37,769 nucleotides of DNA from a virus: positions 1-37,769 of IMG/VR virus record IMGVR_UViG_3300030580_000559; one strand, written 5' to 3'. The translations under genes and the position numbers were made by a program. Shown here one piece after another: positions 1 to 37,769 of the stretch (position 1 is the first letter of the stretch; the number at the start of each line of letters is the position of its first letter). The notes under the pieces were generated by a model. The model was not told where the DNA came from. It did not search any database and worked only from the letters and a program-made list of their open reading frames with translations.

Positions 1-216
1 ATGGCGAGCGAATACTCACTGACGGATGTGCTGGAAAGGGTTTATGAAAACCAACTGGCGTTAGAGGCGGCAATAATGGAGCTGGCGTTATGGGCAGAAG
101 AACGTGGCGCATCAGCGGCTGGTGCGAATGTTCGGGGCTCGCTTTACACTATTGGGGAAAATGCAGGCCATATCAAACAAGGCTTAGCTAGGCTGAAGAG
201 GCCAGATCACCCATGA
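1..216 (+). CDS. small conserved hypothetical protein (intact copy)
   Basis: 71-residue acidic, probably helical protein with no motif I can assign. The core SEYSLTDVLERVYENQLALE recurs in changed form in the decayed copy at 520-726, so the two are paralogues either side of the tRNA-Ser fragment at 261-283. The window opens on its ATG, so neither its ribosome-binding site nor its upstream neighbour is visible. It reads toward the attachment core and ends 44 bases before it. It may belong to whatever element or chromosome lies left of the core rather than to the prophage. No function is proposed. Confidence 0.6.
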   Translation: MASEYSLTDVLERVYENQLALEAAIMELALWAEERGASAAGANVRGSLYTIGENAGHIKQGLARLKRPDHP

Positions 217-260
217 CTAAATCGGGGTCAAGGCAGATGGGGGCTGACGAGTAGCGGGCG

Positions 261-283
261 TTCGAATCTCTCCTTCACCGCCA
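261..283 (+). other. tRNA-Ser 3'-end fragment, probable attachment-site core
   Basis: The 23 bases read TTCGAAT (T loop), CTCTC (3' T-stem), CTTCACC (3' acceptor strand), G discriminator and CCA, which is the 3' end of a serine tRNA. The five bases before it (GGGCG) cannot pair with CTCTC and no tRNA body precedes it, so this is a fragment. P2-like Pseudomonas phage phiCTX is known to integrate in the 3' end of a tRNA-Ser gene, so this is read as the att core. Its orientation means an intact + strand tRNA would lie to the left, beyond the window, with another element or attP arm between. Confidence 0.72.
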
Positions 284-300
284 AATTACGAAAGCGCCCC

Positions 301-341
301 TCCCTGATGTTCCTAGATAAAGTCGGGGATTTGTTGTTTTT
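301..341 (+). terminator. stem-loop plus T-rich tract just after the att core
   Basis: TCCCTGA (301-307) pairs with TCGGGGA (323-329), with one G-T pair, and is followed by TTTGTTGTTTTT. It sits 17 bases after the CCA, the usual place for a tRNA terminator. The phage arm may supply a replacement terminator, or this may be true tRNA downstream sequence. Confidence 0.5.
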
Positions 342-357
342 GGCGCCCCCAAAATGC

Positions 358-378
358 TCCCATGGCCTCACCATGGGA
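358..378. repeat. perfect 8-bp hairpin near the att core
   Basis: TCCCATGG (358-365), loop CCTCA, CCATGGGA (371-378). No T tract follows. It lies in the non-coding arm between the att core and the pseudogene. It could be a recombination-arm structure or a protein-binding palindrome; the sequence does not decide. Confidence 0.4.
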
Positions 379-519
379 CTGGCGCTCCATTCTGGTGCGA
401 AAGCGTTAGCCAAAACAAGAACGCCGCCAGAGACGCTTCTTTGTGTTACGTACCACTTCTGTATCATCGGACGAAATCTTCGTTTCTCTGGTGATGGCAC
501 TTTGATTGATCTGGCTGCT

Positions 520-726
520 ATGCTCGATGCTCATACGAATGGAGTCGATGACATTCCCACCGAATATTTCCTCTCCGACGTACTCGCCAGAATCTACGAA
601 TATCAGCTGGCTCTTGAAGCAGCATTGATGGAGCCTGTTCTGAATATAGAAGACAGCAGCGCAACTACTTTTGGGGAAATCGCACGTGAAACCCTGGCCA
701 CTATTGGCAGAAATGCGGGATACTGA
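520..726 (+). pseudogene. decayed paralogue of the 1-216 gene, ended by a premature stop
   Basis: From ATG 520 the frame gives 68 residues, including TEYFLSDVLARIYEYQLALE, which matches the 1-216 product along its length. It stops at TGA 724-726 exactly where the intact copy continues NAGHIKQGLARL; beyond the stop the same frame still reads KQELARLDLK. A nonsense change has therefore removed the last part, and no clear ribosome-binding site is seen before the ATG. The intact and broken copies lie on opposite sides of the att core, which suggests they came with two related elements or from duplication during integration. Confidence 0.6.
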
Positions 727-794
727 AAGCAAGAATTAGCGCGCTTAGATCTAAAAAATAATTCGACAACACCATCTATTCAGAAGGTCAAAAA

Positions 795-2234
795 ATGGAT
801 TTCGAAGAATTTGAGTTGCAAAGGTTATTCGGCCATGAAGCTGCGGAAGATGAAAATCCAGAGCGCCTAAGGGAATATTACTTCAAAGGAAAAACATACG
901 CACAAGTTGTCAACGATCTGCCCTTAAGAATTATCGTCGGTCATAAGGGTGTAGGAAAATCAGCGTTATTTCAAGTCGCCATAAATGAAGAGTCTCTGAA
1001 AAACCGCCTTACTCTTTTAATAAAGCCTAATGATATCGTTGACATCGGAGAGGATACCGATGACTTTTTGAAAATGATTAGAGATTGGAAGACTGGAATA
1101 AACGAGATCATAGCGAAGAAAGCTTTAACGTCATTTGGCATGCTCTATGATGGTTGGAGGGGTAAACTGAACCAATATGGCGGAGCGGCGCTAGATTTCC
1201 TAGCATCAACGATCCAACAAGACAAAGCAGATCTTACTCCGGCAAAACAAGCCATTTTGAAGGATTTTCTTAAACATCATAAGATTTCAGTCTACATTGA
1301 TGATCTTGACCGTGGATGGCAAGGACGAAAACACGACATCCAGCGAATTTCTGCACTTTTGAATGCCATACGGGACATCTCTACTGAGAATCGAGGGGTT
1401 TATTTCCGTATTAGCCTGCGTTCAGATGTATATTACCTGGCGCGTACCTCTGATGAATCTACCGACAAAACCGAAGGATCGGTAATATGGTTCTCGTGGA
1501 CTAATCACGAGATTCTTGCGCTACTTTCGAAAAGAATTGATAGCTATTTCGGCGGAAAAGTCACCGAAGCCGAATTTTTAGAAAAGCATCAATCACAGAT
1601 GATGCATTACTTAAGCGCGATTATCGAAGAAAAATTTTCTGGCAAAGGTCACTGGCAAGACGCACCTATGTACCGAGTGTTAATGTCGCTTATTCGGAAA
1701 AGGCCCCGAGACCTGGTAAAACTTTTGACTCTTGCTGGCCGTGAAGCAAAGTCAAAAAACTCCTCAGTTATTACAACGCGCAATCTAGAAGCTGTTTTCG
1801 AAGAGTACTCTCAAGGGAGACTCCAAGATACCATCAATGAATATCGATCCGAGCTTCCGACCATCGAAAGACTGATTTTGGGAATGCGTCCTACTAAGGC
1901 CCAAAGAAAATTGGGACAGGGTTATGTTTACACAACCGCCCTGTTATTGAAAAAGCTTAAAGACATTGAAGAGCAGGGAAAATTCCGCTGGACAAACAAT
2001 ACTCTAATAGAAACCAAAGAACTCGCAGCCTTCTTATTCAAAATAAACTTTATAACCGCTCGCAAAGCAACTGCGGCCGGTATTGACCGTAAGTACTTCG
2101 AAGAAAATAGATATCTCTCTAATAAATTTGTCGACTTCGGTTATGACTGGGAGGTTCATCCAGCTTATAGATGGGCTCTCCAACCAGAAGATCCCATGCA
2201 GATTTTCAACGAGCTGGAATTGAGCGCCACATAA
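795..2234 (+). CDS. P-loop ATPase (KAP/Sll1717-like), candidate anti-phage cargo
   Basis: 479 residues. Walker A GHKGVGKS is at residues 49-56 and Walker B VYIDDLDRGW at about 166-175, followed by a conserved basic strand FRISLRSDVYY (204-214) as in KAP/STAND-like NTPases. The N-terminal start (ELQRLFGHEAAED, then YYFKGKTY) resembles proteins annotated as P-loop ATPase, Sll1717 family. The C-terminal 250 residues have no motif I recognise and may sense or act. ATG 795 is preceded by AGAAGG at a good distance. Composition is clearly AT-richer than the phage core, indicating later acquisition. The gene stands alone between the att core and cos, the position of old/tin in P2. ATPase fold is confident; a defence role is inferred from position and family. 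Confidence 0.8.
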   Translation: MDFEEFELQRLFGHEAAEDENPERLREYYFKGKTYAQVVNDLPLRIIVGHKGVGKSALFQVAINEESLKNRLTLLIKPNDIVDIGEDTDDFLKMIRDWKTGINEIIAKKALTSFGMLYDGWRGKLNQYGGAALDFLASTIQQDKADLTPAKQAILKDFLKHHKISVYIDDLDRGWQGRKHDIQRISALLNAIRDISTENRGVYFRISLRSDVYYLARTSDESTDKTEGSVIWFSWTNHEILALLSKRIDSYFGGKVTEAEFLEKHQSQMMHYLSAIIEEKFSGKGHWQDAPMYRVLMSLIRKRPRDLVKLLTLAGREAKSKNSSVITTRNLEAVFEEYSQGRLQDTINEYRSELPTIERLILGMRPTKAQRKLGQGYVYTTALLLKKLKDIEEQGKFRWTNNTLIETKELAAFLFKINFITARKATAAGIDRKYFEENRYLSNKFVDFGYDWEVHPAYRWALQPEDPMQIFNELELSAT

Positions 2235-2241
2235 ACCTAAC

Positions 2242-2275
2242 AACGCTGCCTCTACCTATCGTAGGCGGCAGCGTT
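2242..2275 (+). terminator. strong stem-loop after the ATPase gene
   Basis: AACGCTGCC (2242-2250) pairs with GGCAGCGTT (2267-2275), and inner CTAC/GTAG adds to the stem. It begins 7 bases after the stop codon. No T run follows, so termination may be weak or bidirectional. Confidence 0.6.
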
Positions 2276-2483
2276 CCTCCTCTTGCTTAATATGCATACC
2301 TTATCGAAAGTTCCTCTCGCTCCAATCCTAACATCCTCTACAAACACCCACATCTCACGCTGTGTGGGTGAGAGTGCGGACGCGTGAACGTAAAGGTCGT
2401 GAGTACTGCGCAATGCAGCACGCAGCTTCAAAAGTGCCCAGCCCTAGGCACATCTCGCGTTTTTTTGTTGACCAACGGGAAAG

Positions 2484-2756
2484 AGGTTAGGAGGGTTAGT
2501 TTTTGGCTGGGTGCCCTGAAAGCGTTCTCTGTTGCGGCTTTGCGCAGGATTGCAAAGGTTAGCTCTACGGTTATGTATGGTTAATTCCTAACCTTTATTA
2601 ATGTTAAATAGCAAGTAATTTAATTCCTTTAAAAACAGCTACTTACAGAATACTTACTTTCGACTTAACCCTTACTAACCCCTCAAAGTTAGCGCTCAGG
2701 CCCAGCAAATACGGGCCTTTCAAATCAGCGCATCGCCCTCAAAAAAAAACTAACCC
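2484..2756. repeat. cluster of GGTTAG/CTAACC heptamers
   Basis: AGGTTAG at 2484-2490, GGGTTAG 2493-2499, AGGTTAG 2556-2562, CTAACCT 2588-2594, CTAACCC 2675-2681, AGTTAG 2687-2692, CTAACCC 2750-2756. The first three are on the + strand; later ones are mostly inverted. GGGTTAGTTTTT (2493-2504) and AAAAACTAACCC (2745-2756) form a perfect 12-base inverted repeat. Possible protein-binding sites near cos; function unknown. Confidence 0.5.
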
Positions 2757-2879
2757 TTTTCCCGAGCCGACTCCCGAATATGCCTGGCTGTTCGTTCGCG
2801 TGGGCGTCATTGAAACGCACCCACCCTCGCAGGTTTCCGCAGGCTTTCGATAGCCTTGAAACATTCCGACAGCCCCTAG

Positions 2880-2913
2880 CCGCACTAGTTTTGGAGGGAG
2901 TGCAGAAGTGCGG
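2880..2913. repeat. inverted repeat immediately left of cos
   Basis: CCGCACT (2880-2886) and AGTGCGG (2907-2913) are perfect complements separated by 20 bases, about 25 bases left of the cos candidate. This is a plausible terminase-recognition element, by position only. Confidence 0.35.
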
Positions 2914-2937
2914 AAAAAGAGACCCATTTAGCCCGCA

Positions 2938-2956
2938 GGCGAGGTGGGGGGACGAC
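2938..2956 (+). other. cos: candidate cos site (P2-type cohesive end)
   Basis: GGCGAGGTGGGGGGACGAC matches the P2 19-base cohesive end as I recall it (GGCGAGGCGGGGAAAGCAC) at 14 of 19 positions, including the first seven bases and the following GGGG block. It lies upstream (virion-left) of the leftward Q-P operon, as in P2, in an otherwise gene-free stretch. If right, virion DNA starts here with the ImmA pair and ends with integrase, att and the ATPase gene. The exact nicks and overhang length cannot be read from sequence. Confidence 0.68.
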
Positions 2957-3094
2957 GGCGCGCGCCAGATGTAGAGACGCGACTATCCTTGACCTTGTGG
3001 CACGTCACTTCCCCTGATTTTATTCTTTGCACCTAATTGGGGCATAGCCTTCGTCATGGCACCTAACATCAAGGAACTATTGTTGAGAGGTGGT

Positions 3095-3124
3095 TTGAGG
3101 TGGCGCGATTAGTGGTTCAATAAT
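3095..3124 (+). promoter_or_regulatory. possible sigma70 promoter for the HTH-ImmA module
   Basis: TTGAGG (3095-3100), an 18-base spacer, AATAAT (3119-3124). Expected transcription start is near 3131, just before the tandem repeats at 3137-3193, which would then lie in the leader as operators. Confidence 0.35.
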
Positions 3125-3136
3125 GCTTTGAAAGCT

Positions 3137-3193
3137 GGTTGACAGAAGTCGTTTTTTGCCCGATCCTCTGGTTGACAAATATCGATTTTTGCC
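3137..3193 (+). promoter_or_regulatory. two tandem 24-base repeats, probable operators
   Basis: Copies at 3137-3160 and 3170-3193 share GGTTGACA, then TCG, then TTTTTGCC, with 20 of 24 bases identical. The period is 33 bases, three helical turns, so both copies face the same side of DNA. They end next to the ribosome-binding site (AGGA 3194-3197) of the first gene of the module. The HTH protein encoded by the second gene is the natural candidate to bind them. Confidence 0.55.
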
Positions 3194-3203
3194 AGGAACC
3201 GTT

Positions 3204-3797
3204 ATGACTTTCAAACTTCCCTCGTCGTTCTATCAAGAACTGTCTGATGAGCGCCTGGCAAAAATTGCCGAACCGCTGCTCGACATCCGTTACACCACCC
3301 TTCAAGAAATGTCCTCACAGTTCGATGACACCTATACGCAAGAAACTGCTGCGTTTGGCCGCTCTCGAAACGTGCTCATCCATTTGTGCACCAGTGGAAA
3401 ATATCAATGGCTTAGCCTCGCCAACGCAGGCATGGACGTGACGTTCAGAATCGGTAGCGTTCCTTGCCGATTCTTCCGGGACGATCCAGAAAGCCCTGAG
3501 AAGCCTGGGTTCTTCAAACGCAACGGTGCTGACGATCTGTTCTCAATTGACGAGGACGCTCCTGTTATGTGGCGCTTTGTGATCGAAAAGGCGATGACAG
3601 AGGAAGATGAAGATCGAGTTTTCTTCATTGGATACAACGCTTTCCAAGAAAAAGTGTCTCAATGGGCATATGGAGCATCTGGTCCTGTACTGCATACTGT
3701 GGACAGCGACACGCCAGCTTCCAAAGAGCTGCGGCCGGCTGAGGTTGGTGTCCGCGAAGATTCCATTGATAAGAGCGATCAAGCTCAAACAGAGTGA
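3204..3797 (+). CDS. unknown protein paired with the HTH-ImmA protein
   Basis: 197 residues from ATG 3204, chosen because AGGA stands 6 bases ahead; an in-frame TTG at 3156 lies inside the operator repeats and is less likely. Soluble, acidic C-terminal tail, no signal peptide or catalytic motif I recognise. The region around FEDSPEKPGF-like and WRFVIEKAMTEED looks folded alpha/beta. It lies 5 bases upstream of the HTH-ImmA/IrrE gene, so the two are surely co-transcribed. Two-gene modules in which an HTH-ImmA/IrrE protein partners a small unknown protein occur as toxin-antitoxin or defence pairs (for example RosmerTA by architecture), but I cannot establish homology. It could be the toxin, or a protein cleaved by the peptidase. 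Confidence 0.7.
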   Translation: MTFKLPSSFYQELSDERLAKIAEPLLDIRYTTLQEMSSQFDDTYTQETAAFGRSRNVLIHLCTSGKYQWLSLANAGMDVTFRIGSVPCRFFRDDPESPEKPGFFKRNGADDLFSIDEDAPVMWRFVIEKAMTEEDEDRVFFIGYNAFQEKVSQWAYGASGPVLHTVDSDTPASKELRPAEVGVREDSIDKSDQAQTE

Positions 3798-3802
3798 TAT
3801 AG

Positions 3803-4918
3803 ATGAATGCCGTTTTCGACGGAGCATCTCTCAGACTAGCCCGCGTTTTCAGCGGGCTAGCTCTTGAAGAGGTAGCAGAAAGGGTAGGCAAAACACGCCA
3901 ATACCTTCACAAGCTTGAGACAGGCCAAGGAACGCCTACAGAACAACTGATGGGTGACCTTGCCGACGCTTTAGATGTGGAAATTGGTTTCTTCGCATCC
4001 AGGCCGCATAGACTGAATGAGGATCAGTTCCACTTTAGAAAACTGATGACCACCAAAAGCACTATCAAACAGGTAGCAATCGCTAGAGGCGAAATGATTG
4101 ACTCATTGATCAAGTTTCTTGATCAAGAGCTGCGTCTGCCTCAAGTCAGCATCCCTAGCCTGCCACATTCGCACACCTTCGATGACGTTGAGCGAGCCGC
4201 AGAGTTTTGCCGAAAAGAATGGGACTTAGGATTGGGTCCAATTGCCAACATGACCCGACTCGTAGAAAACCTCGGAGCCGTTGTTACCACCTTTCAAGGT
4301 GTCTCCAAGGAAATTGACGCTCTGTCTGTATCAGTCGAACGACCATTTATTGTTCGTAACACTGCTAAAGAAAGCGCTTGTCGACAACGCTTTGACATTG
4401 CTCACGAGCTAGGTCACCTGGTGATGCACGAAGGGGTGGTAACAGGCGATAGAGTTACTGAGAACCAAGCCAACAGATTCGCGAGTGCTCTGCTTTTGCC
4501 TCGCTCCATGATGGCAAAGCTCTTTCCGCGCCCAACCGGAACGCGGCTTGACTGGAAAGGCATAAGAGACTTCAAACTCACCTGGAAGGTGAGCAAAGCT
4601 GGCATTCTGTATAGAGCAAAACAGCTCGATCTGATCACCGAGAGCCAGTACAAAACTGGGGTAATCACCCTGAGAAAGTATGGCGAAACGAACGGGGAGA
4701 GAGAGGACAACTTGGTAGCACAAGAACCACCTGAAATGCTTGCGCGGTCGCTGTTCATCTTGGCGGAGAAAAAAGGAATCAACGCCCAGGAGATAGCTAA
4801 AGCGTTACACATAAAACCTGCATTCCTTCAAGAATTAGCAGGGTTGGAATCGATAGCCCTTTCGAACCCACCACAGATTCGAACCCAAGCGCCAACACAT
4901 TTGCGCCTGGTCAAGTAA
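3803..4918 (+). CDS. HTH (XRE) plus ImmA/IrrE metallopeptidase regulator
   Basis: 371 residues. An XRE helix-turn-helix occupies residues 7-65 (LEEVAERVGKTRQYLHKLE). The ImmA/IrrE zinc peptidase domain has HELGHLVMH at 201-209 (H201, E202, H205), with a likely third ligand at E220 in TENQANRFASALLLP. The C-terminal 60 residues hold another helical segment. Such fusions bind their own promoter and cleave a repressor or partner on a signal, controlling mobile elements or toxins. Start ATG 3803 follows GAGTGAT, which overlaps the upstream stop. The tandem repeats at 3137-3193 are its probable operators. It is followed by a strong terminator (4931-4954). Domain call is sure; the defence role is inference. 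Confidence 0.88.
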   Translation: MNAVFDGASLRLARVFSGLALEEVAERVGKTRQYLHKLETGQGTPTEQLMGDLADALDVEIGFFASRPHRLNEDQFHFRKLMTTKSTIKQVAIARGEMIDSLIKFLDQELRLPQVSIPSLPHSHTFDDVERAAEFCRKEWDLGLGPIANMTRLVENLGAVVTTFQGVSKEIDALSVSVERPFIVRNTAKESACRQRFDIAHELGHLVMHEGVVTGDRVTENQANRFASALLLPRSMMAKLFPRPTGTRLDWKGIRDFKLTWKVSKAGILYRAKQLDLITESQYKTGVITLRKYGETNGEREDNLVAQEPPEMLARSLFILAEKKGINAQEIAKALHIKPAFLQELAGLESIALSNPPQIRTQAPTHLRLVK

Positions 4919-4930
4919 GCCCAATCACTA

Positions 4931-4954
4931 AGCCCGGCACCTGCCGGGCTTTTT
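4931..4954. terminator. rho-independent terminator between the convergent ImmA and portal genes
   Basis: AGCCCGGC (4931-4938), loop ACCT, GCCGGGCT (4943-4950), then TTTT. The stem is a perfect 8 bp, and an A-poor left flank favours + strand termination. It may also serve the leftward portal operon. Confidence 0.85.
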
Positions 4955-4997
4955 GTTAGGTTTGAACATAATCAAATTGTTTGCGACGTGGCGAAAA

Positions 4998-6050
4998 CTA
5001 CTTCCCCCCCGTTGGAAGCTCAAATTCCTTGAAGCTGACAACCTCTTCACCCAGCCAGTCGTTGACCTGAGCCAGTCGAGCCTGCAGCGGCTCCAGCTCG
5101 TTGACCGCCCAAACCTCAGCAGCCTCCCGCAACGATCCAAACCCACCCGCGTTCTGCGGCACGATGCCCATCAATTGCGGTGGAATGCGCAATGCCGCAA
5201 GCAGATCGTCGCGGCTGATGTTCTTGATCGAGCTGAATTCATCTTTGGCCGCGACCTCGCTGACGGGGATCAACTGGATGCCTTCCTTTTTCCCACCGGG
5301 TGCATAGACGAACAAATTTCGGAAGTTGCCAGGGCCTTTGGAGTTCTTCAGGGCTGTGCGCAGTGAGTCAATGTCCTCCTCCTTCTGCGCTGCGTCGGTC
5401 ATGTACAGAATGAAACCAGCGTGGCTGCCGTTGTTGTAGTACTTGCGACGGAACAGCGTGGCGCTCTCATTGAGCAGCGCGCTTTGTAGCGCTGCCAACC
5501 ATTCCGGCAGGCCGTAAATCTCCTGGTTGATATCGGCCTCGCGAAGGTGACAGATCGATCCCGGAGCGAATTCATGCTCGTCCTTCCATCCACGCACCTG
5601 GTAATAGGTCTGCAACTCCACGCCACGCCGCATGTACTTCGCCAGCGGTGGCACCAGGCCAAGAGTGTCGCGCAGCATGTTGTTGCGCTTCTCCAGGTAG
5701 CAGTTGCCGCACCACAGCCAGTCGAGGGCGAATTGTTCGAACGCCTGTCGGCTCAACAGCCGGTGGGGCTTGAATGTGCGGGCCAGCATGTTGCGCTTGA
5801 AGTTCAGCCCCGACTGAAGGTAGACACTGGCACGCGTCGTCTTCGCCAGGCCATCCATGGACATGGGTGTCTCGTACCAGCGTCCGTTGGCCCAGCACTC
5901 CAGATAGTCGAGGACTTCCCTGCCATCAAGCACCGGGGTGGGTTCACCGAACGTGAACGCCTCAACAGGTCCAGGCTCAGGCGGCAGCAGATCCCCCTCG
6001 ATAGGGGGCTGAGCGGTGGCCAGTTGGGTGCCGCGCTTACGTCTGCTCAT
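4998..6050 (-). CDS. Q: phage portal protein (P2 gpQ)
   Basis: 350 residues. It forms the dodecameric portal at the capsid vertex through which DNA is pumped and to which the tail connects. The sequence is typical of the P2 portal family: WYETPMSMDGLAKT, LFRRKYYNNGSHAGFILY, and the C-terminal LRIPPQLMGIVPQNAGGFGS. Start is ATG 6050, which overlaps the terminase stop as TGATG; an in-frame ATG farther upstream would lie inside the terminase gene and is rejected. It is second in the leftward P-Q operon, as in P2, and points toward cos. Confidence 0.96.
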   Translation of the reverse strand: MSRRKRGTQLATAQPPIEGDLLPPEPGPVEAFTFGEPTPVLDGREVLDYLECWANGRWYETPMSMDGLAKTTRASVYLQSGLNFKRNMLARTFKPHRLLSRQAFEQFALDWLWCGNCYLEKRNNMLRDTLGLVPPLAKYMRRGVELQTYYQVRGWKDEHEFAPGSICHLREADINQEIYGLPEWLAALQSALLNESATLFRRKYYNNGSHAGFILYMTDAAQKEEDIDSLRTALKNSKGPGNFRNLFVYAPGGKKEGIQLIPVSEVAAKDEFSSIKNISRDDLLAALRIPPQLMGIVPQNAGGFGSLREAAEVWAVNELEPLQARLAQVNDWLGEEVVSFKEFELPTGGK

Positions 6051-7807
6051 CAGTAGGACTCCATAAATCCGGTATTGGCCGTGGTCTGCCCTTCGAGGGG
6101 TTCGTTGTGCAGTGCGTGGAACAGCGCCCACGCCAAGTCGGCATGGCCCGTCTCGTCGGTGCGACCGGCCGTGTAAGTGAACATGCGCCCGGAGGCGGTG
6201 ATTGTTTTGCGGATTGCCATCAGCGACTGCGCCATATCCGTCCAGCCGGCATCGAACTCCAGGCGACCGTTTTTGATCACGTCGTAGGCCTTCAGCACCA
6301 GACGGGTTTTGACTTCAGGTGAATAGCTAAAGGTGGTGATGTTCGGGAAGAACTGCTTCACCAGCTGGGCCACACCGGAGCCCATGCCCGTGATGTCGAT
6401 GCCGATATAGGTCACCCAGTAGCGTTTGGTGACCTGTCGGATGGCCTCAGCCTGGGCGGCAAAGTCCATCCCCCGGAACTGGTGTTTTTCCAGAACCCGG
6501 AACTTGCCACCGGGTACCGTCGGCGGGCCGATCACCACAAGCCCTGCGCTGTCCCCGTTCTCGGCGGGGTCGTAACCAACCCAGACCTGTCGATCCCCAA
6601 ACGGCCGCGCGGCAAACGGTTTGTAGTCCTCGGCCCAGAGGTCCCAACTGTCCACCATGCACGGCTGCAACATTGCCAGCGGGAAAATACTGGCGCCGTC
6701 GTCGATGAACTGGCACATCAACAGGTTCTGGAAGGCCTCGGCATCGTATTCCTGGCGTAGTTCGTCGAGGTCAAACAGGTCACAGCCACGGTCTTCCGCA
6801 TCGAGAATGGTGACGATCTGCCGCCAGACCCGGTCCTCACACAACCGCCCTTGTTGCAGCGCGTTGTGGGATACGTCGATTTTGACCCGTTGCGCCGCCG
6901 GTTTGCCCTTGTTGAAACGTTCCCCCGTCCAGAACGTATAGGCTTCGTGCGCCATGCTGGAAGGCGTCGAAAAGTAGGTCCGGCGGTACTGTTTCTGCAT
7001 CGCCATGCCGCTGGCGACCTTGTTCAGTTCCTTGAACTTGAACGTCCAGAAGAATTCGTCGAAGTAGAAATTGCCGTGGTAGCCCTGGGCTGTGCGGGCG
7101 TTGGTGCCCAGGAAGTGCAGTTCAGCACCATTGCCCAGAATGATCGGATCGCCCGTCAGCTCGACACCGACCACTTCACGGGCAAATGCCTGAATGTAGG
7201 CCTTGAAAATGTGCGCCTGATTCTTCGAGGCTGACAGGAATATCTGGTTGCGCCCGGTGGTCAGCGCATCAATCAGCGCCTCCCGAGCGAAATAGTACGT
7301 CGCGCCGATCTGCCGGGACTTCAGGATAGCGCGGGTACGCTGATTGCCAGCCTTGTACCAGTCCAACTGGTACCCGAAACAGCCGTCAATGAAGGCCTCA
7401 GTCAGCTTCTCAATATGCTCTTCATCGAACTCGTTGCGCTTCGGTGCCTTCTTCGGCCCCTCGTTGCGTTTGGCCAGGTTCGGATTCAGCTCGGTTTCGG
7501 TACCGCCGTCGTTGAAACGCTGGATGCGGGCCTGCCGCTCCAACTGGCGGTGCAACAGGTCAATTTCCTTGTAGTCCGATCCCGACTTTGGATCCTTGAG
7601 GATCAACTGCACCAGGCGGGCTTCGGTCGCGGCCTGGATACGTTCCAGCGGAGTGGCGCGGTCCCACTCGTCGCGGGCCTTCCAGCTGTGCAGGGTCTTT
7701 TCTTTCTCCCCGATCAACTCAGCGATCTCGCACACGCGATAGCCCTGCCAGTACAGGTGCTTGGCATGGCGGCGGTGATCGGTAGGCAATTCGACGATGG
7801 CATTCAT
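6050..7807 (-). CDS. P: terminase large subunit, ATPase/nuclease (P2 gpP)
   Basis: 585 residues. An N-terminal HTH (about residues 15-45, VCEIAELIGEKEKTLHSWK) is followed by the packaging ATPase with Walker A-like KSRQIGAT (163-170) and Walker B FYFDEFFW (247-254). The RNaseH-like nuclease has acidic residues at D413 (GYDPAENGD) and D471 (GIDITGMG). It cuts cos and drives DNA into the prohead with gpM and gpQ. Transcribed leftward, divergent from the scaffold gene; a conserved palindrome at 7854-7874 lies in the shared promoter region. Confidence 0.97.
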   Translation of the reverse strand: MNAIVELPTDHRRHAKHLYWQGYRVCEIAELIGEKEKTLHSWKARDEWDRATPLERIQAATEARLVQLILKDPKSGSDYKEIDLLHRQLERQARIQRFNDGGTETELNPNLAKRNEGPKKAPKRNEFDEEHIEKLTEAFIDGCFGYQLDWYKAGNQRTRAILKSRQIGATYYFAREALIDALTTGRNQIFLSASKNQAHIFKAYIQAFAREVVGVELTGDPIILGNGAELHFLGTNARTAQGYHGNFYFDEFFWTFKFKELNKVASGMAMQKQYRRTYFSTPSSMAHEAYTFWTGERFNKGKPAAQRVKIDVSHNALQQGRLCEDRVWRQIVTILDAEDRGCDLFDLDELRQEYDAEAFQNLLMCQFIDDGASIFPLAMLQPCMVDSWDLWAEDYKPFAARPFGDRQVWVGYDPAENGDSAGLVVIGPPTVPGGKFRVLEKHQFRGMDFAAQAEAIRQVTKRYWVTYIGIDITGMGSGVAQLVKQFFPNITTFSYSPEVKTRLVLKAYDVIKNGRLEFDAGWTDMAQSLMAIRKTITASGRMFTYTAGRTDETGHADLAWALFHALHNEPLEGQTTANTGFMESY

Positions 7808-7853
7808 GGCGCAGATGCTGCCGCCCGCGCGCGAACAGTACCCGCTCCCGTCC

Positions 7854-7874
7854 TTGTAACGAGTGGTTCTACAA
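7854..7874. promoter_or_regulatory. candidate Ogr-type late activator site, divergent P/O promoters
   Basis: TTGTA-N11-TACAA, preceded by CC. The same layout occurs before V (15654-15674) and FI (20271-20291), precisely the starts of P2 late operons. P2 Ogr sites are described as TGT-N12-ACA dyads near -55; here the spacing is one base longer. One site could serve both divergent promoters. Confidence 0.65.
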
Positions 7875-7958
7875 GAGCGCCTCGTTGTCGGTCGCGCTCC
7901 CGTTCAACAACATGCGCTCATCGCCAAGGCACACAGCCACCGCACTGAGGATTCACGC

Positions 7959-8837
7959 ATGGCCGGCAAAACCGACACTCCAGCCAAGAAACAACGCTCC
8001 AAGTTCTTCCGCGTCGCCGTTGAAGGCGCCACCACCGATGGCCGCCAGATCGAACGGCAATGGCTGGTCGATGCCGCCGAGACCTACAGCCAAAACACTT
8101 ACGGTGCGCGGGTCTGGATTGAGCACATGCGCAGCCTGCTGCCGGACAGCCCTTTCCGGGCCTACGGCGACGTAGTCGCGCTGAAAACCGAGGAAGTCGA
8201 CATCGCCGGGGTCAAAAAGCTCGCCCTATTTGCCCAGATCGAACCGACTGCCGACCTGGTCTCCATGAATAAAGCCCGCCAGAAAATGTTCACCAGCATT
8301 GAGCTTCGTCCGAAGTTCGCCGACACCGGACGGGCCTACCTGGACGGCCTCGCAGTCACCGATACCCCTGCAAGCCTGGGTACCGAAATGCTGACCTTCA
8401 GCGCTCAGCACCCGGCCAAAAACCCACTGGCAAACCGTAAACGCGACCCCGGCAACCTGTTTTCCGAGGCTATCGAGGTCGCACTTGAATTCGAGGAAGT
8501 TGAGGACGAAAGCGGAAAGGTCGTAGGCCTGTTCAACCGTGTTCTCGAACTCCTCGGCAAGAGCAAGGACAAGGAAGGCAAGGACGCCGCCATTTTCACT
8601 GAACTCGGCGAGGCCGTTGAAGCCATGGCCGAGCATGTCGCTGGTCAAGGCGAAGCCTTCGCCGCAGAAAAATCCGCCCGCGAAAAGCTGCAGGCCGACC
8701 ACGACAAGCTGTCTACCGAGTTCACGGCGCTGGTCAAAAAACTCGAAAACACCCCGGACACCACCGGACAAAACCCGCAGTTCTCCGTTCGCCCGCCGGC
8801 TACGGGCAGTGACGGGAAGCTCGTCACTGACTGCTGA
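7959..8837 (+). CDS. O: capsid scaffolding protein and protease (P2 gpO)
   Basis: 292 residues. An N-terminal serine protease domain carries candidates for the gpO triad at D27, H56 (WIEHMRSL) and S113 (FTSIELRP); the spacing parallels the P2 triad D19/H48/S107 as I recall it. The C-terminal half (about 200-270) is a charged coiled-coil scaffold. It guides assembly of gpN and then matures capsid proteins and itself. ATG 7959 is chosen with TGAGGA 8 bases ahead and MAGKTD-type family start; upstream in-frame starts fall in the promoter region. First gene of the rightward O operon. Confidence 0.94.
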   Translation: MAGKTDTPAKKQRSKFFRVAVEGATTDGRQIERQWLVDAAETYSQNTYGARVWIEHMRSLLPDSPFRAYGDVVALKTEEVDIAGVKKLALFAQIEPTADLVSMNKARQKMFTSIELRPKFADTGRAYLDGLAVTDTPASLGTEMLTFSAQHPAKNPLANRKRDPGNLFSEAIEVALEFEEVEDESGKVVGLFNRVLELLGKSKDKEGKDAAIFTELGEAVEAMAEHVAGQGEAFAAEKSAREKLQADHDKLSTEFTALVKKLENTPDTTGQNPQFSVRPPATGSDGKLVTDC

Positions 8838-8882
8838 TCCACACCACGGACAACACCCAGCCAAGGAACATCGGAGAAAACC

Positions 8883-9890
8883 ATGCGTAACGATACCCGC
8901 GTCCTGTACAACGCCTACCTGCAACAACTCGCGCAACTGCACGGGGTTGGCGACGTCACCACTAAATTTACCGCCGCACCGAGCGTGGCCCAGACACTGG
9001 AAACCCGGATTCAGGAGTCCAGCGCGTTCCTCAGTGCCATCAACGTGTTCGGTGTTTCGGAACAGTCGGGTGAAAAAATCGGCATCGGTATCGATGGCAC
9101 CATTGCCAGCACCACCGACACGACCCAAAAGGACCGCGAGCCCCGCGACCCGAGCGGCCTGGACAGCCGTAAGTACCTCTGCACCCAGACCAACTTCGAC
9201 ACAGGCATTCGTTACCAAAAGCTGGACCAGTGGGCCAAGTTCAAGGACTTTCAAGCCCGTATTCGTGACGCCATTATCAAGGCCCAGGCGCTCAACCGCA
9301 TCATGATCGGCTGGAACGGCACCAGTCGTGCAGAGACATCCAACCCAGCCACCAACCCACTTTTGCAAGACGTGAACATTGGTTGGCTGCAAAAAATGCG
9401 ACTGGAAAACGCCGCTCGCGTGCTGCATGAAGTGGTGGGCGGCAGCGGGAAAATCCAGATCGGCGCCGGTAAGGACTTCGAGAACATCGACGCCCTGGTC
9501 GTCAGTATGGTCAACGAGTTCATCGAGCCCTGGTATCAGGAAGACACCGACCTGGTAGTGATCTGTGGTCGCCAGCTGCTGGCAGACAAGTACTTCCCGA
9601 TCATCAACAAAACCCAGGCGCCAACCGAGATACTCGCGGCCGATATCGTCACCAGTCAGAAGCGCATCGGCAACTTGCCAGCAGTGCGAGTACCGCACTT
9701 CCCGGCCAACGGCCTGTTGGTGACCCGTCTCGACAACCTGTCGCTGTACTGGCAGGAAGGCACGCGCCGCCGCACCGTCGTCGACAACGCCAAACGCGAC
9801 CGCATCGAGAACTTCGAATCGGTTAACGAAAGCTATGTGATCGAAGACCTGGGCTGCGCTGCCATGGCCGAAAACATCACCCTGAGCTGA
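8883..9890 (+). CDS. N: major capsid protein (P2 gpN)
   Basis: 335 residues, a length normal for the P2 major capsid family. Characteristic stretches are the N-terminal YLQQLAQLHGV, the central YQKLDQWAKFKDF, and VVICGRQLLADKYFPI. It forms the icosahedral shell after processing by gpO. A GGAG ribosome-binding site lies 7 bases before ATG 8883. It sits 45 bases after O and 10 bases before M, in conserved P2 order. Confidence 0.97.
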   Translation: MRNDTRVLYNAYLQQLAQLHGVGDVTTKFTAAPSVAQTLETRIQESSAFLSAINVFGVSEQSGEKIGIGIDGTIASTTDTTQKDREPRDPSGLDSRKYLCTQTNFDTGIRYQKLDQWAKFKDFQARIRDAIIKAQALNRIMIGWNGTSRAETSNPATNPLLQDVNIGWLQKMRLENAARVLHEVVGGSGKIQIGAGKDFENIDALVVSMVNEFIEPWYQEDTDLVVICGRQLLADKYFPIINKTQAPTEILAADIVTSQKRIGNLPAVRVPHFPANGLLVTRLDNLSLYWQEGTRRRTVVDNAKRDRIENFESVNESYVIEDLGCAAMAENITLS

Positions 9891-9900
9891 GGCGGCAACC

Positions 9901-10617
9901 ATGACCAATCCCTGCCGCCATCACTTCCAGCGCGTCACAGCAGCCATTGCAGCGGCTGCCGTGGCCGGTCCGGCCATGACGATGGAAGGTTCCACCGTTT
10001 ACGAGCTGCACCTTGCCAAGCTCCAGCAGGACTATCTGCGCCTGAAGCAGGTGCAATCGATTGAAGGAAAGGCAGAGCTGAAACGGCAGCTGCTGCCTGA
10101 ATACATCCCGTATGTGCAAGGCGTCCTCGCCGAAGGTAAAGGCGCGCAAGACCAGGTGCTCACCACCCTGATGGTCTGGCGGATGGATGCCGGTGACTTT
10201 GCCGGCGCCCTGGACATTGCTGAGTACGTGATCAATCACGCGCTACTGATGGCTGACCGCTTCGAGCGCACCACCGGCACCATCATCGCGGAAGAAATTG
10301 CCGAGGTGGCCCTAAAAGCGCAGAAGGCTGGTGGCACCTTTGATCTGGATCTGCTGCTACGCACTGAGCAGATCGCAGGTGAAGAGGACATGCCTGACCA
10401 GGCCAAAGCCAAGCTACACCTGGCGCTAGGTAAAGCGTGTGCTGAGAGGGTTTCTGACGATGAAACCTCAGAAAGCAAGGTAATCGCCATCGGTTACCTG
10501 GAATCTGCAAAAAACTACCTGGCCCGCGCCATTGAGCTGAACACCAGCTGCGGTGGCAAGAAGGATCTGGAGCGCGTCGAGCGTCTCCTCAAAAAATTCG
10601 CTGCTCCAAGCAGCTAA
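9901..10617 (+). CDS. M: terminase small subunit (P2 gpM)
   Basis: 238 residues, mostly helical, with the family core TTLMVWRMDAGDFAGALDIAEYVI in the middle and a C-terminal basic helix (DLERVERLLKKFAAP). It recognises cos and positions the large subunit for cutting. Starts 10 bases after the capsid gene with GGCGG ahead. A 102-base untranslated gap follows before L, with a small hairpin at 10635-10650. Confidence 0.95.
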   Translation: MTNPCRHHFQRVTAAIAAAAVAGPAMTMEGSTVYELHLAKLQQDYLRLKQVQSIEGKAELKRQLLPEYIPYVQGVLAEGKGAQDQVLTTLMVWRMDAGDFAGALDIAEYVINHALLMADRFERTTGTIIAEEIAEVALKAQKAGGTFDLDLLLRTEQIAGEEDMPDQAKAKLHLALGKACAERVSDDETSESKVIAIGYLESAKNYLARAIELNTSCGGKKDLERVERLLKKFAAPSS

Positions 10618-10634
10618 CCGAGCGTCCCCACGCA

Positions 10635-10650
10635 CCCCGCCGGCTCGGGG
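10635..10650. repeat. hairpin between M and L
   Basis: CCCCG (10635-10639), loop CCGGCT, CGGGG (10646-10650), no T tract. The whole 102-base gap is open in the L frame but lacks a start with a ribosome-binding site, so it is left non-coding. A possible mRNA processing or attenuation structure. Confidence 0.3.
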
Positions 10651-10719
10651 CGGATCGGCCAGGCCGCTCCTCCTGAACGTGAAGCCCCGACCACCGGCGA
10701 CCTATTTCTGAGTGCAGTC

Positions 10720-11181
10720 ATGAGCGCATTTGTAGCCAACGGCACCGTCAGCAGCGGCCACATCAACACTGACCCGTTCTGGCCGTCGATTGACCTGGAC
10801 AACTTGCGCGCCACCCTGCGCATTGACAACAGCGTCACGCCGGCTCGCCTGGAAACTGCCGTGATTGCCGCAGCCATCAACCTCAACCGCGAACTAGGCG
10901 AATGGCGTGCAACCCAACAAGCTGCTGGCTACACCACACTGGACGACGTACCAGGTGACCGCATCAAGGATGTGTCAGTAAAAGCACACCTCTACCGTCG
11001 CGCCATCGAAGCCGGTACCGGCGCCGAAGTCTGCGAGCGATACCGCTCCTACGACACCACCAATGTCGGCAACCACAAAGCCGAAGAACTCACCCCGAAC
11101 ATCGACGACTACCGCCGCGACCTGCGCTGGGCCGTCCGCGACTTCCTTGGCATCGGCCGCACCACCGTGGAGCTGATCTGA
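10720..11181 (+). CDS. L: head completion/stabilisation protein (P2 gpL)
   Basis: 153 residues with the family pattern PFWPSIDLDNLRATLRID near the N-terminus and DDYRRDLRWAVRDFLG at the C-terminus. It plugs the portal after packaging and readies the head for tail joining. The stop overlaps the X start as TGATG. ATG 10720 gives the MSAFVAN opening usual in Pseudomonas relatives. Confidence 0.94.
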   Translation: MSAFVANGTVSSGHINTDPFWPSIDLDNLRATLRIDNSVTPARLETAVIAAAINLNRELGEWRATQQAAGYTTLDDVPGDRIKDVSVKAHLYRRAIEAGTGAEVCERYRSYDTTNVGNHKAEELTPNIDDYRRDLRWAVRDFLGIGRTTVELI

Positions 11182-11393
11182 TGGCCACCACCGTCCGCGC
11201 CTATCAAAACGACACCGTCGATGCTCTGTGTTGGCGGTACTACGGCCGCACAGCAGGCGTCACTGAGGCCGTGCTTGAGGCCAACCCTGGCCTGGCCGAC
11301 CACGGCCCAATCTTGCCGCAAGGACTTGCCGTCAACATGCCCGAAGCCCAAACCAGCGCCCCACAGCGGCAGATGGTGAACCTATGGGACTGA
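11181..11393 (+). CDS. X: tail protein X (LysM-like)
   Basis: 70 residues. The sequence DTVDALCWRYYGRTAG, then ILPQGLAVNMPE, is the LysM-like fold of P2 gpX. It is a small tail or baseplate protein; a peptidoglycan-contact role is suggested by the fold. Overlaps L by one base (TGATG), so translation is coupled. Confidence 0.93.
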   Translation: MATTVRAYQNDTVDALCWRYYGRTAGVTEAVLEANPGLADHGPILPQGLAVNMPEAQTSAPQRQMVNLWD

Positions 11394-11420
11394 TCCCCTG
11401 CAACCAAGGAAACCCACACC

Positions 11421-11774
11421 ATGGCTGATCCGACTTCCAGCGCTGTGACCGGCCTTCTTATGGGCCTGGGCCTGGCGACCGTTACGCCGATCATCGACGG
11501 GGAGGCGCTGTTTGGCGCGATCCTCGGCGCCTGGCTGGTGACCAGCACCAAGCATGACCTGAAGGTCTGGCAGCGGCTGGGGTCGCTGTTTCTGTCGGCC
11601 GGGGTGGGTTACCTCTTCGCGCCGATGGCCTTGCAAGCAGTCCCGTTCATCACCAGTGGTGGCAGTGCTTTTGTCTGTGCCCTGGTGGTCATCCCCATCA
11701 GCATCAAGCTCATGGTCTGGGTTGAAAAAGCGGATATCTGGGACATCTGGCGTCGCATCCGAGGGGGCAGTTGA
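11421..11774 (+). CDS. membrane protein of lysis cassette, putative holin or antiholin
   Basis: 117 residues with about three to four hydrophobic segments (GLLMGLGLATVTPII, ALFGAILGAWLV, LGSLFLSAGVGYLFAP, AFVCALVVIPISI) and a basic C-terminus. Ribosome-binding site AAGGAA precedes ATG 11421. It is directly followed by a second small membrane protein and the endolysin, matching the double-membrane-gene lysis cassettes of Pseudomonas P2-like phages. Which of the two is holin and which antiholin cannot be read from sequence. Confidence 0.78.
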   Translation: MADPTSSAVTGLLMGLGLATVTPIIDGEALFGAILGAWLVTSTKHDLKVWQRLGSLFLSAGVGYLFAPMALQAVPFITSGGSAFVCALVVIPISIKLMVWVEKADIWDIWRRIRGGS

Positions 11775-11775
11775 T

Positions 11776-12054
11776 ATGCCGAACATCGAACTTACCGTTC
11801 AAGTGGTCACAGCGCTGGCCTACCTGCTCAGTGCATTGCGCCTGGCCTGTTACAGCCGAGGTGCGGCCCGGTACCGGCGCAGCATCTCGCTGCTGGCCAG
11901 CCTGTTCGGCGCCGCGCTGTGTATCTGCGGTCTGGAAATCCTCCTGTACCGCCAGCCCACCAGCCTCTGGCAGGCCGTCTCCATCGTGCTGCTCTGCACC
12001 CTGATTTTCCGTTCTCGCGGCAACGTCGCCGCCCTGTTGAGGCCCAGCGCATGA
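11776..12054 (+). CDS. putative 3-TM holin
   Basis: 92 residues. Three hydrophobic segments are visible: VVTALAYLLSALRLACYS, SLLASLFGAALCICGLEILL and LWQAVSIVLLCTLIFRS, separated by Arg-rich turns, as in the Phage_holin_3 family (PF05449-like). GAGGGGG lies 9 bases before ATG 11776. It starts two bases after the preceding gene and overlaps the endolysin start as ATGA. It would permeabilise the inner membrane to release endolysin. Confidence 0.82.
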   Translation: MPNIELTVQVVTALAYLLSALRLACYSRGAARYRRSISLLASLFGAALCICGLEILLYRQPTSLWQAVSIVLLCTLIFRSRGNVAALLRPSA

Positions 12055-12893
12055 CCACCACCCTACGTCACGGCGACCGCTCGCAAGCCGTCCGCATTCT
12101 GCAAAAGAACCTCAACAACCACGGGGCCAAGCTGGTGGTGGACGGCGACTACGGCGACGCCACCGAATCCGCCGTTCGTGCTTACCAAGTGAAAGCCGGC
12201 CTGGTCGCTGATGGCATTGCCGGGACCAAGACCCAAACCAGCCTGGCCGGTGGTGACTGTGCCCAGTTGCTGCGCAACAACGACCTGGTGAAAGCCGCCG
12301 AACGCCTCGACTTGCCCCTTGCCAGCATCTACGCGGTCAACGAAGTGGAATCCAATGGCAAGGGTTTCCTCGACAATGGCAAGCCGGTGATCCTGTTCGA
12401 GCGGCACATCATGTACCGCCAGCTATCCACGCCACGGCATGAAGGCGATGACCCGGCCGAACTCAAACGCCAGGCCGACCAGCTCACCACCGCCAACCCG
12501 GCTCTGGTAAACCAAAAGCCCGGTGGATACGTCGGTGGTACCGCCGAACACCAGCGCCTGGCAATGGCCCGACTGATCGACGACACCGCCGCGCTGGAAT
12601 CTGCGTCCTGGGGTGCATTCCAGATCATGGGCTTCCACTGGAAGCGCCTGGGCTACTCCAGCGTGCAGGACTTTGTGGCGGCCATGAGTGCCGGCGAATC
12701 GCAGCAGTTCGACGCCTTCACTCGATTCATTGAAACCGATCCGGTTCTACATAAGGCCCTGAAAGCACGCAAGTGGACCGAGTTCGCCAAGCTTTACAAC
12801 GGGCCGAACTATCAGCGCAATCTCTACGACACCAAACTCCAACGCGCCTATGAGCGACACGCCGGCTGTGGTTGCGGGCAGGTGGCAGCATGA
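12051..12893 (+). CDS. endolysin: peptidoglycan-binding domain plus N-acetylmuramidase
   Basis: 280 residues. Residues 5-66 are a PG_binding_1 repeat (GDRSQAVRILQKNL ... VDGDYGDATESAVRAYQ ... GIAGTKT). Residues 85-270 match the N-acetylmuramidase (DUF3380) domain, with the probable catalytic acid E98 or E100 in AVNEVESNGKGF and SASWGAFQIMGF downstream. No signal peptide, so release depends on the holin. Starts within the holin stop (ATGA) and ends overlapping the next start (ATGA). Confidence 0.95.
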   Translation: MTTTLRHGDRSQAVRILQKNLNNHGAKLVVDGDYGDATESAVRAYQVKAGLVADGIAGTKTQTSLAGGDCAQLLRNNDLVKAAERLDLPLASIYAVNEVESNGKGFLDNGKPVILFERHIMYRQLSTPRHEGDDPAELKRQADQLTTANPALVNQKPGGYVGGTAEHQRLAMARLIDDTAALESASWGAFQIMGFHWKRLGYSSVQDFVAAMSAGESQQFDAFTRFIETDPVLHKALKARKWTEFAKLYNGPNYQRNLYDTKLQRAYERHAGCGCGQVAA

Positions 12894-13093
12894 TCGACTT
12901 TGAGGCTGTGCAGAAACTGAGAGTCCAGGACGGTGACCTGCTGGTGGTGCCGGAGTCGACTAAACAAGACGACATGCAGCTGTTGGTCGAATCCATTCAG
13001 TTGATGAACGGCACCCGAGCCGTGATCGTGCGCGGCCCCATCAAACAACTCGATACCTGCGCCATGAACAAACTCGGTTGGTACCGCGCGTGA
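12890..13093 (+). CDS. small conserved hypothetical protein in lysis cassette
   Basis: 67 residues, alpha/beta, rich in hydrophobic beta stretches (GDLLVVPEST, RAVIVRGPI). No motif assigned. It overlaps the endolysin (ATGA) and the spanin (GTGA) and is thus translationally coupled into the lysis cassette. A lysis role is suggested by position only. Confidence 0.8.
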   Translation: MIDFEAVQKLRVQDGDLLVVPESTKQDDMQLLVESIQLMNGTRAVIVRGPIKQLDTCAMNKLGWYRA

Positions 13094-13533
13094 GCACCCT
13101 GCGCCAGGCCCTGTACGGCATCGCCCTGCTCGGTGCCCTGGCGCTATTGATCTGGGGCCAGCAACAGCGCATCGACCTCGCCGAGGGCAAAACCGAACGG
13201 GCAGAGTCAGCAGCAGCCACGGCCCGCGAAGACGCCGCGCGGAACCTCGCCACCGCCAAAACGCTCACCACCACCCTACAACAGGAACGCACCGCCCAAA
13301 GCGCCCTGCGCGCTCAACAGGACCTGTTGCGCCAAGGCCTGGCAAAACGTGAGCGAACCATAGAGGAGCTGAAACATGAAAACGCCGAACTACGCGACTG
13401 GGCTGCTCAGCCTTTGCCTGACGCTGCTCGCCGGCTGCGTGAGCGCCCCGCCCTTACCGGCGCCGACACTTATCGTCAGTGGCTGTCCGGCCGTGGTGCC
13501 GTGCCAACTGCCGGCGACCAGCCCGCGCAGTAA
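13090..13533 (+). CDS. lysB: inner-membrane spanin (LysB/Rz-like)
   Basis: 147 residues from GTG 13090, which overlaps the preceding TGA. An N-terminal transmembrane segment (ALYGIALLGALALLIWG) is followed by a long alanine- and glutamate-rich coiled coil to about residue 105. This is the i-spanin layout: it pairs with the outer-membrane lipoprotein encoded inside its 3' end to disrupt the outer membrane. The Rz1 frame begins at 13376, within this gene. Confidence 0.9.
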   Translation: MSTLRQALYGIALLGALALLIWGQQQRIDLAEGKTERAESAAATAREDAARNLATAKTLTTTLQQERTAQSALRAQQDLLRQGLAKRERTIEELKHENAELRDWAAQPLPDAARRLRERPALTGADTYRQWLSGRGAVPTAGDQPAQ

Positions 13534-13633
13534 CGGCGACCAACTCACCGACCAAGACCGCATCGAAGCCGCCTGGGCCGACTGCGCCGCCCAGGTCGAC
13601 ATGGTTTATCAACACCAGCAGGCCAAACCATGA
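13376..13633 (+). CDS. lysC: outer-membrane spanin lipoprotein (LysC/Rz1-like)
   Basis: 85 residues, with a lipoprotein signal and lipobox LLAGC (lipidated C21), then a proline-rich segment (APPLPAPT) typical of Rz1 proteins. Its first 158 bases lie within lysB in the +1 frame, the classic overlapping spanin pair. GAGCTG lies before ATG 13376. The end overlaps gene R as ATGA. Confidence 0.9.
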   Translation: MKTPNYATGLLSLCLTLLAGCVSAPPLPAPTLIVSGCPAVVPCQLPATSPRSNGDQLTDQDRIEAAWADCAAQVDMVYQHQQAKP

Positions 13634-14106
13634 ACAAGCACGAAAGCCTACGCGCTCACCTGTTGGCCACCGTCGACGAATTCAAGCTCGACCCCAGCCG
13701 CCTGCTGATCTTCATCGACAACGGCAAGGTCCGCTGCACTGCTGCCGCAAGCCTGTCTTTTGAGTACAGCTTTGACCTGCAGATCATCCTCACCGAATTC
13801 GCCGGGCACCCCGACAGCGTGATACTGCCAATCCTCGGCTGGCTCAGCGTCAACCAGTCCGAGCTGCTGGAAAACCTCGACAAAGTGAAGAACGGCATTC
13901 AGTTCGAAGCCGATATCATCGACACCAGCAAGGTCGACCTCAGCCTGACCCTACCGCTGACAGAGCGGGTGATTGTCGGCAAGGATGACCAGGGCAACAC
14001 CACCGTCAAGCATGCCGGCGAGCCGCAACGTGTCGCGGACTATCTTGATCCGAACTGGGTACCAGATGCCCAGGGCAACGCAAGTGAATGGGTAGTGCCC
14101 AAATGA
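13630..14106 (+). CDS. R: tail completion protein (P2 gpR)
   Basis: 158 residues; family features KHESLRAHLLATV at the N-terminus, YSFDLQIILTEFAGHPD and PILGWLSVNQSELLEN in the middle, and a C-terminal part ending WVPDAQGNASEWVVPK. It acts with gpS at the head-tail junction. ATGA overlaps link it to lysC upstream and S downstream. Confidence 0.94.
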   Translation: MNKHESLRAHLLATVDEFKLDPSRLLIFIDNGKVRCTAAASLSFEYSFDLQIILTEFAGHPDSVILPILGWLSVNQSELLENLDKVKNGIQFEADIIDTSKVDLSLTLPLTERVIVGKDDQGNTTVKHAGEPQRVADYLDPNWVPDAQGNASEWVVPK

Positions 14107-14570
14107 ACGGCAGCCTAGAGGCACTTGAGGACTGGGTCGGCCCCCTACTCCGAAAGTTGGAACCAGCGGAGCGAGGAAAACTTGCCCGCAGCCTGGCCCA
14201 GCAGCTTCGGCGCAATCAGCAGCAACGTGTGAAAGCCCAGGCAAACCCGGATGGCAGCAAGTACACACCCAGGAAGAAGCGTGACTTACGTGGGAAGAAG
14301 GGGCGAATCCGCCGCAAGCTGGAGATGTTCCAGAAGCTGCGCAAGGTGACATACCTGAAGGCTAAAGGGGACGGTAGTGCCATCAGCGTAGGCTTCACCG
14401 GCCGGGTCGCCCGGATAGCGCGAGTCCACCAGTACGGCTTGAGGGATAGAGCCGAACGGAATGCACCGCAGGTCCAATACGATCAGCGGGAAATTTTAGG
14501 TTTTGCAAATGAGGATCTAACTTTCATCCGCGACTCTATAATTAGCCACATAGCTTTTCATCACACCTAA
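14103..14570 (+). CDS. S: tail completion protein (P2 gpS, phage virion morphogenesis)
   Basis: 155 residues, basic. The family pattern is clear: LEDWVGPLLRKLEPAERGKLAR, then GSKYTPRKKR and RVARIARVHQYGLRDR. The first two thirds are GC-rich like the rest of the phage. From about 14490 the coding becomes AT-rich while still encoding the expected C-terminus (YDQREILGFANEDLTFI), and it leads straight into the AT-rich cargo. The 3' end was therefore probably exchanged together with the cargo by recombination inside S. Confidence 0.93.
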   Translation: MNGSLEALEDWVGPLLRKLEPAERGKLARSLAQQLRRNQQQRVKAQANPDGSKYTPRKKRDLRGKKGRIRRKLEMFQKLRKVTYLKAKGDGSAISVGFTGRVARIARVHQYGLRDRAERNAPQVQYDQREILGFANEDLTFIRDSIISHIAFHHT

Positions 14571-14612
14571 TAAAGCAATAAAGAATTGCGCGCCTAAGCG
14601 CACACTCAGAAA

Positions 14613-15527
14613 TCAACATGACCCACAACAATTTTTATAACGTCTCCCACTTCCACACATGCAGCTAGCGTTTCTAGAAATTCTCGGCATTTCAGAAACT
14701 TTACGAATCGCCTCTTCCAGAACCGCCAATTCTCCAACATTAATTACATAACCTAAATTAGTAGGAATAGTCCCCACTGCCACAGGCCTTGTATTAGTAG
14801 GTATATCCACAACCACAATCTCCCCAGTAGTTGTATGTTGTGGCCCCGCATAAAGCGTACCTAACAAAGCCACTCTGTTTCCTATCAAGGTAACCCCCAT
14901 CTTGTCTATATAGCTTCCAATATTAGCAAGAAATACAGGCGACCCTGAAGATCCCGGAAAACAAGCTGCATCTATCAGAAACTCCGGTTTGTTATTCAGA
15001 TTTCGTCCGGGATGAGTCGCCGTAATGCCTTTACGAATAATTGGGTAATTATTAACCTCATCCCAAATCCCAATGGGATATCCTATCATAACAATATCCT
15101 CCATCGGGGGGAGACTACTAAGTAGCTCAGCATCAGCAATAGCACCAACGCTTAGGGCCACATAGTAATACTCACGACCATTTCGTGTTGCTCTATTCAA
15201 TACAGCACCAATTGGGATCGCAATCAAATCAACTTCAGGCACAGGATGAGGAATACAAAAACTTTCAATATTTTCAAGCGCTATAGACTCATAAACCCCC
15301 ACATCAGGACTGCCGTCAGACTTCTTCAAAGTCAAATGAAAAACTCCGCGAACCGCGCCTTTCAGGACATGTTTATTCGTTACAATACAAGGTATATCAG
15401 TGCTATCACTTACGCAAAAATGATATATATATCCACTACCATAAGACTCGTTACCATGATTATCGAAGCATGAAATTCTAACGGTACAATGAACCAACTG
15501 TGAAATAGGATGAATAAAACCACTCAT
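14613..15527 (-). CDS. trypsin-like serine protease with C-terminal SEC-C zinc motif (cargo)
   Basis: 304 residues. The chymotrypsin/trypsin-fold triad is visible as H53 (VTNKHVLKG), D100 (PEVDLIAIPI) and S194 (FPGSSGSPVF). The C-terminus (about 285-304) is a SEC-C motif with C289, C291, C300 and C301 (CMCGSGRRYKNCC). No signal peptide, so a cytoplasmic protease. Start ATG 15527 has AAGGAA 8 bases ahead. It is AT-rich, reversed against the late operon, and sits between S and V, where P2 carries the accessory orf30. Trypsin-like proteases are common effectors of bacterial anti-phage systems and SEC-C often marks accessory genes, so superinfection defence or lysogenic conversion is likely. No partner gene is seen. 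Confidence 0.85.
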   Translation of the reverse strand: MSGFIHPISQLVHCTVRISCFDNHGNESYGSGYIYHFCVSDSTDIPCIVTNKHVLKGAVRGVFHLTLKKSDGSPDVGVYESIALENIESFCIPHPVPEVDLIAIPIGAVLNRATRNGREYYYVALSVGAIADAELLSSLPPMEDIVMIGYPIGIWDEVNNYPIIRKGITATHPGRNLNNKPEFLIDAACFPGSSGSPVFLANIGSYIDKMGVTLIGNRVALLGTLYAGPQHTTTGEIVVVDIPTNTRPVAVGTIPTNLGYVINVGELAVLEEAIRKVSEMPRISRNASCMCGSGRRYKNCCGSC

Positions 15528-15653
15528 AACGGCATTTCCTTAACTGAAAAACATGTGCAACAGTTAGCATCAGATGGCTAAGCTATGGACTGAATATTCT
15601 CGCCAAAACGAAAAATCATCTCAATGCTCAAGTCGATAGATTAGAAAACAACC

Positions 15654-15674
15654 TTGTATCTTAGCAGTGTACAA
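15654..15674. promoter_or_regulatory. candidate Ogr-type site before V
   Basis: TTGTA-N11-TACAA, preceded by CC, the same as 7854-7874. It lies 47 bases before the V start codon, at the junction between the cargo insert and the GC-rich V leader. A -55 geometry would put the transcript start almost at the V ATG, which is odd. Confidence 0.62.
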
Positions 15675-15720
15675 CTCGCGGTAGCTGCAAGCGTACACGC
15701 GCAGCGCCACCATCGTCGCC

Positions 15721-16299
15721 ATGAACGACTTCGCCGCCCTCTCCCGCATGCTCGAAAACCTCATCCGCTTCGGCGTCATCGCCGCCGTGCAGATAGAACC
15801 TGCCCGTGTGAAGGTAAAAACCGGCCAACTGACCACGGCCTGGCTGCCATGGCTCGCCCTGCGCGCTGGAGCCGACCAGGTATGGGACCCGCCGACAGAG
15901 GGTGAACAAGTCATGTTGTTCAGCCCGTCCGGCCAGCTCGCCAATGGTGTTGCTGTGACAGGCGTATTCAGCGACCACATTCCGGCCAAAGGCAAACGCA
16001 CAGGCCTGCACCGCCGCACCTACGCCGATGGCACCGTGATCGAGTACGACAGCGTTGCCCATCACCTCAACGCCACCCTGGTCGACGGCGGCACCACCAA
16101 CCTGATCAGCAAGGGCGGCATCAACCTGGTCGGCGACATCACCCACCGGGGCGACTACACCCAAACCGGCAACCAGAACGTCACTGGCAAGGTCACCGTC
16201 TCGATTGATGTGGTCGCGGCCGGGGTCAGCGTGGTCGAACACCCACACTTAGGCGTCAAGTCCGGCGGTGACCAATCCGGGAGGCCTATCCCAACATGA
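15721..16299 (+). CDS. V: baseplate spike protein (P2 gpV)
   Basis: 192 residues. An N-terminal OB-like domain (RVKVKTGQLTTAWLPWL, WDPPTEGEQVMLFSPSG) leads into a beta-helical part (GGINLVGDITHRGDYTQTGNQ) and a C-terminal HPH motif (VEHPHLGVKSGG), matching the iron-binding tip of gpV-type membrane-piercing spikes. It punctures the outer membrane. ATG 15721 has a poor ribosome-binding site; ATG 15748 is an alternative but would cut into the family N-terminus. First gene of the V operon. Confidence 0.94.
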   Translation: MNDFAALSRMLENLIRFGVIAAVQIEPARVKVKTGQLTTAWLPWLALRAGADQVWDPPTEGEQVMLFSPSGQLANGVAVTGVFSDHIPAKGKRTGLHRRTYADGTVIEYDSVAHHLNATLVDGGTTNLISKGGINLVGDITHRGDYTQTGNQNVTGKVTVSIDVVAAGVSVVEHPHLGVKSGGDQSGRPIPT

Positions 16300-16640
16300 A
16301 CCGACAAACCGGCGGCGCCATCGACAACCAGGCCCATATCAGCCAGTGCATCTCCGATATCCTCACCACGCGACTCGGCACCCGAGTGATGCGCCGCGAA
16401 TACGGCAGCCTGCTGCCCGAGCTGGTGGACCATCCATTCAACGATGTCATCCGTTTACAGGTCTACGCCGCCACGGTCATGGCTCTGATGCGCTGGGAGC
16501 CACGCATCAGCCTCAGCCGCGTGCAATTCACCGGGGCCAGCCTGCAAGGCCAAGCTGTGCTGGATCTGGAAGGCAGTGTGGTCGACACCAATGAACCACT
16601 GAGCCTCAGCTTGCCGCTGCAACTGGGAGGCAGTGTATGA
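16296..16640 (+). CDS. W: baseplate assembly protein W (gp25-like)
   Basis: 114 residues, with the gp25/GpW core ISDILTTRLGTRVMRREYGSLLPELVDHP and a C-terminal strand LQGQAVLDLEGSV. It forms part of the baseplate wedge and starts sheath assembly. ATGA overlaps on both sides (V stop, J start). Confidence 0.95.
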   Translation: MNRQTGGAIDNQAHISQCISDILTTRLGTRVMRREYGSLLPELVDHPFNDVIRLQVYAATVMALMRWEPRISLSRVQFTGASLQGQAVLDLEGSVVDTNEPLSLSLPLQLGGSV

Positions 16641-17548
16641 ACAGCTTCGCCGCCATCGACCTCAGCCAGCTCCCGCCACCGCAGATCGTCGAACAGATCG
16701 ACTTCGAACTGATCCTGGCCGAGCGTAAGGCTTACATGATCAGCCTCTGGCCGGCCGAGGAACAGGCGGAAATCGCCGCCCGCCTCGACATGGAGTCGGA
16801 GCCGCTGACCAAACTGCTGCAAGAGAACGCCTACCGCGAAACCATCTGGCGCCAGCGGGTCAATGAAGCCTCCCTGGCTAACCTGCTCGCCACCGCTCGG
16901 GGGACCGACCTGGAACAACTGGCGGCCAACTTCAACGTGAAAAAGCTGGTCATTCAGGAAGGCAAGCCATCGGCGGTGCCGCCTGTGCCAAGGCTTATGG
17001 AAAGCGACGACAGCCTACGCGAGCGGGCACAAATGGCCTGGGAAGGTCTGAGCACCGCCGGTCCGCGCAACAGCTACATCTTCCACGCCCGGGCGGCTGA
17101 CGGCCGGGTTGCCGATGCCACCGCCGAAAGCCCGTCGCCTGCCGTGGCCGTGGTCACGGTGCAATCGTTACTCGGCGATGGCACGGCCTCTGCTGACCTG
17201 CTCGCCAGCGTCAACGCTTACCTCAGCGACGATGACCGCCGGCCGGTAGCGGACCGTTTGACTGTCCAGGGCGCGCAGATCGTTCGGTACCAGGTCAAGG
17301 CCAAGCTCTATCTGTTGTCCAGCGGGCCGGAATCGGAGCCGATTCTTGCCGCTTCTGAAGCGCGCTTGCTGGCCTACGTCAATCAACGCCGTCGACTCGG
17401 TATGGAAGTGTCAGAGTCGGCACTGCACGCCGCCGCTCACGTTGAGGGCGTGCGCAAGGTCGAGCTGGAAGGCTGGGTCGATATCGTCGCGACCAAAGCC
17501 CAGGCGCCCTACTGCACCAAAGTCACCGTCACCCTTGGTGCTGGGTAA
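16637..17548 (+). CDS. J: baseplate protein J (gp6-like wedge)
   Basis: 303 residues. The Baseplate_J pattern is plain: LPPPQIVEQIDFELILAERK, GLSTAGPRNSYIFHA, and the C-terminal domain with VEGVRKVELEGW and APYCTKVTVTLG. It forms the baseplate wedge with W and I. Stop TAA shares its last base with the I start. Confidence 0.96.
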   Translation: MNSFAAIDLSQLPPPQIVEQIDFELILAERKAYMISLWPAEEQAEIAARLDMESEPLTKLLQENAYRETIWRQRVNEASLANLLATARGTDLEQLAANFNVKKLVIQEGKPSAVPPVPRLMESDDSLRERAQMAWEGLSTAGPRNSYIFHARAADGRVADATAESPSPAVAVVTVQSLLGDGTASADLLASVNAYLSDDDRRPVADRLTVQGAQIVRYQVKAKLYLLSSGPESEPILAASEARLLAYVNQRRRLGMEVSESALHAAAHVEGVRKVELEGWVDIVATKAQAPYCTKVTVTLGAG

Positions 17549-18249
17549 TGGCCGCCCAGCAGCTGCTGCCGGGGAACTCCACACCGCTGGAACGCCAAGC
17601 GGCGCAGGCGCTCGCGCAAATTCAGCGCGTGCCCATTCCTCTACGACAGCTCTGCAACCCTGACACCTGTCCTGTTGATCTTTTGCCGTACCTGGCCTGG
17701 GCCTTTTCGGTGGATCGCTGGGACAGCAAATGGGCCGAGGCCGCGAAACGGTCCGCCATTCGATCATCCCACTTCATCCATTCGCGCAAGGGCACCATCG
17801 GCGCCCTGCGGCGTGTGGTTGAACCACTGGGATACCTGATCGAAGTCCTGGAGTGGTGGCAGACCACCCCTCTGGGTGTGCCTGGCACCTTCGCCATCAA
17901 GGTCGGCGTGCTGGAAACCGGCATCACCGAAGAGATGTATCAGGAACTGACCTGGCTGATCGATGACGCCAGGCCCGTCACCCGTCACCTCACTGGCCTG
18001 GCGATCAGCCTTGAAACCACGGGCGTGCTCAACATCTTCGCCAGCGTTTACGAAGGCGATGAAATCGACGTCTACCCGCCAGTCCTTCGCGACATCGTCA
18101 CCACGGGCATTATCGGGGCACCTGGCCGCGAACACTCCATCGACACCGTCGACATCTATCCGCCGAGCCCCGGCGTCATCAACCTCGCCTGCTACATCGG
18201 CGCCGCCGGGCGGGAACACTCCATCGACACACTGGACATCTACCCATGA
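17548..18249 (+). CDS. I: tail protein I with repeated C-terminal tail
   Basis: 233 residues. The gpI core spans about 1-165: ERQAAQALAQIQRVPIPLRQ, DLLPYLAWAFSVDRWD, RKGTIGALRRVV. After it come three tandem units of about 27 residues ending in related motifs: EIDVYPP, then GREHSIDTVDIYPP, then GREHSIDTLDIYP at the very end. This tail is absent from the P2 core as I know it. It may anchor the fibre encoded immediately downstream (ATGA overlap with H). Identity of the gene is certain; role of the repeats is inference. Confidence 0.93.
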   Translation: MAAQQLLPGNSTPLERQAAQALAQIQRVPIPLRQLCNPDTCPVDLLPYLAWAFSVDRWDSKWAEAAKRSAIRSSHFIHSRKGTIGALRRVVEPLGYLIEVLEWWQTTPLGVPGTFAIKVGVLETGITEEMYQELTWLIDDARPVTRHLTGLAISLETTGVLNIFASVYEGDEIDVYPPVLRDIVTTGIIGAPGREHSIDTVDIYPPSPGVINLACYIGAAGREHSIDTLDIYP

Positions 18250-19799
18250 TCGATCCCAACTCTCAATTTTTTGCGATTCTTACAGCGGTCGGTGAAGCCA
18301 AACAGGCCAACGCTGACGCCCTGGGCATTCCTTGGAAGCTCACCGAGCTGGGGGTGGGTGATGCCAACGGCACCGACCCCATTCCAGACCGTACGCAAAC
18401 GAAGCTGATCAACGAGCGGCGCCGTCGACCACTGAACAAGCTGTCAGTTGACGCGGCCAACCCCAATATCATTGTGGCCGAGCAGATCATCCCGGCCGAC
18501 GAAGGTGGCTGGTGGATTCGGGAAATCGGTCTGTATGACTCTGACGGCGCCCTGGTGGCCGTTGCGAACTGCGCACCGAGCTACAAACCCCTGATGTCCC
18601 AAGGCTCTGGCCGTACACAAGTGGTTCGCATGAACTTCATTGTCTCCAGCGCCGCCAACGTTGTGCTGAAGATCGATCCCGCTGTTGTGTTGGCAACACG
18701 GCAGTACGTCGACGAAACCACTGCCGACGCGATCAACAGGCAGGACGCGAAGCAATCCGTCCTGGTGGCGACCACCGGGCCAATTCAGTTGGCCGGTTCT
18801 CCAACCGTTGACGGTGTGGTTGTGCCGCTCGGCTCGCGGGTTTTGGTCAAGGATCAAGCGCAGGCCAAAGACAACGGGATCTACCTGACGGCGGACATCT
18901 GGAAGCGGACCACCGATGCAGACAGCAACGCCAAGGTCACCCCTGGACTGATGGTTGCCGTCGAGCAAGGCGCGGTGAATGCCGATACGTTGTGGCTGCT
19001 GTCGACGGATGGGGCAATTGTTCTGGGTACCACGGCGCTCACCTTTAAAGGTGTGACACAGGGTCTTGCCCCCATCAACTCGCCGGCTTTTTCGGGTTTC
19101 CCGACAGCACCAACACCTCCACGGTTCGACAGTTCCAATAAGCTGGCAACAACCGAGTCTGTACAGCAAGCAATCGGTTCTTTTGCGACATCTCGTGGCA
19201 TCGGCGCCGCTACGCAACTCACCTCCGCCGACGTTGGCTTATCGATTGGTATGGGCGGTTCGACCAGTTACAACGTCACACTGCCGGACGTAAACGATGT
19301 ACCTGCGGGCGCAACCATCGGCCTTCACTGTCGCAACGGCTCACCCGTGACGATCCTGAGCAAGACCGGTGCGCAAATAAGCCCGAATGGTGAATATCTC
19401 AGCTCCATAGTCATGAAGTCTGGTGCTAACGCGCAGTTCGTAAAAGAGGGATCGGTGTGGTGCGTGTATGGCACGGCGGGCCTAAAAAACTCATCAATGT
19501 TTAGCGCCTCGCTTAGTCCAAACGGGTATCAACGCTTACCGAGTGGCTTGCTTATGCAGTGGGTCAACGTCTCTATTCCACCCACCCAAGGCGGGACTAC
19601 GAACTTTAACTGGCCAATTGCATTTGACGTTGCTTGCTCGGCAATTTCGTTCGCGGCCGACTTCACGGTATCCGCATATGGATATCTCAACTTAGCGGTG
19701 GTCAATCGCAGTAAAACAGGTGCACAACTTATAAATAACGGCATGACTGCTGTTCTAGGCGCTCAAGCCGGAACAACGATCATTGGCATCGGATATTGA
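18246..19799 (+). CDS. H: tail fibre protein (P2 gpH-like)
   Basis: 517 residues. The N-terminal 160 residues form the P2-type baseplate-attachment domain (FFAILTAVGEAKQANADALG, GGWWIREIGLYDSDG). The middle contains a fibre repeat (LAGSPTVDGVVVPLGSRVLV, KDNGIYLT). The distal part from about 390 ends in a gp53-like receptor-tip module (GYQRLPSGLLMQWV, FDVACSAISFA). The last 300 bases are less GC-rich than the N-terminal half, as expected for an exchanged host-range tip. Length is short compared with long P2 fibres. It determines adsorption. Confidence 0.92.
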   Translation: MIDPNSQFFAILTAVGEAKQANADALGIPWKLTELGVGDANGTDPIPDRTQTKLINERRRRPLNKLSVDAANPNIIVAEQIIPADEGGWWIREIGLYDSDGALVAVANCAPSYKPLMSQGSGRTQVVRMNFIVSSAANVVLKIDPAVVLATRQYVDETTADAINRQDAKQSVLVATTGPIQLAGSPTVDGVVVPLGSRVLVKDQAQAKDNGIYLTADIWKRTTDADSNAKVTPGLMVAVEQGAVNADTLWLLSTDGAIVLGTTALTFKGVTQGLAPINSPAFSGFPTAPTPPRFDSSNKLATTESVQQAIGSFATSRGIGAATQLTSADVGLSIGMGGSTSYNVTLPDVNDVPAGATIGLHCRNGSPVTILSKTGAQISPNGEYLSSIVMKSGANAQFVKEGSVWCVYGTAGLKNSSMFSASLSPNGYQRLPSGLLMQWVNVSIPPTQGGTTNFNWPIAFDVACSAISFAADFTVSAYGYLNLAVVNRSKTGAQLINNGMTAVLGAQAGTTIIGIGY

Positions 19800-19810
19800 G
19801 GGTTTCAACC

Positions 19811-20239
19811 ATGATTCTTTATTCAAAGAGTACCGGTGGCTTTTATGACCCAGCAGAAAACGCCTTTGTCCCGAAGGACTCGATTGAAATCAGTGATGAG
19901 GACCACTTCTCCCTTTTAGAGGGAGCAACCAAAGGAAAAATCATCGCCGCGAACAAGAAAGGCTACCCAGTACTTGTTGATCCGCCGCCGCTTTCTCAGG
20001 AAATACTGACGGCGAACGAACGGGATTGGCGCTCACAACAACTGACGGCCACGGATGGTGTGGTGACCCGTCATCGCGACGAGCTGGAGGAAGGCTCTGA
20101 AACTACCTTGAGCACTGCCCAGTATACGGAACTGCAAGTCTATCGCCGATCACTTCGCAACTGGCCCGAAGCGGGTGAATTCCCATTGATCGAGCACCGG
20201 CCATCAGCGCCGACATGGCTGGCAGACCAGTTTCAGTGA
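19811..20239 (+). CDS. tail fibre assembly protein/chaperone
   Basis: 142 residues. Its C-terminal half has the hallmark of Pseudomonas fibre chaperones: NERDWRSQQL, VVTRHRDELE, TLSTAQYTELQVYRRSLRNW and PSAPTWLADQ. It folds or trimerises the upstream fibre. ATG 19811 is preferred to an in-frame ATG at 19796 because GAGGG stands 8 bases before it. Corresponds in position to P2 gene G. A 127-base gap with the FI promoter site follows. Confidence 0.9.
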   Translation: MILYSKSTGGFYDPAENAFVPKDSIEISDEDHFSLLEGATKGKIIAANKKGYPVLVDPPPLSQEILTANERDWRSQQLTATDGVVTRHRDELEEGSETTLSTAQYTELQVYRRSLRNWPEAGEFPLIEHRPSAPTWLADQFQ

Positions 20240-20270
20240 CACCCTGCCATGTGGCAATCACCACTTGGCC

Positions 20271-20291
20271 CTGTAATCACCCACCCTACAA
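20271..20291. promoter_or_regulatory. candidate Ogr-type site before FI
   Basis: CTGTA-N11-TACAA, preceded by CC, differing by one base from the sites at 7854 and 15654. The centre is 86 bases before the FI start, leaving room for a transcript start about 55 bases downstream. Confidence 0.65.
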
Positions 20292-20366
20292 GCCCCGCCG
20301 CTCGCCCAATCGGCGCGCGCGCGGCAGCCTGTGCACTGTCATTCCATCACAGCGCAGGCAAAACCC

Positions 20367-21536
20367 ATGGCCGATTATCTCCACGGCGTGCGGGTCATCG
20401 AACTCAACGACGGCACCCGCCCCATTCGCACTATTCCCACCGCAGTCATCGGCATGGTTTGCACTGCTGAAGATGCGGACGCAACTGTTTTCCCCCTGGA
20501 CACTCCCGTCCTGATCACCAACGCGCAAACCGCCGTCGGCAAGGCCGGCGTCAAGGGCACCCTGGCTGCGAGCCTGCAAGGCATCGCCGACCAGACCAAG
20601 CCCTACGTCATTGTGGTGCGGGTCAAGGAAGGCGCTGATGAAGCGGCCACCACCACTGCGCTGATCGGCACCACCACTGCCGATGGCAAGTACACCGGCA
20701 TGAAAGCACTGCTCGCCGCTAAGGCCCGTGTCGGCATGACGCCGCGCATCCTCGGCGTGCCAGGCCTGGACAGCTTGCCGGTGGCCACCGCTCTGGGTGC
20801 CATCGCCAAAGACCTGCGCGCCTTCGCCTACGTCAGTGCGTGGAACTGCAAAACCAAAGAAGAGGTGGTCGCTTACCGCGAGAATTTCGGCGCCCGCGAA
20901 ATGATGGTGATTTGGCCGGACTTCCTCAATTGGAACACGGCCACCAACATGACAGCCAAGGCCTCGGCCGTGGCTCGTGCACTGGGCTTGCGAGCCAAGA
21001 TCGACCAGGAAACTGGCTGGCACAAAACCCTTTCCAACGTCGCCGTCAGCGGCGTGACCGGTATCAGCGCCGACGTGTTCTGGGATCTGCAAAACCCAGC
21101 CACCGATGCCAATTACCTCAACAGCAACGAAGTGACAACACTGATCAATTCCAACGGCTTCCGCTTCTGGGGCAGCCGCACCTGTAGCGACGATCCGCTG
21201 TTTGCCTTCGAGAACTACACCCGCACCGCGCAGATCCTCGCCGACACCATGGCCGAGGCGCAAATGTGGGCCATTGACCGCCCTATGCATGCCTCACTGG
21301 TGCGTGACGTGATCGAAGGCGTGAACGCGAAGATGCGTGAGCTGACGTCGCAGGGTTATCTGATAGGAGGCAGTTGCTGGTTCCCAGATGACGCCAACGA
21401 CAAGGACACCTTGAAGGCTGGCAAGCTCTGGATCGACTACGACTACACCCCCGTGCCGCCCCTGGAAGACCTCACCCTTCGTCAGCGAATCACCGACCGC
21501 TACCTGATCGAATTCGCCAAAGGCATCAACAGCTAA
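20367..21536 (+). CDS. FI: contractile tail sheath protein (P2 gpFI)
   Basis: 389 residues with the family start MADYLHGVRVIELNDGTRPI, central RILGVPGLDSLPVATAL and DVFWDLQNPATDANYL, and the C-terminal handshake region YDYTPVPPLEDLTLRQRITD. It contracts to drive the tube. ATG 20367 with AGG ahead is chosen; upstream in-frame ATG 20331 lies in the promoter leader. First gene of the F operon. Confidence 0.97.
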   Translation: MADYLHGVRVIELNDGTRPIRTIPTAVIGMVCTAEDADATVFPLDTPVLITNAQTAVGKAGVKGTLAASLQGIADQTKPYVIVVRVKEGADEAATTTALIGTTTADGKYTGMKALLAAKARVGMTPRILGVPGLDSLPVATALGAIAKDLRAFAYVSAWNCKTKEEVVAYRENFGAREMMVIWPDFLNWNTATNMTAKASAVARALGLRAKIDQETGWHKTLSNVAVSGVTGISADVFWDLQNPATDANYLNSNEVTTLINSNGFRFWGSRTCSDDPLFAFENYTRTAQILADTMAEAQMWAIDRPMHASLVRDVIEGVNAKMRELTSQGYLIGGSCWFPDDANDKDTLKAGKLWIDYDYTPVPPLEDLTLRQRITDRYLIEFAKGINS

Positions 21537-21545
21537 AAACCGGGT

Positions 21546-21561
21546 CTCCCCGCAAGGGGAG
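21546..21561 (+). repeat. intercistronic hairpin between FI and FII
   Basis: CTCCCC (21546-21551), GCAA tetraloop, GGGGAG (21556-21561), 9 bases after the sheath stop. No T tract. Probably an mRNA stabiliser or processing site that sets sheath and tube levels. Confidence 0.45.
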
Positions 21562-21595
21562 TTCACCCTGAACCCGAATCCCGGAGAACACCGCC

Positions 21596-22111
21596 ATGGC
21601 ACTGCCTCGCAAGCTCAAAAACCTCAACCTGTTCAACGACGGCAACAACTACCTGGGCGTAGTGAAGTCCGTCACCCTGCCCCCGCTCGGCCGCAAGATG
21701 GAAGCCTATCGCGGTGGCGGCATGAACGGCCCGGTCAAAGTAGACCTGGGCTATGCCGATGACGGCATCCAGTTCGAATGGAAGACCGGCGGTCTCGATC
21801 TTATCTCCCTTAAACAGTTCGGCGCGGTGAATGCCTCGGCCGTGGCCCTGCGTTTTTCTGGTCCTTTCCAGCAGGACGACACCGACGAAGTCAGCACCGT
21901 GGAAGTCGTTGTGCGTGGACGCCATGAAACCATCGAGATGGGCGAAGCCAAGGCTGGCGAAGACACAGAACACTCCATCAAGACCACCTGCAGCTATTAC
22001 AAGCTGACGGTCGACGGTACCGAAATCATCGAAATCGACCTGCTCAACTTCATCGAGAAGGTCAATGGCGTTGACATGCTGGCCAAACAACGCAGCGCTC
22101 TGGGTATCTGA
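21596..22111 (+). CDS. FII: tail tube protein (P2 gpFII)
   Basis: 171 residues, the usual length. Family features are ALPRKLKNLNLFNDG at the N-terminus, VTLPPLGRKMEAYRGGGM, and the C-terminal TEIIEIDLLNFIEKVNGVD. It polymerises into the inner tube. CCGGAG precedes ATG 21596. Confidence 0.97.
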   Translation: MALPRKLKNLNLFNDGNNYLGVVKSVTLPPLGRKMEAYRGGGMNGPVKVDLGYADDGIQFEWKTGGLDLISLKQFGAVNASAVALRFSGPFQQDDTDEVSTVEVVVRGRHETIEMGEAKAGEDTEHSIKTTCSYYKLTVDGTEIIEIDLLNFIEKVNGVDMLAKQRSALGI

Positions 22112-22155
22112 CCCGACCGTTCAATCACCTGTAACCTTCACCAGGAGCTTTTCCA

Positions 22156-22494
22156 ATGACAACCAAAGCAACCACCGAACAGCCTGACGTACAGCCACTG
22201 GCCGACGACAACACCGTCATCCTCGACACCCCGTTCCGTCGCGGCACCACCGACATCAATAGCATCACCCTGCGCAAACCTTCCTCGGGTGAACTGCGTG
22301 GCGTGAGCCTGTCCGACCTGCTGAATCTCGATGTGGCCAGCCTGATCAAGGTCATCCCTCGCATCAGCAGACCAGGTATCACCGCCGTTGAAGCTGCAGG
22401 CCTCGACCCGGCCGACCTGGTCGCCATTGGTAGCAAGGTCGTTGGTTTTTTGTTGCAGAAGTCGGTGAAAACGGATGCATCCCTCGTTGCGTAG
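22156..22494 (+). CDS. E: tail assembly protein (P2 gpE)
   Basis: 112 residues, beginning after AGGAG. The core LDTPFRRGTTDINSITLRKP and GELRGVSLSDLLNLD match the gpE/gp41-like tail assembly chaperones of P2 phages. It chaperones the tape measure. Near its end the heptamer TTTTTTG (22446-22452) allows a -1 shift into E'. Unshifted translation ends at TAG 22492-22494. Confidence 0.92.
   Translation: MTTKATTEQPDVQPLADDNTVILDTPFRRGTTDINSITLRKPSSGELRGVSLSDLLNLDVASLIKVIPRISRPGITAVEAAGLDPADLVAIGSKVVGFLLQKSVKTDASLVA
22446..22452 (+). promoter_or_regulatory. -1 ribosomal frameshift heptamer linking E and E'
   Basis: In the E frame the codons are GGT TTT TTG, so T-TTT-TTG is a canonical X-XXY-YYZ slippery heptamer. 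After slippage, reading resumes at GTT (22452-22454) and runs 17 open codons into the E' ATG at 22503. P2 is known to make E+E' by a -1 shift on a T-rich heptamer. The product would be 155 residues. Confidence 0.85.
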
Positions 22495-22502
22495 AGGACG
22501 CC

Positions 22503-22622
22503 ATGGCCGATCTAGCCGTGGTTTTTCACTGGGCACCAGATGACATGGATCAGCTGGGCCTGCAGGAACTGATGGACTGGCGCGAACGGGCGCGGATTCG
22601 GAGTAGTGTCGATGGGGAATGA
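22503..22622 (+). CDS. E': E' (P2 GpE family), made as E-E' frameshift fusion
   Basis: 39 residues from ATG 22503: MADLAVVFHWAPDDMDQL, then ELMDWRERARIR, the P2 GpE family signature. There is no convincing ribosome-binding site, and the frame is open upstream to the slippery site at 22446-22452, so the main product is likely the C-terminal part of an E-E' fusion (22156-22452 joined to 22452-22622). This parallels lambda gpG-gpGT: both forms chaperone the tape measure. Its end overlaps the T start. Confidence 0.88.
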   Translation: MADLAVVFHWAPDDMDQLGLQELMDWRERARIRSSVDGE

Positions 22623-25600
22623 TCTGCAACTGCGCGTGCTGCTCAGCACCATCGACAGAGCCAGCGGCCCCTTGAGGAAAATCAACACGAGCGGACAGGA
22701 AACCGCACGCGTCCTCAAGGCTGCCCGCGACCGTTTGAAGGAACTCACCAACCAGCAAAAAGACGTCAGTGCCTGGCGCTCCCAGCGAGCCGCTGCCGAT
22801 CAGACCAAACAATCCCTCGACGCCGCCCGTGAACGGGTCAAGGCCCTAAGCCAACAATTTGCAGCAACCGGCGCACCTACCAGGGCCATGACCAGGGACT
22901 TTCGCGCCGCCGTGCGCGAAGCACAGCGCCTAAAGCAGGAACACCAGCAGCAAGGTGTACAACTTCAAGGCCTACGCACCCGGCTCTACGACGCGGGCAT
23001 CAGCACCAAGAACCTCAGCAGCCACGAACGCCAATTGCGTGAGCAGATCGGTGCCACCAACAACTCTATCAGCGAGCAAGGCCGGCGCTTGCGTGCGCTG
23101 AATGCTCATCAGGAACGGATGGCAAAAGCCCGCACTGCCATCAACAACAACTACAGTCGGCACAAACAATTCGCAGGAAATGCTGCCATCGGTGGCGCCG
23201 CCGGTATGGGTGCTGGCTACGCCATCGGACGCGGTCTATATGCCCCATTACAAGAAGGCAAAAACTTCGCGCTCGAGGAAAACCGCGTTGCAGCCTTGGG
23301 GTTGGGTCAAGAAGACACCAGCAAAGCGATCGACTTCGCCAAGCGCATGAAAACCTACGGTACCAGCGTCACCGAGAACCTGACGTTGGTCCGAGACGCC
23401 ATGACCGTGTTCGCCGATGAGCATGAAGCGGAGATGGTCGCGCCGACCCTGGCAAAAATGAAATTTGCCAACCATGCCATGTACGGAGAGGAAGAAGGCT
23501 CCGAGAACGAACGCAAGTTCATGGATATGCTCAAGGTGATCGAGCTGCGCGGCGGCCTGGCCAGCAAAGAGGCGTTCATCAACCAGGCCGATATCGTGCA
23601 GCGCATCCTCACTGCTACGGGCGGCCGCGTCGGTCCAAATGAATGGCTGAACGTAATCAAAACAGGTGGCGTTGCGGCCAAAGGCATCAAGGACGAGGCG
23701 TTCTACTACCAGATGGAACCACTGGTACAGGAGATGGGTGGCCACCGCGTGGGTACGGCCATGATGAGTGCCTATTCCAACATCTACCAGGGCAAGACCA
23801 CCAAGCGCGCCGCCAACAACATGGAGAAGCTGGGGCTGGTCGATCCTGCCAAAGTCGAACACGACAAGGCCGGACAAATCGCCTTTCTCGACGTTGGAGC
23901 CATCAAGGGCAGCGAGCTATTCCGGGAAAACCAGTTTGAATGGATGGAAAAAATCCTGTTGCCGCAACTTGCCGCCAAGGGGATCACGGATAAGAAACAG
24001 GTACTGGATAGCATCGGTAGCATCTTCTCCAACCGCACCGCGTCGAACCTGTTCGCCCAGATGTACCTACAGCGTGAGCAAATCCACAAGAACGCCAAGC
24101 TGAACGCAGGGGCTGATGGCATTGATCAGCTCTACGACAAGAGCATGAACACGGCTCAAGGCACAGAGTTGGAACTGCTCGCTCAGCGCGCCAACGCCTA
24201 CAGAGAGATGAGCGAGGCCATTCTTCCGACCTATGTCCAGGCGCTGAAAAGCATCACTGGGGTAATAAAAAACATCACGGGCTGGATGAAAGAAAACCCG
24301 ACCGCAGCCGCAGCCATGATGAAAACACTGATGGTGGTGGGAGTGTTGGCCGGTACCTTCGGCATCCTGGCCTTAACATTGGCAAGCTTGATCGGCCCGT
24401 TTGCTGTCATCAGCTATGGCATGGGACTGTTCGGCCTAAAGGGTGGTGGCGTCATATCCGTGGTGCAAAGGATGCTTCCAACATTGACGGGGCTAGCCAA
24501 AAACGCAATCCCAATGTTGATGCAGGGCGTCCGTATGCTGGCCGTGACCATGGGTGGGGCGTTACTGACCGCTGTACGGACGGTGGGCATTGCTTTATGG
24601 GGATTGGCCGCCAACCCAATTGTTTTGATCATTGCTGCCGTTGTGGCTGCCCTTGCCGGCGGCGCCTACTTGATCTACAGGAACTGGGATGCAGTGAAGC
24701 TGTATTTCAGCAACGCCTGGACTGAAATCAAGGCCGGCTTCAGTAGCGGGATCGGCGGGATCATCACCGTACTGGTTAACTTCAGCCCTCTCGGATTGAT
24801 CTACCAGGCCTTCGCAGGTGTACTCAGTTACCTGGGCGTTGAGCTGCCGTCACGCTTCACCGAATTTGGCAGCATGATCGTCAACGGGCTGGTGAATGGT
24901 CTGCTGTCCGGCCTGGGCCTAGTGAAGGACACCATCGTATCGATCGGCGATTCAACGATTGGGTGGTTCAAGGAAAAGCTTGGCATTCACAGCCCCTCGC
25001 GAGTATTTGCAGAGCTGGGTGGCTTCACGATGGCTGGCTTGACCCAAGGACTGGAAGCCGGCGAGAAAGGTCCTGTTGGGGTAATCAACAATCTCAGCAA
25101 GCAAATCACCCAGGCCGGGCAGTTGTCCTTACCCGTACCGGTTGTTCCTGCTCCTCTGATCGGCACAACGAGCCCTGATATCCAATCGGCTCCAAACGTG
25201 CGGCTCAGCGACGCCAGAAGATTTGCACTTGGTCCCATGGCGGTGGAAAGACCACCTGTTGAAAACGTTACAGCACCAGGAACTCAAAAACCTGAATCAA
25301 CAGTTATGACTCTCGGACCGTTGTCGATGCCGCCTTTGGCGATCGACTTAAGCTCAATTGAAGGTCTGACCTTTCCCGGCAAACAAATGACCGAAATGAA
25401 GGCGCTGGCTCTTGGGCCTGCGGTTTCACCCCCGCCACTCGTTGAAAAATCGCCCTACGCGGAACTACACACCCCAGACAAGCCGTTCACTCCCTCAGCA
25501 GCCAGCACTCCGCAACCGGCAACATCACTTGATGACAACCCTCTGACCGCCTTGATCAATTTCGGCAAACAGTTCATCACCGCCGGCACGTTGGCGCTGG

Positions 25601-25818
25601 GAGCAGTAGCGACACCAGCACTTGCCATTGATGAACGTCCTCCAATTAGCCCGGTGACGGCGCCAAGCTATGACAGCCATGACCATTATGAAATCAACAT
25701 CCACCCCACACCGGGGATGGACGCACAAGCGATTGCCAGGGCTGTGCGTGCCGAGCTGGCCCGCGTCGACAGCGAAAAAAGCGCCCGCAAGCGCAGCAAA
25801 CTATCTGATCTGGAGTAG
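22612..25818 (+). CDS. T: tail tape measure protein (P2 gpT)
   Basis: 1068 residues. Residues 1-200 are highly charged coiled coil. The central part (about 563-700) holds several hydrophobic segments (MKTLMVVGVLAGTFGILALT, MLAVTMGGALLTAVRTVGIA, VLIIAAVVAALAGGAYLIY). A conserved tape-measure signature GWFKEKLGIHSPSRVFAELG follows, then a Pro/Ala-rich linker and a basic C-terminus (EKSARKRSKL). It sets tail length and is ejected first. ATG 22612 is chosen; it overlaps E' by 11 bases. Confidence 0.96.
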   Translation: MGNDLQLRVLLSTIDRASGPLRKINTSGQETARVLKAARDRLKELTNQQKDVSAWRSQRAAADQTKQSLDAARERVKALSQQFAATGAPTRAMTRDFRAAVREAQRLKQEHQQQGVQLQGLRTRLYDAGISTKNLSSHERQLREQIGATNNSISEQGRRLRALNAHQERMAKARTAINNNYSRHKQFAGNAAIGGAAGMGAGYAIGRGLYAPLQEGKNFALEENRVAALGLGQEDTSKAIDFAKRMKTYGTSVTENLTLVRDAMTVFADEHEAEMVAPTLAKMKFANHAMYGEEEGSENERKFMDMLKVIELRGGLASKEAFINQADIVQRILTATGGRVGPNEWLNVIKTGGVAAKGIKDEAFYYQMEPLVQEMGGHRVGTAMMSAYSNIYQGKTTKRAANNMEKLGLVDPAKVEHDKAGQIAFLDVGAIKGSELFRENQFEWMEKILLPQLAAKGITDKKQVLDSIGSIFSNRTASNLFAQMYLQREQIHKNAKLNAGADGIDQLYDKSMNTAQGTELELLAQRANAYREMSEAILPTYVQALKSITGVIKNITGWMKENPTAAAAMMKTLMVVGVLAGTFGILALTLASLIGPFAVISYGMGLFGLKGGGVISVVQRMLPTLTGLAKNAIPMLMQGVRMLAVTMGGALLTAVRTVGIALWGLAANPIVLIIAAVVAALAGGAYLIYRNWDAVKLYFSNAWTEIKAGFSSGIGGIITVLVNFSPLGLIYQAFAGVLSYLGVELPSRFTEFGSMIVNGLVNGLLSGLGLVKDTIVSIGDSTIGWFKEKLGIHSPSRVFAELGGFTMAGLTQGLEAGEKGPVGVINNLSKQITQAGQLSLPVPVVPAPLIGTTSPDIQSAPNVRLSDARRFALGPMAVERPPVENVTAPGTQKPESTVMTLGPLSMPPLAIDLSSIEGLTFPGKQMTEMKALALGPAVSPPPLVEKSPYAELHTPDKPFTPSAASTPQPATSLDDNPLTALINFGKQFITAGTLALGAVATPALAIDERPPISPVTAPSYDSHDHYEINIHPTPGMDAQAIARAVRAELARVDSEKSARKRSKLSDLE

Positions 25819-25824
25819 CCGCCC

Positions 25825-26265
25825 ATGATGCTTGCCCTCGGAATGTTCGTTTTCAGCCTCTCCACCGCCGCCTATCAGGAACTCCAGCGCCAGACGGAGT
25901 GGCGTCATGCGAGCAATAGCCGAATAGGCACGGTGCCTGCACGGCAATTTCTTGGCCGTGGGGATGATGCCATCACCCTGCCGGGCATCATCTTCCCCGA
26001 ACTTGCAGGAAGCCCCGTCAGCCTGGACGCGATTCGGCTGATGGCCAATACAGGGAAAGCCTGGCCGATGGTTGAAGGCAGTGGCCGTATTTACGGTCTC
26101 TGGGTGATAGAAAGCCTGAGTGAGAACAGGACCATTTTCTTTAAGGACGGTACTCCCCGGCGTATCGAGTTTACCTTGTCCCTCAAACGTATCGACGATG
26201 ACCGAGTTGATCTGCTCGGCGCCGGTACCAGTGTCGGCATCAACATTCTGCGCAGATTGCTATGA
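25825..26265 (+). CDS. U: tail protein U (P2 gpU)
   Basis: 146 residues, with the P2 gpU pattern MLALGMFVFSLSTAAYQELQR at the N-terminus, DDAITLPGIIFPELAG and FTLSLKRIDDD. It caps or connects the tail near the head or baseplate. Either ATG 25825 or 25828 could start it. The stop overlaps D (ATGA). Confidence 0.96.
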   Translation: MMLALGMFVFSLSTAAYQELQRQTEWRHASNSRIGTVPARQFLGRGDDAITLPGIIFPELAGSPVSLDAIRLMANTGKAWPMVEGSGRIYGLWVIESLSENRTIFFKDGTPRRIEFTLSLKRIDDDRVDLLGAGTSVGINILRRLL

Positions 26266-27566
26266 TCGAGGCCGCCCTTTCCCGTGTCACCGGGTTCCTG
26301 AAAGACACCGTCGATCGCTATAAGCGCGATGCGGCTTATCCAGTGCCGGCCTTCCGCCTTACCGTCGACGGCAACGACATCGCCCAGTTGATCAGCCCTC
26401 GGCTGATGAGCCTGGAGCTGACTGACAACCGGGGTATCGAGGCCGACCAACTCAGCATCACCCTCAGCGACCACGATGGTCTATTGGCGATTCCTCCCAA
26501 GGGCGCGGTAGTGCGTTTGTGGCTGGGCTGGAGCGACACAGGCCTGGTAGATAAAGGCACATACACTGTCGATGAAACCGAACACAGTGGCGCCCCGGAC
26601 GTATTGAGCATCCGCGCTCGATCCGCCGATCTGCGTAAAGGCCTGAAGACCAAGCGCGAACGTAGCTGGAGCAACACCACTTTGGGCAAAGTCATCGGCG
26701 ATATCGCCATGGGTAACAACCTGACATCGACCGTAGCAGGTGCGCTTGGCACGCTGCCCATTCTGCAGCTCGACCAGGCCAACGAATCAGACGCCAACCT
26801 CATCACTCGCCTGGGAGAGGAATTCGATGCGGTGGCCAGCGTAAAAGCTGGGTGCCTGCTATGTATGCCGGCGGGCGGCGGCAAGACCGCAACAGGCCTG
26901 CCCCTGCCGCACATCACGCTCACTCGCATTGATGGCGACCAGCACCGCTACCTGCAAGCCGATCGCGACAGCTACGACGGTGTGCGTGCTTATTTCTACG
27001 ACGTGAACAGCGCGAAGAAACAGGAGGCCATTGCCGGCGGCGGCGAAAACCTTAAGGACCTACGCCACACCTACAGCGACAAACAGTCAGCTCTGCGCGC
27101 CGCCCGGGCCGAGTTCAACCGCCTGCGTCGCGGCAGTGCCACCCTCAGCTACACCTTGGCGGTCGGGCGGCCCGATCTGATCCCGGAGCTGACCTACACG
27201 CTCCAGGGTGTGAAGGATGAAATCGACGAAATAATCTGGTACGGCGGCAACGTGCAACACAGCCTCAGCCCGGACAGTGGCTACACCATGAGCTTGGAGC
27301 TGGAGAGCAAACTGCCAGAAGACACCGTCGAAGATCTGGCAGAAGAGAACAAACTGAATTACACCGGAATCATCGCCTACTACCGCGATGAGAAAACCGG
27401 GAAAGAGAAAACCATGACGGCCGGTGACCAGGCTAAGCCGAGACGGCTGCTGTGGCTGTACGCCAACAAGAACACGGCGAAACGCGCCGTGGATCGGGAG
27501 TGGAAGCGGTTGCAAGCGGAAAAAGCCGAATTAGAAAGCCCTACAAGTAGCGGGGCCAAAGCGTAG
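26262..27566 (+). CDS. D: late control protein D / baseplate hub (P2 gpD)
   Basis: 434 residues. Hub-type features are PAFRLTVDGNDIAQLISPRL, LELTDNRGIEADQLSITLSD, and ADLRKGLKTKRERSWSNTTL. It forms the baseplate hub carrying the spike (gp27-like fold). The C-terminal portion (GDQAKPRRLLWLYANKNTAK) is typical of Pseudomonas forms. Last gene of the F operon; the next gene is on the other strand. Confidence 0.96.
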   Translation: MIEAALSRVTGFLKDTVDRYKRDAAYPVPAFRLTVDGNDIAQLISPRLMSLELTDNRGIEADQLSITLSDHDGLLAIPPKGAVVRLWLGWSDTGLVDKGTYTVDETEHSGAPDVLSIRARSADLRKGLKTKRERSWSNTTLGKVIGDIAMGNNLTSTVAGALGTLPILQLDQANESDANLITRLGEEFDAVASVKAGCLLCMPAGGGKTATGLPLPHITLTRIDGDQHRYLQADRDSYDGVRAYFYDVNSAKKQEAIAGGGENLKDLRHTYSDKQSALRAARAEFNRLRRGSATLSYTLAVGRPDLIPELTYTLQGVKDEIDEIIWYGGNVQHSLSPDSGYTMSLELESKLPEDTVEDLAEENKLNYTGIIAYYRDEKTGKEKTMTAGDQAKPRRLLWLYANKNTAKRAVDREWKRLQAEKAELESPTSSGAKA

Positions 27567-27571
27567 AGACG

Positions 27572-28030
27572 TTATTCGCCAAACACGGTGATGGTCGTGC
27601 CACCACCGTCGCGGGCAAAGGCCTGGCACTCGATGGCCAGGCCAGTTTGTTCGACAGTGGCAATCTCACTTTCGTCTTTCAGTGCTTGCTGGCGGCATTG
27701 CTTGGATCCCTTCACGACGTCGGCGGCTGATCGTTTTGACACCAGGCTGCCGGTGCGGCCGACAAGGTCATAGAACGCCTGATCCGGGGCTGGGCCATCC
27801 CAAGTGACAGCAACGTTGGGCGCGCCCGTGGCGCAGCTGAGGGACAGTACGATGTTCGGGCCGTCACGGTACTCAGTGGTTTGCTTGCCGTCGGTTTGTT
27901 TGACCTGGGAGAGGTGACGTTCTTGCTGGAGCCCTTTCAAAATCTCTGCGCAAGGCTGAGCCACCACCGCTGCAGACACCTGCAGCAGCACCATGCTGAC
28001 CACGGCCTTTGCAACAAAATCGAACCTCAT
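27572..28030 (-). CDS. secreted four-cysteine protein of unknown function
   Basis: 152 residues with a clear signal peptide (basic MRFDFVAK, hydrophobic core, cleavage likely after VVA at residue 24). The mature part has four cysteines (27, 66, 112, 135), enough for two disulfides, which fits the periplasm. Start ATG 28030 has GGGGGAAG ahead. It is convergent with D, six bases away, and divergent from the FRG gene. In P2 this spot holds ogr and attP. Possible roles are lysogenic conversion or superinfection exclusion in the envelope; no family is assigned. Confidence 0.75.
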   Translation of the reverse strand: MRFDFVAKAVVSMVLLQVSAAVVAQPCAEILKGLQQERHLSQVKQTDGKQTTEYRDGPNIVLSLSCATGAPNVAVTWDGPAPDQAFYDLVGRTGSLVSKRSAADVVKGSKQCRQQALKDESEIATVEQTGLAIECQAFARDGGGTTITVFGE

Positions 28031-28057
28031 AGCTTCCCCCGAAATTCATCCTTGATG

Positions 28058-28076
28058 CCCAGTCACTGTCACTGGG
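28058..28076. repeat. perfect hairpin in the divergent promoter region
   Basis: CCCAGT (28058-28063), 7-base loop, ACTGGG (28071-28076), between the secreted-protein gene and the FRG gene. It may be an operator dyad or a leader hairpin. Confidence 0.35.
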
Positions 28077-28181
28077 AAACATAGGCTATTGGCTGTGTAG
28101 AATTAAGGCAAGGGGCACACATAGCACAAAGCCATACCGATAGACCATAATATGAAACTATCTCTCTCAAGACATACCTCC

Positions 28182-29006
28182 ATGAAAACAATCAACCTGC
28201 ATACATTTGAAGAATTTGAACAATGGGTCACCGACCTAAAAAGCAAACAAGCCTCAGATAGTTTAGACGCAGGAAGAAAATATTCCGAACTACTATTTCG
28301 CGGGCATGCAGACGAAACCTGGGGATTACAAACCACACTTGAAAGGTTCGCCCCCAACATCACCAGCTTAAACAAATATATGTATAGCGCAGAGAAAATA
28401 AGATACCAAGTTGAATTACATGCCGAAACAACATGGGACCCAATTCTCAAAGGTGGTGAAATCAGACAAACCGAAAAAAGTTCAATTGGTATTTATGCGG
28501 ACATTCCATCCCCAGAATACCTCGTTTATTTGAGGCATCATGGGTTCCCATCACCGTTGCTCGATTGGACCCGGTCTCCATATATAGCATCATTGTTTGC
28601 ATTCTCAGCTTGCGGCGGAGCAGGTAGTATTGCAATTTTTGTATATCAGGAATACCTAGGCCGATCAAAACTATACTCCAGCGACAGCACCTTCATTCAA
28701 AATATGGGGCCACATATAAAAACGCACAAGCGCCATACGCTCCAGCAAGCACAATATACAATGTGTCTCAAAAGCTCTGGAGCTCGCACCGCCTTGCCAT
28801 ACGATATAAAATCCCATGAAAGCCACAGCGGTGGAGAGCGGCAAGACACTATCTACAAAATCACTATCCCCAAGTCAGAAAAATTGAAAGTCCTTATAAA
28901 ACTGGAACAATTCAATCTAAATCTGTACTCAATACTTGGTAGCGAAGAGGCATTAATGTCCACACTCGCAACTAGAGAATTTTTATTAGTGCACGGCGCT
29001 CGTTGA
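28182..29006 (+). CDS. FRG-domain protein, candidate defence cargo
   Basis: 274 residues. The FRG domain occupies about 5-145, with the naming motif LLFRGHAD (38-44) and the signature LRHHGFPSPLLDWTRSPYIA (117-136). FRG proteins are often encoded in defence islands and prophages; their activity is not firmly known to me. ATG 28182 matches the usual family start, while ATG 28152 adds ten residues but lies directly on a -10-like CATAAT (28146-28151); neither has a good ribosome-binding site. Composition is AT-rich and unlike its neighbours. It stands alone in the region after D and ends with TGATAA and a terminator. Confidence 0.85.
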   Translation: MKTINLHTFEEFEQWVTDLKSKQASDSLDAGRKYSELLFRGHADETWGLQTTLERFAPNITSLNKYMYSAEKIRYQVELHAETTWDPILKGGEIRQTEKSSIGIYADIPSPEYLVYLRHHGFPSPLLDWTRSPYIASLFAFSACGGAGSIAIFVYQEYLGRSKLYSSDSTFIQNMGPHIKTHKRHTLQQAQYTMCLKSSGARTALPYDIKSHESHSGGERQDTIYKITIPKSEKLKVLIKLEQFNLNLYSILGSEEALMSTLATREFLLVHGAR

Positions 29007-29016
29007 TAAATTAAAA

Positions 29017-29032
29017 GCCCGGCGTGCCGGGC
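29017..29032. terminator. terminator between FRG gene and repressor operon
   Basis: GCCCGGC (29017-29023), GT, GCCGGGC (29026-29032). TTAAAA on the left gives a T run on the minus strand, so it best serves the leftward 29041-29202 gene, and may act both ways. Confidence 0.6.
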
Positions 29033-29040
29033 CTCTCCTC

Positions 29041-29202
29041 CTATTGAGCGTTCAAGAGCGCATCAATAAACCGCAGCATGTCGTTCCGGTGCTCTTCGCT
29101 CAACTGCCGGAACGCCATCACCAGGTGCAGCTCAGCAGGCGTCAGTCGCTGATCTTCACCGTTTGCGGTTTGATTGGTCTCTGCATCGCTGTTCACCAAC
29201 AT
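29041..29202 (-). CDS. 53-residue protein resembling the repressor C-terminal helices
   Basis: From ATG 29202, with an excellent AAAGGGAG ribosome-binding site, the frame encodes 53 residues ending at TAG 29041-29043. Its ELHLVMAFRQLSEEHRNDML resembles the C-terminal region of the repressor at 29417-29755 (ESRILENYRSLSEGDKASVL): both share the pattern FR/YR-x-LSE with the following Leu/Ala helix. There is no HTH. It lies downstream of the repressor on the same strand. It could dimerise with the repressor and modulate it; this is inferred from sequence resemblance only. Confidence 0.7.
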   Translation of the reverse strand: MLVNSDAETNQTANGEDQRLTPAELHLVMAFRQLSEEHRNDMLRFIDALLNAQ

Positions 29203-29378
29203 GTTCTACTCCCTTTGCAACACGTAACGGGCGCCCGGCACCATCAGTAGTACCGTCAAAAACACCCGGCGAACGAGCGATTCTCAGCATGTTTTGGTGT
29301 GCCAGCACCCCCTCCAAGCCGTAAAAAACAATGAACGCTATAGGCAGGGAAATCAGGTGGTGTAGTCCACAGGAAGCA
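29203..29378. other. non-coding gap between repressor and the 53-residue gene
   Basis: About 175 bases with no credible gene. It should contain a promoter for the 53-residue gene, but I see no strong -35/-10 pair. Confidence 0.4.
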
Positions 29379-29402
29379 AGGCCGAGTGATTGCCATCGGC
29401 CT
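29379..29402 (-). terminator. stem-loop after the repressor gene
   Basis: AGGCCGA (29379-29385) and TCGGCCT (29396-29402), perfect 7 bp with a 10-base loop, 15 bases past the repressor stop in its direction of transcription. Only a weak T-rich stretch follows. Confidence 0.5.
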
Positions 29403-29416
29403 GAAGCGAAAGAGGA

Positions 29417-29755
29417 TTAAACGGCTGTGGGGATTGCCAGCGCGCTGGTCAGTCGTAGGACCGACGCTTTGTCACCCTCAGAAAGAGAGCGGTAGTTTTC
29501 AAGAATTCTGGATTCGACGCTATCAAGCCCATCTTTTGACAGCGCAGCCTTCACGCCTGTCAGCACGTACTGAACATCCACACCCGCCCCTTCAAGAGCT
29601 GCCAGGTAGCGCAAATCCGGCGAATTGGTCCCCTGTTCGTAGGCCTTTTGTGTCCCTCGGCTGACGCTTCCCAGCGCCCCAAAATCAGTCTGATTCAGGC
29701 TCAAACGGTCGCGCTCTTCTTTTAGGCGATCGCCCACCCCATCAGAAATGTACAT
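29417..29755 (-). CDS. lysogeny repressor, P2 C-like HTH protein
   Basis: 112 residues. An XRE helix-turn-helix at about 5-55 (RLKEERDRLSLNQTDFGALG, then RGTQKAYEQGTNSPDLRYL) is followed by a helical dimerisation tail. There is no S24 LexA-type peptidase domain, so direct RecA-driven cleavage is not expected, as in P2. ATG 29755 is chosen over TTG 29767; GAGG lies rather far ahead. It is divergent from the Cro-like gene at 29831, with palindromic operators between them. It probably represses the early operon and maintains lysogeny. Confidence 0.85.
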   Translation of the reverse strand: MYISDGVGDRLKEERDRLSLNQTDFGALGSVSRGTQKAYEQGTNSPDLRYLAALEGAGVDVQYVLTGVKAALSKDGLDSVESRILENYRSLSEGDKASVLRLTSALAIPTAV

Positions 29756-29759
29756 TTTT

Positions 29760-29798
29760 TTGATCAAACCTCGTTGACTTGAACATTTTTTTATTCAA
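29760..29798. promoter_or_regulatory. operators between repressor and Cro-like gene
   Basis: Two dyads: TTGATCAA (29760-29767) and TTGAAC-N8-TATTCAA-like (29779-29798, outer TTGAA/TTCAA). A -35-like TTGACT (29774-29779) overlaps them for the rightward early promoter, with a weak A-rich -10 near 29797-29802. Classic switch geometry. Confidence 0.5.
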
Positions 29799-29830
29799 AA
29801 ATACCCCCACACCAACACGAACGAACACAC

Positions 29831-30040
29831 ATGAACACTATGCCCGCCCCTCTTACACCCGAGCAAGCCCGCGCAGCTCTTGACCGCAAGGGCGTCAGCA
29901 TTGCCGAGTTCTGCCGTCAGTATGAATTGAACAGAAATCTGGTCAGTGACCTGCTCAATGGCCGCAAGAAAGGCCGTCGCGGTGAAGCACACCGGGCAGC
30001 TGTTTTGCTCGGTATCAAAGACGGCGTGATTACAAACTAG
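29831..30040 (+). CDS. Cro/Ner-like DNA-binding protein (BcepMu gp16 family)
   Basis: 69 residues. The sequence KGVSIAEFCRQYELNRNLVS, then LLNGRKKGRRGEAHRAAVLL, matches phage-associated proteins of the BcepMu gp16 family, an HTH with a characteristic RRGEAHRAAVLLG end. First gene of the rightward early operon, divergent from the repressor, so it likely acts as the Cro/Cox-like opponent. No clear ribosome-binding site precedes ATG 29831. Confidence 0.85.
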   Translation: MNTMPAPLTPEQARAALDRKGVSIAEFCRQYELNRNLVSDLLNGRKKGRRGEAHRAAVLLGIKDGVITN

Positions 30041-30069
30041 GGCCTCTGGCTCCAAGGGGAAACCAGAAG

Positions 30070-30543
30070 ATGAAACGCCCAGTTCTAGACAGCAGAAAGA
30101 GCGTCGTTATGGCCGTCATCGGCGCCTACCCTGGCGGTCGGATGTACGCCTCGGCGGACCTCGGTATGCCGCTTAAGAAGTTCGACAACCAAGCCTACGA
30201 GAACGCAGGTAGTCGCCCACTGACAGACGAACACATTCACCACCTGGAGCAGGTTACAGGTACCACATTCCTAGCCGATTACATCGCCTCAATGTACGGC
30301 GGCATGTTCGTACCACTGAGCCTCCCGGAAAGCCTGGACAACGTGGAGCTTTACAGCCGCTCGCTCAAGGCCTCGGCCAAGCGGGGCAAGGTCGACCAAA
30401 TCATGTCTGCTGCCCTGGATGACGGGGTTATCGAAAAACGTGAAGCCGACGCAATCATCAGCGCTCTCATCACCTACATGTCGGCCCGTTACGCCGAGGT
30501 GTTCGCGACCATCCAGCTCTACAGCCAGAGAGCAGTCCAGTGA
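30070..30543 (+). CDS. YmfL-family regulatory protein
   Basis: 157 residues. The pattern SVVMAVIGAYPGGRMYASAD, KKFDNQAYENAGSRPLTDEH and FLADYIASMYGGMFVPL is that of YmfL-type phage regulators, found where CII-like genes lie. The C-terminal half is helical. It follows the Cro-like gene by 29 bases and probably regulates early or lysogenic transcription. Confidence 0.85.
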   Translation: MKRPVLDSRKSVVMAVIGAYPGGRMYASADLGMPLKKFDNQAYENAGSRPLTDEHIHHLEQVTGTTFLADYIASMYGGMFVPLSLPESLDNVELYSRSLKASAKRGKVDQIMSAALDDGVIEKREADAIISALITYMSARYAEVFATIQLYSQRAVQ

Positions 30544-30553
30544 GCACGTGCAA

Positions 30554-30769
30554 TCAGCCCTTGCCGAGCCGTGCCTTGATCTCTTTCAACGCGGTAGCTA
30601 CGTCGTCAACAGCAAAGCGGATGTCTTCGGCGCTCACTACCAGTCCTGGCGCTTCCCTGTCGGTCAGCATTGTCGCGTCACGACCACACATGACTTTCGC
30701 CAGTGCTTCATGCCGCTCCTGCAAACGTTGCAGCAAGCGTTCAACTTCTCTTTTTGAGTGATTACCCAT
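30554..30769 (-). CDS. small protein, head-to-head paralogue (minus member)
   Basis: 71 residues, helical and charged. AAGGA lies 8 bases ahead of ATG 30769, a better ribosome-binding site than the opposing gene has. It contains SAEDIRFAVDDVATALKEIK, which resembles GTDIRLAIGDAITPL in the + strand gene at 30768-30959, so both frames look real. The two start codons share the palindrome CATG at 30767-30770. Its direction opposes the early operon. Function unknown. Confidence 0.62.
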   Translation of the reverse strand: MGNHSKREVERLLQRLQERHEALAKVMCGRDATMLTDREAPGLVVSAEDIRFAVDDVATALKEIKARLGKG

Positions 30770-30959
30770 GACTTACATCCTTGAAGAAGAAAGGAAACAT
30801 CTATCGGATCTGCTGGTGATCGCTCAACAGCGACTGAACACATTAAAAGAAATTGTCGCCACCACCAATCACGACTGCTCTGGCACTGATATCCGGCTGG
30901 CCATCGGTGACGCAATCACACCGTTGAACATTGCCCACGAAGCTGCGGAAGCGCTGTAA
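30768..30959 (+). CDS. small protein, head-to-head paralogue (plus member)
   Basis: 63 residues, helical. An in-frame TGA at 30759-30761 fixes ATG 30768 as the first start; GAGTG before it is a weak ribosome-binding site. It resembles the opposing minus-strand product over a DIR(F/L)A(V/I)xD helix. It lies between YmfL and ogr in the early operon. Function unknown. Confidence 0.62.
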   Translation: MTYILEEERKHLSDLLVIAQQRLNTLKEIVATTNHDCSGTDIRLAIGDAITPLNIAHEAAEAL

Positions 30960-30971
30960 AGGACGCCGTTT

Positions 30972-31265
30972 ATGAGCACTTACAAGCTGGTCTGCCCCCA
31001 TTGCCATAGCCGCATGCGCATCCGCACCAGCGAAGGCCAGCACATTTTCCTACGGATCACTTACATGCAATGCACCAACGAAGCCTGCGGCTGGGCGGTG
31101 CGTGCTGAATTTCAAATGACCCACGAACTGAGTCCCAGCGGCATGCCCAATCCGGCTGTACGCCTGCCAGTAGCAGATGTGGTCATTCGCCGACAGGCGA
31201 TGAAAACCGCCAGCAATCAACCCGATCTGCTGGAACAACTGGAAATGGAGACCGCAACCGTATGA
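30972..31265 (+). CDS. ogr: Ogr/Delta-type zinc-finger late activator
   Basis: 97 residues. The zinc site is C8-X2-C11-X22-C34-X4-C39, the spacing of P2 Ogr, followed by WAVRAEFQMTHELSPSGMPNP. Ogr binds dyads upstream of late promoters and contacts the RNA polymerase alpha subunit. Candidate targets here are the palindromes at 7854, 15654 and 20271. In P2 ogr follows D; here it sits in the early operon, so late genes would be switched on by early transcription. AAAGGA precedes ATG 30972. Confidence 0.93.
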   Translation: MSTYKLVCPHCHSRMRIRTSEGQHIFLRITYMQCTNEACGWAVRAEFQMTHELSPSGMPNPAVRLPVADVVIRRQAMKTASNQPDLLEQLEMETATV

Positions 31266-31636
31266 ACACCATCGCCCTGACTACGAACCCAGCCAGTGAC
31301 TACCGCGTCGCCATGCAGCAAGCAGCGGTAGCCTATCTGTACCGCCACCGCTCTCAGCATCTGGCCGGTGACAGCCAATTGCTGGATAACTGCGTTCACT
31401 ACCTAACCCTGTCGCTTGAGGTGCCTCCGCACCTGGTGCAACGCATTGCTGAACTGGCCGTCGCCGAGTTTGAAAGCATGACCTGCAAGCGTGTCGCCTG
31501 GCTTGGCATTCATCCCACCAGCGGCCCGTTCCGCCCTGTGATCTGGCTGCTCGACAACTGCACTCAACAGCGACATCCCGTTTCAGCCCGCTTGCTCCCC
31601 ACACGCCTGCTGCTGACTCGCAACCTCCCGCACTAA
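31262..31636 (+). CDS. conserved phage hypothetical protein
   Basis: 124 residues, no motif recognised. It overlaps ogr as ATGA, so it is translated with it. The N-terminal part (SDYRVAMQQAAVAYLYRHRS) is helical and the C-terminus is basic. Early-operon position suggests a replication or takeover accessory. Confidence 0.75.
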   Translation: MNTIALTTNPASDYRVAMQQAAVAYLYRHRSQHLAGDSQLLDNCVHYLTLSLEVPPHLVQRIAELAVAEFESMTCKRVAWLGIHPTSGPFRPVIWLLDNCTQQRHPVSARLLPTRLLLTRNLPH

Positions 31637-31642
31637 TCCCAA

Positions 31643-31680
31643 CCCCTCCCTGTTTGATGCCCGCACCGCGTGGGTAGGGG
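31643..31680 (+). repeat. hairpin in early operon
   Basis: CCCCTCCC (31643-31650) pairs with GGGTAGGGG (31672-31680) with one bulged T. It lies between the stop of the preceding gene and the 31707 start, without a T tract, and may attenuate transcription before the replication gene. Confidence 0.4.
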
Positions 31681-31706
31681 GAATTTGCAACTTACTGGTG
31701 GCCGAA

Positions 31707-31952
31707 ATGAGCAAAATCACCATAAAACTAGAACTGGACGAACAACAGGCGCAGCACTACCTGTTGTGGTTGACCAGTCAGTACGAAGTCACGATGGCTG
31801 ATATTTGGTACTCCGACCGCTACCGGAATGTGCCAAGTGGTCAGCGGGCGCCGAAGGTACTTGAGGACTTGCCCTACCTGGCAGGCATCTGCAAGACGCG
31901 CACCGAGCTGAAAAAGCAGCTCGTTGTCACGGTCACGGAGCATGTGCAGTGA
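31707..31952 (+). CDS. small conserved phage protein
   Basis: 81 residues from ATG 31707 (a GTG at 31698 is possible). It begins with a beta strand (KITIKLELDEQQAQHYLLWL) and contains a basic C-terminus. No family assigned. It overlaps the primase-helicase start as GTGA, which suggests a linked replication role. Confidence 0.72.
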   Translation: MSKITIKLELDEQQAQHYLLWLTSQYEVTMADIWYSDRYRNVPSGQRAPKVLEDLPYLAGICKTRTELKKQLVVTVTEHVQ

Positions 31953-34762
31953 TTCGCAAGCCCATGGAAGACAAGATCCGCGCTGATGTACTTCAGCGCC
32001 TGGAGTCTGATTACGGCCTTCAGCACATGAAAGGCACGCATTACATGCGCAAGGGCACTTGCCCGCAGTGCAATCAGAAACGTTTGTTCTCGCGCCACGA
32101 TGAGCCCTGGTTTATCCGCTGTGGCCGCGAAGAAAAGTGCCGGTATATGGCGCCGGTCAAAGAGCTTTATCCCGATCTGTTTGACGATTGGAGCAAGCGC
32201 GCGCCGGCCACCAGCGACCAGCCTGCCGCCAGCGCCAAAGCGTACCTATCGTTTGCCCGCGGATTCCGCGTTGAGTTGATTGAGGGTTGGTACACCCAGG
32301 AAAGCTACTTCGACCGAGAGCTGGAAATCGGCTCTGCAACCGTCCGCTTTCCTCTGGAGCACGGCGGGTACTGGGAGCGCTTGATTGACCAGCCTTCCCG
32401 CTTCGGCAAGAAGAAGGCCCGTTTCCAACCCCTCAAGAGCTACAGGGGGCATTGGTGGTGCCCGCCGTGCCTGGATCTGCTTGAAGTGAAAGAGCTGTGG
32501 ATCGTTGAAGGCATCTTCGACGCCATCGCGCTAATTCAAAACGGTATCTCTGCGGTTGCGGCGCTGTCCTCAAACGCCTTTCCAGAAGAATCACTCAAGG
32601 CGCTCATCACCGCACGCGGCGGCAAAACGCCCAAGCTGGTTTGGGCTCTGGACAATGAGCCAGGCGCTCACAAGTACACCCGCACTTGGGTGAAGCGTGC
32701 CCGCGAACTTGGCTTTACTTGCGACGCTGCCCTGGTGTCACAGCCGGATGCCCGCAAGGTCGATTGGAACGATCTGCATCAGCGCTGGGCATTCATCGAC
32801 GATGAAAAGGCCCGCGCTGATCGCATCGAAAAGGACTTGAAAGAAGCCCGTCACCAGGGCGCCCTGCTGATCGCAGAGAGTGCCAGCGACAAAGCGTTGC
32901 TGATGTACCAGTGGCGTGAGCGGGAGGAATTTCACTTCTGTTTCGACTCTCGCCTGTACTGGTGGAAATTGGACCTCGCGAAATACAACAGCGCCAAACA
33001 AGCGCTGGAAAAGAGCGATGACCAGGAAACCCAGGTGCTGAACGACAAGCAGCTCCGGGAGAAAGCACTGAACGTGGCCGGGTGCGTCGTCGAAATCGCC
33101 AACTGCTATCCCAAAGCCCTCTATTTCCAGCGCAACGAGATTACCGACGAGTCCTGGTACTTCTTTCGCGTCGACTTTCCGCACGACGGTGGATCGGTGA
33201 AAAACACCTTCACCGGTGGCCAGGTTGCCGCCGCCAGCGAATTCAAAAAAAGACTTCTCGGCATGGGCGCCGGGGCCGTGTTCACCGGCAGTGGACAACA
33301 GTTGGACAAACTCATGAAAGACCAGCTTTTTGGCATTAAAACCGTTCAGACCATCGACTACGTGGGGTACAGCAAGGAGTACCGCTGCTACGTATTCAAC
33401 GACGTCGCTATTCGCGAAGGCCAAGTCGTCAACATCAACGAAGAGGAGTTCTTTGAAATGGGCAAGCTCAAGCTCAAAACACTGCAAAAGGGGGTAAAAA
33501 TCGAACTGGAGAAAGACGGTAAAACGTACGATCCGCAGTGGTTGGGCCTGCTCTGGCAGTGCTTCGGCGCCCAAGGCATCGTGGCTCTCACCTTCTGGTT
33601 TGGCTCGTTGTTCGCCGAGCAGATCCGTGGCCGCTACCAGTCGTTTCCGTTCCTTGAAGCCACAGGCGAAGCCGGCGCCGGCAAGACCACACTGCTCACA
33701 CTTCTGTGGAAACTCGAAGGCCGTGACGGTTACGAAGGGTTTGACCCGTCCAAATCCACCAAGGCCGGCCGCAGCCGTTTAATGGGCCAGGTATCCGGCA
33801 TGCCAATCGTGCTGTTGGAGTCAGACCGCAGCGGCGACGACAAGGCCCACGCCAAAACCTTCGAATGGGACGAACTCAAGGATTACTACGGCGGTGGCAC
33901 CCTGGCGACCAAGGGCGTTAAAACCGCCGGCAACGAAACCTACGAACCACCGTTTCGCGGCACCATTGCTATCAGTCAGAACGCCCCTGTTGTGGCGTCA
34001 GAGGCGATCATGACCCGGATCGTCAAACTGCACTTTGTTCGGCCGAACGTGACAGCTGAAAGCCGCGCGGCGGCAGATCGGCTCAACGCACTGGAAGGCT
34101 CGACGCTCAGCAATTTTGTTTTGCAGGCCGTGCGTAAAGAGCTGGAAGTGATGGAGCTTTTCGCCCAGCGCATACCCGGCTACGAGGCAAAGTTGCGCAA
34201 CCTGCACTCCCACTGCTTTGCCTGTGAGACCCCATTCAAGGACGAGCAAAGCGACTGTAGCCATTGCGGCAACAAGCTACGCGGCTACATCCGCGTGGAG
34301 CGAATCAACAAGAACCACGCCCAGATGCTTGCTCTGCTCGACTGCCTGCGCATGGTGGTACCGCTCACTGAACCGCAGATCAGTCACACCCGCACGCAGA
34401 TTATTCGCATGGCTATCGAGCGCCAGTCCTCAATCAGCTCTGACCATCCGGTGGTGGCTGAATTTTGGGAAGTCTACGAGTACCTGGAAGGCCTCGACGC
34501 CGATGGCCCAGTGGTCAACCACAGCAAGAAAGACAACGTCATCGCCATCAACCTCAACGACTTTGTGAAGTGCGCCGCCGAGCACCGCCAGAAAATTGCC
34601 GACGTCAGCGAGTTGCGTGAGCGGTTGAAGGACTCCCGCTCCCGGAAGCTGCTCGACGTGAACAAGGCGACAGACAGCGCGGTACGGGCTCACCAGGCCA
34701 AGAACAGCAATGCCACCGTCACCAAGCAGCCCATCGTGAAGTGCTGGCACTTCCAGGCCTGA
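31949..34762 (+). CDS. TOPRIM primase-helicase, replication protein
   Basis: 937 residues. An N-terminal zinc finger (C38, C41, C58, C64) and a TOPRIM domain (IVEGIFDA 185-192 with E188; WALDNE 232-237) form the primase. A helicase-like NTPase follows, with Walker A GEAGAGKT (573-580) and Walker B PIVLLESD (619-626). Unusually, a second zinc ribbon (C756, C759, C770, C773) lies near the C-terminus. It is expected to prime and unwind phage DNA. It takes the place of P2 gpA, the rolling-circle endonuclease, for which no counterpart is seen. GTG 31949 is chosen with CGGAG ahead; ATG 31964 is an alternative. Confidence 0.93.
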   Translation: MIRKPMEDKIRADVLQRLESDYGLQHMKGTHYMRKGTCPQCNQKRLFSRHDEPWFIRCGREEKCRYMAPVKELYPDLFDDWSKRAPATSDQPAASAKAYLSFARGFRVELIEGWYTQESYFDRELEIGSATVRFPLEHGGYWERLIDQPSRFGKKKARFQPLKSYRGHWWCPPCLDLLEVKELWIVEGIFDAIALIQNGISAVAALSSNAFPEESLKALITARGGKTPKLVWALDNEPGAHKYTRTWVKRARELGFTCDAALVSQPDARKVDWNDLHQRWAFIDDEKARADRIEKDLKEARHQGALLIAESASDKALLMYQWREREEFHFCFDSRLYWWKLDLAKYNSAKQALEKSDDQETQVLNDKQLREKALNVAGCVVEIANCYPKALYFQRNEITDESWYFFRVDFPHDGGSVKNTFTGGQVAAASEFKKRLLGMGAGAVFTGSGQQLDKLMKDQLFGIKTVQTIDYVGYSKEYRCYVFNDVAIREGQVVNINEEEFFEMGKLKLKTLQKGVKIELEKDGKTYDPQWLGLLWQCFGAQGIVALTFWFGSLFAEQIRGRYQSFPFLEATGEAGAGKTTLLTLLWKLEGRDGYEGFDPSKSTKAGRSRLMGQVSGMPIVLLESDRSGDDKAHAKTFEWDELKDYYGGGTLATKGVKTAGNETYEPPFRGTIAISQNAPVVASEAIMTRIVKLHFVRPNVTAESRAAADRLNALEGSTLSNFVLQAVRKELEVMELFAQRIPGYEAKLRNLHSHCFACETPFKDEQSDCSHCGNKLRGYIRVERINKNHAQMLALLDCLRMVVPLTEPQISHTRTQIIRMAIERQSSISSDHPVVAEFWEVYEYLEGLDADGPVVNHSKKDNVIAINLNDFVKCAAEHRQKIADVSELRERLKDSRSRKLLDVNKATDSAVRAHQAKNSNATVTKQPIVKCWHFQA

Positions 34763-34783
34763 CGGGGCACCAGCAGTACCTAC

Positions 34784-34821
34784 CAGGCGCTGCAACGTCT
34801 GCCACCCAAAGGAGAAGCACC
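34784..34821 (+). promoter_or_regulatory. repeated leader, copy 1: CTGCAA-loop hairpin plus Shine-Dalgarno
   Basis: Stem CAGGCG (34784-34789), loop CTGCAA, stem CGTCTG (34796-34801, one G-U pair), then CCACCCAAAGGAGAAGCACC up to ATG 34822. The loop and Shine-Dalgarno block recur at 35148 and 35697 while the stem sequence changes but stays paired. Confidence 0.75.
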
Positions 34822-35133
34822 ATGCACATACAAGTCATCACAGGCGAGGGTCAGGACGGCGCCACGAAGCAGCTCAAACATTTGAAGGAATTGCATGAGT
34901 GGATCGGCGAAGCAACCCAGCTGGTTCATGCCGAAGCCTACGACCCATCCGGCCTGGTCGCGATCCTGGAGGTTCGTGCAGTAAACGAGAAAGAAATCCT
35001 AGTGCTGGAGTGCAGCCGGGAACAGATCCAGGCAGTCCTGGAATGGCAGTCAGCAACGGATGAAGTTGTTGAGTTTGAAAACCTGCTGCTGCACCTGGTG
35101 CGGAAGCAAAACCCAACCGGCGAAAGCCAGTAA
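34822..35133 (+). CDS. hypothetical protein behind leader copy 1
   Basis: 103 residues, acidic, alpha/beta (MHIQVITGEGQDGATKQLKH, IGEATQLVHAEAYDPSGLVA). No family assigned. AAAGGAG is at an ideal distance from ATG 34822. First of three small genes that share the hairpin leader, downstream of the primase. Confidence 0.78.
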   Translation: MHIQVITGEGQDGATKQLKHLKELHEWIGEATQLVHAEAYDPSGLVAILEVRAVNEKEILVLECSREQIQAVLEWQSATDEVVEFENLLLHLVRKQNPTGESQ

Positions 35134-35147
35134 GAAGGTGGTGCCGA

Positions 35148-35191
35148 GGGGCTGCAACCCCCCGACACCGACCACCCAAAGGAGAAGCACC
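35148..35191 (+). promoter_or_regulatory. repeated leader, copy 2
   Basis: Stem GGGG (35148-35151), loop CTGCAA (35152-35157), stem CCCC (35158-35161), then a 16-base spacer to AAAGGAG and the block CCACCCAAAGGAGAAGCACC (35172-35191) identical to copy 1, ending at ATG 35192. Confidence 0.75.
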
Positions 35192-35464
35192 ATGCAAGTG
35201 AATCAACCCAAAGGCGGCACCGTAGAGGCTACCACAGCTCCACTCGCTGTCGGTGACAAGGTCAGTTATGTCGCAATGAGCGGTGGCGGCCGGGAATACC
35301 GGCTCAGCGCTCGTACAGGCGTGATCATAGGGATCGATGGCAACGTCGCCACCTTGCGCGCCGCCAACGGTCGCAGCGTTACGCAGCCACTCCACAAGCT
35401 GACGCCAGACGGCCTGCCCAATGCACTGACACGCATGCTCATGGGGGGCAGTGATCATGCATAA
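35192..35464 (+). CDS. hypothetical protein behind leader copy 2, probable small beta barrel
   Basis: 90 residues. The segment VGDKVSYVAMSGGGREYRLS, then TGVIIGIDGNVATLRAANGR, looks like an SH3/KOW-type beta barrel, suggesting nucleic-acid binding by analogy only. It overlaps the next gene by eight bases. Confidence 0.75.
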   Translation: MQVNQPKGGTVEATTAPLAVGDKVSYVAMSGGGREYRLSARTGVIIGIDGNVATLRAANGRSVTQPLHKLTPDGLPNALTRMLMGGSDHA

Positions 35465-35675
35465 ACGCACCAGCCCCGAGCGTGAGCGCCCCACGATGGC
35501 CAGCCACCGGCTGGACCTGCCGAGCCGCTGCGATATCTGCGGCAACGCGCGCTCTACCCGTAAGCACCGAGCCTGTAGCCGTATCCGCCAGCAGCGTAAA
35601 ACAGCGGAGTGGGCTGCATTCATGGCCGAACGTGAAGCGGCCAAACAAAACAAACCGCATCGATACGCGCACTGA
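35457..35675 (+). CDS. small Cys/His-rich basic protein
   Basis: 72 residues, very basic. CDICGNARSTRKHRAC contains C-X2-C then H/C, a possible zinc-binding motif, followed by an Arg/Lys-rich helix. Starts inside the end of the preceding gene (ATG 35457; GTG 35451 possible). Its character suggests DNA or RNA binding. Confidence 0.72.
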   Translation: MHKRTSPERERPTMASHRLDLPSRCDICGNARSTRKHRACSRIRQQRKTAEWAAFMAEREAAKQNKPHRYAH

Positions 35676-35696
35676 TACCCAATACAGGCGGAGCAC

Positions 35697-35737
35697 GGGG
35701 AGCTGCAACTCCCCCACCGTCTCAAAGGAGAAGCACC
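35697..35737 (+). promoter_or_regulatory. repeated leader, copy 3
   Basis: Stem GGGGAG (35697-35702), loop CTGCAA (35703-35708), stem CTCCCC (35709-35714), a perfect 6-bp hairpin, then 9 bases to AAAGGAGAAGCACC and ATG 35738. Stem differs from copies 1 and 2 but remains fully paired. Confidence 0.78.
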
Positions 35738-36148
35738 ATGCATCCCAATCAAATCCAAAGCGATCCCAAAACTATCTACCCTTACGAAAAGTCCGGTCCG
35801 ATATCGGCACCACTAGAGCTAACTGCGGATCTTCGGTACATCCTCGGCCTTCCTCACAGCAGGTTAGCCATTACAGTCCAACAACTGCGGCATTTGGGTC
35901 ACTGTATTGGGGAGCGTAGTGAAGATGAACAGGCTTCAGTTGTCCATTGGATGCTCGGCCACTACCTTCGCCATGGCTTGCATTGGAGGTTATTCGCTTA
36001 CCGCGAAATCAACATAAACGATGACTTTCTGGGATTTCCGGGAGACGAAGCACTATCGGAAGACGCGACCGAGCAAGAATGCCCCAAATGCTCCGCCATG
36101 ACCTTTGGCTCATGCGATGACTGCTACGCCGCGAGGGGTGGGGTATGA
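35738..36148 (+). CDS. hypothetical protein with C-terminal zinc ribbon, behind leader copy 3
   Basis: 136 residues. The C-terminus CPKCSAMTFGSCDDC has two C-X2-C pairs, a likely zinc ribbon. The body (LAITVQQLRHLGHCIGERSE) is helical. ATGA overlap with the next gene. Function unknown. Confidence 0.75.
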   Translation: MHPNQIQSDPKTIYPYEKSGPISAPLELTADLRYILGLPHSRLAITVQQLRHLGHCIGERSEDEQASVVHWMLGHYLRHGLHWRLFAYREININDDFLGFPGDEALSEDATEQECPKCSAMTFGSCDDCYAARGGV

Positions 36149-36396
36149 CCGTATTCCTTCTGCTTTACCTTTGCACGGATGCGACACGAACGGATTGTCA
36201 GATGGTGAGGGCTGATAGCTGGAGCGGACCACACGCCTTCGAGCAATGCATCGACGCCGTACCAAGCCTGACCGATGCGCTGACCGCGCCCAACCGGGAG
36301 CGGCATCGCTTCGTTTGTGAAATCCAAGCCAACGCCGCGCAGCCCGCTGACCATGTCTCCCGGCCGACGCTCGTTCATCAATCGTTTAGGATGTGA
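36145..36396 (+). CDS. hypothetical protein
   Basis: 83 residues. A short hydrophobic start (MTVFLLLYLC) is too short for a secure signal peptide; four cysteines (10, 18, 35, 58) could be structural. Coupled to the preceding gene by ATGA. Function unknown. Confidence 0.68.
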   Translation: MTVFLLLYLCTDATRTDCQMVRADSWSGPHAFEQCIDAVPSLTDALTAPNRERHRFVCEIQANAAQPADHVSRPTLVHQSFRM

Positions 36397-36406
36397 GGGG
36401 AACATC

Positions 36407-36682
36407 ATGAATACAGCCTTTATCCTGATGGCCCAATACGATGGCCAGGCGATTATCTCGCTGGAGCTGGTCTGCCGGGATTACTTCACGCACCTTGCGC
36501 CGGACATGTTCCAGCGCAAGGTGATGAGTGGTCAGATCAAGTTGCCAATCACTCGCCTGGAGCCGAGCCAGAAGTCGGCGAAGGGCATCCACCTCACCGA
36601 CCTGGCCGCCTACCTCGATCTACAACGCGCAGCAGCGGTTAAAGAGCACAACCAGCTCAACGGGTTAAAACCCACCTGTTGA
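36407..36682 (+). CDS. prtN: PrtN-family activator
   Basis: 91 residues. The pattern MNTAFILMAQYDGQAIISLE, DYFTHLAPDMFQRKVMSGQI and KSAKGIHLTDLAAYLDLQRA is that of pyocin activator PrtN and its phage relatives. PrtN in P. aeruginosa turns on pyocin genes after SOS release; in this phage it may activate excision or early genes, which would restore damage inducibility despite the non-cleavable repressor. GAGGGG precedes ATG 36407. Its 3' end overlaps the convergent integrase gene by 26 bases. Confidence 0.87.
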   Translation: MNTAFILMAQYDGQAIISLELVCRDYFTHLAPDMFQRKVMSGQIKLPITRLEPSQKSAKGIHLTDLAAYLDLQRAAAVKEHNQLNGLKPTC

Positions 36683-37769
36683 GCCACTTCATTGATGCGG
36701 CGCCCAGTTGTACGGGCGCCCTCAATATCTTTTCGTGCCACTCCCACCCTAAATATCTGTCGCCCTTGCCACGCAAGTGCGTGTATCGCCGCATTGAATT
36801 CCAATCCCTGTGCCCCGAAACACTCGCAACACGCGGGATGTCCCAGTCCATTTCAAACAGGCGACTGACACCTTCGTGCCGGAGGTCGTGGAAGTGCAGG
36901 TCTGTAATATTCAAAAACTTGCAGGCTTTCGTCCAAGACGTGGAGATAGATTCAGGGCTGTAGGGGAATATGTCGTCGCCGGCCTTTGGCATTGTCTGGA
37001 GGATCTGCCACGCCTCATCTGGCAAGTAACACCAAACATCGTTGCCAATCTTCTGCCCGGGATTCTTCATGTCGCGCACCAACACCCGCTGACCGGGCTC
37101 GTCGATATCTGCCCAGCGAATACGTGTTATTTCATCCAACCTACGCGTGGAGAACAGGGCAAAACCCACGACCTTCATCATATTGGTGACAGTCGGACGC
37201 CTTGCTTGCATAGCTTGGTAGTGCGCCAGTACCTTTCCCAGCTCGTCCAACGTGGGCCGGCGGTCACGTTCGCGGCTTTTTAGGTTGTAGCCCAGTTTCC
37301 TCAGTACCCGCCGAGCGCCGCCCATCGCGAGCGGATCTACCTGGTACCCCCATGCATCTTTAGCAATCGCCAGAACAGCGCCGAGGTGCGCCAGGTCATT
37401 GCCGGCAGTTTGAGGCTGAACCCCGCCGCCCTCCTTGCTCATTCGCCAGAGGGCAAAGTCGACGAGGGCCTGGGTGTTGATTTCCGTATCAGTCAACTGG
37501 CCGAGGTATGTCTCGCCGATGGCTGTCAGTGTCGCGCGCTTGGTCTTGCCCAATGGTCGGGCCTTTTCAACCTCGACCAGGTACTGAGCATTCATCTCTT
37601 TAACCGTGGCGCCCTTGCGGCTCGCCCGCTCGATCGCACCAGGCTCATCCAACTCCGTCTCGCGCTTACGCGCCCAAGCCTGGGCGGCCTGTTTTCGGGC
37701 GAAGGTCTGGCTCTCTTGGTAGACTTGCACTCCGTCGCGTTTGATGCGGATTTGAGCCGTGTAGCTCAC
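36657..37769 (-). CDS. int: tyrosine site-specific integrase
   Basis: 370 residues from GTG 37769 at the window edge; a farther upstream start cannot be excluded. The N-terminal arm-binding part (about 1-165) precedes the catalytic domain with R210 (STRRLDEI), H294-X2-R297 (HFHDLRHEG), H320 (SGHRDW) and nucleophile Y329 (RRYTHL). It integrates and excises the phage at the tRNA-Ser core seen at 261-283 (inferred). It reads inward, so its start faces the right att site beyond the window. Confidence 0.94.
   Translation of the reverse strand: MSYTAQIRIKRDGVQVYQESQTFARKQAAQAWARKRETELDEPGAIERASRKGATVKEMNAQYLVEVEKARPLGKTKRATLTAIGETYLGQLTDTEINTQALVDFALWRMSKEGGGVQPQTAGNDLAHLGAVLAIAKDAWGYQVDPLAMGGARRVLRKLGYNLKSRERDRRPTLDELGKVLAHYQAMQARRPTVTNMMKVVGFALFSTRRLDEITRIRWADIDEPGQRVLVRDMKNPGQKIGNDVWCYLPDEAWQILQTMPKAGDDIFPYSPESISTSWTKACKFLNITDLHFHDLRHEGVSRLFEMDWDIPRVASVSGHRDWNSMRRYTHLRGKGDRYLGWEWHEKILRAPVQLGAASMKWLNRWVLTR

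Follow-up and report, generated by a model that had tools for sequence, protein, structure and literature searches.

Several described systems place short hairpins next to genes in arrangements that resemble the elements reported here. The boxB sites of lambdoid phages are short hairpins with a phage-specific loop and a variable stem, each with its cognate N, and serve in transcription antitermination together with boxA, both lying upstream of terminators. Targets of CsrA/RsmA carry a hairpin loop with GGA along with the Shine-Dalgarno sequence in their leader. In integron arrays, unrelated genes, each with a variable-stem hairpin, lie beside an integrase gene, and the attC recombination point is located within the folded site. 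In phage Mu, the zinc-finger protein Com binds a hairpin with a hexaloop close to the start of mom, a site with the loop motif CC(N)2-3GAG and a C-G closing pair that adjoins an inhibitory structure (PMC6483171). The sequence CUGCAA appears in the same paper in a passing occurrence outside the reported binding motif (PMC6483171).

The modules considered here, each a hairpin followed by a spacer and a leader with Shine-Dalgarno sequence and start codon, can be set against each of these systems. As in com-mom, a phage hairpin with a 6-nt loop stands just upstream of a translation start, and a gene close by encodes a small phage zinc-finger protein. However, the module loops have a G-C closing pair, read C(T/G)(G/C)C(A/C)A and do not match CC(N)2-3GAG, there are many copies per phage, and start-site sequestration was not seen; the zinc-finger-like protein, present in many but not all module phages, is a different one from Com, with no Pfam family at threshold and no PDB fold match. 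As in boxB, the loop is phage-specific and uniform while the stem varies, for which a cognate reader would be expected, but module copies precede each start codon and no N-like gene or loop-tracking protein was found. A hairpin loop plus Shine-Dalgarno sequence in the leader recalls CsrA/RsmA targets, although the module loops lack GGA and 422 of 446 hexaloops found without constraint on the loop are CTGCAA, CGGCAA or CGCCAA. Finally, an array of unrelated genes with variable-stem hairpins beside an integrase gene is integron-like, whereas the module is much shorter and lies before the gene, homology ends after ATGCA and not in the hairpin, and the arms stay matched.

Three modules in a Pseudomonas prophage

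The window, i.e. the whole stretch of DNA analysed (IMGVR_UViG_3300030580_000559, positions 1-37,769; IMG/VR, 37,769 nt), is a P2-like (Peduoviridae) prophage of Pseudomonas. Judged by the primase region, the named phages closest to it are Pseudomonas phages including Dobby, Sirocco and vB_PaeM-D14A, the first two of which are classed as Citexvirus. The modules lie inside an accessory-gene block with the primase on one side and a convergent integrase on the other:

31949-34762, + strand: primase/helicase, 937 aa, the upstream neighbour of the module block in module-bearing P2-like phages
34784-34801, + strand: module 1 hairpin, CAGGCG, loop CTGCAA (34790-34795), CGTCTG; from sequence, with one G-U pair
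34808-34826, + strand: module 1 leader AAAGGAGAAGCACCATGCA, Shine-Dalgarno to start codon; direct repeat, exact match
34822-35133, + strand: gene 1, after module 1, 103 aa, phrog_7795
35140-35169, + strand: module 2 hairpin, GGTGCCGAGGGG, loop CTGCAA (35152-35157), CCCCCCGACACC; from sequence, fold and covariance model
35178-35196, + strand: module 2 leader AAAGGAGAAGCACCATGCA; direct repeat, exact match
35192-35464, + strand: gene 2, after module 2, 90 aa, phrog_3728
35457-35675, + strand: small basic zinc-finger-like gene (CDIC ... H-x2-C), 72 aa, phrog_10699
35697-35714, + strand: module 3 hairpin, GGGGAG, loop CTGCAA (35703-35708), CTCCCC; from sequence, fold and covariance model
35724-35742, + strand: module 3 leader AAAGGAGAAGCACCATGCA; direct repeat, exact match
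35738-36148, + strand: gene 3, after module 3, 136 aa, no family

Block genes that are started separately have a module, and genes that overlap the preceding stop codon go without one; in the window these are the zinc-finger-like gene at 35457, which overlaps gene 2 at that gene's 3' end, and the gene at 36145-36396, which overlaps the stop of gene 3. Homologues of gene 1 in other phages have a P-loop-like appearance with a weak AAA_14 match. Just before the integrase, positions 36407-36679 encode a PrtN-like pyocin activator (PF11112) that is common to many of these prophages.

The hairpins lie where the first-pass annotation had placed them, before the ATGs at 34822, 35192 and 35738, and each is matched by the covariance model (34778-34825, E 4.6e-13; 35140-35195, E 1.1e-13; 35691-35741, E 8e-13). 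The leader repeat AAAGGAGAAGCACCATGCA occurs exactly three times in the record, once 3' of each hairpin. In module 2 the inner hairpin GGGG-CTGCAA-CCCC (35148-35161) is extended by the outer stem GGTGCCGAGGGG/CCCCCCGACACC with two mismatches. Bare CTGCAA occurs 37 times in the window where 32 are expected, which is near chance, whereas the complete module, by the E values above, is far from a chance match. Modules 2 and 3 show moderate fold stability (z = -1.79 and -1.67), and module 1 with its flanks prefers another structure (z = 0.10), so that its hairpin differs from the fold predicted to have the lowest energy for this leader. Since the loop word is at chance level and the module 1 leader favours a different fold, the three copies in the window are by themselves suggestive only, and proof of the structure comes from relatives. 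A search of the whole window with Rfam 15 gave 0 matches at the gathering threshold, a lax Rfam scan of 34700-35800 gave below-threshold, chance-level matches only, and a literature search found nothing on this element.

Stem covariation and distribution of the module

A covariance-model search for modules before ATGs, which had been proposed as a check, returned 101 modules in about 31 related phages with a clear score gap, true modules scoring 36-67 bits and everything else at most 16.4 bits over the 1.16 Mb searched. In scans of IMG/VR both CTGCAA and CGGCAA were seen before the leader among the matches listed. Modules occur in 35 of 399 genomes of a Pseudomonadaceae sample, nearly always as one cluster of 1-6 modules within a few kilobases on one strand, the pattern expected of one prophage, and in 44 of 400 genomes of a second, overlapping set; strong matches in 369 genomes drawn from the class were confined to two, both also in the Pseudomonadaceae sample. 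The contigs counted came from loop- or leader-based scans and were later re-checked by less restricted searches. Gene calling was simple and kinship among phages inflates all counts, against which the independent loop switches described below are the main protection.

Among 76 distinct hairpins, any two of which differ at three or more bases, pairing is seen in 90.1% of cells compared with 64.1% after shuffling, and double changes, found in six of six stem pairs, number 113 against 37. The covariation score of 0.637 exceeds that of shuffled sets (0.175; none of 500 shuffles reaches it), a control that ignores relatedness, and also that of slid structures (0.05-0.16). The comparison with slid structures and the many types of pair observed make the stem secure; the closing pair is G-C or A-T. 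Given this strong covariation, the module is evidently an RNA (or single-strand) structure under selection, as the first-pass annotation had argued from three stems; hundreds of homologues show the covariation, and the element precedes many genes that are unrelated to each other.

A DNA or ssDNA hairpin that serves as a replication site (e.g. for primase loading) or in structure-specific recombination would be expected to covary in the same manner, and such a function would fit both the position of the block next to the primase gene and the occurrence of both loop orientations in single-module phages. It is nevertheless very improbable, since in multi-module phages the module is always in sense orientation, directly before the Shine-Dalgarno sequence and start codon, and is absent before coupled genes; moreover, unmatched arms would result from recombination within the loop, whereas the arms observed do pair. 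An intrinsic terminator was also sought: at 409 of 417 sites the 10 nt that follow the arm contain 0-2 T, with no T tract, and terminator calling in the window returned none at the modules. No promoter excess was found at the modules.

Loop identity within and between phages

The loop had been described as always CTGCAA, which does not extend beyond the window's own class: other phages use CGGCAA, CGCCAA or CTGCCA, and the loop is uniform only within a phage. A loop-unconditioned scan, in which any hexaloop was allowed, recovered 446 hairpin-leader sites in 194 phages, made up of 227 CGGCAA, 190 CTGCAA, 5 CGCCAA and otherwise scattered background. CTGCAA and CGGCAA are mixed in none of the 159 multi-module phages, while random dealing of loops gives a mean of 107.9 mixed phages and a minimum of 90 (counting any mixture). 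A second 'loop' is present in 22 of the 159, almost all of these being background sites with other leaders, in addition to two point mutants (CTGCAT, AGGCAA); one locus (L304) has CGGCAA together with one CGCCAA. The modules of one phage are not recent copies of each other, since their stems are on average 51% identical, with full identity in 1% of pairs. Among phages with a primase, 0 of 197 are mixed for loop class, and on the primase tree the class changes about 19 times compared with a shuffled mean of 39, and every change affects all modules of the phage concerned. Loop position 2 in multi-module phages is only ever T or G.

Individual loop switches can be followed. At site 1 of L248 a T-to-G change at loop position 2 has occurred while arms, spacer and leader are otherwise essentially as in its CTGCAA relatives. 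L692 has three modules, all CTGCCA, that head gene families with CGGCAA loops elsewhere, and the same gene family can have the same stem with a different loop. G040/L282 has a CTG-type backbone with many genes 92-100% identical, yet contains a block of about 2.5 kb with three CGGCAA modules that was imported as a unit. Together, these patterns strongly support selection for equal loops within a phage.

Two further observations concern the surroundings of the hairpins. Just after the primase stop in L282 (G040), a tandem duplication of about 61 bp, comprising the primase end and the site-1 hairpin, has produced two successive CGGCAA hairpins. In L496, L497, L554, L555, L556, L457 and L458 the stretch from Shine-Dalgarno to ATG is altered identically or nearly so in all modules of the respective phage, examples being AAACCACATGC, AAGCGACATGC, AAACACCATGC and AGACACCATGC.

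The genes behind the modules encode small membrane proteins, a DUF7673 protein, a P-loop-like protein, methyltransferases and others of no known kind. That they are unrelated, as first annotated, applies beyond the first codons: at most the first ~15 codons are alike, and a short MQVNQPKGG-like N-terminus is often common. In L248, divergence of the gene from its relatives begins right after ATGCA, and the leader also acts as an exchange point for genes. The earlier suggestion of a cassette leader spread by recombination is therefore true as far as it goes, but it leaves the loop rule unexplained. In its purely passive form, in which hairpin and leader spread as a homology arm for gene swaps, the hairpin's only role is to insulate the start site or make the mRNA more stable, and the loop classes are inherited block markers, this explanation would account for the sharp onset of divergence after ATGCA, for the leader and first codons common to many genes and for the movement of the three-module block in G040/L282. 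We consider it rather unlikely, as it would not explain loop unity where stems vary from gene to gene and a given gene family occurs with different loops, nor the in-place T-to-G change in L248, nor the restriction of loop position 2 to T or G in multi-module phages.

Phages with a single module behave differently. The annotation had held that neither unpaired stems nor a freely varying loop should occur in homologous phages; the stems do still pair, but in single-module relatives the loop varies freely, an observation based on about 20 loci. Smp131-like phages keep the stem gggcggtg/caccgccc and the leader, while the loop differs even among close relatives (CTGTAA, CGTCAA, CTGTCA, CTGCAA, CTGGAA, CTCCAA and TTGACG, the last being the reverse complement of CGTCAA). 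L635 and L636 share the stem and a similar leader with loops CGTCAA and TTGACG, respectively, which looks like a loop inversion inside an inverted repeat. The P2-like phage UFJF_PfPro has one module with loop TTACAG, and in the Mu-like Casadabanvirus phages (JBD30, Ab30) there is a single module, diverged and with loop TGGCCG. The latter, read as gtgccgagggg, TGGCCG, cccctcgacacc and then AAGGAGAGGAGCCATGCAA, stands before an early gene at 6104-6171 of L566 (JBD30) and in many other Casadabanvirus records. The cassette leader has evidently crossed into these unrelated transposable phages. Free loop variation in single-module phages means that the conserved property is loop equality within a phage, not one fixed sequence.

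Candidate readers of the loop

The simplest account that we infer from these patterns involves a reader, its action on RNA and control at the level of translation. According to this model, to which we give roughly even chances, the modules would be cis-acting RNA operators through which a trans-acting loop reader co-regulates translation of the accessory genes. Each separately started accessory gene or coupled pair behind the primase would carry a short hairpin in its mRNA leader that displays the hexaloop just upstream of a free Shine-Dalgarno and start region. Because all loops in one phage are identical, a single reader could act on every cistron together, setting translation (or leader processing), and the swappable genes would form an RNA regulon. 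They would be exchanged through recombination in the conserved leader, and an incoming loop would then have to match the resident ones.

Small basic proteins encoded nearby had been named as candidate binders. The zinc-finger-like protein does not bear this out, as it is missing in 7 of 30 module-bearing phages and its finger is nearly identical across loop classes. In its model a long helix accompanies a zinc-knuckle-like region, and neither a significant PDB match nor a Pfam family at threshold was found; the family (phrog_10699), which comprises two types (CDICGKARSTRKH.. and CDQCGKSRAHGNH..), is widespread in these accessory blocks. The backbone proteins CII, Ogr, 31262, 31698, primase and PrtN were likewise rejected, being 97-100% alike across classes (some of the cross-class pairs involve the minor CGCCAA class); in G040/L282, CTG-type proteins at 97-100% adjoin the block, but the modules are CGGCAA. 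No block gene universal to module-bearing phages was found, and the smallest block consists of one module, one gene and the integrase. A host factor as determinant was also rejected: on a gyrB tree of 57 hosts the loop class changes 11 times compared with 18.9 when shuffled and thus correlates with host clade, yet close hosts differ in class, and one host genome contains both CGGCAA and CGCCAA prophages. Self-kissing of the loop (UGCA) or pairing with AUGCA is impossible for CGGCAA and CGCCAA. A dedicated reader protein would have to change very frequently, because the loop varies among close single-module relatives with stem and leader unchanged.

An antisense or kissing RNA, in which the complementary strand of the modules (or of one module) pairs by its matching loop with every leader hairpin, is attractive in that a gene of its own is not needed and the loop of a single-module phage can drift freely. 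Sense and antisense would change together, leaving a single module free to drift, whereas multi-module phages would have to keep their loops equal. This would account for uniform loops in multi-module phages, for free variation and even a reverse-complemented loop (TTGACG vs CGTCAA) in single-module relatives, and for no protein or host tracking the loop. On the other hand, antisense promoters downstream of 401 module sites show no excess (best score 6.84 compared with 6.99 in shuffled sequence, none at least 9), nor do those in the window, a search that would miss promoters far from consensus, and no anti-loop words or class-diagnostic k-mers were found elsewhere in the phages. We regard this explanation as unlikely.

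Returning to operators read in trans, a more specific and decidedly tentative form is a 'loop password', in which one RNA operator would govern interchangeable accessory genes and the six-letter loop would be a swappable compatibility code, the reader being either an antisense RNA encoded by the phage itself or a factor that co-evolves rapidly. If so, a new gene would be expressed properly only when its leader loop equals the resident loop, and loop classes would partition the shared gene pool.

The natural loop switches in L248, G040/L282 and L692 are ready-made allele pairs that make the existence and identity of a reader directly testable, and the covariance model is a handle for locating accessory-gene blocks in Pseudomonas prophages. 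Taken together, leader hairpins in several copies, whose stems are specific to the gene and whose one loop is specific to the phage, suggest that accessory genes of temperate phages, possibly with defence or host-modifying functions, are controlled post-transcriptionally in a coordinated way, a layer of control that has rarely been described for tailed phages.
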